The position numbers and the translations under genes were made by a program. The notes below the pieces were generated by a model. It did not search any database. It worked only from the letters and a program-made list of their open reading frames with translations, and was not told where the DNA came from. A stretch of 64,000 nucleotides of DNA. Source: Deinococcales bacterium. Its GTDB lineage: Bacteria; Deinococcota; Deinococci; Deinococcales; JAAFIG01. Below, piece after piece: positions 1 through 64,000 of this stretch. The stretch is from assembly GCA_013298595.1 (NCBI GenBank), contig JAAFIG010000014.1, forward strand, positions 47,908-111,907. The letters are read 5' to 3'. Every line of letters begins with the position of its first letter. Within the stretch, counting starts at the first letter, position 1.

Positions 1-1
1 G

Positions 2-241
2 CAAAATGCTGAAAGCCTTGGTTTAACTGGACTCGAGACATTCGATTTCGTCATTGGTGACGACCTCAAACCACGCCAAGACATCACTGCTCGAGTTACC
101 AGCCCCGATGGTAGCACTCGAGAAATTACGCTCTGGTGCCGCATTGACACACCAGTCGAAATTGATTATTACCGCAATGGTGGCATCTTGCAATTTGTAC
201 TACGGCAACTGGCAAGGGAAAGTATGGCAGTAAAAGCGTAA
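2..241 (+). CDS. acnA: Aconitate hydratase, C-terminal end (partial)
   Basis: The frame is open from the left edge and gives about 79 residues ending in the conserved aconitase C-terminus [19 protein letters not shown]. This is the domain-4 swivel region of AcnA-type aconitase, which isomerises citrate to isocitrate in the TCA cycle; the Fe-S and catalytic domains lie outside the window. An intrinsic terminator follows directly. The AcnA rather than AcnB type is inferred from the motif. The next gene has its own start beyond the terminator, so aconitase probably ends its transcript here. Confidence 0.9.
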
Positions 242-255
242 GCATCTATTTCTAT

Positions 256-290
256 AAGAGGCGCAACTTAGTGCGCCTCTTATTTGTTTG
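256..290 (+). terminator. Rho-independent terminator after aconitase
   Basis: Ten-bp stem AAGAGGCGCA (256-265) / TGCGCCTCTT (272-281) with a six-base loop, then a T-rich tail. It sits 14 nt after the aconitase stop codon and argues against a CPT start codon at 284. Confidence 0.85.
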
Positions 291-313
291 GTACAGAGTG
301 TAAAATCATTGAC

Positions 314-859
314 ATGGCACAAGTGATCTTTTTGAATGGTGCTTCCAGTTCAGGCAAAACAACGCTGACAAAAGCATTACAATCGCACCTCGAGAAGCCT
401 TATTTGCATTTTTCAGAGGATACATTCTTTTCGATGCTACCCGAAAAACCTTTGTCTCAAGATGAATTCATGACATATGGATTACGCGTCTATGAAGGTT
501 TTGCTCGAGCAGCAAAGGTAATGGTTGAATGCCAAAATAACTTAATTGTAGATACGGTGGCATGGCATCCTGAAAGCATGACGGGTTTTGTCCGTGCATT
601 CGCGGGAATAAAAGTGCTGGCAGTTGGAGTGCATTGCGATCTCGAGATCTTAGAGATACGCGAACAGCAACGAGGCAACCGCACTGCGGGATTGGCAAAA
701 AAGCAATTTGACCAAGTTCATGCCCAAGCACTTTATGACATTGAAATTGATACCTCCAAAATGAGTATTAAGCAGTGCGTAGAACTGATTTTGCAAGCCT
801 TTGAGCACCAAAAACCCAATCATGCGTTTGCCATAATGTACAAGCAACTTAAAAGCTGA
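314..859 (+). CDS. Chloramphenicol phosphotransferase-like (CPT family) P-loop kinase
   Basis: The product is 181 aa and opens with a beta-strand and Walker A motif GASSSGKT. Later it has the VGVHCDLEILEIREQQRG segment and a C-terminal YDIEIDTS motif, both typical of the CPT family. The founding member phosphorylates the 3-OH of chloramphenicol; most chromosomal relatives have no known substrate. I chose ATG 314, where the family's MxxVIFLNG start fits. A TTG at 284 in the same frame lies inside the preceding terminator tail. Cytosolic and monocistronic. A role in antibiotic resistance is not shown by the sequence. Confidence 0.8.
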   Translation: MAQVIFLNGASSSGKTTLTKALQSHLEKPYLHFSEDTFFSMLPEKPLSQDEFMTYGLRVYEGFARAAKVMVECQNNLIVDTVAWHPESMTGFVRAFAGIKVLAVGVHCDLEILEIREQQRGNRTAGLAKKQFDQVHAQALYDIEIDTSKMSIKQCVELILQAFEHQKPNHAFAIMYKQLKS

Positions 860-870
860 AGTTTGTTGCG

Positions 871-1650
871 TCAGTTTTGTCCCCACAAACCAACCATTGC
901 CGTTTCCAATCCAGCGAAATCGGATAAGCCTTTTGCTTCATAGCCCACTTCTCGAGCAGCTGTATCGCCATACAAACAAGCAAACTGCACAGGTTTCTCG
1001 AGGCTGGTTAAAAACGGCTGTATCACCGTTTGGCTGTACTCGAGATCATCTAAAGTCAAAGTCTGTTTTACTCCCGCGAACTGTAAAGCAAAACGTTCTT
1101 GTTGCAATTGCTCGAGCAAGGTTTTAGCTAAACCATGCTCGAGTTGCCACACAGCTCGAGCCACCACTGCACGAACTTCTAATCGCATCGTCTCGAGATT
1201 TGGTGAGTCTGAAACCCACAGTGGAACAACAAGCCAATCTTGAAGTAATTTTTCGGGGAAACGGAATCCAAAATCATTTAAGTAACGGTTTGTCCACCCG
1301 CCCTTTTGATCGTCTAGCAAGGTCAAACCAACTTTATAACTGACCTGATTGGTAAACACAGACTCGAGTTCAAGCAACACTTCTCGAGTTGCAGCTTCCA
1401 CATCCAGTGCCAACCAAGTCTCGAGCGCCAGATTGACATGTTCTTTAGCCATTGGATTTGCCGAAACCAGCGGAGGTAAAGACAAATCCGCAGTACGGTC
1501 AGCCTTGCCAACTGTGGCTGCGATGTACGCATCGAAACGTTCTTGTCCTCGAGGAACACGGTAGACCTCGAGCAGTTTTTCTAGGGTTGGCACAAACTCG
1601 AGTTTCACTAACTGAGTTTGCCGTAAAAACTCTTGGTTCACAATTGCCAA
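871..1650 (-). CDS. Conserved hypothetical protein, 259 aa
   Basis: I do not recognise a domain. The protein is soluble, acidic and Leu/Glu-rich, with no signal peptide, membrane segment or metal motif; the N-terminal part reads VYRVPRGQERFDAYI. The start is TTG at 1650 or GTG at 1641. The TAA of the upstream CIA30 gene lies in the same frame only three codons before the TTG, so no longer start is possible. The nine-base gap suggests co-transcription and translational coupling with the CIA30 gene. It converges with the CPT gene with 11 nt between the stop codons. Confidence 0.7.
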   Translation of the reverse strand: MAIVNQEFLRQTQLVKLEFVPTLEKLLEVYRVPRGQERFDAYIAATVGKADRTADLSLPPLVSANPMAKEHVNLALETWLALDVEAATREVLLELESVFTNQVSYKVGLTLLDDQKGGWTNRYLNDFGFRFPEKLLQDWLVVPLWVSDSPNLETMRLEVRAVVARAVWQLEHGLAKTLLEQLQQERFALQFAGVKQTLTLDDLEYSQTVIQPFLTSLEKPVQFACLYGDTAAREVGYEAKGLSDFAGLETAMVGLWGQN

Positions 1651-1659
1651 ATGGCGTAC

Positions 1660-2175
1660 TTATAACGCTTTAATCCAATCCAGCTCGAGTTTAAATTCTT
1701 CTGCTTTTTTATTAGCAATAATAAAACCAAAATGTTCGATATTGCTCGAGTCCAACACAGGGTTTCGCAAAGTATTGCCAAAACGGGTAGGTAGTAAGCT
1801 CTTAAAAGGTATATCCACCTCGAGCCACTGTCCAGCTTGGGTGTTAAATTCAAAACGATAAAGAATTCCTCGAGCCGAACCGGTTCCAATTTGAAAACCA
1901 TATCGCTTCCCATCGCCACGCACACGGATTCGTAAACTCGAGAAAGCACTGAGGTTATACTGTCCAGCCCCTGAACGCACGCTGGCAAAACCACCATTAT
2001 TCTCGAGCTTCACTCGCCCAGCAAACTCGAGATTACCTGCCACGATTTTAGCTGTGCTACTCGAGACTCCACCCATGACACCGTCATTGACAACATACCA
2101 AGTGGTTTGATTAGCTTGTAATTGGAAACTTGAAAGCGCCAATGTAAAAAGAGAAGCACTTAGAACTCGAATCAT
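1660..2175 (-). CDS. CIA30-family protein (NDUFAF1-like), exported
   Basis: The product is 171 aa: a signal peptide (about residues 1-21, ending in Ala-Asn) and then the CIA30 hallmark W-VVNDGVMGGVSSS. The family is a jelly-roll beta-sandwich. In mitochondria it assists complex I assembly; in bacteria its role is undefined, and a carbohydrate-binding-like fold is likely. The conserved LRIRVRGDGKRYGFQI and WLEVDIPF segments are present. A TAAACT -10-like box sits 6 nt before ATG 2175, so the mRNA may be leaderless. It is followed in frame by the 871-1650 gene. Confidence 0.85.
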   Translation of the reverse strand: MIRVLSASLFTLALSSFQLQANQTTWYVVNDGVMGGVSSSTAKIVAGNLEFAGRVKLENNGGFASVRSGAGQYNLSAFSSLRIRVRGDGKRYGFQIGTGSARGILYRFEFNTQAGQWLEVDIPFKSLLPTRFGNTLRNPVLDSSNIEHFGFIIANKKAEEFKLELDWIKAL

Positions 2176-2224
2176 GTCTCGAGTTTAATCCCATTGCTAG
2201 GATAAAAATAGCTTGTAGGTAACA

Positions 2225-2253
2225 AAAAGAATGGGCTTTACGCCCATTCTTTT
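2225..2253 (-). terminator. Rho-independent terminator of the lipoprotein gene
   Basis: Twelve-bp stem AAAAGAATGGGC (2225-2236) / GCCCATTCTTTT (2242-2253) with a five-base loop, immediately downstream of the stop codon at 2266 on the minus strand. Confidence 0.85.
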
Positions 2254-2265
2254 AAGCAACAAAGT

Positions 2266-3033
2266 TTAGAAAACTACGCCGATAACGTATGCGCTGGAAG
2301 CTCCGAAGTAGACTGTTAAAGTACCCTGAACAATAGCATTGTCGTAACTGAGTGTCATTTTAACTCGAGTATAATTGGGTTGATTATCTTTTAATAAGGT
2401 TTTGAGGCTACCCAATTTATCTGCATTGACTTGCACATTCAGTTCAGGTTTTTTGCCACTGCTATCGCCTTTAACTTTGACTTTATATTCGCATGGTTTA
2501 CCACTGATTTCAGTAAATTCTGCGGTACCAGTGACGGCAAAGTCTTGGATAACTGTGGTTGCGGAAGTCACAGGTACGTAATTCAGTGGATCAGCTGCGC
2601 TGACCAAACCAGCATCACTGGTCAGTAGTAGACTCGCTGTTAAATTACTGAGTTCAAAACTCGAGGGGCAGGTTTTACCGGCAGCTGCCACCAGAACAGC
2701 ATCAGCAATAGCGGCATCTTTGAAACCAATATCTTGACTTGCACCCCAAGTATCTAAACGATCCAAGTATTGTTTTGCATCAGCCGAAATAATGGAATCC
2801 TCGAATGTACCAATAAATGATTGCATACTTGGTTGTACTGCCTGAACAGTTAATCCAGATTGCACCAGACTGATTGGTCTGCCTTTACCATCAATACCTA
2901 AAGCACCCCCACCAGCACCAATATTTTGCCCAACAGCCCGTTCTTTATTGACCAATTGAATCGGAGGAGATTTAATGAGACCACACGACACCAGTAACGA
3001 TACAGCTGCCAAGCCAATGAATAATTTTTTCAT
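2266..3033 (-). CDS. Putative lipoprotein of unknown function, 255 aa
   Basis: It begins with a lipoprotein signal, MKKLFIGLAAVSLLVSC, with lipobox LVSC and acylated Cys at residue 17. The mature part is Gly/Ala/Ser-rich and beta-prone, with two further Cys (CPSSF and PCEYK) that could form a disulfide. No catalytic motif is seen. ATG 3033 is chosen because a GGAG sequence lies 8 nt upstream; a GTG nine bases earlier overlaps that site. It is followed by a strong terminator and is probably transcribed alone. CTCGAG copies are sparse here. Confidence 0.75.
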   Translation of the reverse strand: MKKLFIGLAAVSLLVSCGLIKSPPIQLVNKERAVGQNIGAGGGALGIDGKGRPISLVQSGLTVQAVQPSMQSFIGTFEDSIISADAKQYLDRLDTWGASQDIGFKDAAIADAVLVAAAGKTCPSSFELSNLTASLLLTSDAGLVSAADPLNYVPVTSATTVIQDFAVTGTAEFTEISGKPCEYKVKVKGDSSGKKPELNVQVNADKLGSLKTLLKDNQPNYTRVKMTLSYDNAIVQGTLTVYFGASSAYVIGVVF

Positions 3034-3091
3034 AGTGCACACTCCATACTGGCAAAGTATACTCGCAATGCGTCACAAAAGCGTTACAAAT

Positions 3092-6000
3092 CTATGAATT
3101 CTCTGATAATGCCAGCAACACGTCTCGAGCGAAAAGCCCAACACTGGTTGTTCGGTATTTGTCAGCCAGAATTCTCAGTGTCTGACGACGCTCAGGGGTA
3201 CTTGGTAAAAAGTTTTGTTGTAAAAAATCTAAGTACGCATTTCGTAAGGGTTGATCTAATCTGACTTCTGCTTTACATTCGCGTAATTGGTTTAAGATCA
3301 ACTGTGTATCGTAACCTAATCGCCAACCAGCATGGATACGCGCCACAAGCCAAAACCATGTTTGTTCAACATTTTCTTTTTCGGTCAATACCCAAGCTTT
3401 TTCATAATCACCAAAAGACAAGGCATATTGCGCTTCTAGTAAATGCAGATTATCAGCATCTTCGTGTTGCTCGAGTTTTGGTAAATCAAACACAAAACCA
3501 TCACCGAGTTCTAAGGTAATCCGCGCTTCCCAAACCTTGGCTGGTTGATCTTCACCAAAATGAATAACATCTTGAAAATGCTCTCGAGCTATTTCTAAGT
3601 TACCAAGCGCATATTCGACTTCGCCTAGATTAAAGAGAATACTCTTTTCAGGAGCAACTAAACCACTGCGTTGCGCTAATTCCCGAACTGTTTTGAATCG
3701 TTCTCGAGCATCATGAAAATCGCCATCTGACACAACTGTTAAAGCGATATTTGTTGAAATAGCCACTCGGGAGCGCACATCACCTGTTTTTTGTGCATAT
3801 TGGGCAGCTTTATCCCAGGCTTTTAAGGTTGCTGGATTGTCATTCATTAAGTAATAACAGGTTCCAAGTTCGTTCCAAGCCATTGCATTCAGGAAATCAT
3901 CGTGGCTATCTGTAGCTATTTTTGTAGCAATTGTTGCAAGTCGAGCGGCTCTTACAATATTGCCTAAAGCTTCCTCGAGTTTACATAATGCTAGAATTGC
4001 CCGCACGGTGCCTGATAGGTTTTGTGCTTGTTTACTGGCTCGTAATGCCTCGAGTCCGTGGCGTTTAGCTGCGAGGAAATCGTTTTTTAAGCGGTGAATC
4101 AGCGATAATTCTATCTCGGTTTCTTCGTAGTAAGGGTCGTCAATGCCACGCTGACCGATGATGTCTTTGGCTTTATCTACTGCACCAGCAAACCGCAACA
4201 CATTACCAAGTTTTAACCGTGTTTTAGCGATTAAATTGTTGCCCCCCTCGAGTTTATTAGCATTGTCAATCACGTATTGCATCATCTGCATGGCTTCTTC
4301 GTTACGCCCAGTGTGATCTAAAACTTCTCCGAGGTGATATCTGGCTTCAAAGGCGCTGAGTGGTTCGGTTGGTAGTTTTGTGGTTGCCTCAAGGGCTAAA
4401 CGGTAAGCGCGTTCGGCTTGAGAGTAGGCAAACGTGGCTTGGGCATTAGCACCTGCTTGTAAGGCTTTCTCGAGGGCAGTATCGAATTGTTCGGCATAAA
4501 AATAATGATGGGAAAGATCGAGTGGTTCAGCTCGAGTTTCGAGTAATGCTGCCGCTTTGCGGTGCAATCGGCGGCGTTTCAGGGAGATAATGCCATCTAA
4601 AAGAATATCGCTATACAGTGGGTGGGTAAACCTAAACCCTTCACCGTTACTACCTGGGATTTCGGTGGCAAGTCTGGCGCGAGTCAGGCTTTCTAAGGCT
4701 TCAAGTGCCGCATCGTCTGTCCATTCGAGCAGTTGTCGAACATCTTCGTATTGCCATGCTCTACCAAGCACACTAGCAGCTCGAGCAAATTCCAGAGATT
4801 CTGGTTTTAACGCTTCGATACGGTGTGCAAGTAAGTCGTTCAGGCTTTCTGGTAAACCTTCTATTGAATGGCTCCATTGGTAAATACCATTTTGCCGATA
4901 GACAGCCCCACTTTCCAACATGGCTTTGAGACGTTCCTCAAGCACCCATGGGTTACCTGCGGCATGTTGAACCAATTCTGTTTCGAGAGATGTGTCTATG
5001 TCGCTGTCAAGCCAAGCAGCCAGTAATTCTTGCATCGCTAAGTCTGACATTGGCGTTAATGCAACTTGCACCTTAGGACGAGTTAAGCCTTTTGGCAATG
5101 TTTGACCTTCAGGTAAATCCTCGAGCCGATAGGATAAAATTAAACGCGGTTTTTGGGCAGCTCGAGTGGCATGCGATAAAGCGGCTAAGGTACTATCGTC
5201 TGCCCAATGCAAATTCTCGAGCACCAACACCGTAATTTGACTAGTAAGTTCAATAAATTCAGTAAACGCTTCAAATAACCGCAACCGCGCTACTTCAGGC
5301 GGCAAGTTAGCATCACTGGCAACCGCTGCACCTAGTGAAGGCACAAGCCTCGAGAGTTCCTGACGAATGGTTTCTGGTAATTGATCTATAAAATTTTTAT
5401 GACTGCGTTGCAAATTACCAATCATTCTCGAGATTGCCCCAAATGGCGTTGGGTCGTCAGGGATAGCTTCACCAATAGCAAAACGAGTACCTGCTCCTCT
5501 GGCAGTATCAGCTAATGCTCGAATCAATCGTGATTTACCACTACCAACATCGCCTGTGACAGCGTAAATACCATAAACTGGTTCTGGTTCTTCAAGAATT
5601 GGTAATAACAAAGCGATTTCTTTATCACGACCAATTAATGGCGCGAGCAACAAAGCGTCAGCTCGAGCGACCTCATTGGAAATTGCTGCATCAAAAGGTT
5701 GAGTCAACATTGTCGCCAGCACATCACGGACAGCTAAAGCGCTCGGATAACGATCTGCTGGGTTTTTCTCGAGCAGCTTTAAGACCAATGCCTCGAGTGA
5801 AGCTGGAATCAGTGGATTGATACTTGAAGGTTTTGCCGGCGGGGCTTGAATATGCTGCATAATCACTTGGGCTAAACCATCACCCATAAAAGGTGGACGA
5901 CCCGTTAATGCCCAAAACAGCACCGCCCCAAAAGCATATAAATCCGCACGGTAATCGAGTTGCGCCCCTCGGCATTGCTCAGGAGCCATATACAACACCG

Positions 6001-6502
6001 TACCGACCACTGCTCCAGCTCGAGTTAAAGCCACGGTACCCTCAAGCGATTTAGCTAAACCAAAATCCATCAGTTTAGCTTCACCATCTAGGGTCACACG
6101 GATATTATCTGGTTTTAAATCGCGGTGAATAATACCTTGTCCATGCACCGCAGCTAACGCATTGGCAACACCTGCAAAGACTTGAATAATGCGTTCGACA
6201 CTGGGTTTAGTACTCACAAAATCGGTTAAATCTGTGCCACGCACATACTCCATCACCAAAAATGGCACACCTGCATCTTCGCCGTACCCAAGTACTTTGA
6301 CCACATTTGGATGCACTATCCGCTCGAGTGCTTTGGATTCACGACGTAAACGTGCACCGCCTTGCAATGCCACCATCTCATGTAATCGCTTTAAAGCAAC
6401 CAATTCACCTGTCACGGTATCCAATGCCAAAGAAACTCGTCCCATAGCACCAGCCCCGAGTTCTTTGACTATTTGATAACGAACCACTTCGGCAACAGAC
6501 AT
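3092..6502 (-). CDS. Giant Ser/Thr protein kinase with AAA-type ATPase and TPR domains, 1136 aa
   Basis: Residues 1-270 are a Hanks-type kinase: G-loop GAGAMGRV (16-23), Lys in ALKRLH (38), catalytic loop HRDLKPDN, then MDFGLAK and an APE-type MAPEQ motif. A STAND/AAA-like module follows from about residue 290, with Walker A GDVGSGKS and Walker-B-like VLVLENLHWAD. The C-terminal half is TPR-like helical repeats. There is no transmembrane segment, so it is cytosolic. Known relatives couple phosphorylation to NTPase signalling in Deinococcus, cyanobacteria and myxobacteria. The ligand is unknown. A possible TAATAG -10 lies 8 nt before the ATG. Confidence 0.93.
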   Translation of the reverse strand: MSVAEVVRYQIVKELGAGAMGRVSLALDTVTGELVALKRLHEMVALQGGARLRRESKALERIVHPNVVKVLGYGEDAGVPFLVMEYVRGTDLTDFVSTKPSVERIIQVFAGVANALAAVHGQGIIHRDLKPDNIRVTLDGEAKLMDFGLAKSLEGTVALTRAGAVVGTVLYMAPEQCRGAQLDYRADLYAFGAVLFWALTGRPPFMGDGLAQVIMQHIQAPPAKPSSINPLIPASLEALVLKLLEKNPADRYPSALAVRDVLATMLTQPFDAAISNEVARADALLLAPLIGRDKEIALLLPILEEPEPVYGIYAVTGDVGSGKSRLIRALADTARGAGTRFAIGEAIPDDPTPFGAISRMIGNLQRSHKNFIDQLPETIRQELSRLVPSLGAAVASDANLPPEVARLRLFEAFTEFIELTSQITVLVLENLHWADDSTLAALSHATRAAQKPRLILSYRLEDLPEGQTLPKGLTRPKVQVALTPMSDLAMQELLAAWLDSDIDTSLETELVQHAAGNPWVLEERLKAMLESGAVYRQNGIYQWSHSIEGLPESLNDLLAHRIEALKPESLEFARAASVLGRAWQYEDVRQLLEWTDDAALEALESLTRARLATEIPGSNGEGFRFTHPLYSDILLDGIISLKRRRLHRKAAALLETRAEPLDLSHHYFYAEQFDTALEKALQAGANAQATFAYSQAERAYRLALEATTKLPTEPLSAFEARYHLGEVLDHTGRNEEAMQMMQYVIDNANKLEGGNNLIAKTRLKLGNVLRFAGAVDKAKDIIGQRGIDDPYYEETEIELSLIHRLKNDFLAAKRHGLEALRASKQAQNLSGTVRAILALCKLEEALGNIVRAARLATIATKIATDSHDDFLNAMAWNELGTCYYLMNDNPATLKAWDKAAQYAQKTGDVRSRVAISTNIALTVVSDGDFHDARERFKTVRELAQRSGLVAPEKSILFNLGEVEYALGNLEIAREHFQDVIHFGEDQPAKVWEARITLELGDGFVFDLPKLEQHEDADNLHLLEAQYALSFGDYEKAWVLTEKENVEQTWFWLVARIHAGWRLGYDTQLILNQLRECKAEVRLDQPLRNAYLDFLQQNFLPSTPERRQTLRILADKYRTTSVGLFARDVLLALSENS

Positions 6503-6580
6503 CTCTGAGGCTATTATGCCTGTTAAAGCCTCAAGTTGCGAGGGGGGAAGCGAATTTGAACTTCAACTGAAAACTTGAGA

Positions 6581-7837
6581 TTAAATATCGTAAGTCACGC
6601 GTTTACTCAGCAAGCGATTTTGCAAAAGGGTAACCACAAAGACAATAACAAATAAAACAAATGCCATCGCACTGGCATAACTGTAATTACTATCACGAAA
6701 GCCTTTATCGTATAAGTATTTAACAATGGTGGTGGTGTCTTTAAGCTGACCACCATCTGGGGTTAAGACCAGAATTTGAGTGAACACTTGAAAGGCTCCA
6801 ATTAATCCTGTGATGGCAAGAAAAAACGTGGTGGCTGAAAGTAAGGGCCAAGTGATATGCCGAACCTTATCCCACCAACTTGCCCCATCTAAACTGGCAG
6901 CTTCGTAGTATTCAGGTGGAATGGTTTGTAAACCCGCTAATAAAATCACCACGCTATACCCAAGATGATGCCAGACACTCATCACCATGATCGAACACAA
7001 AGCAACACTGGGACCTGCTGCCCAAACGGGTAACTCGAGACCACTAAGCACAGCAAAAATTCCATTAGGGTTCTCGAGCCAAGCGATTTTTGTACCAATA
7101 GCTGCGTTAAGTAATCCGAATTCTGGGTGATAAATCCATTTCCAAACAGCCGCAGCAGCCGTTAATGCTGTGACATACGGCAAGAAATAAAGGGTGCGGA
7201 AGATTGTTAAGCCCCGAATTTTTTCGTTTAGCAAAATTGCAATCACCGTGGCTAAGAAAATCCCGATTGGTACTGTACCAACCACATACCAAAAACTATT
7301 GAGTAAACTCTGCCAAAAAACAGGATCACGCAACAAAGCCGCATAATTCTCGAGTCCGCTCCATTCAGGTGGTTTGAGGAAATTAAAATCACGTAAAAAA
7401 GACAAAAACAACGCATAAAACGCAGGAGCAAAATGCCAAACAATCAGTAATAACACCGCTGGGAAGACAAAAATCCAACCCCAAATATCGGCTTCGGCAG
7501 CTCGAGGTAATTTGGTTACTGTTAACAGTAATGGCACAATACTGGCAAAACCTGTTAATCCTGGTAATAACCATGCCCAACCACCAAGCAACACCGCCAC
7601 AAAGCTCGAGATACCAAGAGCAACCGTTACACCACTTGCCCAAGTTATTCCTGTACTACGAGCAGTCACCCAAGCCAAGGCTGCTAAGATCATGGCACTG
7701 CCCATTACCAGCAACAATGCAATCGTTCCAGATAAAAAACTCAGAGCTGTTGCTAAACCCAAACTCAGACTCGAGCAAGCAGCCACTGCAAACCAACCAA
7801 AGACATTTTCTGGAACTCGAGAAGAAACCATCTGCAT
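6581..7837 (-). CDS. Carbohydrate ABC transporter permease, MalF/UgpA type, orphan
   Basis: The product is 418 aa. A hydrophobic N-terminal region with about four TM segments (residues 10-110) precedes the usual six-TM permease core. The EAA loop EYYEAASLDGASWWDKVRHI is intact and would contact an MsmK-type ATPase. The partner MalG-type permease and sugar-binding protein usually follow such a gene, but here a kinase gene comes 78 bp downstream. Partners must be elsewhere, or the gene is a remnant of an operon. Start ATG 7837 has TATACT 6 nt upstream, suggesting a leaderless message. Confidence 0.9.
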   Translation of the reverse strand: MQMVSSRVPENVFGWFAVAACSSLSLGLATALSFLSGTIALLLVMGSAMILAALAWVTARSTGITWASGVTVALGISSFVAVLLGGWAWLLPGLTGFASIVPLLLTVTKLPRAAEADIWGWIFVFPAVLLLIVWHFAPAFYALFLSFLRDFNFLKPPEWSGLENYAALLRDPVFWQSLLNSFWYVVGTVPIGIFLATVIAILLNEKIRGLTIFRTLYFLPYVTALTAAAAVWKWIYHPEFGLLNAAIGTKIAWLENPNGIFAVLSGLELPVWAAGPSVALCSIMVMSVWHHLGYSVVILLAGLQTIPPEYYEAASLDGASWWDKVRHITWPLLSATTFFLAITGLIGAFQVFTQILVLTPDGGQLKDTTTIVKYLYDKGFRDSNYSYASAMAFVLFVIVFVVTLLQNRLLSKRVTYDI

Positions 7838-7884
7838 TTGTCAAGTATACCCAGAGCCGCTGGCATAGGGTATCATCTGCAACC
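7838..7884. promoter_or_regulatory. Divergent promoter region with two leaderless-type -10 boxes
   Basis: On the minus strand TATACT (7845-7850, preceded by TGG as an extended -10) lies 6 nt from the permease ATG. On the plus strand TATCAT (7871-7876) lies 8 nt from ATG 7885. Neither gene has a Shine-Dalgarno sequence in this 47-bp gap. Confidence 0.6.
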
Positions 7885-8337
7885 ATGCGTTACCTTTTTT
7901 TAATTGCAATACTACTCGGTGCCAGCTTAGCGGATGCTCGAAGCAGCAATGAAACCCGAGTTACCAGTATCATCAATGCCCTGCGTTCCAGTGGCGCTCG
8001 TTGCAACGGCAGCGGTGGAGTCCGACTAGGCACACTACGTTACAATGCCACACTCGCTCGAGCCGCTCGTCAACACGCCATTCATATGGGAAGTAAACGT
8101 TTTGTCTCACATTACTACCAAGGCATTGGACCACGCACTCGAGTTGCCCGAGCAGGGTACCGTTACAGCCGCATGTCCGAAATTATTTTCCTTGGTAATG
8201 GCGGCGCATCTCGGGCTGTTAACTGGTGGAAAAATTCGCGTATTCACTGCTGGGCAATGACCAATAGCAATTACACCGAAGTTGGAGCTGCTTATTTTAA
8301 TGGTGCTTGGGTTGTTGTTATGGCAAAACCGAGGTAA
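7885..8337 (+). CDS. Secreted CAP/SCP-superfamily protein
   Basis: The product is 150 aa with a signal peptide (MRYLFLIAILLGASLADA). The CAP-like domain begins with a helical NETRVTSIINALRSSGARC segment and continues with LARAARQHAIHMGSKRFVSH, which carries the first conserved His, and IHCWAMTNSNYTEVGAAYF, which matches the CAP C-terminal box. Two Cys could form a disulfide. Bacterial CAP proteins are extracellular with mostly unknown roles. ATG 7885 is preferred because it starts the signal peptide; the upstream in-frame extension overlaps the divergent permease. dnaB follows 18 nt later. Confidence 0.8.
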   Translation: MRYLFLIAILLGASLADARSSNETRVTSIINALRSSGARCNGSGGVRLGTLRYNATLARAARQHAIHMGSKRFVSHYYQGIGPRTRVARAGYRYSRMSEIIFLGNGGASRAVNWWKNSRIHCWAMTNSNYTEVGAAYFNGAWVVVMAKPR

Positions 8338-8355
8338 GACAGCGCCTAGCTACTT

Positions 8356-9702
8356 ATGGACGAACTTCACGGACGCATCCCACCTCATAACCTCGACGCT
8401 GAAGCCAGCGTGCTGGGCAGCATTCTCTTAGATAACGAGGCATACCATAGTCTCGAGGGGCAATTGCGCCCCGATCAATTTTACAAAGAAGCCAATCGTA
8501 AAATCTTTGCAGCCATCGAAAACTTGGTATCCCGAGGCAATCCAGCTGATGCCGTTACATTGATCGAAGAACTTCGCACCAAAGATCAACTCGAGGAAGT
8601 TGGTGGCGTAGCCTACTTAGTAGGTTTATCTGACGGCGTACCAACCAGTGTATACGCTAAATTCTATGCCGATATTGTCGTTGAAAAAGCCAATTTGCGT
8701 GGCTTAATTCAAGCCTCGAGCAAAATCATGCAAATGGCATACGATGAAGCAGCCCCTGCCGAAGAACTGATGGATCGGGCAGAGAAACTTGTTTTTGAAG
8801 TTGCTCAACAAAAAAGCCAACAAGTCTTCCAAGAGATGAATACGCTGGTCAATGAAACTTTCGAGTACATCTCGAAAATCACCAGCAACCCAGGATTTAC
8901 CACAGGTGTACCAACAGGGTTTCGTGACTTAGACGAAATGACCACAGGTTTACAACCAGGCTCGTTAAACGTAATTGCAGCCCGTCCGAGTATGGGAAAA
9001 ACTGCTTTTGCACTGTCTATCGCGCAAAATATCGCTGTACGCCAAAACAAAGCAGTTGCTGTTTTTAGTCTCGAGATGCCGGCTTCGCAATTGGTCTTAC
9101 GTATGATGTGTGCCGAAGCTCGAGTGGACATGAACCGTGTACGTCAAGGTGCACTTAATGAAAAAGATTTCGAGCGTTTAGTTAATGCTGCTGGTAAGTT
9201 ATCCGAAGCACCCATGTTTATTGACGATGGCTCGGATTTAACTGTTACCGAACTTCGCAGTAAATCCAGGCGTTTAATGGCAGAAAAGGATTTGCATTTA
9301 ATTGTCATAGATTACATGCAATTAATGTCTGGCAGTGGAACAAGCAAAGGTGGTGGCGAGAATCGTCAACAAGAAATTTCAACCATCTCGAGGGGATTAA
9401 AATCCTTAGCTCGAGAATTAAATATTCCTGTGGTGGTGTTATCACAGCTTTCGCGGCAAGTTGAGCAGCGCCCTAATCATCGTCCGATGTTGTCAGATTT
9501 ACGTGAATCAGGTGCTATAGAACAGGATGCAGACCTTGTTTCGTTTATTTACCGCGATGAGTATTACCATAAAGATTCCGAGAAACAAGGTATTGCCGAA
9601 ATTATCATTGGTAAGCAACGTAATGGTCCTGTTGGCACAGTAGAGTTGCAGTTCCACTCACAGCATGTTAGGTTCAACGACCTAGCTAAAGAAGGCGTTT
9701 AA
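8356..9702 (+). CDS. dnaB: Replicative DNA helicase DnaB
   Basis: The product is 448 aa, the usual length, with no intein. The N-terminal domain opens PPHNLDAEASVLGSILLD; the RecA-like domain has Walker A ARPSMGKTA, the EMP segment and DYMQLMSG, then LSQLSRQVEQRP and LRESGAIEQDAD. The protein forms the hexameric 5'-3' helicase that unwinds DNA ahead of the replisome and recruits primase. It follows the CAP gene by 18 nt without a clear Shine-Dalgarno sequence. Confidence 0.97.
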   Translation: MDELHGRIPPHNLDAEASVLGSILLDNEAYHSLEGQLRPDQFYKEANRKIFAAIENLVSRGNPADAVTLIEELRTKDQLEEVGGVAYLVGLSDGVPTSVYAKFYADIVVEKANLRGLIQASSKIMQMAYDEAAPAEELMDRAEKLVFEVAQQKSQQVFQEMNTLVNETFEYISKITSNPGFTTGVPTGFRDLDEMTTGLQPGSLNVIAARPSMGKTAFALSIAQNIAVRQNKAVAVFSLEMPASQLVLRMMCAEARVDMNRVRQGALNEKDFERLVNAAGKLSEAPMFIDDGSDLTVTELRSKSRRLMAEKDLHLIVIDYMQLMSGSGTSKGGGENRQQEISTISRGLKSLARELNIPVVVLSQLSRQVEQRPNHRPMLSDLRESGAIEQDADLVSFIYRDEYYHKDSEKQGIAEIIIGKQRNGPVGTVELQFHSQHVRFNDLAKEGV

Positions 9703-9731
9703 TTGCTGGGCAACAATACTTTATGTCCCCC

Positions 9732-9762
9732 TTGAAATTATACCCTACTTATACGCTATAAT
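9732..9762 (+). promoter_or_regulatory. Promoter of the zinc-ribbon gene
   Basis: TTGAAA (9732-9737), a 19-nt spacer and a perfect TATAAT (9757-9762), which ends 9 nt before ATG 9772. The transcript would be leaderless or nearly so. Confidence 0.65.
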
Positions 9763-9771
9763 CATATCACT

Positions 9772-10272
9772 ATGGGTCGTATCACTTTTAAAACAAACAC
9801 ACTCGAGCGAATCTCGAGTCATGGCTTGCATTTAGGTTGTCCAGTATGTGCTGGTAAACTGATGCTTAAAGATACTCGAGATGGCGACCAAGCCTATTGG
9901 TGTCATACTTGCAATCGTGGTTGGCGAGCAGGGCATTTACCACCAGAAGCGCGTCAAGTCAAAGCTAAAGTACTCGAGTCAACTGAAACACCAGTCGAAC
10001 CTATTACACTCGAGCCTGAACCGATTACTATTGTTTCACAACGCGTACCAAAAGCAAAATTAACACCAGCACCTATTACCATCGCGCCTGAGCAAACAGC
10101 GCCTGTTTTACCTCGAGTCAAAACACCTCGCAGCCCTAAAACAAAATTAGTACAAGCAGTCCCCCAAACAGTACAACCCAAAGTTGTTACACCTACTCGC
10201 AGAAAATCAAAACCACAAAACCCTGCGAATACAATCTCGCAAAACACTGTTCAACACGATTTATTTGCTTAA
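9772..10272 (+). CDS. Zinc-ribbon protein with Pro/Thr/Lys-rich tail, unknown function
   Basis: The product is 166 aa. Residues 20-50 form a rubredoxin-like ribbon with two knuckles, CPVC and CHTC, and a conserved-looking NRGWRAGH after the second. From about residue 60 to the end the chain is low-complexity, rich in Pro, Thr, Lys and Gln, with repeated P-I-T-x-x-P units, and is probably disordered. The ribbon suggests nucleic-acid or protein binding; no enzyme motif is seen. It has its own promoter. Confidence 0.75.
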   Translation: MGRITFKTNTLERISSHGLHLGCPVCAGKLMLKDTRDGDQAYWCHTCNRGWRAGHLPPEARQVKAKVLESTETPVEPITLEPEPITIVSQRVPKAKLTPAPITIAPEQTAPVLPRVKTPRSPKTKLVQAVPQTVQPKVVTPTRRKSKPQNPANTISQNTVQHDLFA

Positions 10273-10300
10273 CAGTGGAACCCGTGCTGTGTCCACAATG

Positions 10301-10723
10301 TCAAACCAATTTCGCCCAGCACCACTCGAGTTCAGCTGTTTCACTCCAAGCCAAAGCAACTTTGCCAGCTTCGCCATATAAAATTGCATGCTGACCATAT
10401 GTTTTAGCTAATGCAATCATCTCCTCGAGTGGTTGATCAAAAATCACAAAACCAACTTCTTGCCATTCACCATCAGGGCTAACACCCAAACTTGGGGCAA
10501 ACTGCCAATCATTTTTCGCCACATCAGCCTCGAGTACTTCATGCCTGACATTATTGACCAATTCTGGAAGCTGTTGGCTGCGTGGGTTATAAGCAGTAAT
10601 GATAATAAATTTTCTACCTGCGAATAAAACATCTGTGGTTGCTTCACTCGAGAGCGTAAATTGGATGTCATCAGCAGTATAGATTGTCTTGAGGTATGCC
10701 GTTCGGAAATCCTTAGCATTCAT
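10301..10723 (-). CDS. DUF3293-like protein
   Basis: The product is 140 aa. The strand FIIITAYNPRSQ near residue 40 is the recognisable part of DUF3293, where (I/L)TAxNP is conserved; the WQEVGFVIF and IALAKTYGQHAILYGE segments also fit. It is a small soluble cytosolic protein of unknown function. TACACT (10730-10735) lies exactly 6 nt upstream of ATG 10723, a leaderless arrangement. It is convergent with the zinc-ribbon gene. Confidence 0.65.
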   Translation of the reverse strand: MNAKDFRTAYLKTIYTADDIQFTLSSEATTDVLFAGRKFIIITAYNPRSQQLPELVNNVRHEVLEADVAKNDWQFAPSLGVSPDGEWQEVGFVIFDQPLEEMIALAKTYGQHAILYGEAGKVALAWSETAELEWCWAKLV

Positions 10724-10768
10724 AGCTTAAGTGTAACATTGAATCTCGAGCGGTGAATTCTGGGCTGG

Positions 10769-11074
10769 TCATCCATCTTTCCAATATGGTGGTTTTTGGG
10801 TAGTTCGTCCCACTGCCAAAACAAGTAATAAATCATCCGTTAATTGATAAAAAATACTGTACGGAAAACGAGTTAAAGGCATTTGCCGAATATTTCTTGA
10901 GCCTGCAATTACAGGCATAACATCGTATTTGGTTAATAATGCCAACCGATCCTTTAGTTCGGCACGAAAAACCACTCCAAAACCAGCGCGTTGCAACTCG
11001 AGATATTGTTCGATGACCAGCACTTCATCAAGTGCCAACTGAAGATATGCTGCACGGTATGGTTTCACAAACAT
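10769..11074 (-). CDS. RelE/ParE-family toxin
   Basis: The product is 101 aa. It keeps the ParE-like order: an N-terminal helical part, FRAELKDRLALL, then IRQMPLTRFPYSIFYQL and a final LVLAVGRTTQKPPYW. This corresponds to the R-x-x-x-L-x-x-F-P-Y-x-(I/V)-x-Y strand of the family. Family members are ribosome-dependent mRNA interferases or gyrase poisons; the length and FPY motif lean to the ParE side. It starts 1 nt after the antitoxin stop, giving strict translational coupling. Confidence 0.8.
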   Translation of the reverse strand: MFVKPYRAAYLQLALDEVLVIEQYLELQRAGFGVVFRAELKDRLALLTKYDVMPVIAGSRNIRQMPLTRFPYSIFYQLTDDLLLVLAVGRTTQKPPYWKDG

Positions 11075-11075
11075 T

Positions 11076-11276
11076 TTAGTGTATTTCCTCTGCTAGAATC
11101 ACTGGAATCTTGTCTTGTAAGTGCAGATCATAACGTCGTTCGGCTTCTTCAACCCAAAGCTTGATGATTTCTTTTTTAGCGGGCACATCCAAAGTACCTA
11201 AGAGTTCTTGCACCAAAGCAATTCTTTGTCGTATGTCTAAACCCAACGCTTGATCTTTAATCTCTTGAAAACGCAT
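11076..11276 (-). CDS. Addiction-module antitoxin (unstable antitoxin family)
   Basis: The product is 66 aa: MRFQEIKDQALGLDIRQRIAL, then VQELLGTL, and a C-terminal WVEEAERRYDLH segment. This is the short helical 'addiction module protein' type (PF09720-like) that partners RelE/ParE toxins. ATG 11276 fits the family start; a longer in-frame start adds 13 unrelated hydrophobic residues. Antitoxin before toxin is the usual order. The domain is too short to tell whether it also binds DNA. Confidence 0.75.
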   Translation of the reverse strand: MRFQEIKDQALGLDIRQRIALVQELLGTLDVPAKKEIIKLWVEEAERRYDLHLQDKIPVILAEEIH

Positions 11277-11404
11277 AGCATCATAATACAGGACTGGTAA
11301 AACCCACCAAATCACGAAGATAAAAACTTTTTGAAGCTCGTTGTTGGTGTCGCGTCCCCCATTTTGTAACGCATTATTCCTTCAAGAAGGTGCTACCGTA
11401 AGAC

Positions 11405-12448
11405 ATGGCTAAGACTGATGTTCTGATTATTGGCGCTGGACCTGTTGGCTTATTCGCTGCCTTTTACACTGGAATGCGTGATCTTTCGATGCGAATTGTG
11501 GATCCGCTGCCTGAACCAGGTGGGCAATTAACAGCTCTGTACCCAGAAAAATACATTTACGATGTGGCAGGCTTCCCAAAAATTCGCGCCAAAGAATTGG
11601 TCAAAAACCAAGTAGATCAACTTGCACCATTTCACCCGATTTACAACCTCAACGAACGCGCCGAGAAACTCGAGAAACTTGCCGATGGTAGTTTTTCCTT
11701 AATAACTGACAAAGGCAACAAGTACGAAGCCGCCGCTGTAATCATTGCTGGTGGCGTTGGCGCGTTTGAACCACGCAAAGTGGTTGCACCGGGTATCGCC
11801 GAATTTGAAGGTAAAGGTGTGCAATACGCGGTCAAGAACCTCGAGATGTACCGAGGCAAACGCGTCTTAGTCATGGGTGGAGGCGACAGCGCCGTAGATT
11901 GGGTATTGATGCTCAAAGACGTTGGTGCAAAAGTCACCCTGATTCACCGCCGCGATTCCTTCCGTGCTCACGCTGCCACCACCAACCAAATGATTGCCGC
12001 TCATGATGCAGGTGAAATCGAAATCCTTACACCCTACGAATTACGTCGCCTCGAAGGAGACAGCAAGCTCGAGCGAGCTGTGGTTTTTAACAACGCCACC
12101 CAAGAAGACAAAATTCTCGAAATAGACGAAGTGCTCAGCATGGTTGGGTACTTATCCAAACTCGGACCGATTGCTGAATGGGGTTTAGAACTCGAGGGCA
12201 GCCGTATCAAGGTTTCGCCTGTCATGGAAACCAATATCTCAGGAATTTATTCGTGTGGCGATATTTGCGCTTATCATGGCAAATTAAAACTGATTGCCAC
12301 GGGGTACGGCGAAGCTGCCATCGCTGCTAATCATGCGGCTGTGATAGCCAACCCAAGCCTCAAATTTGAACCAGGACACTCGAGCGAAGCTAAAGATGCT
12401 CCAGGCACAAAACCCGCTGTTGCCCCAGTGGTTGGCGCGGATGATTAA
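11405..12448 (+). CDS. Ferredoxin--NADP(+) reductase, thioredoxin-reductase-like type
   Basis: The product is 347 aa. The FAD Rossmann motif [14 protein letters not shown] lies at the N-terminus, then EPGGQL, the NADPH motif GGGDSAVDW and the C-terminal FAD segment SCGDICAY. The CxxC redox pair of thioredoxin reductase is absent, so this is the YumC-type ferredoxin/flavodoxin reductase that passes electrons between NADPH and ferredoxin. The last 25 residues are an extra Ala/Pro-rich tail. A GAAGGTG sequence 12 nt upstream may serve the ribosome. It is cytosolic and monocistronic. Confidence 0.9.
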
Positions 12449-12453
12449 GTCTT

Positions 12454-12846
12454 TTAACCCCACAATATTGTTAAACCCGCTAAACTTGTTAATTTTGCAT
12501 CATTGGTGACAAAAACCAAGTCTTCAAGCATTGCTTGTGCTACCAATGCCCTGTCAAATGGGTCTTGGTGAGGCGTTATTGCTTGTCCTGCCAACAAAGC
12601 ATGTTCTGTTGTAAACGCCAACGATTCAAAACTATAGATTTGTAAACTCGCTTGGAACGACTTGTACAAGGGCGCAACCTGAGGCAATTTACCAATGTTG
12701 AATTTAATACTGATTTCCCAAGCACTCACATCTGAAACAAAAACTCGATTCTTTTTATCTCGAATGACTTTTTTAACTCGAGTTGGCAGTAATTTAGGTG
12801 CTGTATCAAACACAATGAGCGTATGAGTATCAAGCAGTAAATTCAC
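12454..12846 (-). CDS. VapC-type PIN-domain toxin
   Basis: The product is 130 aa. The PIN acidic residues can be seen: Asp in LLLDTHT, Glu in SAWEISIK, Asp in HQDPFDRALVAQA and Asp in FVTNDAKL. This matches the PIN subfamily paired with Phd/YefM-type antitoxins; the segment after DTHT (LIVFD) departs from the common LLWWL. Members cleave tRNA or rRNA. The start is GTG 12846, overlapping the antitoxin stop as GTGA. The toxin looks intact. Confidence 0.85.
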   Translation of the reverse strand: MNLLLDTHTLIVFDTAPKLLPTRVKKVIRDKKNRVFVSDVSAWEISIKFNIGKLPQVAPLYKSFQASLQIYSFESLAFTTEHALLAGQAITPHQDPFDRALVAQAMLEDLVFVTNDAKLTSLAGLTILWG

Positions 12847-13127
12847 TTTTTAGCCTTCTTGGGTATGGCAATATCATCAAACTTTGTGGTTTCAAAAAAC
12901 GACCCTAACAAATCTTGTGGCAACGGTTCTAACAATTGCTCGAGAAAATCCTCTGGGATGACTTGTTCGTGTAAACCAACTGGACGTAAACTTTGGTTAG
13001 ACTCAAGTGGTACAAGCCGAACTAAGCCTTTTCCATGACGAGCAACAACTATCTCTTCACCATTTAAAGCTCGGTCAATCAGTTGCGAAAAATGAGTTTT
13101 GGCTTCTTGCACTCCAACTTTAACCAT
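12843..13127 (-). CDS. Phd/YefM-family antitoxin of the PIN toxin
   Basis: The product is 94 aa. The DNA-binding part reads VGVQEAKTHFSQLIDRALNG then EEIVVARHGKGLVRLVPL, the standard Phd/YefM fold. The C-terminal half, from about residue 55, should wrap the toxin. ATG 13127 is chosen: TACACT lies 6 nt upstream and a TTGACT -35 at 17-nt spacing lies beyond it, so the TTG at 13142 would be upstream of the transcript. Autoregulation by the pair is expected from the family. Confidence 0.85.
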   Translation of the reverse strand: MVKVGVQEAKTHFSQLIDRALNGEEIVVARHGKGLVRLVPLESNQSLRPVGLHEQVIPEDFLEQLLEPLPQDLLGSFFETTKFDDIAIPKKAKK

Positions 13128-13133
13128 AGCTCG

Positions 13134-13162
13134 AGTGTACAAAAAAAGACTTTATTAGTCAA
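13134..13162 (-). promoter_or_regulatory. Promoter of the Phd/VapC pair
   Basis: Minus strand: TTGACT (13157-13162), 17-nt spacer, TACACT (13134-13139), then 6 nt to ATG 13127. Near-consensus, leaderless layout. Confidence 0.75.
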
Positions 13163-13191
13163 AACAAGTCGGAATTATCAAAACTCACGTC

Positions 13192-13220
13192 TTGACCGAA
13201 TGCCTTTGCACTGGTACACT
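13192..13220 (+). promoter_or_regulatory. Promoter of tRNA-Ser
   Basis: TTGACC (13192-13197), 17-nt spacer, TACACT (13215-13220); transcription would start about 8-10 nt before the mature tRNA 5' end. Confidence 0.7.
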
Positions 13221-13235
13221 TTTCGAGCTTTGCAC

Positions 13236-13325
13236 GGAGAGGTGTCCGAGTGGTTTAAGGAGCACGCCTGGAAAGTGTGTGTACTGTCAAAGGTACCGAG
13301 AGTTCGAATCTCTCTCTCTCCGCCA
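13236..13325 (+). tRNA. tRNA-Ser (anticodon GGA)
   Basis: A 90-nt cloverleaf with acceptor GGAGAGG pairing to TCTCTCC, discriminator G and encoded CCA (13323-13325). The anticodon arm is CACGC-CTGGAAA-GTGTG with anticodon GGA at 13270-13272, reading UCC/UCU. A long class II variable arm and a TTCGAAT T-loop are present, both expected for serine. Confidence 0.95.
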
Positions 13326-13334
13326 AAAAGAAGC

Positions 13335-13360
13335 CCCTCGAGAAAACTCGAGGGTCATTT
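13335..13360. terminator. Bidirectional terminator built from two CTCGAG palindromes
   Basis: Stem CCCTCGAG (13335-13342), AAAA loop, CTCGAGGG (13347-13354), then TCATTTT. It lies between tRNA-Ser (plus) and rplI (minus) and could end both transcripts. Confidence 0.7.
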
Positions 13361-13375
13361 TGTAACACAGAAACT

Positions 13376-13831
13376 TTAAGCAGCAGTAACGTTTAACTTC
13401 AAAGGAATTGGCACTTCTGGGTGTGGTTTGTAAACCACGCCGTACTCACCAAGGTCTTTGATGGCTTTGCCCATTTCAATCTTACGACGATCAATGGCAA
13501 GACCTGTTTGTTGTTCAACAGCATCTGCCACCATTTGACTGGTAATAGCGCCGTAAATTTTACCTTCGCCTGCTTTGGCTTTAAGTTCCACAACAAGCTC
13601 GGCAAATTGACCAGCCAATTTCTCGGCATCGGACTTAATTGCCTCGAGACGTTTGACTTTGGCTCGGAGTTGGGCTTCGAGGTTTTTCAAGCTGGCAGGT
13701 GTAGCATACGCAGCCAATCCACGTGGTACGAGGAAGTTACGTGCATAACCTGGACGAACTTCGACAATGTTACCTGTGGTGCCAAGTTTTGAAACTGGCT
13801 CGAGAAGAATCACTTTTGAGTTCTTAGACAT
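13376..13831 (-). CDS. rplI: 50S ribosomal protein L9
   Basis: The product is 151 aa, normal for bL9. It begins KVILLEPVSKLGTTGNIVEV and has the signature GYARNFLVPRGLA; the C-terminal domain follows a long connecting helix (AQLRAKVKRLEAIKSDAEKL). bL9 binds 23S rRNA near the L1 stalk base. It is the last gene of rpsF-ssb-rpsR-rplI, 12 nt after rpsR, with Shine-Dalgarno AAGGAGG before ATG. CTCGAG copies are few here, as in other highly constrained genes. Confidence 0.97.
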   Translation of the reverse strand: MSKNSKVILLEPVSKLGTTGNIVEVRPGYARNFLVPRGLAAYATPASLKNLEAQLRAKVKRLEAIKSDAEKLAGQFAELVVELKAKAGEGKIYGAITSQMVADAVEQQTGLAIDRRKIEMGKAIKDLGEYGVVYKPHPEVPIPLKLNVTAA

Positions 13832-13843
13832 GATTGCTCCTCC

Positions 13844-14197
13844 TTATTTCCGCACGAGCTTATCGGTGAATGGCAACAATGCAATCATCCGAGCGCGCTT
13901 AATGGTGAGCGCCAAACGACGCTGATTTTTTGCATTCACACCTGTGCGTTTACGTGGCAAGATTTTGCCTGTATCGGACACAAAGCGACGCAGCATTTTG
14001 GCATCGTGGTAATCGGTGACTTCGAGTTCACCTGTTTTGAAAGGGTCTACGCGTGGCTTACGCGGACGCTTTGCGCCCTTGCCGCCGCGTTTATCGCCGC
14101 GTTCGCCGCCGCTATCGCGGTCGGAGCTGTTGCGGTCGTTACGGTCGTTGCGGTCGCGTGAACCGCTATTACGATTGTTTGGTTTACCAGCGGGCAT
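13844..14197 (-). CDS. rpsR: 30S ribosomal protein S18 with low-complexity N-terminal extension
   Basis: The product is 117 aa, longer than the usual 75-90. The C-terminal two thirds is bS18 ([20 protein letters not shown], then a [18 protein letters not shown] segment). The first about 45 residues are an Arg/Asp/Asn/Ser/Gly repeat (DRNDRNDRN), encoded by near-identical 9-nt repeats around 14130-14160. ATG 14197 follows a strong AAGGAG 6 nt upstream, so I reject the longer frame from 14236. S18 pairs with S6 on the 30S platform. Confidence 0.95.
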
Positions 14198-14325
14198 AAA
14201 AAACTCCTTGGGAGTTGAGCTTTTGGCATTTGCCATTGGCTCGAGCGCCTGAGGCGCAAAAAATTTAATGAATTACGAAAAATAAAAACCATTTTGCTTT
14301 TCTCTAGCAATCGCTAGAAAGCTGC

Positions 14326-15192
14326 TTAAAACGGTAAATCTTCTTCTGGCGGGAAATCTTGCAAGCCGTTATCAATGTCTGGTTTCGCATGGGACCCTGC
14401 GGCAGGTTGCCGCGTCGGTGCGTAACCGCCGGCTTGGCGATTCGCACTCGGGGTGGTTCCAGTACTGCCAGCAGTACCAGGACCGCGAGCCAGTATTTCA
14501 ATACGTCTTCCTTCAACTCGGGTGGTTGAACGTTTATTTCCTTCACGATCTGTCCAAGACTCGTTGACTAAGCGCCCTAAAACCATGACAGGATCGCCTT
14601 TTTTCAGTTCACCTGCTGCTTCTGCTAAGTCGCGCCAAAGGTTAACTTCGACGTAATGGGTTTTTTCTTGCCAGTTTCCGGTCTTGTCTTTCCAAGATTC
14701 ATTGACAGCAATTGAAATTGTTGTTACCGCATCACCTGCGGGCGTGTAACGAAGCTCGGAATCTCTGGTTAAATTCCCGATCATCACCACTTCGTTCAAG
14801 GCATTGGTCAAGCGCTTACCGCCAACACTATCGGTGACAAGTGGTTCGGCTCGAGTGCCGTATTGTGCCACTTCGACACGAATCGCTTTGACATTAACTG
14901 CGCTGCGTTTTTGCCCTTCTGGGGTTTCCCAAGTTCTGAACTCGAGTGAACCTTCGACCAGCACTGGATCGCCAGACTTTAAGTTACCATCGGTGAAACG
15001 TTCGGCTTGTTGTCCAAGAATGCTAACGCGGTGATACCACGGCAAAACCCTTGCACGACCATCGTTTCCCATGACGTTATCTTCGCCAGCCACTGTTAAA
15101 TCCGCTACTGCAATACCACTAGGGGTATAACGCAATTCAGGATCTCGTGCCAATGCACCCATCAAATAAACGTGATTCAACCCTCTTGCCAT
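14326..15192 (-). CDS. ssb: Single-stranded DNA-binding protein with two OB-folds
   Basis: The product is 288 aa. One OB-fold spans about residues 1-110 (LNHVYLMGALARDPELRYTP) and a second about 125-235 (LNEVVMIGNLTRDSELRYTP). A Gly/Ser/Pro/Arg linker leads to the acidic tip DFPPEEDLPF that docks partner proteins. The double OB-fold is the Deinococcus-Thermus form, which works as a homodimer instead of a tetramer. Its place between rpsF and rpsR is conserved in that phylum. Confidence 0.97.
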   Translation of the reverse strand: MARGLNHVYLMGALARDPELRYTPSGIAVADLTVAGEDNVMGNDGRARVLPWYHRVSILGQQAERFTDGNLKSGDPVLVEGSLEFRTWETPEGQKRSAVNVKAIRVEVAQYGTRAEPLVTDSVGGKRLTNALNEVVMIGNLTRDSELRYTPAGDAVTTISIAVNESWKDKTGNWQEKTHYVEVNLWRDLAEAAGELKKGDPVMVLGRLVNESWTDREGNKRSTTRVEGRRIEILARGPGTAGSTGTTPSANRQAGGYAPTRQPAAGSHAKPDIDNGLQDFPPEEDLPF

Positions 15193-15282
15193 GCTAATTC
15201 CTCTTCTCGAGCAGATTGCTCTTTAACTGGTTTTCGGCGGTATCTCGGTAAGCGGGTCTAATGCTTGCTCGAGGCGAAAAGT

Positions 15283-15594
15283 TTACGCCGATTTCTTGGT
15301 ACGCCATTCTGGGCGTTGCTTAACCACCATTACACGGCGCACATGGTCGCGTAAACGCAACGATGTTTGCAACGTATTGGTAGCGGCTTCTGGAAGGTCT
15401 AAGCGATACACCAAGTAATACGCTTGCGAGTCTTTCTTGATGGTATACGCCAATTTGCGATTACCCCATTCCTCGAGCGCGGAGACATTACCACCACCGA
15501 TTTTGACTGCATTTTCGATGTATTCTTTTTCTACAGCGATTTGCGTTTGGTCAAGATTAGGGTTGAGTAACACATTTAAGTCGTAATTAGCCAT
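15283..15594 (-). CDS. rpsF: 30S ribosomal protein S6
   Basis: The product is 103 aa: YDLNVLLNPNLDQTQI, then WGNRKLAYTIKKDSQAYYL and a final RLRDHVRRVMVVK segment, all typical of bS6. Start ATG 15594 follows the full Shine-Dalgarno AAGGAGGTGA; eight earlier in-frame codons precede that site and are excluded. First gene of the ribosomal/SSB operon, with promoter and a structured leader upstream. Confidence 0.97.
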   Translation of the reverse strand: MANYDLNVLLNPNLDQTQIAVEKEYIENAVKIGGGNVSALEEWGNRKLAYTIKKDSQAYYLVYRLDLPEAATNTLQTSLRLRDHVRRVMVVKQRPEWRTKKSA

Positions 15595-15607
15595 TAAAAT
15601 TTCACCT

Positions 15608-15648
15608 CCTTCGTACATGAAATCACACCGCTAAACGCGGCGCGAAGG
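15608..15648 (-). promoter_or_regulatory. Candidate S6:S18 autoregulatory leader hairpin
   Basis: In the rpsF leader CCTTCG (15643-15648) can pair with CGAAGG (15608-15613), which overlaps the Shine-Dalgarno sequence. Inside it CGCCGC (15637-15642) pairs with GCGGTG (15626-15631) around a GTTTA loop, with an asymmetric 12-nt internal loop on the 3' side. S6:S18 leaders of this general shape are known in many bacteria. The predicted transcription start may remove the first one or two bases of the outer stem. Confidence 0.4.
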
Positions 15649-15651
15649 CAA

Positions 15652-15680
15652 ACTATATCAGGCTTAGGCGTTTCGGACAA
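15652..15680 (-). promoter_or_regulatory. Promoter of the rpsF-ssb-rpsR-rplI operon
   Basis: Minus strand: TTGTCC (15675-15680), 17-nt spacer, TATAGT (15652-15657). About 50 nt of leader precede rpsF. Confidence 0.75.
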
Positions 15681-15729
15681 GTGATAAACCTTGCAACGAA
15701 GTTCTCAACTTGTGTTACACTAGCGCTGC

Positions 15730-15759
15730 ATGAAAAAAGCATGGGCTTACTATGTCTGA
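15730..15759 (+). CDS. Possible 9-codon leader mini-ORF upstream of the S1-domain gene
   Basis: ATG 15730 lies 8 nt after a TACACT (15716-15721) that has TTGCAA 19 nt further up. The frame encodes MKKAWAYYV and stops. A second mini-ORF (15752-15799) overlaps both it and the GTG start of the S1 gene. Tandem Tyr codons recall the tyrS leader, but no terminator hairpin follows. It may be chance. Confidence 0.3.
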   Translation: MKKAWAYYV

Positions 15760-15788
15760 TGAAATGCAATTAAAGGAGGCTACACCGA

Positions 15789-16166
15789 GTGTCAATTGAG
15801 TCTGGGGCAGTAGTAGAAGGTAAAGTTACACGAGTCACCGATTTTGGTGCGTTCGTAGAAATCAAAGATACAGGCGAGACAGGCTTAGTGCACATCTCGC
15901 AAATAGCACATGAATTTGTGCGAAGCGTATCCGAACACCTGCGCGACGGACAGGAAATCACTGTCAAAGTCCTCGGCAGGGACGACAAAGGTCGCTTGGA
16001 TTTAAGTATCAAAGAACTCCAAGAAGAACCCGAAGAAATCCCCAAACCCAAGCGAATCGGTAAGCAAGCACCTGCTTTCGAGGCTAAACTCCGCGCTTTT
16101 ATGCGCGATGCTAAAGACCGCACCACCAGCGGCGCTGGCTTCGATAAGAAAAAGAAAAAGAAATAA
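15789..16166 (+). CDS. S1 RNA-binding domain protein
   Basis: The product is 125 aa. One S1 OB-fold occupies residues 4-75 (GAVVEGKVTRVTDFGAFVEI, then TGLVHISQIAHEFV and LGRDDKGRLDLSIK). The C-terminal tail is basic and ends in a poly-Lys run. Similar single-S1 proteins (YugI/CvfD type) bind ribosomes or RNA and affect translation under stress. GTG 15789 is chosen because AAGGAGG lies 8-14 nt upstream and TAA blocks any longer frame. Confidence 0.85.
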   Translation: MSIESGAVVEGKVTRVTDFGAFVEIKDTGETGLVHISQIAHEFVRSVSEHLRDGQEITVKVLGRDDKGRLDLSIKELQEEPEEIPKPKRIGKQAPAFEAKLRAFMRDAKDRTTSGAGFDKKKKKK

Positions 16167-16175
16167 GTTAATAAA

Positions 16176-16206
16176 AAAATGCTCGAGCCAATGGCTCGAG
16201 CATTTT
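16176..16206. terminator. Bidirectional terminator with CTCGAG in both arms
   Basis: Stem AAAATGCTCGAGCC (16176-16189) / GGCTCGAGCATTTT (16193-16206), three-base loop. It serves the S1 gene (plus) and the permease-prefix gene (minus). Confidence 0.85.
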
Positions 16207-16219
16207 CTATTCCCCAGAA

Positions 16220-17419
16220 TTACTTGAGAACTTCAATATTTTTTGCTGGCACGATTTCAAAAACTTTGCCAAATTGATCTAACCGACCAGTTAACCGTAC
16301 CACCATAACATTGCCTGTTCCGTCAACGGGAACAGGTGCGAGTTGCTCTGCATTGCTTTTGGGCAGCAGTGTTTTACCTCGAGTATACGTTTCTAATTGC
16401 AAGCTTTTCCCCAATGGCTGCAAAAATACTCGACGCATGTTTTTGCCACCCATCGCATAGGATGGTGGTAACTGGGGAATGTCTTCAATTTCTTCTCGAG
16501 TTAAGACTGCGTAAATGTCGCCAACTTTGCCTCCACGAATCTTGAATTGCACTCGATTATCGTTTACTGCAAACAGTTTTTCATCAGATTTCAGAATATA
16601 TGTTGGTTCAAATTCTAAGTTTGCTCCAAAAAAGTTGTGAAAAGACCAACGTGTTAACAGTTCTATAACAAAACTGCCTTTGAGTTGCTGTGCGTTCTCG
16701 CCCAAAGAAAATTCTGTTTTTCCAACACCAATCTTAGGATAATTCCAACCCTTAATCGTAATGGGTAGACCAGAATCACTCAGTTGCTGAAAAAAGTCTG
16801 AAGCATCAATGTAGTCAAAACTGCCCTCTGCAACTGCTTTAGGCGCGTCATTATTGTTATACTCGAGAATTTTTGGACCTGAGTAACGCCGAATATAAAT
16901 GCTGCGCGGTGCTTTTGGGAACAATAATTCTGTGGTTTTCCATGCAGACGAATAACGTCGGACTTTAACGCCTAATTTCTCCAATGTTTTCTCGAGAGAA
17001 GGTAAATGGATATAAGCCGTCCATTTCGACTGACATAGGAAAACGCGTCCATTAACTTTAAATCGATCTGCTTGCTTAGTTAAACAAATTTCATTTGGGA
17101 ACAAATTGGTTGCTGATACTTGGGCGCTACTCGAGTTCAATACCCCAAGTCCTAAACTCGAGAGCAGCACGGCTAATCCAATGTTTCTAAGTAATATGGG
17201 CATGGTATACACCTTTGTCATTCCGACACAAACACGCTCTGGCGTTCCAAAGTCACGCAGTGCCAAAGAAAGGGATTCTGAGGCTGAAAATCCTTGCACT
17301 TGGTACTCGAGAGTGAGAATTTCGATGTTGCCTCGAAGTTCTGCTTGTATCTCGAGTTTTTTCTTGTGCGGTAATCCCCAAGTGGCAAGGCGCAGGTATT
17401 GGTTTAACGTGCGTTCCAT
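16220..17419 (-). CDS. Permease-prefix-domain membrane-anchored protein
   Basis: The product is 399 aa. Residues 1-65 resemble the 'permease prefix domain' (LNQYLRLATWGLPHKKKLEI and ALRDFGTPERVCVGM), normally fused to transporters and paired with PadR regulators. One TM helix follows (about 72-95). The remaining 300 residues are an exported beta-rich region I do not recognise, with two Cys. It overlaps the padR gene by 16 nt, so the regulator and this protein should be co-translated. The job may be sensing or maintaining the envelope; this is inference. Confidence 0.7.
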   Translation of the reverse strand: MERTLNQYLRLATWGLPHKKKLEIQAELRGNIEILTLEYQVQGFSASESLSLALRDFGTPERVCVGMTKVYTMPILLRNIGLAVLLSSLGLGVLNSSSAQVSATNLFPNEICLTKQADRFKVNGRVFLCQSKWTAYIHLPSLEKTLEKLGVKVRRYSSAWKTTELLFPKAPRSIYIRRYSGPKILEYNNNDAPKAVAEGSFDYIDASDFFQQLSDSGLPITIKGWNYPKIGVGKTEFSLGENAQQLKGSFVIELLTRWSFHNFFGANLEFEPTYILKSDEKLFAVNDNRVQFKIRGGKVGDIYAVLTREEIEDIPQLPPSYAMGGKNMRRVFLQPLGKSLQLETYTRGKTLLPKSNAEQLAPVPVDGTGNVMVVRLTGRLDQFGKVFEIVPAKNIEVLK

Positions 17420-17733
17420 AAGTTACGAATGGCGGTGTTGAAGGTTTCAAATTCTTGGCGTTTGCTGGCTAAGGCTTTTTTGCCATTTTCGGTCAGTTGA
17501 TAGTATTTGACGGGGCTGCCACCACGTTCTGGAGTGCGAAATTCACCACTGATTTGCCCTGCTTGCTCGAGCCGATGCAGGGCTGGGTAGAGGCTGCCGA
17601 GGCTAAATTTGAAATAATCGTTAGATTGTGCTTGGACTTCTTTGGTGATTTCGAGTCCGTACATTTCGCCTTGCTCGAGAATTGAAAGTAAGATCAGGTC
17701 GAGGTTACCTTTGAGTAAATTTGCGTCTGGCAT
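17404..17733 (-). CDS. PadR-family transcriptional regulator
   Basis: The product is 109 aa. The winged helix reads LKGNLDLILLSILEQGEMYG, then FSLGSLYPALHRLEQAGQI and RGGSPVKYYQLTENGKKAL; these are PadR signatures. The short C-terminus matches the PadR-s1 subfamily. ATG 17733 follows GAGG. The intergenic region upstream holds three TGCGATA repeats that probably form its operator, so it should repress its own operon. Confidence 0.93.
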   Translation of the reverse strand: MPDANLLKGNLDLILLSILEQGEMYGLEITKEVQAQSNDYFKFSLGSLYPALHRLEQAGQISGEFRTPERGGSPVKYYQLTENGKKALASKRQEFETFNTAIRNLWNAR

Positions 17734-17840
17734 GATTTTCCTCTCGAGCGCGTCCGCTCTGGCTGCTTGGTTTGGGCAAACCGCACAGCGAACGAGTGCA
17801 AAGATTTTCCAGATGCCCTATCTCGAGCCTCAAAGCATTA

Positions 17841-17898
17841 TCGTTATGCGATAGCGTAGTGCGATATAGGAGATTTGTCAAGCTATCGGATTGCGATA
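17841..17898. promoter_or_regulatory. Probable PadR operator: three TGCGATA repeats with TATCG half-sites
   Basis: TGCGATA occurs at 17847-17853, 17860-17866 and 17892-17898. The first forms an inverted repeat with TATCG at 17840-17844, and a further TATCG lies at 17884-17888. These sit about 110-160 bp upstream of padR in otherwise empty sequence. Confidence 0.55.
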
Positions 17899-17997
17899 TT
17901 GCTACAATTAACACAGTCTGGAAGTTCTCGAGAACTTAAACACTATCTTTAAACGACATCTGGAACTTTTTCACCAAAAACCACGTAAACTATGACT

Positions 17998-18381
17998 ATG
18001 AAAGAAACAGATTGGACAAAAACCCTCGAGGTTGTGGTTAAAGGCTTGGTCGCTGTTGTTGTTGGATTAGCGGCTTTTTACGTGCTGGGGTGGATTCTCA
18101 GCTTTATCGGCGGCATTCTGCTTGGATTGGCTGGCATTATTGTTGCCTTACTCCGTTGGCTTGTACCTGTGGCAATCATTGTTGGCGTGGTGTATTTTGC
18201 AGTCACACGCTTACAACAAAAACCAATTGTCACAGCCTCGAGCAGCACTCCTATCCCGAGCGAACCTAAAGAAGTTGTTGTTGAAACTGCCAAAGTGGTC
18301 GAAGTTGAAAGCAAAATCGAAGATAAAGTCGAAAAAGCAGTTGAAGAAGTTGCCGCAAAAACAGACTTAGGCAAAGATTAA
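17998..18381 (+). CDS. Small membrane protein with charged C-terminal tail
   Basis: The product is 127 aa. Two TM helices lie at about residues 10-70, rich in Gly, Val, Leu and Ile. The remaining cytosolic or periplasmic tail is strongly charged (KIEDKVEKAVEEVAAK) and helical. No family is recognised. Two ATGs compete; 17998 is favoured because TAAACT (17986-17991) ends 6 nt before it, as in other leaderless genes here. A terminator follows. Confidence 0.65.
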   Translation: MKETDWTKTLEVVVKGLVAVVVGLAAFYVLGWILSFIGGILLGLAGIIVALLRWLVPVAIIVGVVYFAVTRLQQKPIVTASSSTPIPSEPKEVVVETAKVVEVESKIEDKVEKAVEEVAAKTDLGKD

Positions 18382-18403
18382 ATTTCAAGCGCCGTTGTCA
18401 TGA

Positions 18404-18427
18404 GGAGAGTCAAACTCTCCCCTATTT
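18404..18427 (+). terminator. Rho-independent terminator
   Basis: Stem GGAGAGT (18404-18410) / ACTCTCC (18414-18420), CAA loop, then CCTATTTTT. It ends the 17998 gene and overlaps the end of the convergent VWA gene region. Confidence 0.7.
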
Positions 18428-19549
18428 TTATGGCTCGAGTAAACGAGCCATTTCACCAAATGGAAATTGGGCATTCTCGAGTCCACCTGGTGTGACAACC
18501 CAAAGCACTGGAATGCTTGGCATATTGGTTGGAAAATCACCAAAACCATCAGTTAAGTAGACTGCCACAGTATTTTCTGGGTTTTGTTGCTCGAGATAGG
18601 TAAAAAACGGGTTGAAATCGGTACCACCTCCACCTTGAGGGTCTTGCCATTCTGTCTCGAGGTCAAAACCACCATACAAAGCTGCATCGGCATAGAAAAC
18701 TCGGATTTTGGCTTGTGGGTAGGCTCGAGATATACCGCGTAACTCGGCGATAAAACTTTGCATTTGGGTATCTTCGACGCTACCAGATGTATCTATGCAA
18801 GCATAAACTTGTACACTTTCAGAATCGAGTGCCTCGAGATATTGCCTCTGATACAAAAAGCGCCGATCAAAATGCGTAAAATCGGTTGGCGTGCGGGTTA
18901 AAAAACGCCAGAGCAACGTTTTCCAATCAAGTTGACTAGCGCCTGTTTCAGTCATTGCTCGCAATAAACCAGCCGCAACATCGCCTTTTTTCTGCCCTCG
19001 AGCCACCGCAGCCGCTTGTTCAAGAGCTTCTTTCCAGTGGCGCTCTAAGGCTTTAACTTGGGATTCTTTCAGCGCACCCGTAGTTTCTTTGGGTTTGCCC
19101 GTACCTTCGGCTGGCTCGAGTAAATCTGGGTTTTCGAGATCTCGAGGAGCTTGTTTTTCTAGGATGGCATAGACTTCTTCGACACTGTATTTTTGTAAAT
19201 CCGAGTCGAATAATCCGCCATCTGGAAGTTGAAAACCACTCTGCTCGAGGATGCCATTAACCACAATATCGGCAGCGATATTAAAACCTTTAGGGTTACG
19301 CCATTGACGGCGTGTGACATGCAATAGCGCCGCATGTAAAAGTTCGTGCATCAGTAAACCATCCACTTGCTCTAAGCTTTGTTTCTCGAGAAATTCTGGG
19401 TTGTAAATCACATCACGTCCGTCGGTAGCAGCGGTTGGATGACTTGGATCGGCACGAAAATTGGCAAATAAAGCAAGGGTTGCTAAAAAAGGGCTTTTGC
19501 TACGGAGTCGTAATAAACTGCCTCGAACTCGTTGTTCGGCTGTCATCAT
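18428..19549 (-). CDS. DUF2201-type protein: putative metallopeptidase plus VWA domain
   Basis: The product is 373 aa. The N-terminal half has the zinc-peptidase-like helix MHELLHAALLH (HExxH variant HELLH) and a second conserved stretch FNIAADIVVNGIL. The C-terminal half is a VWA domain with MIDAS DTSGSV and DGFGDFP. Such proteins partner MoxR ATPases. It overlaps the upstream LRV gene as ATGA and is the last gene of a MoxR-LRV-VWA operon. It is cytosolic: no signal or TM. Whether it cleaves peptides or acts as a metal-loading chaperone is unknown. Confidence 0.88.
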   Translation of the reverse strand: MMTAEQRVRGSLLRLRSKSPFLATLALFANFRADPSHPTAATDGRDVIYNPEFLEKQSLEQVDGLLMHELLHAALLHVTRRQWRNPKGFNIAADIVVNGILEQSGFQLPDGGLFDSDLQKYSVEEVYAILEKQAPRDLENPDLLEPAEGTGKPKETTGALKESQVKALERHWKEALEQAAAVARGQKKGDVAAGLLRAMTETGASQLDWKTLLWRFLTRTPTDFTHFDRRFLYQRQYLEALDSESVQVYACIDTSGSVEDTQMQSFIAELRGISRAYPQAKIRVFYADAALYGGFDLETEWQDPQGGGGTDFNPFFTYLEQQNPENTVAVYLTDGFGDFPTNMPSIPVLWVVTPGGLENAQFPFGEMARLLEP

Positions 19550-22134
19550 GGTTGTGCCTCGAGTTTGGTTTTTGCTGCCACTTGCACAAGACGGTTAGCA
19601 TCTGTACTTAGAACTTCAAGAATATCGTGTGGAGTCAGCGGGTTTTGTACCACCGCTAAGCGCTCACGCCACTCGAGACTGGCATAATTGCGGCGTTTGC
19701 GTAATTCTGAGACTCGAGTTGTTAATGGCAGAGCGATCATGCGGTTTAATGTGCTACTACGCAGATTTTCATCGAGAATCAGTCTTTGGGCAAGTTGGCG
19801 CAAAGCTGGCTCGAGATTGGCTTGGGCTAACGCCACACGGCGCACCAGAATATCCGTATCTTGCATTAGTACCCGTAAAACTTCGGCTGGGCAATTGGCA
19901 TGGCGTGCCACAGCCGCTCGAACATCACGGTCTGGGTCTGTCAGCATTTGTTCGAGTTGGGCTGCACTACAATACAGATTTTGCACAGCTGCAATTCGCA
20001 CTTGCCATAAATCGTGTTGTAACAACGCCTCGAGATTCGGTAAAAACGTGGTGCGCGGCAATTTTTGCCAAACAAACACCGATTCTATTTGCAATAACAA
20101 CGCAAGTTCGGCTGGCTCGAGTGCTGCACTAATTTCAAGTTTTTGCCTTAATAGCCAGTATGGATGATCCTTTGCAATCAATGCCAGCACTGTTTCGTCT
20201 TCATCCCAAATAAGTGTTTCAAAACATTGTCCACGTTGGGCAACAGCCACACGGACAATGGCATCAGGGTCTTTGGAAAGCTGCTGTAACAAATACAGCG
20301 GAGTATTGTCATGTGCGGCAATCGCAGCTCGAACATCACGGTCGTCATCGGTAGCTAAGCGTTTTAAAAAAGCTGCTGGTAGCATTGGATTTTTGGCTAA
20401 GGCTAAACGAATTTTCCATTCCTGAGCCAAAAACCACTCCATCACATCCCACGATAAATTTGGATGACTTGCCACCAATTGCCGTAAAGCTGTATTACCC
20501 CGACGAGCCGCAAACTCGAGCCAATCAGCCGTTAAACCACTGTCCTGGTTTTCGATTTGCTGCAATGCCTGTGGTAAACGTAACTCAACCCCCAAAGCAT
20601 GTAATGCCACCACAGAGTTGGCTTTTGGATGACGAAAAGCGGCTTCGCGCACATCAGCATCAACATCTAGCGAAAATTCCTCGAGCAGTATTATTGGACA
20701 ACGTGGATGTTGCGCCACAACCCGTCGCACTTCCCAACTGGTACTTTGGGCAAGTTTCTCGAGCATGGCTTTAGAGAGATTCGGATTGGCGGCTACAGCT
20801 TCAAGGACTCGAACTTCAACATGCGTTGTTAATTTTTGTGCCATGACATCTGATAAATTGGCTCGAGACGCTAAACTGACCACCACCGAAAAATCGGCAT
20901 CCTCGAGTAAACTTTCTAGCACTTTTTGTGGTGTTCTAAAATGCGTTGCCACAAGACTACGGATCGTTTCGGATGGGTGTTTAGCAAAAGCTTCTAACAT
21001 GGCAACAGTCGCATTAGGGTGTGCTACAACCCATTCGTCCAACCAACTGGGTAAGTTCTCGAGTTCAAAAAAAGTAGGATCTTTTTCTTCTAAGCGAATC
21101 AATAAACGCAGCAAATCTTGAGGAGCATGCGGGTGCTTACGAGCAGCTTTTTGCACAGGTTCGTACACATCCGATAACAACAATTGCACTGTATTAACAG
21201 CAGCCTTTGGGTTGTTTGCCACCGCCTCGCGGACATCTCGGTCGGCATCCTTAGCCAGCCGTTGTAAAACTCGAGCCGAGGTTTTATGATGCTGGGCAAC
21301 AGCTTGTCTGACCCGCCAATCCTCATCTCGAGATAATTTTGCCAATAAATTAGCACTGATTCCAACGTGTTGTGCGGCTAATCGCCGTGCCCTTACGCCA
21401 CCACGGGCTAAACGCAGCAAATCCCGACTAGCCGTTAAAGCCAATGCTTCGGCTCGAGTGGCAAAATCAGATTTTAAATTAGCTCGAGCCGCAGTTGCTA
21501 CACTGGTTTCTTCGTCCAGTGCCAGTGCCTCGAGCACACTTTGTGGGGTATCAGCTCGAGCCGCAATATAACCACGTAATTCAGAATCGTAGTCAGTAGC
21601 TAGAACCTCAAGAAACCTTGGCTCGAGTGGTAAGCCCGAAACGACAACATCTTTAAGAAGTTCACTATTGCGGTCTAATTCTGGCAATGTCAAACCCAAA
21701 GCTAAGCCCAGTTGATCTGAGAATCTGCAATAATGACCCATTGCATCCAACACCCGAGGTTCGGCAAACTCCAACCATGAAGTCATGATAGTCAGTGGTA
21801 ATTTTGGATTTTTCAAAGCTGCTAAACGCGCATCATGATCTAAACGCGGATTCTCGAGCCACGCCTGCGGACAAGCACTTGAAGCCAACAAAGCATGTTG
21901 AGCATAAGTTGGTAAATCCGCAAACCAAGCAGGGTTTTCAAAACGCAAAAAATCTAATACTGGATTCTCGAGAAATGCCTTCGGATACAAAACTGCTAAG
22001 CGCTGCAACACCATTTCAGGTGTATTTGGATTGCGTGCCACGGCTTCACAAATCAGTCGAAAGCGACTTGAAGCAAGTTTAATCAGCACTTGCGAATCGG
22101 TATTTGCATTTTGGGCTAACTCGAGATCAGTCAT
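19546..22134 (-). CDS. Leucine-rich-repeat-variant (LRV) scaffold protein, 862 aa
   Basis: Most of the chain is helical repeats of about 24 residues with the pattern D-x-D-x-x-V-R-x-A-V-A-x-H-x-x-(T/C)-P-x-x-x-L-x-x-L, e.g. DRDVRAAVARHANCPAEVLR. This is the LRV solenoid first seen in an Azotobacter Fe-S protein; the N-terminal Fe-S cluster motif is not evident here. It should be a large protein-binding surface. The start overlaps the MoxR stop as TAATG and its stop overlaps the VWA start as ATGA, so the three proteins are made together and probably form one complex. Confidence 0.88.
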   Translation of the reverse strand: MTDLELAQNANTDSQVLIKLASSRFRLICEAVARNPNTPEMVLQRLAVLYPKAFLENPVLDFLRFENPAWFADLPTYAQHALLASSACPQAWLENPRLDHDARLAALKNPKLPLTIMTSWLEFAEPRVLDAMGHYCRFSDQLGLALGLTLPELDRNSELLKDVVVSGLPLEPRFLEVLATDYDSELRGYIAARADTPQSVLEALALDEETSVATAARANLKSDFATRAEALALTASRDLLRLARGGVRARRLAAQHVGISANLLAKLSRDEDWRVRQAVAQHHKTSARVLQRLAKDADRDVREAVANNPKAAVNTVQLLLSDVYEPVQKAARKHPHAPQDLLRLLIRLEEKDPTFFELENLPSWLDEWVVAHPNATVAMLEAFAKHPSETIRSLVATHFRTPQKVLESLLEDADFSVVVSLASRANLSDVMAQKLTTHVEVRVLEAVAANPNLSKAMLEKLAQSTSWEVRRVVAQHPRCPIILLEEFSLDVDADVREAAFRHPKANSVVALHALGVELRLPQALQQIENQDSGLTADWLEFAARRGNTALRQLVASHPNLSWDVMEWFLAQEWKIRLALAKNPMLPAAFLKRLATDDDRDVRAAIAAHDNTPLYLLQQLSKDPDAIVRVAVAQRGQCFETLIWDEDETVLALIAKDHPYWLLRQKLEISAALEPAELALLLQIESVFVWQKLPRTTFLPNLEALLQHDLWQVRIAAVQNLYCSAAQLEQMLTDPDRDVRAAVARHANCPAEVLRVLMQDTDILVRRVALAQANLEPALRQLAQRLILDENLRSSTLNRMIALPLTTRVSELRKRRNYASLEWRERLAVVQNPLTPHDILEVLSTDANRLVQVAAKTKLEAQP

Positions 22135-23132
22135 TATGCACCTGTTAATTCATTAATTTCTCGTAAAAAATCCTTCAATCGTGGTTCACGTTCAACCATA
22201 CCAACCAAAGCCCCTAATTGCCCAGCACTTCGCACCCGAGCCAACGCATCTTGGGTGTAAAAATGCACCCATTCAACTTCGGCTTTATCCACTAACCACT
22301 TAAAAGCATTAAGCACTTCGGTGACACCATTGGCTCGAGCGGCTAAACCAATGGTCACAGCATACCGAGCACTGGGTTCGACTGGAAACTCGAGATGGGT
22401 TTGCCCAGCCAGAATTGCATCGATTTCTGGAAGGCTCGAGTAAATACGTTCAAAAGCCCGAAATTCAGCTTCTGAAGCTTCACCAACTGCTGGAGCAATC
22501 GGTAAATCAGCCATTATTAAGCGTGAAGCCATTTCCCAAGAACGTGGTGAAGCCCAAGCAGGACGGGCATTATCGGGTGCATGAAGCAAATTGGGTCTGA
22601 ACGCTAAAAACGCAATAATCCGTTCATTCAAGCCTTTCTCGAGGGCATAACGCTTAAAACTCTCTAAATCAGCACTGACCTCGAGATGCAAGAACCGATT
22701 CGCTAAAGGTGCAGGCATCTCAAACACACTGGCACGATCTTCCCGTCTATTGCCTGCTGCCCAGACAAACCAGCCATCTGGCAATGTGTAAGAGCCAACA
22801 GCCCTATCCAAAATAAGTTGCTGAGCTATGCCCTGCATGGTTGGTGCTGCCATGTTTAACTCGTCTAAGAAAAGAATTCCCGAACCGCTTTTTGGTAAAA
22901 ATTCTGGTGGAAACCATTTAGCAGTGCCATCCTCGGCAACAGGTAAACCACGCAAATCTGTTGGTGCAAGTTGCGACAAGCGCACATCCACAAACTCGAG
23001 CTTAGCAGCCATAGCCACTTGTTTAACAATACTGCTTTTACCAATGCCAGGGGCACCCCACAGCATCACAGCTAAACGCACTTCTTGGCGGATTAATTGG
23101 GTTAAAAATGTTTGTAACTCGAGTGGGGTCAT
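22134..23132 (-). CDS. MoxR-type AAA+ ATPase
   Basis: The product is 332 aa. Walker A is WGAPGIGKSS, Walker B is ILFLDELNMA, and sensor-1 is WAAGNRREDRA; the LPDGW and PAPLANRF segments follow. MoxR ATPases remodel or load cofactors into target complexes, usually with a VWA partner encoded beside them. ATG 23132 has AAGGAGAG 4 nt upstream. First gene of the operon with the LRV and VWA genes; divergent from the 23342 operon, sharing a 209-bp control region. Confidence 0.92.
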   Translation of the reverse strand: MTPLELQTFLTQLIRQEVRLAVMLWGAPGIGKSSIVKQVAMAAKLEFVDVRLSQLAPTDLRGLPVAEDGTAKWFPPEFLPKSGSGILFLDELNMAAPTMQGIAQQLILDRAVGSYTLPDGWFVWAAGNRREDRASVFEMPAPLANRFLHLEVSADLESFKRYALEKGLNERIIAFLAFRPNLLHAPDNARPAWASPRSWEMASRLIMADLPIAPAVGEASEAEFRAFERIYSSLPEIDAILAGQTHLEFPVEPSARYAVTIGLAARANGVTEVLNAFKWLVDKAEVEWVHFYTQDALARVRSAGQLGALVGMVEREPRLKDFLREINELTGA

Positions 23133-23257
23133 GATCTCTCCTTATAAATTCGCGCAATGGTACGCAATACACAGCGCTCTGGTGTGCTGCAAAATACATC
23201 CTAAAGGTTGGTGCAAGATGACAACTTGAGCTTGTTGGATTGTACTCAGTGTGGGGC

Positions 23258-23323
23258 TTGACAAAATCTGGTTTGTATTGCAAACTAGTCTATATAAGAA
23301 ATCTAAATAGCTATGCAAACCAG
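23258..23323 (+). promoter_or_regulatory. Promoter and three-half-site operator of the 23342-24661 operon
   Basis: TTGACA (23258-23263) is a consensus -35; TATATA (23291-23296) is the best -10-like match but at non-standard spacing. CTGGTTTG (23268-23275), TATTG, CAAACTAG (23281-23288) form an inverted repeat, and CAAACCAG recurs at 23316-23323. The winged-helix protein encoded last in the operon is the obvious candidate ligand. Confidence 0.5.
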
Positions 23324-23341
23324 TCTGAGAAGGAGCAAGCC

Positions 23342-23533
23342 ATGAACAACTACCAAGACCAAGCCCGCCTCGAGATCCTTCACCACGCAGCACAGCAACA
23401 CGCTCTGCTCGAACATACCCGCCAACAAGACAGCCGAACCCTACACCAAGCCCTGCACGCTATCCTCGAGATCACTAAGCACTGGACAGTCGGCGTAAAC
23501 CCTCGAGTGACCCGCATCAGGAGATCCATATGA
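23342..23533 (+). CDS. Small His/Gln-rich helical protein, 63 aa
   Basis: I do not recognise it. The sequence is an amphipathic helix rich in His and Gln (LEILHHAAQQHALLEH and later TLHQALHAILEI) followed by a basic tail VTRIRRS. There is no signal or TM. ATG 23342 has AAGGAG 7 nt upstream. Its TGA overlaps the next start as ATGA. Eight His in 63 residues could bind a metal or haem, but no known motif is present. Confidence 0.7.
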   Translation: MNNYQDQARLEILHHAAQQHALLEHTRQQDSRTLHQALHAILEITKHWTVGVNPRVTRIRRSI

Positions 23534-23691
23534 CACTCAGTTTTCGCAAACTCGTCAATGCTTTTACCCTTGGAGCACTTGTTTTTGCAACACTGCCAAA
23601 ATTTCTAGAGCTACATTCCGTTTTAGGAACAGCTACCACAATCGTTTTCATTTCAATACTAACGTTAAAAATCTTACAGAGGCAAACATGA
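23530..23691 (+). CDS. Tiny two-helix membrane protein, 53 aa
   Basis: Translated here directly: it opens MTLSFRKLVNAF, then two hydrophobic stretches (LGALVFATLP and TTIVFISILTLKIL) separated by a polar turn, and ends LQRQT. It overlaps its upstream neighbour by ATGA and its downstream neighbour by ATGA, so it is held in place by translational coupling on both sides. That argues it is a real gene despite its size. Function unknown; a partner subunit for the next membrane protein is a reasonable guess. Confidence 0.7.
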   Translation: MTLSFRKLVNAFTLGALVFATLPKFLELHSVLGTATTIVFISILTLKILQRQT

Positions 23692-24347
23692 ATCCTTCAA
23701 TTGAACAGCTCGAGAAATTACAAAATCTCACGAAATCCTATTCCGAATTCTCGAGAAAATCGTCTGGTGTGGCGTATTTTTTTGCTAGCGCTCTGATGAT
23801 CTCAGGGTTTTTTATCGGGCAGCATTTACCACGAAATGTTTTTGGTGCCATTATCGGCGGCGTGATTGCTGTTGTACTGATCGGGCTTTGGTTGAGTCTT
23901 CGGCAAGCACTGATGGCTAAGTTGTACCAGCAATTTGGTGTGGCTCGAGCTGCTGCGCCAGTTTTTGGTCGGGATTTTGTGTTGGGTATTTTGTTTGGTT
24001 TGGGTTTAAGCAGCCTCATCTTCTGGTTACTGAGCACAATAGCTTTGTTTCAGTTTCCACAAACATACTTGTATGCTGTGCCAGCTATTTTGGTGGCAGC
24101 CGTTTTGGGTTTCTGGGTGTTAAAGCAAAGCGGCGACTTGCTTGGAATGGTGGTTTTTATTTTAGGTGGCATGATCGGCGGTGGTATTAATTCCACAGCT
24201 GAAAACATCAGCGAATTGCAACGCACCCTGCAACTGGTGCTGCTGGTACTTATTCCGATCAGCGTGGCAACACTCGGATTTCTGGAGCATCAAAAATTCA
24301 AAAAACTCGAGCAAGAATTGAGCCAACTGCACCAAGGTAACTCATGA
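23688..24347 (+). CDS. Integral membrane protein of unknown function, 219 aa
   Basis: About six TM helices: two near residues 28-70, then a loop GVARAAAPVFGRDF, two at 95-140 and two at 150-208. A short N-terminal coiled stretch (IEQLEKLQNLTKSYSEFSRKS) and a charged C-terminal helix (KFKKLEQELSQL) face the cytosol. No transporter motif is recognised. The helix-turn-helix gene overlaps its stop by ATGA. Gene order (membrane protein then its winged-helix regulator) is common for self-regulated membrane-stress operons. Confidence 0.75.
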   Translation: MNPSIEQLEKLQNLTKSYSEFSRKSSGVAYFFASALMISGFFIGQHLPRNVFGAIIGGVIAVVLIGLWLSLRQALMAKLYQQFGVARAAAPVFGRDFVLGILFGLGLSSLIFWLLSTIALFQFPQTYLYAVPAILVAAVLGFWVLKQSGDLLGMVVFILGGMIGGGINSTAENISELQRTLQLVLLVLIPISVATLGFLEHQKFKKLEQELSQLHQGNS

Positions 24348-24661
24348 CCGATACCCTCAATCCCGAAATGCAAACCATTCTCGAGTTAGATCGAGTAATT
24401 CATGAACCCGCCAGACTGGTAATTTTAACGGTCTGCTCCAGTGCCGAAGAAGTCGAATTTAAGTTTCTCGAGACGACTACGGGTTTAAGTAAAGGCAACC
24501 TGAGTAGTCATACCTCTAAACTCGAGCAAGCTGGCTATCTCGAGGTGGTGAAAGCCTTCCGTGGCAAAATTCCCGTCACCAGTTTTAAAATTACCAAAAC
24601 AGGTAAAGCAGCTTTAGCTTCGTACTGGACAGCACTACGAGATGCTATTCCAAATACGTAA
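24344..24661 (+). CDS. Winged-helix transcriptional regulator (MarR/ArsR-like, PF13601 type)
   Basis: The product is 105 aa: RLVILTVCSSAEEVEFKFL, then TGLSKGNLSSHTSKLEQAGYL as the recognition helix region, then the wing KIPVTSFKITKTGKAAL. This matches the 'winged helix DNA-binding' family often encoded with membrane proteins. It is last in a four-gene operon in which every junction is ATGA. It probably binds the CAAAC(T/C)AG sites upstream of 23342. Confidence 0.88.
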   Translation: MTDTLNPEMQTILELDRVIHEPARLVILTVCSSAEEVEFKFLETTTGLSKGNLSSHTSKLEQAGYLEVVKAFRGKIPVTSFKITKTGKAALASYWTALRDAIPNT

Positions 24662-24694
24662 AAAATCAGGAGCAACATAATTGCTCCTGATTTT
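24662..24694. terminator. Bidirectional terminator
   Basis: Fourteen-bp stem AAAATCAGGAGCAA (24662-24675) / TTGCTCCTGATTTT (24681-24694), five-base loop, between convergent operons. Confidence 0.9.
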
Positions 24695-24702
24695 AAATAA
24701 GC

Positions 24703-26433
24703 TTATTTAAGCCATGATAATTCTGGGAAACGAATCCCGTTTAGTTTGTAATCCACAAATTCGCCTTGCAGTTTTTCTTGCCATGAAACTTGTGTGGATG
24801 GCGCGGCTAAATGTATAAGTGGTTGGAGTTTTTGTTCCACTTCTTGAATTTTATAAACAATGGCTTTGCGCTCGGCAAGGTCGAGAGTTTGCCTGCCACG
24901 TTCATACAAAACCATGGCTTGGGTCTCGAGTGGATCTAAGCATTCGCCTGAAGCGTTGTACAAAGTATGACCTTGTCCTTTACAGGAATATACCGATTGG
25001 GTTAATGGATAACTGCCTAGGATATTACTGGTAAGTGGTGCCATGATCATATCAAATTCTCGATTTTTACCTCGTGTTAAAGCTTGACGGAGCAAAACAG
25101 GAACCGTCACATATTGTGGATTAATTTTTATACCAATGACTTTGGCATCACGCTGAATAACATCAATGACCGATTTCCACAAAGACGACGTGTTCGGTGC
25201 GACCAAATCAATATCAATGGTTTGACCGTCACGGTTGACAAGTAACCCATCATTATTGAGTTGATAATAACCAATTCTGGCGAGTAGAGCACGGGTTTTC
25301 TCGAGGTTATAGTCTATGACTTCTAATTCTGGGTTACGCCAATCTCCAAAAGCTTCGGTCATGGCATTCTGAGCAACTTTTGCAAGCCCGCCGTAAGCTT
25401 CTTTAACAATGGCTTGTCGGTTCATCATGTAACTCATGGCTAAACGGAAGTTAGCATTGCGAAATAAAGCTTGCTTATAAAGGTTAGCGGATTTATTCCA
25501 ATTAAAGAAAATTGCTAATGTGGTGGTTTGTGGAACAGCATTAAGTTGTAACTTACCTTTGAAAGTACCTTGTCCAATTGCGTTTTGTAATTGTGTCACT
25601 TGGTTTGGTAGCGTTGTTTCAAATTGGTCTAAACTACCTTGTAAGTAATCGGTTAGATATGCAGCACGATCTTTATAGACTTTACGAGTAATACGATTTA
25701 AGTACGGTAAACCTACACCATTAGAGTTGACATTCCAAGCAGCAAAGAATGGATTTTTATCTGCCACAATTCGCACACCAGGTTCGTAGTTTGAAAGCTT
25801 AAAAGCTCCTGCTGACACCATTTTTTCGACTTTTTCGGTTGCTCCCCACATATCTTTAATACCTGCAAATCCATCTCGTTGTAAGACTGGCTCGAGAATA
25901 TGGGATGCCCAAGGTACAATGGACATGGTGTCTATGGCATCGGCTACCACTTTGGGAAATTCAAAAACAACGGTTTGTGAGTCAGGACTACTGACAAGTA
26001 CTGGTTTGCCTTCTATAAAAAAGCGATCTCGGCGATTGGTAATAATTTCGCTTGAAGTATGAATTTTAGCTGTTGTCACCCAGTCTTGACCTGTGATTGG
26101 TCTTCCATCGGACCATTTTAATTCTGGGCGCAATTTGACGGTCCAAATTAATTTATTACTTGATAGCGAATAAGATTCTGCCATGTATGGCAAAGCGTCC
26201 CCCGAAATTGGATCTTTAATAAATAATCCTCTGGGGTTAATCACACTTTCAATGCTGTCTGAGATGGTTTCGGCGAATGGATTTAATTTGTAATCGAAAA
26301 TATCACCATAACTGTAGGTACCACCACTGATTTCAGTTGGGCTGGATACAGTCCATGCTTTTGGGAAAATAAACGGTGCAGCTTGAGCTAAACTCGAGCC
26401 GATAAAGGCAGCTAGAATAATTAATTTTTTCAT
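24703..26433 (-). CDS. Oligopeptide-type ABC transporter substrate-binding protein (SBP_bac_5)
   Basis: The product is 576 aa with a signal peptide ending at about residue 19 (AQAA). The family 5 fold is recognisable from PYMAESYSLSSNKLIWTVKL, then LRPELKWSDGRPITGQDW and FRLAMSYMMNRQAI. It binds peptides or other small molecules outside the membrane for import. No permease or ATPase genes are nearby. No lipobox: it may be released or held by the transporter. CTCGAG copies are unusually sparse in this gene and the next, a hint of different history. Shine-Dalgarno AGGAAA precedes the ATG. Confidence 0.88.
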   Translation of the reverse strand: MKKLIILAAFIGSSLAQAAPFIFPKAWTVSSPTEISGGTYSYGDIFDYKLNPFAETISDSIESVINPRGLFIKDPISGDALPYMAESYSLSSNKLIWTVKLRPELKWSDGRPITGQDWVTTAKIHTSSEIITNRRDRFFIEGKPVLVSSPDSQTVVFEFPKVVADAIDTMSIVPWASHILEPVLQRDGFAGIKDMWGATEKVEKMVSAGAFKLSNYEPGVRIVADKNPFFAAWNVNSNGVGLPYLNRITRKVYKDRAAYLTDYLQGSLDQFETTLPNQVTQLQNAIGQGTFKGKLQLNAVPQTTTLAIFFNWNKSANLYKQALFRNANFRLAMSYMMNRQAIVKEAYGGLAKVAQNAMTEAFGDWRNPELEVIDYNLEKTRALLARIGYYQLNNDGLLVNRDGQTIDIDLVAPNTSSLWKSVIDVIQRDAKVIGIKINPQYVTVPVLLRQALTRGKNREFDMIMAPLTSNILGSYPLTQSVYSCKGQGHTLYNASGECLDPLETQAMVLYERGRQTLDLAERKAIVYKIQEVEQKLQPLIHLAAPSTQVSWQEKLQGEFVDYKLNGIRFPELSWLK

Positions 26434-26444
26434 AAGATTTCCTT

Positions 26445-27683
26445 TTACTGTGCGGGATTGCGTAATAGTGCATCTGGGCTATCAGGTGCAGCGCTAAGGC
26501 TTTCAAGAAAGGCTTCTAATTGATTCAGTTCGTTTTTGTTTAATCCTAAACCCGTAATTTCGGTTATACCCATTGGTGCTTTAGGTGCTTCGTTGTAATG
26601 TTCAAGAACAGCTCTTAGGGTTTTGAATTGTCCTGCGTGCATGTAGGGTGCTGTTTGAGCAACATTGCGTAAACTTGGTGTTTTATAAGCTCGCATGGCT
26701 TGAATACCTTGGTTAACTGGTTGTGTTTGACAAACTTTTTGGTTATCACTGTAAATCCCTGCACATCCAAACTCGAGGCTCGAGACTTGTGGGTTGACAG
26801 TGCTACGCCCTACATCTAATGGTAAATCTGCAACCATTGGCACACCTGTGTTATGAAATTGTTGATCGCTGAGTTGTGACCCCGAATGGCAAGTGACACA
26901 TTTGGCTTTGCCAATGAATAACCGCATTCCAGCTTGTTCGTTTTCTTTAAGGATTTTATCGGTACTACGATTTTCACGCAGCGCTTGGATATATTGATCT
27001 GCTCGAGATTCTCCTGGTTTTATCAGTCGTTCGTAAGCAGCAATGGATTTGCCAACATTGGCAAAAATTCGATTAACCAGAATCTGGTCGGATGTGGTCA
27101 TGTGTTGCCAGTTAGCTTTGGCATCTTCATCGCCGAGTGGGCTGGCATTATCTGGGAAGCGAAAGTAATCGTCTAATGGTGGCATCGAACCGAATATTGT
27201 TTCGTATTCATTTTTATAATGTGTAAAAATTATCTGTGCTACAGCAGCTCGGCTAAATCCATGTTCGCTCGGGTTTTCGATTGGTCCGAGGGCTTGTGAC
27301 CATAGTGAATCGCTGCGCCCATCCCAAAATTGCCATTTATTCCATGTGGCACCAACAATTGTTGGCGCATTACGATTTGTCATACCGATACCTTCAGAGA
27401 CTTGTTTGGCATCTGAAAAATATGTATCTGGCACATGGCAAGAAGCACAGGCAATTTCGCCTGATTCGCTGAATCGTTTATCAAAGAAAAGCTGATGCCC
27501 TAGCTTTGCAGCTTTTGGATTATCAGCAACTGCATTGGTTTGGTCTTTTGGAATAGTGGTACTTCTTTGTAGTCCTAGAAGTAAGGTTTTTTCTTCAGGA
27601 GTCCAATTTTCAATACCTAAAACAATGGAAGTTATAGCGAATATAATTCCAACAATCACATAGAGCACAACGGAAGCCTTCAT
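26445..27683 (-). CDS. Di-haem cytochrome c peroxidase (MauG/CcpA family)
   Basis: The product is 412 aa. After an N-terminal anchor helix come two c-type haem motifs, CASCH in IACASCHVPDTYFSD and CVTCH in AKCVTCHSGSQL, plus the family stretches FWDGRSDSLW and PYMHAGQF. Members reduce H2O2 or oxidise protein side chains in the periplasm. ATG 27683 has TAAACT 8 nt before it; GTG 27701 is the alternative. It is 11 nt upstream of the peptide-binding protein gene, so the two are likely co-transcribed. Confidence 0.92.
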   Translation of the reverse strand: MKASVVLYVIVGIIFAITSIVLGIENWTPEEKTLLLGLQRSTTIPKDQTNAVADNPKAAKLGHQLFFDKRFSESGEIACASCHVPDTYFSDAKQVSEGIGMTNRNAPTIVGATWNKWQFWDGRSDSLWSQALGPIENPSEHGFSRAAVAQIIFTHYKNEYETIFGSMPPLDDYFRFPDNASPLGDEDAKANWQHMTTSDQILVNRIFANVGKSIAAYERLIKPGESRADQYIQALRENRSTDKILKENEQAGMRLFIGKAKCVTCHSGSQLSDQQFHNTGVPMVADLPLDVGRSTVNPQVSSLEFGCAGIYSDNQKVCQTQPVNQGIQAMRAYKTPSLRNVAQTAPYMHAGQFKTLRAVLEHYNEAPKAPMGITEITGLGLNKNELNQLEAFLESLSAAPDSPDALLRNPAQ

Positions 27684-27890
27684 CGTTGTGAAGTTTAGCA
27701 CATGGGTTTATTTTGCAATGACGAAAAAAATAAGTTTGTGTGCTTAGCTGTGTCTTCTTAAAAAATATTCTTTTCATTCGTTAAAAACAACTAAACAGCA
27801 TTACCTAAGGTTAAAGTTATCAATCAATCCTTACAAAATCCTTACAAAAAGCCCACTTGACAGCTTTGTTATGAACCCCAAGAATACAGA

Positions 27891-29288
27891 ATGCCTCTCG
27901 ATTCACTTGGCAATACTGTCAGCAGCCATTCAGCCACCGCTGTACAACATCTCGAGGCTGCATTGGATTGCTTTTTACATTTTCGTGGTTCAATGCCACT
28001 TGAGTTACAAACGGCTCTCGAGATAGAACCTGATTTTGCTTTGTGTCATGCGTTTCAGGCGTACCTAGGGGTGCTGGGAACAGAACCCTTGGATGCACTA
28101 GCAGCTCGAGAAAAGTTTTTTCAATTCAATATAAAAAAGACTGTATCCACGCGAGAACGAGGGCATTTAGCAGCAGCGGCAGCATTGCTCGATGGGGATT
28201 TGCTTGGCGCTGGGCATGTGCTCGAGGATGTACTGGTAGAAAATCCAAGGGATTTACTGGCATTAGCAGTTGGGCATCAAATCGATTTTTTTACAGGTAA
28301 CAGCCGAATGTTGCGAGACCGCCCTGCATTGGCTTTAACTGCTTGGACACCTGAAGATAAAAATTATGCCAATGTATTGGGGATGCTGGCATTTGGTCTC
28401 GAGGAATGTCATCAGCATGACCGAGCTTTTGAACTTGGTTTTGAAGCTGTTGAACGCAACCCACGCGATGTTTGGGCACTGCATGCCGTCGGGCATACTT
28501 TTGAGGAAACAGGTCAGTTTAAGGCTGGCATGAACTACTACGATGCTCGAGCCAATGATTGGACATTAGGTAATTATTTTATTATTCATAACTGGTGGCA
28601 TTACGCTTTGTTTGCACTCGAGGCTGGCGAAGTAACTCGGGTACTCGAGATTTTTGATGCTGTGTTATTTGCACCCGATAATGGTGGATTAGCACTGCAA
28701 TTACTTGATGCTAGTGCTTTGTTATGGCGCTTACGGCTCGAAGGGCACAGAGAAACGCCTCGCTTTTCGAGTTTAGCAAATAAGTGGCTCAACCGTATCG
28801 AGCCAGCTTTTTATGCCTTTAATGACATGCACGCCACCATGGCATTTGTTGGCGCAGGCTGGGAAGATCATGCCCAAGCCCTGATTAACAGCCGTGAGCG
28901 TTGGCTCGAGTCAAACCCTCAAAGCAACAATGCTGCCATGACCAGAGCCATTGGCTTACCTGTTTGTCAAGCAATTCTGGCATTTGAACGCAAACAATTT
29001 GATACGGTTGTGGCTCTCCTCTATCCGATTCGGCGACGCATTCACGAATTTGGTGGTTCACATGCCCAACGTGACGTGGTCTTAAAAACTTTACTCGAGG
29101 CTGCACTGCGCGGCAAACGCTTTGATATTGCACAGAGTATGATTTCTGAACGTATCGCAGTACGTCCCAAAAGCCCTTACAATTGGCAAAAGTACAGTGC
29201 TGTGCTCGAGGGCGTGGGTCAGCAAACCCAAGCTTTACTTGCTAGACAAAAAGCTATTTCGCTGGTTCAACAAACGAGAACGGATTAG
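27891..29288 (+). CDS. TTC38-like tetratricopeptide protein
   Basis: The product is 465 aa. The hallmark HNWWHYALFALEAGE and the preceding WALHAVGHTFEETGQFKAGM match the TTC38 family, an all-helical TPR-like protein found from bacteria to humans with no settled biochemical role. It is cytosolic. Promoter TTGACA (27857-27862), 17 nt, AAGAAT (27880-27885) ends 5 nt before ATG: leaderless layout. Its last 35 bp overlap the end of the convergent AttH-like gene, an antisense overlap that could matter for expression. Confidence 0.85.
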   Translation: MPLDSLGNTVSSHSATAVQHLEAALDCFLHFRGSMPLELQTALEIEPDFALCHAFQAYLGVLGTEPLDALAAREKFFQFNIKKTVSTRERGHLAAAAALLDGDLLGAGHVLEDVLVENPRDLLALAVGHQIDFFTGNSRMLRDRPALALTAWTPEDKNYANVLGMLAFGLEECHQHDRAFELGFEAVERNPRDVWALHAVGHTFEETGQFKAGMNYYDARANDWTLGNYFIIHNWWHYALFALEAGEVTRVLEIFDAVLFAPDNGGLALQLLDASALLWRLRLEGHRETPRFSSLANKWLNRIEPAFYAFNDMHATMAFVGAGWEDHAQALINSRERWLESNPQSNNAAMTRAIGLPVCQAILAFERKQFDTVVALLYPIRRRIHEFGGSHAQRDVVLKTLLEAALRGKRFDIAQSMISERIAVRPKSPYNWQKYSAVLEGVGQQTQALLARQKAISLVQQTRTD

Positions 29289-30351
29289 CAAATGGGTTTT
29301 TCATTGGGGTGTACCCAGTTAATTCCATATACCCTTTACCTCGAGTCGAACCCGTAATTTCAATAGCCCCTTCGTAATAATTAAAACCAGCTGTGGCTCG
29401 AGCTTCAACTTCTTGGGCATCCACCACAGGTTTGACATTGAGCACAGTACCATCCTCGAGTTTTAAATACCAACGGGTTGGGTATTTGCCACCACTGGGC
29501 GAAACCCACCAGTCCCACGGGGTCATTTCGATGTTGCGTTCCTCTTTGGTGGTGCCATCTGGGTAAGAAATACTGGCGAATTTATCAGAAATCCCACCTT
29601 TGGCATTACGCACTCGGTAAATCATGATATCGCGCCCATCCTCGAGATTCATACTCATCCAATCCCAACGCGGAGCAAAACTGGCACTACCATCAGTGCC
29701 AATATCGCTACCACCCCATTGATGGTCGAGCCAGGCAATACCACCAACTTTTTCGCCATTGTAGGTACCACTGATCTCGAGCCGTGTGGCACTGTAATAA
29801 TACATTCGCCCAGTCTCGAGATTACCACTCCAACCAGGACCATGAATCGCTTCTTTACGCAGGGGACGCAATTGCAAATCTATGGCTTCTCGCCCTTTGA
29901 GCGAGAACTTAGCTGTGTAAATACCAGAATTTTCTCGAGTCATTCGCCAATCGCCCAGTCCAACATTCATCCGTGTGGTATCGGCAAAACCTTCTTTGAC
30001 TGCCACTTCGGGTTTTGCTCTTGGTACAGTGCTGTACTCAGTACTTTGGTAAGTGCCTATTTGTTTGTTAACAATACTGTAATGCCCAAAAAATAAAGCA
30101 TTCGGAAATTGCTGTGCGAGGTTATACGGCGCGGAATCGGGAATATAGACTTGGAAAATAGCTGCTGCAATACCTCTTGTACCAGAACTTATCTCGAGAT
30201 GGGCGTTTAAGTACCACCATTCCACAGGTGCTTTATGTGCTGCCTGATCAAGAATTGGATCGGGTTTACGTTCAACAAATGCCTCGAGTGAACGCATGGT
30301 CGCAGGGGCACAGGCAATCAATGCTAAGGCTAAGACAACAAATCTTTTCAT
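29254..30351 (-). CDS. AttH/CrtC-like lipocalin-domain lipoprotein
   Basis: The product is 365 aa. The signal MKRFVVLALALIAC ends in a lipobox-like LIAC, so it is probably lipidated. The domain shows the AttH/carotenoid 1,2-hydratase-type motifs EWWYLNAHLE, GPGWSGNLETGRMYYYSATRL and AWLDHQWGG. Fold is a double lipocalin. Bacterial AttH proteins are secreted and poorly characterised; some relatives hydrate carotenoids, and Deinococcota are carotenoid producers. TAGAAT lies 6 nt before ATG 30351. Confidence 0.85.
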   Translation of the reverse strand: MKRFVVLALALIACAPATMRSLEAFVERKPDPILDQAAHKAPVEWWYLNAHLEISSGTRGIAAAIFQVYIPDSAPYNLAQQFPNALFFGHYSIVNKQIGTYQSTEYSTVPRAKPEVAVKEGFADTTRMNVGLGDWRMTRENSGIYTAKFSLKGREAIDLQLRPLRKEAIHGPGWSGNLETGRMYYYSATRLEISGTYNGEKVGGIAWLDHQWGGSDIGTDGSASFAPRWDWMSMNLEDGRDIMIYRVRNAKGGISDKFASISYPDGTTKEERNIEMTPWDWWVSPSGGKYPTRWYLKLEDGTVLNVKPVVDAQEVEARATAGFNYYEGAIEITGSTRGKGYMELTGYTPMKNPFANPFSFVEPAK

Positions 30352-30426
30352 AGACGTATTCTATGTGCTCGAGGTATTTAGCGATGCAAGCCACATCACT
30401 AAAATAAACCTCGCCACGATAACTTC

Positions 30427-31632
30427 TTAATTCAGTATTTGCGGCAAAACCACTGTAAATGTACTGCCTAGCCCAACTGCACTCGAGACCCGAATTGTGC
30501 CACCATGCACTTCAACAATGCGTTGGGCAATGACTAAACCAAGCCCAGTACCATCTGGGTTAAGTTCTGGATTCTCGAGTTTACCAAAGGGCTTAAAGAG
30601 TTTTTCAAGATCAGCAGTGGCAATGCCAATACCTTCATCTATGATTCGCAACTCGAGATTATCACCTGAGTCAATCGCTTCGATATAAACATTGCTATTG
30701 GGTTTAGAAAATTTAATGGCATTACTGATTAAATTGAATAACACTTGACGAATTTGGCGTTGGTCAGCAGCTATAGATAAACTTTCAGGTGCTCGCACAT
30801 GCAATTCGACTTGTTTATTTCGGGCTGTTTCTAACATATCACGCATCACATTTCTGGCAAGTTCATCGAGTTGGAACAAGGCTCGAGTTGGTTTTTTAAT
30901 ACCCGCCTCTAAACGATAAAACTCAAGTAAATCGCTGGTCACTGCGTTTAAATGGTGGGCTGCATGACTGATTTGCTCGAGTTGTTGGCGCTGTTCTTCA
31001 TCTAATTGGCTACTTTCGAGTAATTCTGAAGCCCATAAGACAATGGCAAGTGGGGTGCGGAGTTCATGCGCAAGTTGGGCTAAGTATTGGTTTTGTAGGG
31101 TTTGTGAATGATGGGCTGCTTGTTTAGCTTGCTCGAGTAACGTTTCGGCTTTTTGTTGTTGATCACCACTCATTTGTGAAGCCAATTGCAACATGGCTCG
31201 CTCGAGGCTTTGCACATGACTGGTTAAATCTTGGACTTCTAAGCGCAATTTTTGTGATTCCAAATGCGATTCCCGAGCTGCTTGCAGAATATGGGTTTGT
31301 TCAATAAATTTTCCGCCCAAAATTTCGATCACCAAAAAAGCCCGTTCCTGACTATGAATCGCACTGGCTTCAAGCGCATGATCTTTACCATCTGTGGTTT
31401 CTATCCAGATACCACTGCGAATCCGACCAATTTTTTCTTCAGCCCAAAATACCCGTGCATCCACTAAAAAATTCTCGAGGAATGGTGACTGACTGGCATT
31501 CAGCACGTTTTGCTGAAAAAAATGCTGCATCCATTTTGGCACTCGAGTCAGTAGTAATAACTCGCCGTTCAACTGCCATTCTAGCGCCACCCAACCCGCA
31601 CTCTCGAGCAGTTCAGCAGGTACGACAGTCAT
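30427..31632 (-). CDS. Soluble sensor histidine kinase
   Basis: The product is 401 aa with no TM. The N-terminal about 110 residues look like a PAS-type sensor, followed by a long coiled coil (residues 120-180). H-box is LAHELRTPLAIVLWASELL; N-box QVLFNLISNAIKFSKPN; G1 IIDEGIGIA; G2 GTGLGLVIAQRIVEVHGG. It overlaps the GTPase gene by ATGA. No response regulator is in the operon. Its partner proteins (GTPase, BON-like membrane protein, coiled-coil protein) suggest a signalling unit at the membrane. Confidence 0.92.
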   Translation of the reverse strand: MTVVPAELLESAGWVALEWQLNGELLLLTRVPKWMQHFFQQNVLNASQSPFLENFLVDARVFWAEEKIGRIRSGIWIETTDGKDHALEASAIHSQERAFLVIEILGGKFIEQTHILQAARESHLESQKLRLEVQDLTSHVQSLERAMLQLASQMSGDQQQKAETLLEQAKQAAHHSQTLQNQYLAQLAHELRTPLAIVLWASELLESSQLDEEQRQQLEQISHAAHHLNAVTSDLLEFYRLEAGIKKPTRALFQLDELARNVMRDMLETARNKQVELHVRAPESLSIAADQRQIRQVLFNLISNAIKFSKPNSNVYIEAIDSGDNLELRIIDEGIGIATADLEKLFKPFGKLENPELNPDGTGLGLVIAQRIVEVHGGTIRVSSAVGLGSTFTVVLPQILN

Positions 31633-32162
31633 GACTTTGCCTTTAAAAGCATAGCCTGTGCAAGTTGTTGGAAAGCAGATTCAACATGCTCACCAGTTAA
31701 TGCACTGGTATTCAACACGGAGATATTCAGTTCTGCGAGTTGTTGCAGGTCTACTCGCCATTCATTTTGTAAATCGGCTTTGTTTAACAATAAAATGACA
31801 GGTAATGTACCAAAATTCTCGATCACTCGAGTATGTAATTTCAGACTTTCATCTAAAGTTTGTGGACGTGTACCATCGGCAACCAACAAATATCCAGACA
31901 TGCCACGCAAGTAAGTGGTTTGCACTTTTTGGTACGCATCCTCGCCATTGATATCCCAAACAATTAAATTGGCTGTACCATGTTGGCTTTCAATCAATTT
32001 CTTTTCGATTCGTACACCCACTGTTGTATGGTACTGCGCTGAAAAAATGCTATGCACAAAACGAGCAATCAAACTCGATTTGCCGACTGCCGAACCACCC
32101 AGTAAACACACTTTAAATTGCATAACAGATTCTGTATTCATTAAAATTCCACCATAATTCAT
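31629..32162 (-). CDS. Rab/Ras-like small GTPase
   Basis: The product is up to 177 aa. G1 GGSAVGKSS, switch I with the G2 Thr in YHTTVGVRIE, G3 as WDINGED (departing from DxxGQ), G4 NKAD and G5 TSAL are all present. Bacterial Rab-like GTPases of this type are best known next to MglA/roadblock and OmpA-like proteins. Two starts are possible: ATG 32162 (ATGA overlap with the upstream gene) or ATG 32141, which has GGTGG 7 nt upstream. Confidence 0.9.
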   Translation of the reverse strand: MNYGGILMNTESVMQFKVCLLGGSAVGKSSLIARFVHSIFSAQYHTTVGVRIEKKLIESQHGTANLIVWDINGEDAYQKVQTTYLRGMSGYLLVADGTRPQTLDESLKLHTRVIENFGTLPVILLLNKADLQNEWRVDLQQLAELNISVLNTSALTGEHVESAFQQLAQAMLLKAKS

Positions 32163-33502
32163 TGTGCAGCAACTAACTGCAATCCTTTTGAGTTAATACC
32201 AGTAATACCAGCAAAACCTTTAATAATCAGTTTAGCGCGTTTTAACCAAGCCTCAGTAGCATAGCCTGTTAAACGCAAAATCCCGTTCTCGAGTTGCAAG
32301 ACTGTGCTCGAGTCTGGCTCAATGGCTTTTTTAACTCGTTGGAGCACCAATTTTGGCTCGAGTGATTGAAATTCACCCCAAACTTGAACCGTATCAGCAT
32401 AGCCCAGTTCTGTCATCACCACGCTTGGTGCACGAGACAGTGGGTCGTGCAAGCCAACTAAGCGCTGCTGACTATCTTCGATAATTAAGAAACCTGGTTC
32501 AAAACGCAATTTTCGCATCGCATTTTGCCATCGTGTATTTTGCAAAACAGTAAAAGCAGCAAACACCAACCCAGCCACAACCAACAAACCAATAATCTGT
32601 TTGGAATAACGCATCAGCGAACTAGGCGCAGGTTTGCGTTTTTCTTGGGCTTGTTGGGCATAAACAGTGGTTAAACAAGACTCGAGTAAAGGCTTGGCAG
32701 TTTCAAAACTGGATGTGTCACCGACAAAATTGGTTAATTGCGGCGAGAAACGTAATTCAATACTCTCGAGGGCAACTGCTAAACCATCAGCTAATTCTGC
32801 TGGGGCTGTGCCTCGAACAGCCGCAGCAATGGTTGCATGTGGCGAGGTTTCCACAAGAACCATCAAATTACCTATTTTAAAAGTTCTGATGTTTTCATCC
32901 TGCATTTGAAAACTATCTCGAGCAAAATCTTGAATGGCGGTCAGCATGGCACTGACTAAATCACCATCGGCACTGGCAGAAGCACCAACTTCAGCCAGTA
33001 GCAACCCTGTTTCACGATGAATTAACAACACTTGTTCGACACGATACGCCAAGGTGTGATACAAAACAATTTCGGCAAAAGGTCTGCCTGTACGCATAGA
33101 CTCGAGCCGCCAAGCAAAACTACGAGGCGAAACACTGACATCTAAAACACGATTAAAATTCTCAAAAGTCCGTTCGACCAAACTCGAAACCACCCGCCGA
33201 ATGGTTGGCATCATAACTGGAAATAATGCCTCGGAAATCCCTTCTGGATTAGCCCGAACCGATTCAAACAAAGCCTTTTCGATGGTTGGAGCCAGCACTC
33301 GAGCAAACCGAGCATCTTTAGAAGCCAAATTCATCGCTTCGTTCATCACAGCACTTAACTCCGCTGCCCTGACCAAAGGATCATCTAAACGATGCTCGAG
33401 CGAACCAAGCCGTTGGTGTTCATCGGCAAATAAAACACCCCGCAACTTTTCTAAAGAAGCATCTGTTTTATCTTCTCGAAGCTCATCCCGAACAGCAGTC
33501 AT
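32159..33502 (-). CDS. Single-pass membrane protein with cytosolic sensor-like region and BON-like C-terminus
   Basis: The product is 447 aa. Residues 15-40 (LEKLRGVLFADEHQRLGSLE) resemble a segment in the neighbouring coiled-coil protein. The middle (RSFAWRLESMRTGRPFAEIV, then YHTLAYRVEQVLLIHRETGLL) strongly recalls cyanobacterial OmpA-family proteins that sit beside a small GTPase, and has a roadblock/longin-like feel. One TM follows at about 305-325, then a C-terminal exported domain with two BON/OsmY-like units. It should link outside signals to the GTPase encoded next. Confidence 0.75.
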   Translation of the reverse strand: MTAVRDELREDKTDASLEKLRGVLFADEHQRLGSLEHRLDDPLVRAAELSAVMNEAMNLASKDARFARVLAPTIEKALFESVRANPEGISEALFPVMMPTIRRVVSSLVERTFENFNRVLDVSVSPRSFAWRLESMRTGRPFAEIVLYHTLAYRVEQVLLIHRETGLLLAEVGASASADGDLVSAMLTAIQDFARDSFQMQDENIRTFKIGNLMVLVETSPHATIAAAVRGTAPAELADGLAVALESIELRFSPQLTNFVGDTSSFETAKPLLESCLTTVYAQQAQEKRKPAPSSLMRYSKQIIGLLVVAGLVFAAFTVLQNTRWQNAMRKLRFEPGFLIIEDSQQRLVGLHDPLSRAPSVVMTELGYADTVQVWGEFQSLEPKLVLQRVKKAIEPDSSTVLQLENGILRLTGYATEAWLKRAKLIIKGFAGITGINSKGLQLVAAQ

Positions 33503-33506
33503 AAGT

Positions 33507-33902
33507 TTACTCAGCCTCGAGTTGTTGGGCTAAAGCCACCAATAAAGCAGCCAATTTTGATTTATCACGCAAACGTTGCCCAGCAGCTGTATTGACATTT
33601 TCGGCATGTTGCGTGTCCAAACGACTAACCTCAAAAGCCACACTCTTAGAAATCCGATTTGCTTCAGAATGCAATGCCTTATCTTGGCGTTGTGCTTCCA
33701 TACGAATCTTAGAATCTAAATCTTCTTTAGCAGCAGCTAATTCCTTCTCGAGATGCTCCGAACGCTGTTCAAGGGCAACAACTCTGGCTTCCAAAGAGGA
33801 TAAATCTTTGCCCAAAGAACGTTGCGTCTCGCCAAATAAAATATCGCGGACTTGCTCGAGGCTGGACTCATTGGTGACAGAATTCATAGATTTGGTTGAC
33901 AT
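33507..33902 (-). CDS. Coiled-coil protein, first gene of the GTPase/histidine-kinase operon
   Basis: The product is 131 aa, almost all heptad-like helix (SLEARVVALEQRSEHLEKEL and AAAKEDLDSKIRMEAQ). Residues 15-35 (LEQVRDILFGETQRSLGKDL) share a pattern with residues 18-40 of the next protein, suggesting a common docking motif. ATG 33902 is chosen: TATTCT (33909-33914) lies 6 nt upstream, leaving the earlier ATG outside a leaderless mRNA. The next gene starts 5 nt after its stop. Confidence 0.75.
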   Translation of the reverse strand: MSTKSMNSVTNESSLEQVRDILFGETQRSLGKDLSSLEARVVALEQRSEHLEKELAAAKEDLDSKIRMEAQRQDKALHSEANRISKSVAFEVSRLDTQHAENVNTAAGQRLRDKSKLAALLVALAQQLEAE

Positions 33903-33944
33903 AAAAGCAGAATACTGCATTTGGCTGGGTTTGTGCAGCCTATC

Positions 33945-34748
33945 TTACGAAATAATTGTGCCTTGACCTGCCAATGCCTTAGAAACAGGCTTCTCGAGCC
34001 TCGCATCCCCAAAGATCACTTTTTGGCAACCACCTTGCACAGCTTCGGCTGCACCAAGCACTTTTTTCTTCATCCGGTCTTGGGCAAACTCGAGATAACT
34101 TTCCACATCATTGGCTGGAATATGGGTAATTAAACTGCTTTCATCTGGAAAATTGCGTAACAAACCAGGCACATTAGACAACAACAATAAAGCCTCGGCA
34201 CGAAGTTCGGTAGCTAAAGCTGCCGCTGCTCGGTCACCATCTACATTAATGGCAACCCCTTCAAAACTCGAGGCTGGCGGAGTCAAAACAGGTAAATACC
34301 CATTCTCGAGCAGCAAATGCAGCAATGCACCATTGACTTTCTCGACTGTGCCAGTGTGGTCACCACGTAAAATTTTGACTTTACCATTTTCGACAGCTCG
34401 GACAGAATCCTTGTGTTTACCTTCAAAAATTCTGCCATCCAAACCCGATAAGCCCACAGCATTGACACCACGCCGTTGCAAACGCTCAACAATACCTTTG
34501 TTTTGTTTACCACAATAAACCATCTCAAAAATCTCGAGGGTTTCACGATCCGTAAATCGGCTGGTATAACCACTTGGGCTGGTCACAAACTTTGGTGGAT
34601 GCCCCAGCAACTCGGCAATACGATTGGTTTCGGCACTACCACCATGCACCAAAACAAGTTTCTTACCCTCGAGCCAAAGGTCTGCAATATCGTTACAGAC
34701 TGCATCATAATCAATTCCGAGGCTACCGCCAACTTTAACAACAATCAC
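33945..34748 (-). CDS. lysZ: [LysW]-aminoadipate/[LysW]-glutamate kinase LysZ
   Basis: The product is 267 aa. The amino-acid kinase fold shows VVKVGGSLG, then VLVHGGSAETNRIAELLGHPP, EMVYCGKQNKGIVERL and LLLSNVPGLL. The HGGSAETN stretch and overall match to the Thermus enzyme mark the LysW-carrier pathway of lysine (and arginine) synthesis, typical of Deinococcota. It phosphorylates the side-chain carboxyl of the LysW-bound substrate. GTG 34748 gives the family start MIVVKVGG and has TAGAAT exactly 7 nt upstream; a TTG two codons earlier is less likely. Confidence 0.92.
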   Translation of the reverse strand: MIVVKVGGSLGIDYDAVCNDIADLWLEGKKLVLVHGGSAETNRIAELLGHPPKFVTSPSGYTSRFTDRETLEIFEMVYCGKQNKGIVERLQRRGVNAVGLSGLDGRIFEGKHKDSVRAVENGKVKILRGDHTGTVEKVNGALLHLLLENGYLPVLTPPASSFEGVAINVDGDRAAAALATELRAEALLLLSNVPGLLRNFPDESSLITHIPANDVESYLEFAQDRMKKKVLGAAEAVQGGCQKVIFGDARLEKPVSKALAGQGTIIS

Positions 34749-34772
34749 ACCCAAGATTCTAACATCCCTGAC

Positions 34773-35144
34773 TTAGACGATTTCATCAAATGGATTTAAG
34801 GATTTTAAATTTGCAATCCAACTAAAATCTTTGACATTACGAGTCACAAGCGTTAATGGATTAACCATCGCAGTTACAGCCACAATCGAATCGCCTAATC
34901 CCATTTTCTTTTGTTAGCGCAAAGCAACTGCTTGATCTACAACTGCACTCGAGATTGGTAAAATCTCTGCAGCAGCAAACAAGTCTTCCAAGACTGATTT
35001 CTCGAGTGGTGAAATTTTATGAAAACCAATCGTTTCAATCACATTAATAGCCGAGATCATCGTTGGATGCTCGAGAATAAAGTCATGCAAAAATTCGTGT
35101 TCTGGTTGGGTTGCGTAAATAAGGATATTGCTGTCCAGCAGCAT
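34773..35144 (-). pseudogene. VapC-type PIN toxin interrupted by an in-frame TAA
   Basis: The first 76 codons encode a PIN N-terminus (LLDSNILIYATQPEH, then ISAINVIETIGFHK) ending in VDQAVALR, then TAA at 34914-34916. The same frame continues for 46 codons as QKKMGLGDSIVAVTAM, VTRNVKDF and NPFDEIV before the natural stop. The acidic residues in GDSIVA and NVKDF lie beyond the stop, so the short product should be inactive. Related toxins have Gln-Gln-Lys here; one C-to-T change (CAA to TAA) explains it. The antitoxin gene upstream is intact. Confidence 0.85.
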
Positions 35145-35398
35145 TACTCTTCCTCACGTCCTGGTAGCTCACGATCTGTTCGAGTTTCTTTTTGCCATTC
35201 AAGTGGATCGCCAAACGAAGAGCGTTGACCTGACCGCGTGAGTCTCTTTAAGGCAGCAACCATCGCTTGACGGTCTGAACCTTTTTTGGATTCGTGCAAT
35301 ACAGTCACTAAAACCTCAGTCGCTTCGGTCTGCAATGGGCGTTCAGCCAGCCATTTAATTGAATCACCCTCAAGAATTGCTTTGTAGGTTTGCATCAT
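35144..35398 (-). CDS. Antitoxin partner of the broken PIN toxin
   Basis: The product is 84 aa: QTYKAILEGDSIKWLAERPL, then EVLVTVLHES and an acidic/basic C-terminal tail WQKETRTDRELPGREE. The small N-terminal beta unit followed by a charged tail is typical of VapB-like antitoxins whose tail wraps the PIN domain. Stop and toxin start overlap as TAATG. TAAAGT (35406-35411) lies 7 nt before ATG 35398, back to back with the tyrS promoter. Confidence 0.7.
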   Translation of the reverse strand: MMQTYKAILEGDSIKWLAERPLQTEATEVLVTVLHESKKGSDRQAMVAALKRLTRSGQRSSFGDPLEWQKETRTDRELPGREEE

Positions 35399-35441
35399 TC
35401 AAATCACTTTAACGCATTGTAGCATCACCAACCCTGAACCA

Positions 35442-35450
35442 TGCTATATT
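35442..35450 (+). promoter_or_regulatory. Extended -10 promoter of the tyrS leader
   Basis: TGC-TATATT (35442-35450) is an extended -10; no good -35 is seen at 16-18 nt. Seven bases (the CTCGAGT stretch) separate it from ATG 35458, so the leader-peptide message should be leaderless. Confidence 0.6.
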
Positions 35451-35457
35451 CTCGAGT

Positions 35458-35496
35458 ATGAATTTTTCAAAGCGATATTATCCTCGAGCTTTTTAG
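35458..35496 (+). CDS. Putative tyrS leader peptide with tandem Tyr codons
   Basis: ATG 35458 opens a 12-codon frame MNFSKRYYPRAF ending at TAG 35494-35496. Codons 7 and 8 are TAT-TAT (35476-35481), followed by CTCGAGC. An intrinsic terminator and then tyrS come next. A regulatory peptide with codons for the amino acid whose charging enzyme lies downstream is the hallmark of ribosome-mediated attenuation. It is translated here by hand and too short to be supported by homology. Confidence 0.65.
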   Translation: MNFSKRYYPRAF

Positions 35497-35548
35497 GTGG
35501 CTCGAGTCAAACGTGTTTTCTCGCGCCCCGTGCATTCGGGGCTTTTTT
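35483..35548 (+). terminator. Attenuator of tyrS: protector, antiterminator and terminator hairpins
   Basis: Protector: CTCGAGC (35483-35489) with GCTCGAG (35500-35506). Antiterminator: GGCTCGAG (35499-35506) with CTCGCGCC (35520-35527), seven of eight pairs. Terminator: GCCCCG (35525-35530) with CGGGGC (35537-35542), then six T. The three are mutually exclusive in the classical order. Stalling at the Tyr codons would mask the first arm and favour read-through into tyrS. Confidence 0.65.
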
Positions 35549-35560
35549 ATGGAGTGATTT

Positions 35561-36754
35561 ATGAACAATTTAAGTATTGAAGAACAAATTAGATTGATTC
35601 AACGTGGCACAGTGCATTTGCAACCAATGGATGAATTAAAAACCAAACTCGAGTCTGGGCGCAGACTGATTATCAAACTTGGCTGCGACCCAACCCGTCC
35701 AGATTTGCACCTTGGGCACGCTGTGGTACTCCGCAAAATGCGTTTATTTCAGGATTTAGGGCATAAAGTAATTCTGATTATTGGTGATTTTACAGGCATG
35801 ATTGGCGACCCAAGTGGCAAAAGCAAAACCCGTCCACCATTAACGCTCGAGGAAACCCGCGCCAATGCCAAAAGTTATATCGAACAGGCAACACTGGTTT
35901 TAGATGCCAACCCTGATAAACTCGAGATTCGTTATAATTCCGAGTGGTTACAAGAAATGCGTTTTGAAGAAGTGATTCGCCTCAGTGCTAAGTACACCGT
36001 GGCGCAAATGCTGACCAGAGAAGATTTCAGTAACCGTTACAACAATGGCACACCGATTAGTTTGCATGAGTTGTACTACCCGCTTGCCCAAGCGCAGGAC
36101 AGCGTGGCAATTAAAGCCGATATCGAACTTGGTGGCACCGATCAACTCTTTAACTTAATGGTTGGGCGTGATATTCAACGCGAATCTGGACTGGAACCGC
36201 AAATTGTACTGACCACACCATTACTGGTTGGTTTAGACGGCGTAGAAAAAATGTCCAAGAGTTTAGATAATTACATTGGTATTTCCGAACCTGCTGATGT
36301 GATGTTCTCAAAAATCATGAAAGTCCAAGATAGCAGCCTCAAAGAATACATCATGTATTGCACCAATCTCGAGGTCGAAGCAACTCTTGCTCTCGGCGCA
36401 GTACAAGCCCATAGAGTTTTAGCTCGAGCTGTGGTCACAGAATTTCATGGCTTAGATGCTGTCACTGCTGCCGAAATGAGATACGACAATGTTTCAAAAG
36501 GCGGTATTCCCAGCCAAATGCCAGAAATTACCATTCCAAGCGAAGAATTCTCGAGTGGAAGCATCAGTATTTTGCGCTTAGCAGTACTTTCAGGATTTGC
36601 CAACAGCAACGGCGAAGCCAAACGCATGATTCAAAATAAAGGCTACAAACTCAATGGCGAAACGGTGACTGATGAAAAGATGATGCTCGAGGTAGCAGAA
36701 CCAGTGGTTTTGCAAAAAGGTAAAAACGATTTTAAGCGATTAACTCGAGGGTAA
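35561..36754 (+). CDS. tyrS: Tyrosyl-tRNA synthetase
   Basis: The product is 397 aa. Class I signatures are HLGH (in PDLHLGHAVVL) and KMSKS (in GVEKMSKSLDN). The tyrosine pocket segments YPLAQAQDSVAIKADIELGG and GGTDQLFNLMVGRD are present, and an S4-like C-terminal domain ends the chain. The sequence is of the TyrS2/TyrZ subgroup rather than the E. coli type. It charges tRNA-Tyr. GGAGTG lies 6 nt before ATG. Expression is probably set by the attenuator upstream. Confidence 0.96.
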   Translation: MNNLSIEEQIRLIQRGTVHLQPMDELKTKLESGRRLIIKLGCDPTRPDLHLGHAVVLRKMRLFQDLGHKVILIIGDFTGMIGDPSGKSKTRPPLTLEETRANAKSYIEQATLVLDANPDKLEIRYNSEWLQEMRFEEVIRLSAKYTVAQMLTREDFSNRYNNGTPISLHELYYPLAQAQDSVAIKADIELGGTDQLFNLMVGRDIQRESGLEPQIVLTTPLLVGLDGVEKMSKSLDNYIGISEPADVMFSKIMKVQDSSLKEYIMYCTNLEVEATLALGAVQAHRVLARAVVTEFHGLDAVTAAEMRYDNVSKGGIPSQMPEITIPSEEFSSGSISILRLAVLSGFANSNGEAKRMIQNKGYKLNGETVTDEKMMLEVAEPVVLQKGKNDFKRLTRG

Positions 36755-36784
36755 AAAAGGCAAAATACATCTCGAGTTAACAAA

Positions 36785-36814
36785 AAAGACGAAAGCAACA
36801 TTGCTTTCGTCTTT
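36785..36814. terminator. Bidirectional terminator after tyrS
   Basis: Stem AAAGACGAAAGCAA (36785-36798) / TTGCTTTCGTCTTT (36801-36814), between tyrS (plus) and the Ig-like gene (minus). Confidence 0.88.
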
Positions 36815-36826
36815 CACTTTGTAGGT

Positions 36827-37738
36827 TTACTTTTGCGGTGCCAAGTAAACTGGGATATTTTTGTTTTTTGGCGCAACTGCTTTTAAGTTTGTCTGGCTTT
36901 TATAGCCTGCTGCTTCGACAGTATAAGTGTACTCGCCTGCATCCAATTGTGTGAACAAATACGGAGCGGTTCCTCGAGCAATTTCAGCTCCATTTTTATA
37001 CAAAATCACGTTCGCATTGGGTGTTGGGACTTTGCCATTGGTAAAACTCGAGATACGGAACTTACATGGGCACTTGGCATTACTGGCAGTGGTTTGTCCT
37101 GCTTTAACAACAATTTTCCGAGTTGCCAACGCACCACCAGCATTACGCAGTTCGTAAGTGTATTCACCTGGTTTGGTATCTGCACCTGAAACTGGGTAAC
37201 TCCATTTGCCATTGGCATCCACAGTCACAGTACCAACGCTTGTACCATTACGGAACATCTCGAGATTTTCACCTGCTTTACCTGTACCCTCGAGAATAAA
37301 ATCTTGGGCATCGAGGGTTTCGTTTTCATTGGGGTACAAGAAGGCAGCATTACTCGAGCCAGCCACAACATTGACATTGGTTAGTGCCGAGCCAACTCCT
37401 GTAGCAGCTATGCCATCGGCGTTGAGTGCTTTGACTTCTACAGTTTGTGTACCAACACTAGCAAAATTAGCCCCTGGGAAAGTCCATTCGCCATTGGCAT
37501 TAACTGGCGCACGTCCAATTTCTGCTCCAGCTACATATAAACCAACAGTTGAATTGGGTGAACCTGTACCAGCTAAACCAAAAGGTTGTCCGACGACGGG
37601 TGTACCAGAAACAGCCAACAATGTCGGGGCTTTTAAGGAGGCTGTTCCACCCATTTTGCCAAAAACACCAAAGAAACACAGCAACAACAGTAACGCTAAG
37701 ATGATGGCAACAAGCCAACGAATCCAATTGGGCATCAT
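36827..37738 (-). CDS. Membrane-anchored protein with bacterial Ig-like and PEGA-like domains
   Basis: The product is 303 aa. One N-terminal TM (about residues 5-27) anchors an exported part: two Ig-like repeats (APTLLAVSGTPVVGQPFGLA and the YPNENETLDAQDF region, each with a VNANGEW or VDANGKW turn) and a C-terminal PEGA-like domain (PNANVILYKNGAEIARGTAP). Such domains bind peptidoglycan or other proteins. Its start overlaps the stop of the helix-hairpin-helix gene as ATGA, so both are made together. Confidence 0.8.
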   Translation of the reverse strand: MMPNWIRWLVAIILALLLLLCFFGVFGKMGGTASLKAPTLLAVSGTPVVGQPFGLAGTGSPNSTVGLYVAGAEIGRAPVNANGEWTFPGANFASVGTQTVEVKALNADGIAATGVGSALTNVNVVAGSSNAAFLYPNENETLDAQDFILEGTGKAGENLEMFRNGTSVGTVTVDANGKWSYPVSGADTKPGEYTYELRNAGGALATRKIVVKAGQTTASNAKCPCKFRISSFTNGKVPTPNANVILYKNGAEIARGTAPYLFTQLDAGEYTYTVEAAGYKSQTNLKAVAPKNKNIPVYLAPQK

Positions 37739-39570
37739 TCACCATCCTTTGGGGTTACAACGTTTTCACCTTTGGCAAAGGCTGCTGCTTCAAGTTTAAT
37801 TTGCTCGAAATTCAAATCTTCATTCTCGAGCACAGCACCAATAGCTAATGGTGACATCTGTGCTAACTCTTCGTATACGTAAATACCCGCGCCGTACAGT
37901 TTTCGCATGGCAGCATCGCCGAGTCCTGTAATCAAATCAAAACGATCTCGGCGCAAGCTTTCAGCTTCTTTTAATTCGCTTTGTAAGCGTTTCATTTCGG
38001 CTTCGCGGCGCTCGAGTTGGGCTTTGCGAGTGGCTTCTCTGGCATCGGCAACATTGGTACCATCACGCAGGGCAATGGCTTCAGCTCGCCATAACTCGAG
38101 TTCTTCCGAGTCTACATTACGCCCGAGTGCAACAAGAATGACTTCGTCGGAGGCAGCGGCTAATTCAGCATAGGTGTTAATTCCAGCCGCCTCGAGTTTT
38201 GTTTCAGCCACATCGCCAATACCCTCTATACGTGAAAGTTTGGCTTCGATAACACGTTCTCGAGTTGGTGGTTTTTCACCTCGAGCAAAGAACGCAGCAT
38301 CTTCAATCCAAGCGATGTAATCGTATTTTTGGAATTCTTTGGGTTGAACTAGGGTATTTAACGCTTCGGGATTGCTTTGCGCTAATTGGGCAAAAGTTGT
38401 CATACCAGCTGCTTCAAGTTTACGCGCAATAACTGCACCAATGCCGTTGATATCCTCAAGGTTATCGGCTTTAGCTACTGAGCGGGAACGCAATTGCGAA
38501 ATTTCCGCATCGCGTTCTGTAATCTGTGAACGCAAAGCAGTCAATTCGGCTGAATGATCAGTGCCAAGCTTGGCTTGCAAACCTGCTAAGCCACCCACAC
38601 CTGCTGCTAAACTGGTGAAGCCCAATAATTCTGTGTTCTTGGCATGATGCTCTGCCTCGAGAGCAGCGTACTTGGCTTGTAAAGTCTCGAGTTCGGTATG
38701 TGCACCAACATGGCTGCGAGCTTCTGTCAGTTGAATTTCAAGTTCTGAAATACGACGCTTGGCACCATCAAGTTCTGTATTGCCTGCCATCTCGAGTTGT
38801 GATACTCGGCTTTTATAAGCAGCTAATTCAGTCTCGAGGCTATCGAGTTTTGCTTGAGTTTCGTTGGAAACACCTCGTGCCTCGAGTTCATCAATGCGGG
38901 CTTTTAAGCCCTCAAACTGCTGCATTCCAGCTCGAGTACGAGCCACTTCTGCCACACTTTCCGCAAGGCTGGCTTTGAGTTTTAGTTGAGCGGCTTCGGC
39001 ATCCGAGGCTTTGAGTACAGCAACATTAACTTCTTTGAGTTGAGCGACCTTCTCGGCTTCAAGGGCTGCCACTTTAGCTTCTAAATCCGTGGCTAAACTG
39101 GCTCGAGCTTGAATAGCTTCAAACCCTGTTGTTTTGGTTTTTAAACCCGACAACTCGGTTTGCAAACCATCAAACCGACCTTGTAGTGCATCAAAATCTG
39201 CGGCTTTGACTCGTAAACTTGCCAATTCACTTTCGGCAGTTGTCAATTTGGCTTTGACAGTATCAAAACCCTGCAATTGCAAACGCAAATCTGCATTGGC
39301 ACGCTCGAAACCTTCGAGTTTTGGTAAACGCACTTTTAATTCGCTGGCTTCAGTTTCCAGTTTCCCAAATAACGAATTACGCTCCGCGAATTGCAGTTTA
39401 GTTCGTTCAAGTTCAGTATTACCACTCGAGATTTTACGCTCGAGATCGGCAACTAAAGCCTGTTGCTGACTGTGTTTTTGACCCGAAAATAACCAATCGA
39501 GTAACCAACCCAGCAGCCAAAACAACAAGCCACCCAAAATAAACGAACAGAAATCGAACATGAATCCCAT
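37735..39570 (-). CDS. Membrane-anchored coiled-coil protein with three helix-hairpin-helix-like repeats
   Basis: The product is 611 aa. An N-terminal TM (MFDFCSFILGGLLFWLLGWL) is followed by about 350 residues of coiled coil rich in Leu-Glu pairs. Three helix-hairpin-helix-type units follow: LEDINGIGAVIARKLEAAG, LSRIEGIGDVAETKLEAAG and FDLITGLGDAAMRKLYGAG. These resemble the 'flap endonuclease-like 5' nuclease' annotation but carry no nuclease motif. ATG 39570 follows GGGAGG. The build suggests a membrane tether for DNA or for another protein. Confidence 0.82.
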   Translation of the reverse strand: MGFMFDFCSFILGGLLFWLLGWLLDWLFSGQKHSQQQALVADLERKISSGNTELERTKLQFAERNSLFGKLETEASELKVRLPKLEGFERANADLRLQLQGFDTVKAKLTTAESELASLRVKAADFDALQGRFDGLQTELSGLKTKTTGFEAIQARASLATDLEAKVAALEAEKVAQLKEVNVAVLKASDAEAAQLKLKASLAESVAEVARTRAGMQQFEGLKARIDELEARGVSNETQAKLDSLETELAAYKSRVSQLEMAGNTELDGAKRRISELEIQLTEARSHVGAHTELETLQAKYAALEAEHHAKNTELLGFTSLAAGVGGLAGLQAKLGTDHSAELTALRSQITERDAEISQLRSRSVAKADNLEDINGIGAVIARKLEAAGMTTFAQLAQSNPEALNTLVQPKEFQKYDYIAWIEDAAFFARGEKPPTRERVIEAKLSRIEGIGDVAETKLEAAGINTYAELAAASDEVILVALGRNVDSEELELWRAEAIALRDGTNVADAREATRKAQLERREAEMKRLQSELKEAESLRRDRFDLITGLGDAAMRKLYGAGIYVYEELAQMSPLAIGAVLENEDLNFEQIKLEAAAFAKGENVVTPKDGE

Positions 39571-39673
39571 TCTTGCCTCCCCACCTAGCAAAGATTGCTT
39601 TGACCGAATTTCCAGACAATCTATAGTCTATGGCAAGGAGTCAGTCATTCGCAAGCAGCGAAAATATTGTCTT

Positions 39674-41548
39674 TTAAGCACCTTCTAACACTTGTGAAAC
39701 TTCTTCCCAGCGACTCATCGCCTCGAGCAGTTCCGCATCAATTTCCGCATTGCGTTTTCCTAGCAGTGCAAAATCGGACGTTGGTTTTGGTGTACCCAAT
39801 TCGGTTTGCACCGCTAATTGTTCCGTCTCGAGCTGAGCAATTCTGGATTCCAAGGTTTTAATTTCTTCGCGTAATTTCCACGGATTAACCGATTTCTTAG
39901 TGGCAGCACTGGTTGCAACCACTTTTGTCTCGAGCACAGCAGCAGGGGCAGTAGCAAGTTTATGTTTCTCGAGGGCATATTCGTACTTACCTGGATACGT
40001 AAAAAGTTGTCCATCTTCAACAATCCAAATGGTATTTGCCACATTTTCAATAAATCGCCGATCATGCGAAACCATCACCAATGTGCCCGCAAAGTTCAGC
40101 ATTGCTGTTTCAAGCTTCTCGAGCATTTCCATATCAAGGTGATTGGTTGGTTCGTCTAAAACCAAAAAATTGCACTCTTGCAAAGAAAGTTTTAACAATG
40201 CCAAACGAGCACGTTCTCCACCTGATAAATTAGAGATTTTCTTATCTTTACTGCTAAATGGAAACAAGTACGCACCCAGTAAATCAAAGACTTCTTGGTC
40301 TTTTTCAAAAAACGGTTTAATCTCGAGAAATAACGTGCTGTTCGGGTCAATACCACGAAGTTGCTGATCGTAATACCCAAGTTTAACCCTCGAGCCAAGC
40401 CGTACCGAACTCCGAGGATCATCGGATGGTTCAAAGCCAAGCATGGTTTTTAACAGCGTAGATTTACCTGCACCATTACGTCCAATAATCGCAATGCGTT
40501 CACCACGCCGAATGGTCGCTTCGACACCACTAAATAAAGTCCTCGAGCCAAAACGTCGCGTGATATAACCACCTTGAAAAATCACATCACCTGTTTCCGA
40601 ACTTTGAAAACCAACCGTGGCTGCCCCTTGTTCGGCAGCTAATTCGCCCAATACATTTTCCGCAAAGCGTTCGGCACGTTTTGCCATAGCTCGAGCACGA
40701 ATTGCCAGTTTTTCATTACTATGACCCCATTGCCGTGTTTTTTCGGCACTGGCTTCTAAACGCTCGAGTTCTTTGAGTTGATTGGTGCGGGTTCGATCAT
40801 GGATTTCGCGTTCGGCAGTCCAGGCTTTCTTAAATGCCGAATAATTACCAGGGTAACGCTTGACTTCTTTGTTAAAAACCAGCGCCGTATCGGTTGCGAC
40901 AGCATCCAAAAAAGCACGATCATGCGAAATCATCAGCACCGCTCCAGGGTAACCACGTAAAAAACCTTCAAGCCACTCGAGCATCACAATATCCAAGTGA
41001 TTTGTAGGCTCGTCCAAGAGCAGCAACTCGGGTTGTGCCACCAGAATTTGTGCCAATGCCAAACGGGTTCGTTCACCACCACTAAGCCCATCAATTTTCT
41101 CGAGTTCACGTCCAAGAAAACCAAGACTACTTAAAACCGCATCCCGTCTCGAGCCTCTGGCATAACCACCACGCAAACGATAATGCTCCTCGAGTTCGTG
41201 ATACTCGTGCATTTTGTCTTCATCTTCAAGAAACGGCTCGAGTGACTTCATACTCTGTTCGAGCGCATCAAATTCGGTAAAAGCCGATTCAACCGCTTGG
41301 ATAATGCTTTGCCCAGCAGCAAACACAGGGTCTTGCGCCAAAGCCCGCACAGATAAACCAGGGGCACGAATCACTTTGCCATTGGTTGGGTCTTCGATAC
41401 CTGCTAGCATTCGCAAAATAGTGGTTTTACCCGCACCATTGCGTCCAACCACCGCTAAGCGTTCACCTTCATTAATCGTTAAACTACAACCAACTAAGAC
41501 ATCTTGTGAACCATAAAATTTTTCAACATTATCCAGAGCAACCAGCAT
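39674..41548 (-). CDS. ABC-F family ATPase
   Basis: The product is 624 aa with two ABC cassettes and no TM. Walker A: GRNGAGKTTIL and GRNGAGKSTLL; signatures LSGGERTRLALA and LSGGERARLALL; Walker B LLLLDEPTNHLD and FLVLDEPTNHLD. A linker of about 80 residues (the P-site tRNA interaction motif) joins the cassettes and a coiled C-terminal extension follows, as in Uup/YdiF-type proteins. ABC-F proteins act on ribosomes to relieve stalled or antibiotic-bound states. ATG 41548 is the family start; an earlier start adds 14 hydrophobic residues. Confidence 0.93.
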   Translation of the reverse strand: MLVALDNVEKFYGSQDVLVGCSLTINEGERLAVVGRNGAGKTTILRMLAGIEDPTNGKVIRAPGLSVRALAQDPVFAAGQSIIQAVESAFTEFDALEQSMKSLEPFLEDEDKMHEYHELEEHYRLRGGYARGSRRDAVLSSLGFLGRELEKIDGLSGGERTRLALAQILVAQPELLLLDEPTNHLDIVMLEWLEGFLRGYPGAVLMISHDRAFLDAVATDTALVFNKEVKRYPGNYSAFKKAWTAEREIHDRTRTNQLKELERLEASAEKTRQWGHSNEKLAIRARAMAKRAERFAENVLGELAAEQGAATVGFQSSETGDVIFQGGYITRRFGSRTLFSGVEATIRRGERIAIIGRNGAGKSTLLKTMLGFEPSDDPRSSVRLGSRVKLGYYDQQLRGIDPNSTLFLEIKPFFEKDQEVFDLLGAYLFPFSSKDKKISNLSGGERARLALLKLSLQECNFLVLDEPTNHLDMEMLEKLETAMLNFAGTLVMVSHDRRFIENVANTIWIVEDGQLFTYPGKYEYALEKHKLATAPAAVLETKVVATSAATKKSVNPWKLREEIKTLESRIAQLETEQLAVQTELGTPKPTSDFALLGKRNAEIDAELLEAMSRWEEVSQVLEGA

Positions 41549-41576
41549 AAGCTCGAGTTTAACCCACAATAAAAGA

Positions 41577-41607
41577 AAACTCGAGGGCAAGCATTCCCCT
41601 CGAGTTT
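41577..41607 (-). terminator. Terminator of glpK, CTCGAG in both arms
   Basis: Minus strand: stem AAACTCGAGGG / CCCTCGAGTTT (41597-41607 with 41577-41587), then TTCTTTTATT. Third terminator in the window with the palindrome in its stem. Confidence 0.82.
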
Positions 41608-41663
41608 AATCTGATGTCTGCCTAAAAGCTACTGAAAATAGCCAACTCGAGCTGAAATTATCA

Positions 41664-43130
41664 TTATTCTGCCCAAGCCTTAGCCCGTTCCACCGCTTTT
41701 TTCCAACCCGCATAGAGTTTTTCACGTTCCACAGAACTCATTTGTGGTTCAAAACGCCGCTCGAGTTGCCAAGTACTGCGAATACTATTTAAGTTCATTA
41801 ACCCCGACTCGAGACCAGCCAGAAAAGCCGCGCCAAGCGCTGTCGTTTCAGTGATTTTTGGTCTTTCAACTGGCACCCCTAAAATATCGGCTTGGAATTG
41901 CATCAGCAGGTCGTTGCTGGTTGCGCCACCATCCACCCGTAATGCCTCGAGTTTCACACCACTATCGGCTTGCATGGCTTCAAGCACATCTTTGGTTTGG
42001 AATGCCACTGCTTCCAGTGCTGCTCGAGCAATATGCGCTCTACCTGTGCCTCTGGTTAAACCAATAATTGTTCCCCTTGCATAGGCATCCCAGTGTGGTG
42101 CACCCAAGCCCGCAAAAGCTGGGACGAGGTAGACCCCACCGTTATCTGGAACACTGGCAGCTAAGGTTTCGACTTCTTTAGCATCCGAGAAAAACTTCAT
42201 TTCATCACGCAACCACTGCACCACTGCACCAGCAATAAAAACGCTTCCCTCGAGCGCATAGGTGGTACTCGAGCCAACTTGCCAAGCCGTGGTAGTCAGT
42301 AAACCAGAGGCGCTGGCAACCAATTTAGAACCTGTATTCAAAAGCATAAAGCAACCTGTGCCATACGTATTTTTTGCCATACCAGGTTCGAGGCAAGCTT
42401 GCCCGAAAAGAGCAGCGTGTTGATCGCCTGCCACTCCTGTGATTGGCAAGTTATTCAGCGCTTTTGCCACACCATACGATGCACTCGAGGCTCGAACTTC
42501 TGGCAAAATAGCCCTTGGGATATTCAGCAGCTCGAGGATTTCAGAATCCCATTCTAGGGTTGCAATGTTATAAAGTAATGTCCGAGCTGCATTAGAAACA
42601 TCGGTGGCATGCACTGCGAAATCGGTTAAATTATAAATCAGCCAGCTATCCACCGTGCCAAAAGCCAATTCTCCAGCTTCAGCTCGAGCACGAAGACCTG
42701 GGATATTCTCGAGCATCCAACGTAATTTTGTACCTGAAAAATATGGGTCGAGCAGCAAACCTGTTTTGGCTTTGAATTTTTCGGCAAGTCCATTGGCTTT
42801 GAGTTCGTCACAGTAGGCAGCGGTGCGGCGGTCTTGCCAGACAATGGCATTGTGGACAGGTTTACCTGTGGCTCGTTCCCAAAGGATTGTGGTTTCACGT
42901 TGATTGGTAATACCAATACTGACTACTTCGCCAAGAACACCCGAAAGTGCTTCCCTTGCTGTTTGTAATTGCGAAGAAAGTATTTCGTTAGCATCGTGTT
43001 CAACCCAACCTGGTTGCGGATACAGTTGTTTAATCTCACGCTGGGCTTTACTAACAATTCTGCCATCTTCGGCAAAAACGATGGCTCGAGACGAGGTTGT
43101 CCCTTGGTCTAAGGCTAAAATATGTTTCAT
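41664..43130 (-). CDS. glpK: Glycerol kinase
   Basis: The product is 488 aa. FGGY-kinase motifs: [15 protein letters not shown] at the N-terminus, [28 protein letters not shown], then [14 protein letters not shown] and [20 protein letters not shown]. It makes sn-glycerol 3-phosphate from glycerol and ATP. No glpF or glpD is adjacent. TAGAAT (43138-43143) lies 7 nt before ATG: leaderless layout. Ends at a strong terminator. Confidence 0.97.
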
Positions 43131-43217
43131 TGGATTTATTCTAATGCAATTGAGTGGAGCGCTGCTATCTGTTGGAAAATACAGTCAATATGACGAAACC
43201 ACACAAAGGAGATTTTC

Positions 43218-43646
43218 ATGAATCATTATCATCTCAAAGCAAAACTGGAACGCTCATTTCAACTGACACATGACCTTGTAACACATCTGGAGGAGAAATC
43301 TCTGATTTTGGATTTACCAAATCTGCCATCCAATCAAATCTCAGGGCAACTTTGGTGCATTATTGGCGCTCGAGAAAGCTATATTAAGGCGCTTGAGGTT
43401 GGTGGTTGGCAAGGTTTTTCATGCAGCTTAAAAACGCCACAGCTGAAAGCATCAGTGCTTGCCGTTTTGGAATCTACACAATTGAAACTGAGTGAAATTG
43501 ATTTTACAAATTTCACCGATGTTCAAGTTGATCTTGCATTCGCATTGCTTGAGCATGAAGTACAACATCACGGACAATTGATTCGCTTTGTTTATGGCAA
43601 TAAACTAACTTTCCCAGAAAGTTGGCACAAACGTTACACCGTGTAA
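43218..43646 (+). CDS. DinB-superfamily protein
   Basis: The product is 142 aa, four-helix-bundle size. LHxLEHExQHHGQL-type metal motif appears as ALLEHEVQHHGQLIRF, and the N-terminal KLERSFQLTHDLVTHL and WCIIGARESYIKAL helices fit the DinB/YfiT fold. The two His of HEVQHH plus an earlier His would bind a metal; family members are thiol-dependent transferases or unknown, and BstA/DinB enzymes use bacillithiol, which this organism likely makes. AAAGGAGA precedes the ATG. Only one CTCGAG in this gene. Confidence 0.78.
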   Translation: MNHYHLKAKLERSFQLTHDLVTHLEEKSLILDLPNLPSNQISGQLWCIIGARESYIKALEVGGWQGFSCSLKTPQLKASVLAVLESTQLKLSEIDFTNFTDVQVDLAFALLEHEVQHHGQLIRFVYGNKLTFPESWHKRYTV

Positions 43647-43677
43647 CATTATTCAACCTTAAAACATCGCTTAAATT

Positions 43678-43851
43678 TCAGCTTTTGGTCTGAATAATAA
43701 TACCAATCAGCAAAATAAAAAAACCCATTGGCAATGTTGCCAAGGCAGCTTCGCCCGCTTTAATTTCTGGTAATAAACTTTGCTTACGAACCAGCCCAAA
43801 TACACCAATTGCCAGCATAATGATGCCGCACAGAATCGTTAAAATACCCAT
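43678..43851 (-). CDS. Small two-TM membrane protein, 57 aa
   Basis: Translated by hand: MGILTILCGIIMLAIG opens the first TM, then a polar loop VRKQSLLPEIKAGEAALATL, a second TM (MGFFILLIGIIIQ) and TKS. It lies 33 nt downstream of hrpB on the same strand and fills most of the gap between hrpB and the DinB gene. The intact frame, two clean TM segments and position make it a likely gene. Function unknown. Confidence 0.6.
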   Translation of the reverse strand: MGILTILCGIIMLAIGVFGLVRKQSLLPEIKAGEAALATLPMGFFILLIGIIIQTKS

Positions 43852-43884
43852 GTGGTTATTCTACTTGGTTCAATGAGCTGTTTG

Positions 43885-46344
43885 TTATGACTTGCGGCGA
43901 ACCGCGCCGCGTACTGGCACAGCAGTGTAAGGATCTTCTGCCCACGAATGCTTTGGGTACTTAATTTTTAGTTCTTTTCGTACTTGTGGATAGGTGTTTT
44001 TCCAGAAACTGGCTAAATCCTGAGTCACTTGCACTGGGCGGTACGCTGGACTAAGCAGATGCAGCAACACAGCAGTACGCCCAGCGTTAATGGTTGGTGT
44101 CTCGAGTAAGCCAAAAACTTCTTGTAACCGCACAGCTAAAACAGGAGCACTGCCATCCATGTGATACTCGAGGCGAATTTGGCTACCACTCGGTACTTCA
44201 AGTTTGGCAGGGGCTAATTGCTCAAGTTGGCGTTGGATTTCCCAAGGCAGGTTTTGCTCGAGAATAGTTCGCAGGTCTAAGCGCGTAAAATCAGCTTGGC
44301 GGCGAATGGTTTCTAGGTGTGGTGCAAGCCATTCTTCTAAGCTCTCGAGCAGCGTGTTATCCGAATAATCTGGGAATAGTTGACCACGCCATAGGTGCAG
44401 ACTTTGGACTCGAGCTTGAAATTGCTTAGATAGATCAGACCATTCGAGCAGCAATGGATTGGCTCGGACGGCATCACACAGCACTTTGATTTTCTCGAGC
44501 AAATTGATTTGATCTGTGGGTTTAACCTCGAGGATCAATTCGCCAATGCGTTTTTCACGTCGTGCAATCAAAGCACCTTCTCGAGTATCCCAACGCAGTA
44601 CATCTTGGGTGGTTGTGAAAGGCTCAAGGTCGGTTAACTCGAGTGGGGCAGCTAAAAAAACTTTACCTTCTTCGTTACCTGCATCGGCTTGAGCGATAGC
44701 TAGCCATGGTGTACTCATTAACGGATCCGAGGCTGGTAATTGCACACCACGTCCTAAAGCCAATTTGTAACGTTTGCTCTCCCCTGTTCGCAATTGTGCA
44801 ATCCGATCTGGGTATGCCATTGCCACCAATTGACCCACCACAGCATGATTGACTTGGCTGGTCTCGAGTTGTGTTTGCAACAATTTTGCCCATTGCAACG
44901 CCACCTGCTCCACCCGCTCGAGCCGTTGTTTATCAGCATTAACAACTCTTTTACCACCTCGAGCTGCCCGTAAGGCTTCTACTCGAGTACCAATATCGGT
45001 GGTGTCAGATTCGAGAAAATCGCGTTCCTCAAGAATTGCGGCAATATCAGCTGCCAGAGCTGCAAACCCCAGTGTCTGCCCTTCAAGTGCTAAATGCGCC
45101 AAGCGTGGATGAGCGGGAAAACGCAGCATTTCACGTCCTCGAGTGGTGATTCGACCAGCTTCGAGTGCTCCTAAACGCACCAATAAATCATTGGCTTTTT
45201 CCAACACTGCCGTGTTTGGGGGGGTCACCCATTCCAGCGAATTTGTACCCCAAGCAGCCAATTCTAATGCCAGTGGTGCTAAATCAGCTTCAAGGATTTC
45301 GGGTTTGCGTTGCCGCTCGAGACTGGCATGTTGGGCTTGTGTCCATAATCGGTAAACAATGCCCGCTTGAGTCCGCCCAGAACGTCCTGCTCGTTGGGTG
45401 GCGGCATCATGGGTCACTCTGACCGTCTCGAGTTTGGTTAAACTACTCCGTGGGTCAAATTTTGGCACTCGAGCATAACCACTGTCTATCACAACTTGTA
45501 CACCGTTAATCGTCAAACTGGTTTCGGCAATGCTGGTTGCCAACACAACTTTGCGTCGCCCATTGGCATCTGGCAGTAACGCTTTGTTTTGAGCCTCGAG
45601 CGATAATTCGCCGTACAACGGCAAAATAACCGCTTCGGTATGCTCGAGTAAACGAGCACACCCTAGGATTTCCCCTGCTCCTGGCAGAAATGCCAAAATA
45701 TCGCCTGAGTCTGCTTCGAGTGCCCGTAAAATACCTTGGGCAACACGTTGTGCAATTGGTAATTCGCTTTCTCGAGTGGCAAATCGGATATCAATTGGAT
45801 ACGTGCGTCCTTCGGCTCGGACAACAGGTGCAGCCAGAATACTCGAGAGATCAAGGCTATCGAGGGTGGCACTCATGACAATAATGCGTAAATCGGGTCG
45901 TAATTCACGTTGAATTTCACGGCACAATGCCAAAGCAAAATCGGCATGAATACTGCGTTCGTGAAATTCATCAAAAACCACACAACCAATACCATCTAAA
46001 GTTGGGTCATCTTGTAAACGCCTTGTTAAAAGCCCTTCAGTGACAACCTCGAGTTGCGTAATTGCACTGATTTTTCGTTCAAAACGCACTTGATAACCAA
46101 CTCGCCCACCAACTGTCTGCCCTAACAAACTTGCCATCCGAACTGCCACACTACGGGCAGCTAAACGCCGAGGCTCAAGCATGATAATTCGTTGCCCAGC
46201 TAACCACGATTGCTCGAGTAAGGCAATTGGCAGCACTGTACTTTTACCTGCACCAGGAGGAGCTTCGATAATTACAGTATTATGTTGTTTTAGGCAATCT
46301 GCAATTTGTTCAAGAACCGCTTCGATAGGTAATAGTTCAGACAT
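43885..46344 (-). CDS. hrpB: ATP-dependent RNA helicase HrpB
   Basis: The product is 819 aa, the family length. DEAH-box motifs: Walker A APPGAGKST, DEFH (in VVFDEFHERS), SAT (VMSATLD), then SIAETSLTINGVQVVIDSG and QRAGRSGRTQAGIVYRLW. The HrpB C-terminal domain follows. The physiological role of HrpB is not settled; it is an ATP-dependent RNA helicase. It starts 5 nt after moaB. Confidence 0.95.
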   Translation of the reverse strand: MSELLPIEAVLEQIADCLKQHNTVIIEAPPGAGKSTVLPIALLEQSWLAGQRIIMLEPRRLAARSVAVRMASLLGQTVGGRVGYQVRFERKISAITQLEVVTEGLLTRRLQDDPTLDGIGCVVFDEFHERSIHADFALALCREIQRELRPDLRIIVMSATLDSLDLSSILAAPVVRAEGRTYPIDIRFATRESELPIAQRVAQGILRALEADSGDILAFLPGAGEILGCARLLEHTEAVILPLYGELSLEAQNKALLPDANGRRKVVLATSIAETSLTINGVQVVIDSGYARVPKFDPRSSLTKLETVRVTHDAATQRAGRSGRTQAGIVYRLWTQAQHASLERQRKPEILEADLAPLALELAAWGTNSLEWVTPPNTAVLEKANDLLVRLGALEAGRITTRGREMLRFPAHPRLAHLALEGQTLGFAALAADIAAILEERDFLESDTTDIGTRVEALRAARGGKRVVNADKQRLERVEQVALQWAKLLQTQLETSQVNHAVVGQLVAMAYPDRIAQLRTGESKRYKLALGRGVQLPASDPLMSTPWLAIAQADAGNEEGKVFLAAPLELTDLEPFTTTQDVLRWDTREGALIARREKRIGELILEVKPTDQINLLEKIKVLCDAVRANPLLLEWSDLSKQFQARVQSLHLWRGQLFPDYSDNTLLESLEEWLAPHLETIRRQADFTRLDLRTILEQNLPWEIQRQLEQLAPAKLEVPSGSQIRLEYHMDGSAPVLAVRLQEVFGLLETPTINAGRTAVLLHLLSPAYRPVQVTQDLASFWKNTYPQVRKELKIKYPKHSWAEDPYTAVPVRGAVRRKS

Positions 46345-46349
46345 GAACT

Positions 46350-46850
46350 TCAGCGCACCACTTCATACACCAAATGCGCCAGTTCTTTGGCAAAAATACC
46401 ATTCCAAGCGGTTTGTATTGCATTTAGCGAACCCGGCAAAGCAAAAATTAGGCAATGTCCACCCGTGGCTAAACCACCTGTTGCCCTCGAGAGCATCGCC
46501 GCTGCACCAACTTCTTGATAGGACAGCATTCTAAATAACTCGCCAAAGCCAGGCAATGGTTTCTCGAGCAGTCCTTCGATAATCGGAATGGTGTTATCAC
46601 GCTTGGTTATACCTGTACCGCCAGTGGTCAAAATAATCTGGGCTTCATCAGCAGCTAACCAAATCTCGAGTTGTGCTTTAATTGCATCAGGGTTGTCTTG
46701 TACAACTTCTCTTGCCGAGACCAGATGCCCTGCCGCCTCGAGTGATTCAAGCAGAAATTGCCCACTGCTATCGGTTTCTAAGGTGCGTGTATCCGAAATG
46801 GTGAGAATTGCAGCGCGGACTTGGCGAGGGGCTTGGTCACGGTGTGTCAT
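46350..46850 (-). CDS. moaB: Molybdenum cofactor biosynthesis protein B
   Basis: The product is 166 aa. MoaB/MogA signatures: [18 protein letters not shown], then [12 protein letters not shown] and [16 protein letters not shown], with ALPGSLNAI. It adenylates molybdopterin or supports that step. The Cys-free TGGTGI loop is intact. No other moa genes are in the window. TAGGCT 6 nt upstream of ATG may be its own -10. It ends 5 nt before hrpB. Confidence 0.93.
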
Positions 46851-46888
46851 GCTCGTAGCCTAGCCTAAATCAACGTGAAAAGGTTGAA

Positions 46889-47698
46889 TTAATTTTTTCG
46901 ACGCAGCATCAAAGTCAGTAAAAACATACCCGTGTTCACCAGCACAATCATCGCACCAGCAGGAACATTAAAATAATACGAGCAATACATGCCAACTATG
47001 CCACCAATCACTCCGATAACACTGCCAATCAGCATCATATGAGATAATCGATGCGTCAACATTCGAGCTGTACTAGCCGCTGTAACCAATAAACTGACCA
47101 CCAAAACCGTACCAACCATTTGAATGGCTAACACCACTGTTAAAGCAATCAGAACCAATAAAAACGCGTTCAGTCGCTGCACTGGTAAACCCGCCACTCG
47201 AGCTTCAATTTCATCAAATGCCACCAGCACCAATTCTTTACGTAGCAAAAATAAAACTGCCAAAATAAACACGGTAAAACCTGCTGTAATCATAATATCG
47301 TTAGGCGCAATTGCCAAGGATTCTCCGACCAAAAAATGCGCTAAATCTGCGCTGTACGTTTGGGTTCTCGAGAGCAGCACAATACCCAAGGCGAACATAC
47401 CAACAAAGACTGTACCAACAGCTGCATCTTGTTTTAAACCACTTTTCCTCGAGACCCAATCAATGCCCAAAGCTGTGACCATCGCAGCAACTAGCCCACC
47501 TATGTAATAATCTATTTTTAATAAAAAAGCTGCCACAATCCCTGGAAAAACAGCGTGTGCCATCGCATCACCAATATAGGATAAGCCGCGCAAGACAACA
47601 AAAGAACCAATCACACCACATAAAATGGCAATAATGCTAACCCCTAATAAAGCATTGCGAAAAAACTCGTATTGCAAAGGCTCGAGCAACCAAGTCAC
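46889..47698 (-). CDS. Zinc/manganese ABC transporter permease (ZnuB/AztB/MntB type)
   Basis: The product is 269 aa with about eight TM helices. Family stretches: ILCGVIGSFVVLRGLSYIGDAMAHAVFPG (read in parts), DWVSRKSGLKQDAAVGTVF and VALTVVLAIQMVGTVLV-like segments. GTG 47698 is chosen: it overlaps the ATPase stop as GTGA and starts VTWLLEPLQYEFFRNALLG as in relatives; a much longer frame upstream is spurious. With the ATPase it forms the import pore; the binding protein is not beside it. Confidence 0.88.
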   Translation of the reverse strand: MTWLLEPLQYEFFRNALLGVSIIAILCGVIGSFVVLRGLSYIGDAMAHAVFPGIVAAFLLKIDYYIGGLVAAMVTALGIDWVSRKSGLKQDAAVGTVFVGMFALGIVLLSRTQTYSADLAHFLVGESLAIAPNDIMITAGFTVFILAVLFLLRKELVLVAFDEIEARVAGLPVQRLNAFLLVLIALTVVLAIQMVGTVLVVSLLVTAASTARMLTHRLSHMMLIGSVIGVIGGIVGMYCSYYFNVPAGAMIVLVNTGMFLLTLMLRRKN

Positions 47699-48441
47699 AG
47701 CACACCTCGGGAAAAAGTACGAGTGATATTCTCGGCTGTATAAACTGTTTCTGGTTTGCCTGAGGCAATGACTGTTTGATTGACCAGTAAAATATGTGAA
47801 CACCACAAGCGTGCCGACTCGAGATCATGAGTCACCATCAAAATGGCTTTTCCCGATTCACGTTCAGCTTCGAGTAATTGCAACATTTTTTCTTGTGAGG
47901 TGCTATCCACACCATTAAATGGTTCGTCAAGGAAAAGTAAGCTTGACTCTCGAGCAATCATTCGTGCCAGTAATGCCCGTTGGCGTTGCCCACCCGATAA
48001 TGCCCCAATTGGGCGATTGCGTAAATCCAGTAAATTAGCGCGTTCAAGAGCTTGATTGACAACATCACGATCTACAGCACTAGGACGACGCAACCAGCCA
48101 ATTCGTTTAACTCGAGCCATCATCACCACATCCCAAACGGTGACAGGAAATGCCCAATCCAAAGCTCGAGCTTGTGGTACATAAGCAATTTGCTGCCAAG
48201 GATTGGGTTGTAAAACACTCGAGAAAGTAATTTCGCCTTTGTACGCCACTAAACCAAGCATGGCTTTGAGTAAAGTGCTTTTACCAGCACCATTTGGTCC
48301 AATAATGGCAACAAATTCTTTAGGGCATAAATGAAAATTAGCACCTTCTAAGGCTGTGGTTTCGCCATAATTGACCCCAAGGTTTTTCACATCCACCAAG
48401 CGGCTCGAGTGGTCATGAGGGAAACGCGAGGCATCGGGCAT
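47695..48441 (-). CDS. Zinc/manganese ABC transporter ATPase (ZnuC/AztA/MntA type)
   Basis: The product is 248 aa. Walker A GPNGAGKST, signature LSGGQRQRALLAR and Walker B LLFLDEPFNGVD. The segment YVPQARALDWAFPVTVWDVV is typical of metal-cation importers of this family. TACACT (48449-48454) lies 7 nt before ATG, so the pair has its own promoter inside the cluster. The only metal-binding proteins in the window that could serve it are the AztC/AztD-like proteins at 59.3-61.4 kb. I see no palindromic operator like theirs here. Confidence 0.9.
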   Translation of the reverse strand: MPDASRFPHDHSSRLVDVKNLGVNYGETTALEGANFHLCPKEFVAIIGPNGAGKSTLLKAMLGLVAYKGEITFSSVLQPNPWQQIAYVPQARALDWAFPVTVWDVVMMARVKRIGWLRRPSAVDRDVVNQALERANLLDLRNRPIGALSGGQRQRALLARMIARESSLLFLDEPFNGVDSTSQEKMLQLLEAERESGKAILMVTHDLESARLWCSHILLVNQTVIASGKPETVYTAENITRTFSRGVL

Positions 48442-48460
48442 AAAAAGTAGTGTAACGCGA

Positions 48461-48874
48461 TTATGGCTTAATGCGAAAGTACGAGAAGCTATCCACAGTG
48501 TGTGTATCTGCTCCTAAAAGCCGCCAAAGCACCACATACGTACCTGCTTTGAGTTTGGGTTTTAGCAAAATTGTCACATTTTTTGTGGTACCACTGGCTT
48601 TAATAGCAGTATCCACTCGAGTTGCTGCTGAATTATCTTTAATTGCCAATTTACTTTTCACAAACGCCCGCAACGCACCATTGCTGGTACTACCCGTATA
48701 AGCATAAACCTTAAAAGTACTAAACTGCGACTCGATTGCCTCATCAAAAACAATCGCCACACTCGAAACTGTTTTAACCGTCGCACCAAGGGCTGGAGTA
48801 ATTTTTTCTGGTTTTGAATGTGCCAAAGTAAAACCAAGCAAAATAACCAGCGTAAACACAAAAAGCTTTTTCAT
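48461..48874 (-). CDS. CopC-domain periplasmic copper-binding protein
   Basis: The product is 137 aa. A signal peptide ends at AHS, leaving an N-terminal His typical of the CopC Cu(II) site (AHSKPEKITPALGATV). The C-terminal LWRLLGADTHTVDSFSYFRI carries the second His pair. The beta-sandwich binds Cu(II) in the periplasm. It is 8 nt downstream of the di-haem peroxidase gene and ends a run of copper/redox genes. AAGGAG precedes the ATG. Confidence 0.9.
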   Translation of the reverse strand: MKKLFVFTLVILLGFTLAHSKPEKITPALGATVKTVSSVAIVFDEAIESQFSTFKVYAYTGSTSNGALRAFVKSKLAIKDNSAATRVDTAIKASGTTKNVTILLKPKLKAGTYVVLWRLLGADTHTVDSFSYFRIKP

Positions 48875-48882
48875 ATAACTCC

Positions 48883-49872
48883 TTATTTTGGTGCAGAAAA
48901 TCGAGGGTCTCGAGTAAATTCTACATCTGTGAGTGCTTTGAGAAATTCGATTAAATCATTGATCTCGGTTTTACTTAACCCCAATGGGCGCATCAGCATG
49001 TCCACATTTGGGTTATCTTCACCACCTTTGTTGTAGTGTTCTAATGCTTTCTCGAGCGTCGCAATACTGCCATCGTGCATATACGGTGCAGTCAGGGCGA
49101 CATTACGCAATGTTGGGGTTTTAAATTTCCCAGCATCCTCTGGGCGGTTTGTGATCCTTGCTAAACCAAGGTCTGGATTGGTTTTTTTCAAACCAGTGTT
49201 ATGCAGGGTTTCAGTGGTGAAATTAAAACCATTATGGCAATGAAAACAATCCCCAGATTCACCAAAAAAAAGTTCCATACCTCGAACAGCAGCTACAGAC
49301 ATGGCTTTTTCATCACCAGCACGGTATTTATCATAGGCACTACGGTTTGTCACCAAAGTACGTTCAAAACTAGCAATTGCTTTTGTGACATTAAGCATTG
49401 TTATACCCTCAGGAAATACCCTGCTAAAAGCTTTTTGATACTCAGGAATGGCTTGTAACTTTGCAACCAAAACACGTGGTTCGATTGCCATTTCATCATG
49501 TGCAGTCAACGGACCCATTGCTTGTAACTCGAGACTAGGACTACCGCCCTCCCAAAAATAACTTTTCCGCCAAGCGACATTACCAAGACTAGGCGCATTT
49601 CTCGAGCCTTTTTGTCCGCGAATACCTGTAGACACAGCGTTACCAGCGTTTGAAAAAGCAAATTGTTGTTGATGACAACTCGAGCAAGACAGGCTATCAT
49701 CAGCACTCAAACGCGTGTCGTAAAAAAGTTTTCTGCCTAATTGAATTTTTTCTGGGGTTTGCGGATTATCTTTTGGCACAGGCAAAACAGGAAAGTACAC
49801 TTGGGCAAAAACCATAACACCAAGCAGTAAAACACCAATAATAACTCGAGATGGTAAAAGAAATGTTTGCAT
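48883..49872 (-). CDS. Di-haem MauG/MbnH-like cytochrome c peroxidase
   Basis: The product is 329 aa. An N-terminal signal or anchor helix precedes two haem-c sites: CSSCH and CFHCH. Family stretches KLFYDTRLSADDSLSC, FWEGGSPSLELQAMGP and APYMHDGSIATLEKALEHY are present. It follows the MbnP-like gene. In methanotrophs MbnH oxidises a Trp of MbnP to kynurenine so that MbnP can bind copper; the same pairing is likely here. Classical peroxidase activity is the alternative. Confidence 0.88.
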   Translation of the reverse strand: MQTFLLPSRVIIGVLLLGVMVFAQVYFPVLPVPKDNPQTPEKIQLGRKLFYDTRLSADDSLSCSSCHQQQFAFSNAGNAVSTGIRGQKGSRNAPSLGNVAWRKSYFWEGGSPSLELQAMGPLTAHDEMAIEPRVLVAKLQAIPEYQKAFSRVFPEGITMLNVTKAIASFERTLVTNRSAYDKYRAGDEKAMSVAAVRGMELFFGESGDCFHCHNGFNFTTETLHNTGLKKTNPDLGLARITNRPEDAGKFKTPTLRNVALTAPYMHDGSIATLEKALEHYNKGGEDNPNVDMLMRPLGLSKTEINDLIEFLKALTDVEFTRDPRFSAPK

Positions 49873-49911
49873 ACAGTCCTTGCGGGGCAGGGTTTCGCCT
49901 GCCCCAAAAAC

Positions 49912-50715
49912 TTATTGAGCCAAACTCCAAGCACCAAGCAAGTTTAAATACGCCTGTCCAACATTTGGACCACCGTGCATGACGCGTAAAGCTGGTTGAC
50001 TTAAATCCCAACTGGCTGCTCCATTTGGTCCTTTTGCAAATATCTTCTCGAGGTCCAGTTGCACAGTTGTGCTGTTTTTACCATCAACAAGCACTTTAAT
50101 TTTATTGGTTGTCAAATCAAACTGGTTGATATTTAACCGCCAATTATCTGTTCCCATATGCAGTAACCAAGGTTGAGTTTTGCCATCTACCATTGTTTTT
50201 CCTTCAATACGAAAGAAAATATATCCAGGGTTCCACGCCCAGAACATACCGCTCTCGAGTCCTAAAGGCATGGCAACTGTGCTGGCATCTCGATGATTGA
50301 GTTCTTTTGGCACGCCAATTTCAAATCGAACACCTTTGTAATCACCAGCTGGTGCTGAAATAGAAAACATTGTTTGTGCTTGTGTCGTTTTGGCATTATA
50401 AACCTGTCCACCCTCGAGCATTTTACCTGCCATACTATTTGTGGCAGCATTTTCAAACGAAGTTAAACTTAGTCCAGGTACACTGTGGCTCGAGCCGTCC
50501 GCTTTGACCAACTGCACATTTGAGACATAAAATTTTAGTAAATCCACGCTGTATTCAGCACCTGCCGATGTTTTATAGGTTTTACCCAGCTCGAGTGGTG
50601 CATTACCAACACGAAGATTGATTTTCAAATCATGTTTGACCATATTGTTCTGTGCACTTGAAAGTCCAAAAACACTAGCGACCATAAAAACTGTACCTAC
50701 AAGAATTTTTTTCAT
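49912..50715 (-). CDS. MbnP-like copper-binding protein
   Basis: The product is 267 aa with a signal peptide (ending SSAQ). The MbnP features SAGAEYSVDLLKFYVSNV, GVPKELNHRD and SGMFWAWNPGYIFFRIEG are visible; the Trp-rich FWAWNPGY stretch is strongly conserved in the family. In known pairs the MbnH enzyme modifies a Trp. Adjacent MbnH-like, CopC, VKOR and DsbA-like genes support an exported copper-handling role. AGGAAT precedes the ATG. Confidence 0.85.
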   Translation of the reverse strand: MKKILVGTVFMVASVFGLSSAQNNMVKHDLKINLRVGNAPLELGKTYKTSAGAEYSVDLLKFYVSNVQLVKADGSSHSVPGLSLTSFENAATNSMAGKMLEGGQVYNAKTTQAQTMFSISAPAGDYKGVRFEIGVPKELNHRDASTVAMPLGLESGMFWAWNPGYIFFRIEGKTMVDGKTQPWLLHMGTDNWRLNINQFDLTTNKIKVLVDGKNSTTVQLDLEKIFAKGPNGAASWDLSQPALRVMHGGPNVGQAYLNLLGAWSLAQ

Positions 50716-50782
50716 ATCGATTCCTTTTCAACCATCAGGTGTTACCAAGATTGACTGTTTCTGGGGCTGGCTAAAGCATTAC

Positions 50783-51184
50783 CTAAAACCCAATCATTTG
50801 AATATTCACACCAAGTTTGGAGGGTTCAACCAAAATGGGATCGAAAGTACCCTCGGTAAAATAGCCGCCTAACTCTTCGGTATCAGAATCGTGAGTCAAG
50901 TTATCGTTCTTGTCGTTCAGAGCATAGATAGTGTACTTCCCACCCACCAATTTTGGACTGGTGTACGGTGCACTTCGAGCTGTAATAAACGCCAGTTTTG
51001 CTTTAAAAACCGCAGCAGGTTTAAGACACATCTCATCTTCTTTGGTACAAACAATTAAAACCACCTTGTCCCAATTTTTAATACTTGAAGCCAATGTGAC
51101 CACACCTTGGACATACCCACCGTTTTTACCAGCATAGGAAAATCCAAAAAGACTCACTACAAAAATAACCAATAGTTTTTTCAT
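50783..51184 (-). CDS. Secreted protein of unknown function, 133 aa
   Basis: A signal peptide (MKKLLVIFVVSLFGFSYA) is followed by a beta-rich domain: GYVQGVVTLASSIKNWDKVV, two Cys (IVCTKEDEMC) that could pair, then GKYTIYALNDKNDNLTHDSD and GGYFTEGTFDP. The YALNDKNDN stretch resembles calcium-binding or DUF2141-like turns. No firm family. It lies between VKOR and MbnP genes and its Cys pair would be a natural substrate of the DsbA/VKOR system. No CTCGAG within it. Confidence 0.7.
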   Translation of the reverse strand: MKKLLVIFVVSLFGFSYAGKNGGYVQGVVTLASSIKNWDKVVLIVCTKEDEMCLKPAAVFKAKLAFITARSAPYTSPKLVGGKYTIYALNDKNDNLTHDSDTEELGGYFTEGTFDPILVEPSKLGVNIQMIGF

Positions 51185-51190
51185 ATAACC

Positions 51191-51619
51191 TCATATCGAA
51201 TTAGTTTTTTGTAATCCAAACGATGCAATATAAATGCCAAGCATCATGAAGCTCGAAGTAACGCACCAAAAGCACCATGCTTGAATAACAAATGCCTCGA
51301 GATACGTAAAGTAGATGTACCCAAGCACACCTATACTCGAGCCAAGTAAAAGGATTTTGCTACCAAGTGTATCTTTTTCGTTCAGTAGCGCATAAATTGC
51401 ACTGCTCAGCAAAACCATAAAAAGTGCAATGCCATACGCCGAAACAGGAATACCCAGGATTTTCGAGTAAACACTAGCTTGGACTTTATCGCAACCAGCA
51501 ATCGGACAAACCAGGCTCGAGTAACCCAAGCTGTGCAGCAGTAAATACAGTGCCACCAAGACACCAAGCAGTGCAAAAGTAGCACAGAGCATTAGTCGGA
51601 TAGCCCTCGCTTGATTCAT
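51191..51619 (-). CDS. VKOR-family disulfide-generating membrane protein
   Basis: The product is 142 aa with four TM helices. The CxxC active site is AWCFWC near the end of TM4 and the loop pair is CPIAGC (in LVCPIAGCDKVQAS), with the SVYSKILGIPVSAYG stretch typical of bacterial VKOR. It re-oxidises the DsbA-like protein with quinone. The start overlaps the DsbA-like stop as ATGA, so the pair is co-translated. Confidence 0.93.
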   Translation of the reverse strand: MNQARAIRLMLCATFALLGVLVALYLLLHSLGYSSLVCPIAGCDKVQASVYSKILGIPVSAYGIALFMVLLSSAIYALLNEKDTLGSKILLLGSSIGVLGYIYFTYLEAFVIQAWCFWCVTSSFMMLGIYIASFGLQKTNSI

Positions 51620-52332
51620 TGACCAACCCGCTCGAGAATGGCTTCAAACGCTTCAACTGGCAATGCACCTGATACCAAGTAACCATTGACCACAAAAGAC
51701 GGTGTAGCCGTTAAACCAACTTTGTTACCCATGTCCATATCCGCTTTTATCGCACTGGCAGCACCAGCTTTTTTCAGACATTCAGTGAATCGAAGCTTAT
51801 TCAAACCAACATATGAAGCGTACTGGGTAAATTGATCGGCAGCCACCTCACTCGAGCTATTGCTCCACTCGGCTTGTGAACGAAACAAAATAGCCTTGTA
51901 ATTATCAAAACGGTTCTCGAGTTGTGCACAAGCCGCAGCTTCAGCGGCTAATGGCGCATTTTGATGCTGAGGTAACGGAAAATCACGAAAAGCATAGCGA
52001 ACTTTGCCCGTGTCCACTAATTTAGTTTTAAACAGACCTTCGTATTGCGTAGCAAAAGTACCACAAGCTGGGCATTGATAATCGGCGAATTCGACAATTG
52101 TGTTTTGAGCTTTGCTCGAGCCACTGCTAAACTGAGCACCCACAAACGCATCCACAGAAACTTTTTGTAACTCGAGGGTTTGGGTTTTGCCATTAAGCGT
52201 ATATGAAACACTAATGGAATCACCAGTGGTTTTATTTGGTGTTGAACGAGCAATATTGGTGACTAAACCAACACCTAGAATTGCGACAATGGCTAAGCCA
52301 ATCAGAAAATAATTACGGGTTTGTGAATTCAT
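51616..52332 (-). CDS. DsbA/TrbB-like thiol:disulfide oxidoreductase, membrane-anchored
   Basis: The product is 238 aa. An N-terminal TM (YFLIGLAIVAILGVGLV) precedes a thioredoxin fold with active site CPAC in FADYQCPACGTFATQYE, plus FRDFPLPQHQNAPLAAEAA and ATPSFVVNGYLV with the cis-Pro. It oxidises Cys in exported proteins. ATG 52332 follows AGGAGG; a 20-codon upstream extension is excluded. VKOR recharges it. Together they would fold the Cys-containing proteins of this cluster. Confidence 0.92.
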   Translation of the reverse strand: MNSQTRNYFLIGLAIVAILGVGLVTNIARSTPNKTTGDSISVSYTLNGKTQTLELQKVSVDAFVGAQFSSGSSKAQNTIVEFADYQCPACGTFATQYEGLFKTKLVDTGKVRYAFRDFPLPQHQNAPLAAEAAACAQLENRFDNYKAILFRSQAEWSNSSSEVAADQFTQYASYVGLNKLRFTECLKKAGAASAIKADMDMGNKVGLTATPSFVVNGYLVSGALPVEAFEAILERVGQ

Positions 52333-52378
52333 ACATACCTCCTGAAAGCAATGATGTTTTACGAAAAAACAAACGTAT

Positions 52379-52753
52379 TTATGGGTTAACAATCAAAGGA
52401 ATGTCAGCTTGTAGTCGCTTACCAGCCTGATTGATCTCGAGTTGTAAAACCCAATCCCCTGCCATATTGAAATGATAATTTTCCACTTGGTACACACCAG
52501 CACCCAAAGGTTTGGCTTTTGCCAATACTGGGGTCATACCTGCATGTGTCATCTGCCCTGTGATACTGACTTCCTTGACCAGCAATGCTTTGCCTGCTTG
52601 GCTGAGACTAAATTTTACAGGTCTAAAGCCAACATATTGCACAGATGGAATCTGCAAAACAATATCAAAGTCTTTTCTAGCAGCTGGCAAAGCACAAGCT
52701 ACCAAAATTAAAACCAAACAAAGTGCGTGGCATACTCTCAAAAATTGAATCAT
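52379..52753 (-). CDS. YtkA/FixH-like lipoprotein
   Basis: The product is 124 aa. The signal ends in lipobox LVAC (Cys at about residue 20), so it is lipidated. The mature beta-sandwich shows GQMTHAGMTPVLAKAK and VYQVENYHFNMAGDWVLQL, the YtkA-like/CopC-related pattern seen in cytochrome-oxidase and copper-delivery clusters. His and Met of MTHAGM and FNMAG are likely metal ligands. ATG 52753 has no clear ribosome site; it follows the DUF2946 gene closely. Confidence 0.78.
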   Translation of the reverse strand: MIQFLRVCHALCLVLILVACALPAARKDFDIVLQIPSVQYVGFRPVKFSLSQAGKALLVKEVSITGQMTHAGMTPVLAKAKPLGAGVYQVENYHFNMAGDWVLQLEINQAGKRLQADIPLIVNP

Positions 52754-52799
52754 TAACAACAACCTAAGCAAAAAACTGCAACGGAAAACGACTAAGCAG

Positions 52800-53150
52800 T
52801 TAAACGCCCATTGGTGGTGCTCGAGCTAAGCGTGTCATAACAATTCGTGTTGTGATAAACACTGAACTTTCTTGATGGTACACCACTGTATGTGGTGCTC
52901 GCGGCAGGATGTTATCAAAGGTTTGCACCATAAACCCAGCCGAACCACAAAATTCACAATGATCTGAATGGGTATGAGCTTGCGTAACTTGAGTTGACTC
53001 ACAACATTCAACTGGATGAGCATGCAAACCCAAACCAAATATCCGTTGCTCAAAACCAGGCGCAAGATGATGGGTCGCAAACCAAAGCATTAGTACTGCA
53101 AGCAATAAAGCTCGAGTACATATCATGCGTTTGATCCAACGTCGGCTCAT
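52800..53150 (-). CDS. DUF2946-like His/Cys-rich membrane-anchored protein
   Basis: The product is 116 aa. One TM helix (residues 9-28) leads into a metal-rich segment: HHLAPG, then HAHPVECCES, HTHSDHCEFCGSAG, and a C-terminal RLARAPP ending like DUF2946 proteins. Seven His and four Cys fall in about 45 residues. DUF2946 genes usually accompany copper genes. ATG 53150 is chosen because a basic-TM signal follows directly. It is the first gene of the copper/disulfide run. Confidence 0.75.
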   Translation of the reverse strand: MSRRWIKRMICTRALLLAVLMLWFATHHLAPGFEQRIFGLGLHAHPVECCESTQVTQAHTHSDHCEFCGSAGFMVQTFDNILPRAPHTVVYHQESSVFITTRIVMTRLARAPPMGV

Positions 53151-53189
53151 ACCTCGAGTATAAAGGCTTTTGCATGAGACATTTGGCAA

Positions 53190-53984
53190 TTACGACTCAA
53201 TTAGTGGTTTTTCTCGAGCAGTGGTGAATAAACGGGCGGTGTTACTGACAAAATCGGTATCGTAAATTTGGGCTTCTTGGTTTTTGGTATCGAGCACTTC
53301 GCGGGCATCAAAAACAAAGCACGTTCCGTCATAATCGTCTTCGGCATTATCTATGCTTTGAAAATAATTAAGAATGCCACCCTCGAGTTGCAAAATGTTA
53401 TAGCCGCGCATGGCTTGCCACGCCGTGGTTTTTTCACAACGAATACCACCTGTGCAGTACATGGCAACGGTTTTATTCTGCGCTTGCCATTCGGGAAGAT
53501 GCGCGTCTAAATAAGCAGCAAAATCGCGAAAGTGTTCGACATTTGGGTTAATGGCTCCTTTAAAATGTCCAAGTTCAAATTCAAAACTATTGCGATTATC
53601 AAGAATAATCACATCATCTCGGCTCAGTAATTCTCGCCACTCGAGCGGCGAGACATCTGTTCCCTTAAAGTTTTGGGTATCAATACCCGCAATACCAAGT
53701 GGTACAATTTCTGGTTTAACACGCACTTTTAAACGCTTAAAAACTTGCTGGCTACACTCAGTACGCTTATAAAAAAGATTGGAAAATCTCGAGTCAGCTT
53801 CAAGTACATCACGCACCATTTGCAATGCCTGACTCGAGCCACATAACATGCCATTAATACCTTCCTCAGCAAGTAAAATCGTACCAAGGACTCCAGCTTC
53901 TAAGCAGCTTCGCTCGAGATGAGTACGAACCAATTCGGGGTGCTCGAGGTGAACAAAACGGTAAAACGCATCGTGGAACAACAT
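53190..53984 (-). CDS. trhO: tRNA uridine(34) hydroxylase TrhO (rhodanese family)
   Basis: The product is 264 aa. An N-terminal ferredoxin-like domain (GTILLAEEGINGMLCGS) leads to a rhodanese domain with active-site loop MYCTGGIRCEKTTAW. TrhO makes 5-hydroxyuridine at tRNA wobble position 34 with oxygen. The C-terminal zinc-binding Cys cluster of longer homologues is absent. Promoter TATAAT (53992-53997) ends 7 nt before ATG, a leaderless layout. Confidence 0.92.
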   Translation of the reverse strand: MLFHDAFYRFVHLEHPELVRTHLERSCLEAGVLGTILLAEEGINGMLCGSSQALQMVRDVLEADSRFSNLFYKRTECSQQVFKRLKVRVKPEIVPLGIAGIDTQNFKGTDVSPLEWRELLSRDDVIILDNRNSFEFELGHFKGAINPNVEHFRDFAAYLDAHLPEWQAQNKTVAMYCTGGIRCEKTTAWQAMRGYNILQLEGGILNYFQSIDNAEDDYDGTCFVFDAREVLDTKNQEAQIYDTDFVSNTARLFTTAREKPLIES

Positions 53985-54027
53985 GCCCAGAATTATACGA
54001 GGTGTGGGTATTTTAGTCTAATAGGAT

Positions 54028-55557
54028 TTATTCGGCTTTCAACTCGAGGTATGCCACTGTACCTGTTTCAATTTTGGTCACACCGCTTGAGTTGCCATAG
54101 CTGAGGTTTATTTCACCCACAGGTAGTATTGAAGTGCCAAAGTAACCATTGCCATCAGTCATCAGCTTACGGATAATTATACCATTTGCAATAACCAGAA
54201 TTTCTTGCCCAGAAAGTGCCACACCATTTTTGCTTAGTCTGCCCAGTAAACCACTGAGTTGTTGGGTTGGTGCAGTGCTCCAAGTAGCTTCGCTCGAGAA
54301 TACACTCGAGGTTAATTTCGTGGTTAAAGCTGGAATAACATCTTCTTTTTTGCTTGTCCCAGCATTCACATCGCTATCTGGGGTGCGATAACTATAACCA
54401 ACCCAGCCACTGATACCTTCTCGAGCAAAACTGCTCTGGATTTGTTTAACCGTGCCATCTTGGTAATTAAGGTACATCGCAGTGCCAATTGCAACAGCTC
54501 GAGTTGACCGTTGAGCAGCCGCAAAAATATTCCACTGGTCAAACCATTGGGCTTGCTCTGGCAGATGATCGCGTTTGTAATTCATAGGGATATTCAAATC
54601 CAGAATGCCTTCCTGCATCCAGCCTTGCCAATCCTGTAAAACCTCGGTATAAGTACGCGTATTTTGCCACTCGAGCACATCCTTCGGTCCTGCACCGTAG
54701 GTAATTGTGGCTGCACTCACCCAAATTTCAGGGCGAATACGTTTGACTTCGAGATAGACCCGCCGTACCAGATTGGTAATCTGGTCGCGTCGCCATTGCA
54801 TCCAAACAGCATCGGTTGGGCTTGGAAAAGTTGTTGTATCTGCCAAATTGATTTCAGGACGATTCGCCTCGAGTTTAAACCGCTCGAGGGCTGTTGGGTT
54901 ATAACCCCAAGTGGGTTGTAAAGCTGTTTGGTTAAAATCAGGGTAACGTACTCGGTCAAATTGAATGCCATCCACAGTGTAATTTTTCACCACACTGAGA
55001 TACATATTGGCAATGTACTCAGCAGCATCAGGGTGTCCAGGGTCGAGTAAATAATCATTACCTGCTTTATTAGCACCATCGGCTCGAGTCATCAGCCAGT
55101 TGTTTCGTCCTTGGGCTGTAATGCCATGCAAATTAAAAACATGGTTTGGATCGGTTGGGGCTGTAGCTGCATTATGAATGGCAGTGGTAATGATCCAAGC
55201 ATGGACTTGAATGCCTTGAGCATGTGCTTTCTCGAGTAAATATGCCAGTGGGTCAAAACCAATAGGTACAGCTGGGTCTGTGGTGCGTGGCATGGCAGCG
55301 TTATTACAATAGCAATCGCCTCGTTTACCAATCTGAGCAAAAATGGCATTTAAACGCATGGTTTTTGCTTCGCTGATTAATTGATCTATTTCTTGTGGAT
55401 TACGAATACCTGCACCAAAAGCATCCACCCAAAGCCCACGCAATTGCCCAGCCACTGGCGGTGGTAATGGCTCAGGTTGTGCCTTGGTTTTGGTGCTCAG
55501 AAACACCAAAAACGCACAAACTACCAAACAACTAATAACGATCAAAGATTTCTGCAT
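54028..55557 (-). CDS. GHL10-family glycosyl hydrolase, exported
   Basis: The product is 509 aa. A signal or anchor (VISCLVVCAFLVFLS) precedes the GHL10 (DUF187) barrel: LRGLWVDAFGAGIRNPQEID, FAQIGKRGDCYCN, HAWIITTAIHN, then VDGIQFDRVRYPDF and WRRDQITNLVRRVYLEVK. The last about 100 residues form an extra beta domain. Relatives cleave envelope polysaccharides, but the substrate here is unknown. It is separate from its neighbours in function. Confidence 0.88.
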   Translation of the reverse strand: MQKSLIVISCLVVCAFLVFLSTKTKAQPEPLPPPVAGQLRGLWVDAFGAGIRNPQEIDQLISEAKTMRLNAIFAQIGKRGDCYCNNAAMPRTTDPAVPIGFDPLAYLLEKAHAQGIQVHAWIITTAIHNAATAPTDPNHVFNLHGITAQGRNNWLMTRADGANKAGNDYLLDPGHPDAAEYIANMYLSVVKNYTVDGIQFDRVRYPDFNQTALQPTWGYNPTALERFKLEANRPEINLADTTTFPSPTDAVWMQWRRDQITNLVRRVYLEVKRIRPEIWVSAATITYGAGPKDVLEWQNTRTYTEVLQDWQGWMQEGILDLNIPMNYKRDHLPEQAQWFDQWNIFAAAQRSTRAVAIGTAMYLNYQDGTVKQIQSSFAREGISGWVGYSYRTPDSDVNAGTSKKEDVIPALTTKLTSSVFSSEATWSTAPTQQLSGLLGRLSKNGVALSGQEILVIANGIIIRKLMTDGNGYFGTSILPVGEINLSYGNSSGVTKIETGTVAYLELKAE

Positions 55558-55655
55558 ATGCCTCGAGTCCTATCTTAACGCAATCTATTTTTTTGACTGC
55601 AAGAAATTTCTCAGGCAAGCCCTAGGGGACAAACATAGAGGTTCACCCCAACTGC

Positions 55656-56981
55656 TTATACCAACACCGCCTCGAGCACATCAGTTTGTTTTGTATCAGC
55701 CATCAGTGCATCGTAAAGCGCAACATAACGAGGCATAATGAATTCTGGATGGAACTGCTCGATAGCTCGAGTACGGGCTTCAAAACGCATGGTTAAAAGC
55801 AGGTCTGGGTCTTGTAAAATCTCGAGTGTGCGCTGCGCCATTTGTTCAGTATTGGCATATTCACATAAAAACCCAGTGGCTCCGTCAGCAATCACTTCAC
55901 TTAAACCACCAACGTTGTAAGCCACCACTGGCACACCACAACTCATTGCCTCGAGCGCCGCTAAACCAAAAGATTCTTGTTGCGATGGTAGTAAAAACAC
56001 ATCTGCCACACAAATAAAATCTTCGACATTGGGCACAAATTCAATAAACTGAATTCTACCTAGCACATCAAGTTCTCGAGCCAATTCAAGACACGCAGCT
56101 CGCTGAGGACCATCACCAATCATCAGTAACCTAGCAGGTCGGACGGCATTGACTTGGGCAAAAACCCGAATCACATCTTCTGGTCGTTTGACAGGGCGAA
56201 AATTTGAAACATGCACCAAAATCACTTCTTCTGGGTGGGCAAATTTAGCTCGAGTTTTGGTATCACCATTGGGCACAAAGCGGTTGGTATCCACCCAATT
56301 ATGAATGACTTCAACTTTTTTCTTATCACCAAATGCTTTGTAGACATCGGCAGCTAAAGAATGCGACACGGCTGTAACTGCATCCGAAAAATGTACAGCA
56401 TGTTTTGTGGTGGCTGCATATGCGGGGTCTTGACCTAACAACGTTACATCGGTGCCATGCAAAGTTGTTACGACTTTAATTGGATACCCCATATCTCTTG
56501 CCATAATTGCGCTGGTCGCAAAAGGAATTGCATAATGTGCATGAACAATTTCAATGTGATGTTGCTCGATTAAACTAACTAAAGAATTGGCTGCTGTTAA
56601 GGCTGTCATCGGTTCATTAAAAAGCGGATAAGCCCCACCTAAAATTTCATGAAAATGTAGCTTAGGCGAAGCAACTTCTGCCTCGAGTAGATCGGATTTA
56701 CGAATCCGTTGCACCCACTGCTGAATACCTGTTTTAGCCTGTAGCAACATCTGCCCTAAACGCCCCAAAGAACTGAGCTGTTGTGTGCTTGTCACCTCGA
56801 GAGCAGTATTATCTTTACCAATGGCTAAACGGTCATCGGTCAGTCGAAATGGGCGCTCCGAAGCAATCACATGGATTTCATGACCAAGTTCGCTTAGTGC
56901 AAGGGCTAATTCTGTGGCAACAACGCCTGAACCACCTGCGCTGGCATGACAAAGTATGGCAATTCGATGTTTTCGATTCAT
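55656..56981 (-). CDS. bshA: N-acetyl-alpha-D-glucosaminyl L-malate synthase BshA with internal insertion
   Basis: The product is 441 aa, about 60 longer than the usual 370-380. GT-B motifs: ILCHASAGGSGVVATELALA, VTTLHGTDVTLLG, AVSHSLAADVYKAFG, then FRPVKRPEDVIRVF and the donor-site SQQESFGLAALEAMSCG. It joins UDP-GlcNAc to L-malate in bacillithiol synthesis. The extra residues (about 51-115) sit between the PFRL and FHE strands of the N-terminal domain. AGAGGTAG precedes ATG. Confidence 0.92.
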   Translation of the reverse strand: MNRKHRIAILCHASAGGSGVVATELALALSELGHEIHVIASERPFRLTDDRLAIGKDNTALEVTSTQQLSSLGRLGQMLLQAKTGIQQWVQRIRKSDLLEAEVASPKLHFHEILGGAYPLFNEPMTALTAANSLVSLIEQHHIEIVHAHYAIPFATSAIMARDMGYPIKVVTTLHGTDVTLLGQDPAYAATTKHAVHFSDAVTAVSHSLAADVYKAFGDKKKVEVIHNWVDTNRFVPNGDTKTRAKFAHPEEVILVHVSNFRPVKRPEDVIRVFAQVNAVRPARLLMIGDGPQRAACLELARELDVLGRIQFIEFVPNVEDFICVADVFLLPSQQESFGLAALEAMSCGVPVVAYNVGGLSEVIADGATGFLCEYANTEQMAQRTLEILQDPDLLLTMRFEARTRAIEQFHPEFIMPRYVALYDALMADTKQTDVLEAVLV

Positions 56982-57033
56982 ATCTACCTCTTCTCGAGCT
57001 ATACATCTCTCGAGCTATAAACGAGTCTGTAAT

Positions 57034-57258
57034 TTAATGCGGCAAAATCAGTACTTGACTACTGGCAACTAAATTACGAATTTTGGCTTGTAGTTTTTGT
57101 GCTGAAATAATACTCGAGTCAAACCAAACCAAGGCAGCCGCAAAATCCCAGTAAACCAAGGCATCATCAACGCCAACCAAAGCCCGAATCTGTGTTTCTA
57201 GTCCTTCGATAAATTCGCAGGTTAAGTCCTTAAATGGAATAGAAATGGTTCGTTTCAT
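57034..57258 (-). CDS. HMA-like small protein lacking the CxxC
   Basis: The product is 74 aa. The strand-helix-strand order (KRTISIPFKDLTCEFIEGLE, VGVDDALVYWDFAAALVWFD, QKLQAKIRNLVAS) fits a ferredoxin-like HMA fold. The metal site CxxC is reduced to a single Cys in LTCEF, so metal transfer is uncertain. AGGAAGGTGG precedes the ATG. It lies just upstream of the zinc regulon, on the opposite strand. Confidence 0.6.
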   Translation of the reverse strand: MKRTISIPFKDLTCEFIEGLETQIRALVGVDDALVYWDFAAALVWFDSSIISAQKLQAKIRNLVASSQVLILPH

Positions 57259-57596
57259 AAAGCCACCTTCCTTTGGGATTGACTAGATTATCTGTGCTGA
57301 GCAACCGTTGATAGCAGAAAATAATAGTAAGCATGGCAAATTACTGTAATTCTACAAAGGCTTTGTCAACCCTCAGTCAGCCACTCAAGATTGCAGTTGC
57401 AGAATTGAGGGCAATGTACCGAGTAAGGTTTTAAGAAAAACTCGAATCACATGAAATGCCTCATAAAAAGTCTTTATTTGACAAACATAAAATACTCATT
57501 TACTGGCTATGTCTCGAACTAAAAAAGCTGCTTGACAGGATTCTCTTAAAAGCACTTAGTTAAGCCAAGCACTCATCTATCTTTCAACGAACCAAG
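57259..57596. other. Gene-free region between the HMA-like gene and the zinc operon
   Basis: No credible gene is seen. It is AT-rich with no CTCGAG. TTGACA occurs at about 57478 and 57531, each with weak -10-like matches downstream; these may be extra promoters of the zinc operon. No terminator is evident. Confidence 0.5.
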
Positions 57597-57646
57597 TTGA
57601 CTTGAGGACAAATACACACTTGTTATTGAGAATCAATTATCATTAA
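57597..57646 (+). promoter_or_regulatory. Promoter of the COG0523 operon overlapped by a Zur-like palindrome
   Basis: TTGACT (57597-57602), 18 nt, TGTTAT (57621-57626). The 24-bp element 57623-57646 (TTATTGAGAAT, CA, ATTATCATTAA) overlaps the -10 and start point. A nearly identical element occurs at 60165-60188. Placement over the promoter implies repression by a Fur/Zur-type regulator not encoded here. Confidence 0.75.
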
Positions 57647-57652
57647 GATAAA

Positions 57653-58858
57653 ATGGTGAACACATCCCCCTTACCTGTTACCGTTTTATCTGGCTTTCTT
57701 GGCAGTGGCAAAACCACGCTCTTAAATCATATCCTCGCTAACCGTGAAGGCAAACGTATTGCCGTGATTGTCAATGACATGTCCGAAGTCAACATAGACG
57801 CGCAAATTGTCCACAATGAAGCCCACCTCTCGCGCACCGAAGAAAAACTGATTGAAATGAGCAACGGCTGCATCTGCTGTACCTTGCGTGAAGACCTGCT
57901 GCTCGAGGTCGGAAAACTGGCAAAAGAAGGGCGTTTTGATTATGTGGTGATTGAATCCACAGGCATTAGCGAACCACTGCCTGTCGCTGAAACTTTTACT
58001 TTTGAAGATGAGAACGGACAAAGCCTGAACAGCATCGCCCGCTTAGATACGATGGTCACCGTAGTGGATGGCTACAACTGGCTGCGTGATTGGGACGCTG
58101 CCCAAAGCCTGCGCGAACGCGGTGAAACGGCTGGCGAGGGCGATGAACGCACCGTGACTGATTTGCTGGTCGAACAAGTCGAATTTGCTAATGTGATGGT
58201 GCTGAACAAAACCGATCTTTGCACCCCAAGCGAAGTCCAAAGGCTCGAGGCGATCTTAAAACAACTCAATCCAACCGCCAAGTTTGTTCACTCGAGCTTT
58301 GGTCAAATCCCACTCGAGAACGTTTTAGGTACAAACCTTTTTGATTTTGACCAAGCCAGCCAAAATGCTGGTTGGTTGCGTGAAGCTCGAGGCGAACACA
58401 CCCCCGAAACCGAGGAGTACGGCATCAGCAGCTTTGTTTACCGTGCCAGAAAACCATTTCACCCTGAGCGTTTCCATCAAGTCTTACAAGGCGATTTTAC
58501 AGGTGTGGTGCGAAGCAAAGGGCATTTTTGGCTGTCCTCGAGAATGGAATACGCGGGTTCATGGGCGCAAGCTGGGCGAATAGCGCGTTTTGATATGGCG
58601 GGGTTGTGGTGGGCAGCCGTGGATAAGTCACAAATTCCAAATGATGAAGAATTTACAGCCTATCTCGAGGATATTTGGTCAGAACCATTCGGAGACCGCC
58701 GTCAAGAAATTGTGTTCATTGGCGCAAAAATGAACCGCGCCAAAATTGAGCAGCAACTGAACACTGCGCTCCTGACCAATGCGGAAATGCTTGAACCCGA
58801 AAAATGGGCATTTTACCGCGACCCACTGCCTGTTTGGGGCGCCGAACACCAAGCCTGA
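57653..58858 (+). CDS. COG0523 (CobW/ZigA-type) zinc metallochaperone GTPase
   Basis: The product is 401 aa. GTPase motifs: Walker [22 protein letters not shown] and LNKTDL; the metal site is GCICC in [15 protein letters not shown] CobW C-terminal domain ends the chain. Under zinc shortage ZigA-type proteins deliver zinc to chosen enzymes. A Zur-like element covers the promoter. It heads a three-gene run with the DsrE-like and AztC-like genes. Confidence 0.93.
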
Positions 58859-58926
58859 TTGTTCTCGAGTTGGTCAAAAATTCTATTCATGTACCTTAAA
58901 AATGTTTGGTAGCCAAAAGGAGAATC

Positions 58927-59292
58927 ATGAACGTTGCTTATATCTTTGCCACAAGTGGTCATACCGCCAGTTATAAATTGGGAAAAATGATTTTGCCACA
59001 ACTCGAGCGTGGGACACACGGCGCAAAAGTTATTGGAATGTTTTTCTTTGACGATAACACTTACCTGTTGCGCTCAGGCGACCCACACGGCGAACGCCTT
59101 GCCAAAGTAGCAGCCGAACACGGGATACTCTTGATGATGTGCGACCAGTGCGCCTTAGAACGAGGACTTGCCACAGGTGAAGCTGGCAATGCCGTGGTTG
59201 CTGGTACGGTTGCAGGGGTGCAGGTTGGTTGCTTCCCAGATTTGTACGCGGCTTTGGCAGGAGCAGATTTGCACCACGCAATCACGCTGTAA
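58927..59292 (+). CDS. DsrE-like protein in the zinc operon
   Basis: The product is 121 aa. The DsrE fold is suggested by VAYIFATSGHTASYKLGKMI, VIGMFFFDDNTYLLRSGDP and the C-terminal helix DLYAALAGADLHHAITL. A CDQC motif (MMCDQCALERGL) could bind zinc or a persulfide. ATG 58927 follows AAGGAGAATC, so the earlier in-frame start is excluded. It lies between the COG0523 gene and the AztC-like gene, 3 nt from the latter, so a role in zinc shortage is likely. Confidence 0.8.
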   Translation: MNVAYIFATSGHTASYKLGKMILPQLERGTHGAKVIGMFFFDDNTYLLRSGDPHGERLAKVAAEHGILLMMCDQCALERGLATGEAGNAVVAGTVAGVQVGCFPDLYAALAGADLHHAITL

Positions 59293-59295
59293 GCA

Positions 59296-60147
59296 ATGAT
59301 GAAAAAGTTATTTGTTTTTTTGCTTGTTGCACTTATCTTCTCGAGCCAAGCCCAAAGCAAAATCCCTGTGGTGCTGGTGAGTTTCTTGCCACTCCTCGAG
59401 AGTGCCAAGCGGATTGCGGGTGATCGGCTCGAAGTGAGGATGTTGCTACCTGTTGGTACAAGTCCACATGCTTTTGACCTGACTCCTCGAGACGTAATTG
59501 CAGCGCGTAATGCTGATTTGCTGTTGGCAAATGGTTACGGTATAGATGCGTGGTTTGAGCGTCTGTGGCGAGTCAGTGGTCAGTCAGTACAGTTGATTAA
59601 ACTTGCCGAACAAGCCCAATTTGTGCGAATTGGGCAGCCTGGGCGAATAGATGCCCATACTTGGCTTGATGCCAGTATCATGGCAGAAATGGCTCGAGAA
59701 ATTGGCGAGTCTTACGCTTTATTTGATAAAGCCAATGCCAGTGCTTATCGGCAAGCAGCGAAACAAGAACAACAACGATTACTGGCTTTGCATCAAGAAA
59801 TACTGGTTTCACTCGAGCCAATTAAAAATGCTGGTCTGGTGGTGTTTCACAATGCTTGGAATTATTTTACTCGAGCTTATGGTTTGCGTGTGGCAGCGGT
59901 TGTTCGGGTTCAAGCTGACCGAGACCCAAGTGCTCAAGAAATTGCTGCAATTGTACAATTGATGCGCCGTGACAAAATTAAAGCCATTTTTGTTGAACCA
60001 CAATTACCAGATCGGATGGCTCGAGCGATTGCACTTGAAGTTGGTGCGAATGTATTTGTACTTGATCCAGAAGGCTCGAATTTAGTTAAAGACTACACAT
60101 CTTTGATGCGTTATAACGCGGCGACATTACTTAAAGCCTTGCGATGA
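59296..60147 (+). CDS. Zinc-binding ABC transporter substrate-binding protein (AztC/ZnuA-like)
   Basis: The product is 283 aa with a signal peptide (ending SSQAQS). Metal ligands expected: His in GTSPHAFDL, His in DAHTWLD, His in VVFHNAWNYF, and Asp near LDPEG. It lacks the His-rich loop of ZnuA, which fits AztC, whose partner AztD supplies zinc instead. It starts 3 nt after the DsrE-like gene. Its permease and ATPase may be the pair at 46.9-48.4 kb. Confidence 0.88.
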   Translation: MMKKLFVFLLVALIFSSQAQSKIPVVLVSFLPLLESAKRIAGDRLEVRMLLPVGTSPHAFDLTPRDVIAARNADLLLANGYGIDAWFERLWRVSGQSVQLIKLAEQAQFVRIGQPGRIDAHTWLDASIMAEMAREIGESYALFDKANASAYRQAAKQEQQRLLALHQEILVSLEPIKNAGLVVFHNAWNYFTRAYGLRVAAVVRVQADRDPSAQEIAAIVQLMRRDKIKAIFVEPQLPDRMARAIALEVGANVFVLDPEGSNLVKDYTSLMRYNAATLLKALR

Positions 60148-60153
60148 TGCGGC

Positions 60154-60188
60154 TTGTCAAATCCTTATTGATAATGTATTCTCAATAA
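60154..60188 (+). promoter_or_regulatory. Promoter of the AztD-like gene overlapped by the same palindrome
   Basis: TTGTCA (60154-60159), 17 nt, TATTCT (60177-60182). The palindrome 60165-60188 (TTATTGATAAT, GT, ATTCTCAATAA) covers spacer and -10. It matches the element at 57623-57646 on the other strand at nearly every position. Confidence 0.8.
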
Positions 60189-60278
60189 GCTAATCGTACT
60201 TTACATTGACGTAAATCAGTTAGCGACCAGCAATCCGCTTAAATTTATAAACGCTTGATAAGTCCTTTAGGAGAAAAT

Positions 60279-61439
60279 ATGAAAAAAATAGCATTATTGG
60301 TAATACTGTCCGCAGGACTGAGTATGACCCTCGCCCGACAATCCGAAGTTACCAGCGCTCGCCTTATCTACAGTGATGCAAAAAATAATTCCCTAAACAT
60401 CATTAACCTCAATGATCGCAAAAAAATAGCGACGTTTAGCACTCCAGGTAAAATCACATACGCTATCTCGAGCAGTAGCCAGCAACATATTCTGGTAGCT
60501 CACCGTGATGATAATCGGCTAACTGTTCTTAACAGCGGTCTGAGCACCACCGATCACGGCGACCACAAAGACCTCATTGAGAAAGCCCCATACATTACCG
60601 CTACGATGAATATCGGAAAACAACCCACACATTATTTTGTCCACGATAAAACCATTGCTTTTTTTAACGATGGAGACGGTACAGTAGCCATTCTTGACGA
60701 AGATAAACTGGGTTTGAGTGTGGATTTTGAACAAATCAAAGCAGCCCAACCAGACCATGCTGGTGTCATTGTCCTCGAGAATCAAGTCTTGGTTGGCTAT
60801 TTACGGCTTGGGCGAATAGATGTCTTTGAACGCAAAACTGGCAAGTTACAACAAACACTTGAAGGTTGCCCCGCATTACATGGCGAAGCGATGCACAACA
60901 CTGGTTTTTACTGGGGTTGTAGTGATGGTGTGATGCTGTTGAAACGCGACAATGATAAATTTATTGCTACTAAAATTACTAACCCAACCAACACACCTGC
61001 CAATACTCGAGTTGGAGTCTTGGCGGAATCCAAAAAACATAACTTTACAATTGGTAATTTTGGCAAAGGCATTGTTTTTGTAGACCCAAATAAAACAGTT
61101 CTCGAGCTTATGGCATTACCTGCAAACCCAATCAAAATGGAATTTCTTGAAAATGGAAATTTAATCGTACTCACCACTGATGGTTTTTTACACAATATAG
61201 ATGTGGTCAAACGCAGTGTCATTGCAAGTGTCAGTGTCACGCCAGAAGTCAAAACCAGTGGTGAAGGTGTCATCCGACCTTCTTTTGCGGTGATGCAAGA
61301 TCGTATTTTTGTAACCAACCCAAACCAAGGCATTATTGTTGAAGTCAATACCAACAAAATGCAAGTTGCCCGACGGATAGCAGTAGGTGGTACACCCGCC
61401 AGCATTGCTATCAGCATGGTACAAGGTATACGTCACTAA
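60279..61439 (+). CDS. AztD-like periplasmic zinc metallochaperone (beta-propeller)
   Basis: The product is 386 aa with a signal peptide (MKKIALLVILSAGLSMTLA). Repeated strands (RLIYSDAKNNSLNIINL, then GDGTVAILDEDKLG and RIDVFERKTGKL) indicate a seven- or eight-bladed propeller. The His-rich stretch DHGDHKDL near residue 100 matches the zinc sites of AztD, which loads AztC. ATG 60279 follows AGGAGAAA. The promoter carries the Zur-like palindrome. Confidence 0.75.
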   Translation: MKKIALLVILSAGLSMTLARQSEVTSARLIYSDAKNNSLNIINLNDRKKIATFSTPGKITYAISSSSQQHILVAHRDDNRLTVLNSGLSTTDHGDHKDLIEKAPYITATMNIGKQPTHYFVHDKTIAFFNDGDGTVAILDEDKLGLSVDFEQIKAAQPDHAGVIVLENQVLVGYLRLGRIDVFERKTGKLQQTLEGCPALHGEAMHNTGFYWGCSDGVMLLKRDNDKFIATKITNPTNTPANTRVGVLAESKKHNFTIGNFGKGIVFVDPNKTVLELMALPANPIKMEFLENGNLIVLTTDGFLHNIDVVKRSVIASVSVTPEVKTSGEGVIRPSFAVMQDRIFVTNPNQGIIVEVNTNKMQVARRIAVGGTPASIAISMVQGIRH

Positions 61440-61497
61440 ACAAATTACGACTCAAGAAACCCTGCTAAATGACATGGTAGGGCTTTTGGAAATTATT

Positions 61498-61980
61498 ATG
61501 AATCCCACTCAAAACCCAATGATTGTACAGATGTGGCTTTGGGGATTAGATGCCATTCGAGGCGATTTAACCGCTCGAGGCTTTCTTAAAAAACCCCGCC
61601 CAGATAATAGCGAATCCAGCATCTATAGCCTCGAGCAACTGCATTTACACGGTCATGGAATTTGGCTCGAGACCACAACGGAAATTCTGGTGTACCGTCG
61701 CCCAAGTAAAAATTGGTATGTGTTACCAAAGGATACAAAAGTTTGTTTTGAGCAATTTAGTCAAACCAGTCTCGCATGGTGCAATTATGCTCATCCTAAA
61801 CCAATACCGCACCGTCAAGCTTTAGCCCTTATTCAACCATTTATTCTCGAGTACGAAGCTTGGCTATTAGCTCGACATGGTAACTTACGTCAGCAACAAT
61901 TGGCATCTATTGGTACAAAAGCTGTAAAACGTGCCCGTAAAGCTTGGCGAGATTTTGTTAGGCAACCTGTGTTTAAATAA
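61498..61980 (+). CDS. Hypothetical protein, 160 aa
   Basis: I do not recognise a family. It is soluble, rich in Trp, Gln and Arg: QMWLWGLDAIRGDLTARGF, IWLETTTEILVYRRPSKNW, WLLARHGNLRQQQL. It could bind nucleic acid, judging from the basic C-terminus (KAVKRARKAWRDFVRQP). ATG 61498 with GGAAATTATT upstream is preferred; ATG 61474 is possible. It lies just after the AztD-like gene without an obvious link. Confidence 0.6.
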   Translation: MNPTQNPMIVQMWLWGLDAIRGDLTARGFLKKPRPDNSESSIYSLEQLHLHGHGIWLETTTEILVYRRPSKNWYVLPKDTKVCFEQFSQTSLAWCNYAHPKPIPHRQALALIQPFILEYEAWLLARHGNLRQQQLASIGTKAVKRARKAWRDFVRQPVFK

Positions 61981-61983
61981 ATT

Positions 61984-62703
61984 TCAAGAAAAAAAGTGAG
62001 ACTCGAGTAAAGCATTGACTATTTTGGGTTGCTCAAGATTAACCATATGCCCAGCTGCTGCTATCACTTCAAGGTTTGATGCCATAATCCCTTGGTGTAA
62101 ATACCGTGCCACATTTTGGAAATACGCTGTGTCTCGCTGACCAACCATAATTAAGGTCTTAGCCCTGACCTGATCTAGTTGCTTTGAGACATCTGCTATA
62201 GCTGCTGATGGGCTAATACCTTGTATCCAATGCCAGCCTGAATAATCATTCAACCATACTTGCAACTGCTTTATAAGCTCAGGATTTTCTCGAGCTGCTG
62301 CAAAAAGCGGTAAGCCCAACCAAGTTTGTTTAGCTACCTCGAGTCCATTTTTTTCAAAAGCATTTTGTACAGCTGTACCCGCTTCAATTTGAGCAATATC
62401 AGGCATAAAGCCTTTAAGGCTTGAATCGAGTAGCGCCAGGGTCTGAATTTTTTCTGGATAACGAATTGCAAACTCGAGTGCGATATTACCACCAAGGCTT
62501 AACCCAACCAAATGAATTTTAGGTTGTCCTTCGAGTTCTTGTAACACATCATCGGTAAAAGAAAATTCGCCCTTGGGCGGATTGACCCGACCATAGCCGC
62601 GCAAATTTGGAGCATAACTGGACTTAAAAAACTCGAGTTGTGGTTGCCACATCCGCTGGTCGAGCGTATGACCGTGTAGGAAAACAATTGGGTAACTGGA
62701 CAT
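61984..62703 (-). CDS. Alpha/beta hydrolase
   Basis: The product is 239 aa. Oxyanion motif LHGHTLDQRMW, nucleophile elbow GLSLGGNIAL (Ser), acid near MVGQRDTAYF and catalytic His in AAGHMVNLEQP. A cap region lies around residues 110-160. The substrate cannot be told from sequence; it resembles esterases and MenH/BioH-type enzymes. TACATT (62711-62716) ends 7 nt before ATG: leaderless layout. Confidence 0.88.
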   Translation of the reverse strand: MSSYPIVFLHGHTLDQRMWQPQLEFFKSSYAPNLRGYGRVNPPKGEFSFTDDVLQELEGQPKIHLVGLSLGGNIALEFAIRYPEKIQTLALLDSSLKGFMPDIAQIEAGTAVQNAFEKNGLEVAKQTWLGLPLFAAARENPELIKQLQVWLNDYSGWHWIQGISPSAAIADVSKQLDQVRAKTLIMVGQRDTAYFQNVARYLHQGIMASNLEVIAAAGHMVNLEQPKIVNALLESHFFS

Positions 62704-62837
62704 TGTTGAAAATGTAACACAGATAGTACGTAGCTACAGCCCACTTGACAGCACCAGTCTCATCGTAGCAGAATCTTGTGCATACCTATGCAATAAAATT
62801 CTTCTCGAGCCACTGCGCTCGGTCTGGATGTCGTAAA

Positions 62838-63539
62838 ATGGCAAAAAAAGCAGTTTTACAGCCTAAAACCCTTGGCTCATACCGAATTGAAAATGCACAA
62901 GTCGAAGCCCGCATTGTGCGCTTTGATCAGCTTGTACAAAACGGTATTCCTTTAATGTTTATTGATTCAAGCTTACCAGGTCATCAGCGTATGAATTATG
63001 CAGTGATTGGCGACACTGCTTCGGAAAATTCGGATTTTGAAGCTGCCATTACTGCGCCGCACAAATTTCAGATTGGAATGCTTTGTTGCCCACCAAATTC
63101 TGGACCTGCTTATCATAGTCACGATTATTGCGAAATGTTTTTTGTGATGTCTGGACGCTGGCGTTTTTACTGGGGCAACGACCCCGAAGGTATACCCGAA
63201 GGCGAAGCGATTCTCGAGCCGTGGGATAGCATTAGTTTACCAATGCACTTGTGGCGTGGTTTTGAAAACATTTCCGATACACCAGCCTGGTGTTTTGCAG
63301 TACTAGACCCGCATGACCAATTTAGAAGCAAAGACCCATATTGGTCTGAACGTATTGTTGAACAAGCCGCTAAGCTGGGTTTTAAAGCCGATGCAAGCGG
63401 TAGAATGATCAAACCAAAAGATTACGCAGCCCGCAAAGCCAAATTGGCAGCAAAGCTCGAGAAAGCCGTGAAGAAAAGCCTAAAGATGCGTCCTAAAGCT
63501 AAGACCCTAAAAGCTCGAGTTAGCAAAAAGAAAAAATAA
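62838..63539 (+). CDS. Cupin-domain protein with basic tail
   Basis: The product is 233 aa. Cupin motif 1 is PAYHSHDYCEMFFVMSGRWRFYWG (read in parts), giving His, His and Glu ligands; motif 2 is SLPMHLWRGFENIS, with the fourth His. The C-terminal 50 residues are Lys/Arg/Ala-rich (ending SKKKK) and may bind nucleic acid or be disordered. ATG 62838 lies directly before AAAAAAG; a longer GTG start adds 20 residues. It is followed by the HpcH gene on the same strand and could act on related small acids. Confidence 0.82.
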   Translation: MAKKAVLQPKTLGSYRIENAQVEARIVRFDQLVQNGIPLMFIDSSLPGHQRMNYAVIGDTASENSDFEAAITAPHKFQIGMLCCPPNSGPAYHSHDYCEMFFVMSGRWRFYWGNDPEGIPEGEAILEPWDSISLPMHLWRGFENISDTPAWCFAVLDPHDQFRSKDPYWSERIVEQAAKLGFKADASGRMIKPKDYAARKAKLAAKLEKAVKKSLKMRPKAKTLKARVSKKKK

Positions 63540-63594
63540 TTAGTATGTCCTCGTCAATTCATCCAACGCTTCCACACTTAGCTGAACCTTAACC

Positions 63595-64000
63595 ATGATG
63601 ACCAATCCAATTCAGACTTTATGGAGTAAAGACCTTGCAGCCACAGCGGGTTGGTTGCATTTTGGGCATTCATTTGTGGCTGAGTTAATCTCAGCTCAAG
63701 GTTTTGATGCAGTAGTAATTGACCATCAGCATGCTCCATATGGCATAGATACAGCTTTAAGTTTGGTTAGCGCGGTCTCGAGGAGTGCAGCAACACCTTT
63801 TGTACGGGTTTCTTGGAACGACCCAAGTGAAATCATGAAATTCTTGGACACTGGGGCGCTTGGCATTATTTGTCCGATGGTGAATACTGCACTCGAGGCA
63901 CAAAATTTTGTGGCAGCTTGTCGTTATCCACCGCAGGGTTTTCGCAGTTTTGGTCCAACTCGAGCAGCACTGGTGTACGGTGCTGATTACGGGCAACATG
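63595..64000 (+). CDS. HpcH/HpaI-type aldolase (partial at the right edge)
   Basis: The frame is open to the window end, giving about 135 residues. Motifs: AGWLHFGHSFVAELISAQG, VVIDHQHAPYGID (the metal/catalytic region), ICPMVNTALEAQNFVAACRYPP and GFRSFGPTRAALVYGADYG, all of the HpcH/HpaI (2,4-dihydroxyhept-2-enedioate aldolase) family. Family members make or cleave C-C bonds with pyruvate and a divalent metal. The C-terminus is outside the window. It lies 55 nt after the cupin gene on the same strand. Confidence 0.9.
   Translation, partial: MMTNPIQTLWSKDLAATAGWLHFGHSFVAELISAQGFDAVVIDHQHAPYGIDTALSLVSAVSRSAATPFVRVSWNDPSEIMKFLDTGALGIICPMVNTALEAQNFVAACRYPPQGFRSFGPTRAALVYGADYGQH

Follow-up and report, generated by a model that had tools for sequence, protein, structure and literature searches.

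The window analysed here is a 64-kb stretch of a 4.58-Mb metagenome-assembled genome of a Deinococcales family (hereafter G000), and it carries tyrS together with a putative regulatory leader lying directly in front of it (Table 1). An earlier note on this DNA had described a leaderless 12-codon peptide with two adjacent TAT codons before tyrS, followed by a protector, an antiterminator and a terminator; checked against the sequence of the 64-kb window, every one of these elements is present base for base. The -10 element lies 7 nt ahead of the leader ATG, and transcription would be expected to start at this ATG, 8 nt past the -10 element. The leader stop and the start of tyrS are separated by 64 nt. 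Upstream, two small adjoining ORFs (34914-35398) occupy the minus strand, divergent from tyrS, and neither gave an NCBIfam match. The second of them (MLLDSNILIYATQ...) resembles the start of a PIN-domain toxin, and the two are perhaps a VapBC-like pair, possibly truncated.

Table 1. Features of the tyrS leader region, in positions of the 64-kb window.
Feature	Positions	Strand	Remarks
Extended -10 promoter, TGC-TATATT	35442-35450	+	-10 hexamer TATATT at 35445-35450; no good -35
Predicted leaderless leader-peptide ORF, MNFSKRYYPRAF	35458-35496	+	12 codons; ATG at 35458, TAG at 35494-35496
CGA TAT TAT, conserved Arg codon and two putative regulatory Tyr codons	35473-35481	+	TAT TAT at 35476-35481
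Protector 5' arm, CTCGAGC	35483-35489	+	Sequence, fold; identical arms in G002
Antiterminator 5' strand, GGCTCGAG	35499-35506	+	Predicted partner: terminator 5' arm, only while a ribosome stands on the Tyr codons
Protector 3' arm, GCTCGAG	35500-35506	+	Sequence, fold; identical arms in G002
Antiterminator 3' strand, CTCGCGCC	35520-35527	+	Overlaps terminator stem by 3 nt; identical in G002, CTCGCCCC in G003
Intrinsic terminator, GCCCCG-TGCATT-CGGGGC and six T	35525-35548	+	Stem-loop 35525-35542 (6 G-C pairs, 6-nt loop), U tract 35543-35548; sequence, terminator prediction, fold
tyrS Shine-Dalgarno, GGAG	35551-35554	+	Sequence
tyrS, tyrosine--tRNA ligase	35561-36754	+	397 aa; TIGR00234 equivalog, 325.5 bits versus cut-off of 113.8

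The protector stem consists of seven perfect pairs, and seven of the eight positions of the antiterminator pair, the remaining one being a U-C mismatch. Since the terminator and the antiterminator share 35525-35527, and the antiterminator and the protector share 35500-35506, the three pairings are mutually exclusive, in the classical order that had been claimed for them. Judging from its sequence, the terminator would be expected to end transcription in the cell.

We traced tyrS first in 61 relatives and afterwards in a set of 111 genomes from the class, which in our judgement does not seem to include Deinococcus proper. The closest comparison is missing, because the assembly of the same-genus genome (G001) is without tyrS. 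A search of the sister genomes with the leader DNA gave no DNA-level match, and homologous leaders were therefore found via tyrS. Two genomes of the same family, each of another genus, carry a predicted leaderless tyrS leader followed by a terminator: G003 (MSQLNNRYYSPMTFLV, motif NNRYYSP) and G002 (MFSQLHTKRYSPRANV, motif TKRYSP). Leaderless tyrS leaders recur in a second family, as MSQRYYTF with a clear terminator in G012 and as MMLRY without a clear U-tract terminator in G008; the third member of that family (G004) showed no tyrS leader. Behind the G008 leader (reverse strand, locus L004) runs a long stretch rich in C and poor in G, which might be a Rho site. At some 45 tyrS loci of three other Deinococcales families no comparable element was seen, and tyrS itself looks leaderless in most loci of two of these three families (f4, f5).

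All five tyrS leaders have a TANNNT box 6-7 nt upstream of the ATG and no Shine-Dalgarno, and the hexamer CGA TAT is invariant among them; an intrinsic terminator stands between leader ORF and tyrS in four (G000, G002, G003 and G012). The expectation that tandem Tyr codons and the CTCGAG pairing would persist in sister genomes was borne out in part. A Tyr codon and the leaderless start are found in all five genomes, and with the terminator they are conserved across three genera of the family; tandem Tyr codons occur in three of the five leaders (G000, G003, G012), and the CTCGAG pairing is kept in G002 and lost in G003. Among these five leaders, with identical arms in G000 and G002, no compensatory changes were seen in the protector or the antiterminator. 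What these leaders conserve is the predicted leaderless start, CGA-TAT and, in four of them, a clear terminator further down; the helix order is not conserved.

Each of the eight Tyr codons in the motif is TAT, although in every one of the five genomes TAT is the less used Tyr codon (44% of Tyr codons in G000, 23% in G003, 11% in G002, 38% in G012 and 6% in G008, computed, like the Arg shares, from the longest ORFs in the loci retrieved). The product of these frequencies puts eight TAT out of eight at about 1e-5 by chance, on the assumption that the leaders are independent, which does not hold fully for related genomes. The adjoining CGA makes up 18% of Arg codons in G000, 13% in G003, 11% in G002, 8% in G012 and 14% in G008. 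Slow codons at the regulatory position are typical of attenuators. The leuS leaders of the same lineage resemble the tyrS leaders in this, with CTA as the regulatory codon in four of four; in three of these four genomes the share of CTA was measured, and it came to 0.6-2.9% of Leu codons.

Within the window the leader stands out from its background. A scan of both strands of the 64 kb for leaderless mini-ORFs (TANNNT, 6-7 nt, ATG, 5-25 aa) returned 19, of which the tyrS leader is the sole one with YY and also the sole one with a terminator-like hairpin within about 100 nt. The CTCGAG motif does supply the protector arms, as had been proposed, and it is also a genome-wide repeat and not specific to this device: 413 copies occur in the window versus 6.9 expected, the next commonest palindrome reaching 50 copies, and 14 consecutive CTCGAG pairs are spaced 13-22 nt apart. 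Given this hyper-abundance, two neighbouring copies are not rare and the protector could have arisen by chance; a CTCGAG hairpin by itself is weak evidence, and the CTCGAG arms are partly incidental, the repeat being on offer throughout the genome for any hairpin. The tyrS loci of the three family genomes contain 6.7-7.4 copies per kb, compared with 4.6 in G008, and the repeat behaves like HIP1 of cyanobacteria. Paired CTCGAG copies likewise form the arms of hairpins in the leaders or terminators of leuS, metS, proS, leuA and homocitrate synthase.

The switch was simulated by folding the RNA left uncovered by the ribosome, up to and without the 3' arm of the terminator. A first ribosome footprint (A site +14) masked the leuS and metS antiterminators; the values used afterwards, +9 and +11, were chosen after seeing the folds. 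For G000, sequestration of the terminator 5' arm amounts to 0.7 nt in the absence of a ribosome, rises to 6.0 nt when one is stalled at the second Tyr codon and is 0.6-2.0 nt when one has reached the stop. In G002 the equilibrium probability of the terminator is 0.98 with no ribosome, 0.10 with a stalled one and 0.99 at the stop. The contrast is matched by 1.2-1.5% of shuffled spacers in G000 (4.0% with CTCGAG blocks kept whole) and reached by 0 of 400 shuffles in G002 (1% with CTCGAG kept), percentages that are uncorrected for the choice among the several footprints and measures tried. Once complete, the terminator of G000 has a probability of 0.73-0.75 at equilibrium in every ribosome state, so that the antiterminator would have to act kinetically, by forming first. 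G012 switches between no ribosome and a stalled one (0.94 to 0.17) and does not at the stop, switching and pairing are weak in G003, and in G008 neither switching nor pairing is visible with the simulation model. Applied to the whole set of leaders, a test on energy alone failed to discriminate for most of those of tyrS. The helix order given in the earlier note is probably right for G000 and G002. The protector and antiterminator pairings, which drift between genera, seem moderately supported by the folding, and as switching is weak in G003 and lacking in G008, the exact pairings are less certain than the principle of attenuation.

Leaders of the same kind are found at other genes of the lineage, counted among the genes searched and not across whole genomes. 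Leaderless leaders with cognate codons, followed by terminators, precede pheS (..SPF..), leuS (..SGL or SAL..), metS (..RM..) and proS (..RP..), and leaderless WWW leaders with terminators precede trpE in four genomes (L183, L182, L185, L181). In pheS, leuS, metS and the three tyrS leaders of the family, 39-51 nt separate the first regulatory codon from the terminator stem, with about 47 nt in most. The default fold of the leuS leaders (L164, L163, L165, L166) and of most metS leaders (L172, L170, L167, L171, L169) is the antiterminator, with no protector; this design would amount to a two-segment attenuator, and on this folding model absence of translation should give read-through. The pheS leaders (L103, L104, L106, L102) have a strong hairpin (z -2.5 to -4.0) with differing arm sequences; the hairpin contains the leader stop codon or lies next to it, and stops a few nt short of the terminator, without overlap with the terminator stem. 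Leaders are also present before thrS (..TTRTP..) and serS (..SSF.. SSPxGD), in most cases with no U-tract terminator. In these thrS (L116, L117, L119, L120; TTRTP/TTRTPRGV) and serS leaders (L130, L131, L128; SSFxxSSPxGD), the final codons hold a short G+C hairpin (ACCCCTCGCGGGGT, TCCCCTGCGGGGGA). In two genomes (L198, L199), homocitrate synthase is preceded by leaders that contain KK and have terminators of the CTCGAG type. No leader was found in the regions upstream of valS, ileS, hisS and trpS, nor a Tyr leader upstream of tyrA.

With about an even chance of being right, we propose that this Deinococcales lineage uses leaderless peptide attenuators where Firmicutes use T-boxes, at least for tyrS, pheS, leuS, metS and proS and probably also for thrS and serS. 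Each would read one or two conserved regulatory codons, placed at the spacing of about 47 nt in most leaders of tyrS, pheS, leuS and metS and rare in tyrS (CGA-TAT) and leuS (CTA). Some of the stems would be built from CTCGAG, and the leuS and metS devices would be of the two-segment type that reads through when translation is absent.

For the window itself, we are largely confident that tyrS is preceded by a ribosome-mediated transcription attenuator whose leader peptide senses the charging of Tyr-tRNA; the sensing of an amino acid is supported because a rare Tyr codon is conserved and because leaders with cognate codons precede other synthetase genes. RNA polymerase would start at or beside the AUG of the leader, whose 12 codons would be translated by a 70S ribosome without a Shine-Dalgarno. 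With charged Tyr-tRNA, the ribosome would reach the stop codon at 35494 and cover the antiterminator 5' strand, and the protector would form once the ribosome is released there; in either situation the terminator could fold and tyrS would stay untranscribed. With uncharged Tyr-tRNA, the ribosome would stall with a TAT codon in its A site, covering the protector 5' arm and leaving 35499-35506 free to pair with 35520-35527. This pairing would draw three bases out of the terminator stem and let the polymerase continue into tyrS.

The stall at the Tyr codon could also be coupled to the terminator by a different switch, either through co-transcriptional interference or in a two-segment arrangement as proposed for leuS and metS. 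We regard this as possible, if doubtful: conservation covers the Tyr codon, the predicted leaderless start and the terminator and not the pairings, the conserved pheS hairpin misses the terminator stem, and leuS and metS default to the antiterminator, but the classical pairings do exist in G000 and G002, with shuffle tests at 1-4% by one measure or other. It is improbable, in our view, that the leader acts after initiation in some other way, by Rho-dependent termination or by translational coupling or reinitiation at tyrS. The composition downstream of the G008 leader, together with its want of a clear U-tract terminator, would suit the Rho route, and a role in coupling or reinitiation has been proposed for leader genes (PMC4833913). 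Reinitiation typically bridges a short distance, whereas here the 64 nt between stop and start hold a strong intrinsic terminator and tyrS has its own GGAG.

That the terminator is simply constitutive, or left over from an upstream transcript, with a mini-ORF arisen by chance and no regulation by tyrosine, appears very unlikely. Intergenic terminators are common and the tyrS mini-ORF is short, but a leaderless start with CGA TAT recurs in five of five leaders against codon bias, cognate leaders also stand before several other synthetase genes, and the genes upstream of tyrS are divergent, so that the terminator cannot end an upstream operon. Control by a T-box riboswitch or another known RNA family can be set aside almost entirely. 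A T-box needs a longer leader than this one; scanned with Rfam, the window returned only a tRNA, no T-box or other such family matched at gathering cut-offs in the window or in 20 leader loci (five of them tyrS), and no T-box match was found in the tyrS leader at E up to 10. The lone weak Rfam match over the leader was anti-hemB, at 18 of 49.5 bits and thus below cut-off. What speaks for a T-box is that synthetase genes are usually controlled in this way in Firmicutes (PMC1262725).

Read as a peptide attenuator, the tyrS leader shares with the trp, his and pheST attenuators of E. coli a short ORF rich in the cognate codon, a downstream gene for the same amino acid and, for the predicted helices, the order protector, antiterminator, terminator. 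Unlike them, it is predicted to be leaderless, lacks a Shine-Dalgarno and has tyrS as its target, and tyrS leaders have one or two regulatory codons where the E. coli attenuators have a run. tyrS is a textbook T-box target, and the tyrS T-box of Bacillus likewise senses uncharged tRNA-Tyr to antiterminate tyrS, but does so by direct tRNA binding and with no translation. We know of no peptide attenuator described for tyrS, and none was found in titles, abstracts and passages of the open-access literature searched, so that the present leader would be, to our knowledge, the first. PMC1262725 gives a known or predicted attenuator for pheST and predicted ones for Streptomyces leuS and trpS, and reports none for tyrosine. 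The Streptomyces cases are, like ours, classical attenuators before a synthetase gene outside Proteobacteria, in another phylum and for another amino acid. A survey of attenuation in synthetase operons (Lopatovskaya 2010, as cited in PMC4833913) might contain a relative of the tyrS leader.

Leaderless sensing has a parallel in the polycysteine sORFs of mycobacteria, which sense the amino acid (Canestrari 2020, as cited in PMC9031893 and PMC13236596). They share with the proposed tyrS sensor the leaderless start, the codon-based sensing of one amino acid and the control of the next gene, and differ in acting on the translation of cysteine genes, in having many cognate codons and in having no intrinsic terminator as output. 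Closer in phylogeny, de Groot and colleagues are said to have predicted, in 2014, 14 leaderless leader peptides for transcription attenuation in Deinococcus deserti, a member of the same order (Deinococcales) as G000. A leaderless synthetase attenuator regulon such as the one proposed for this lineage was not found in the open-access literature searched. The tyrS leader would belong to a leaderless attenuator set that covers several synthetase genes. With regulatory codons that in tyrS and leuS are rare, and conserved despite a strong codon bias, this set offers a clean, testable case of how small a number of codons suffices for a ribosome-based sensor and of how leaderless translation is coupled to transcription.
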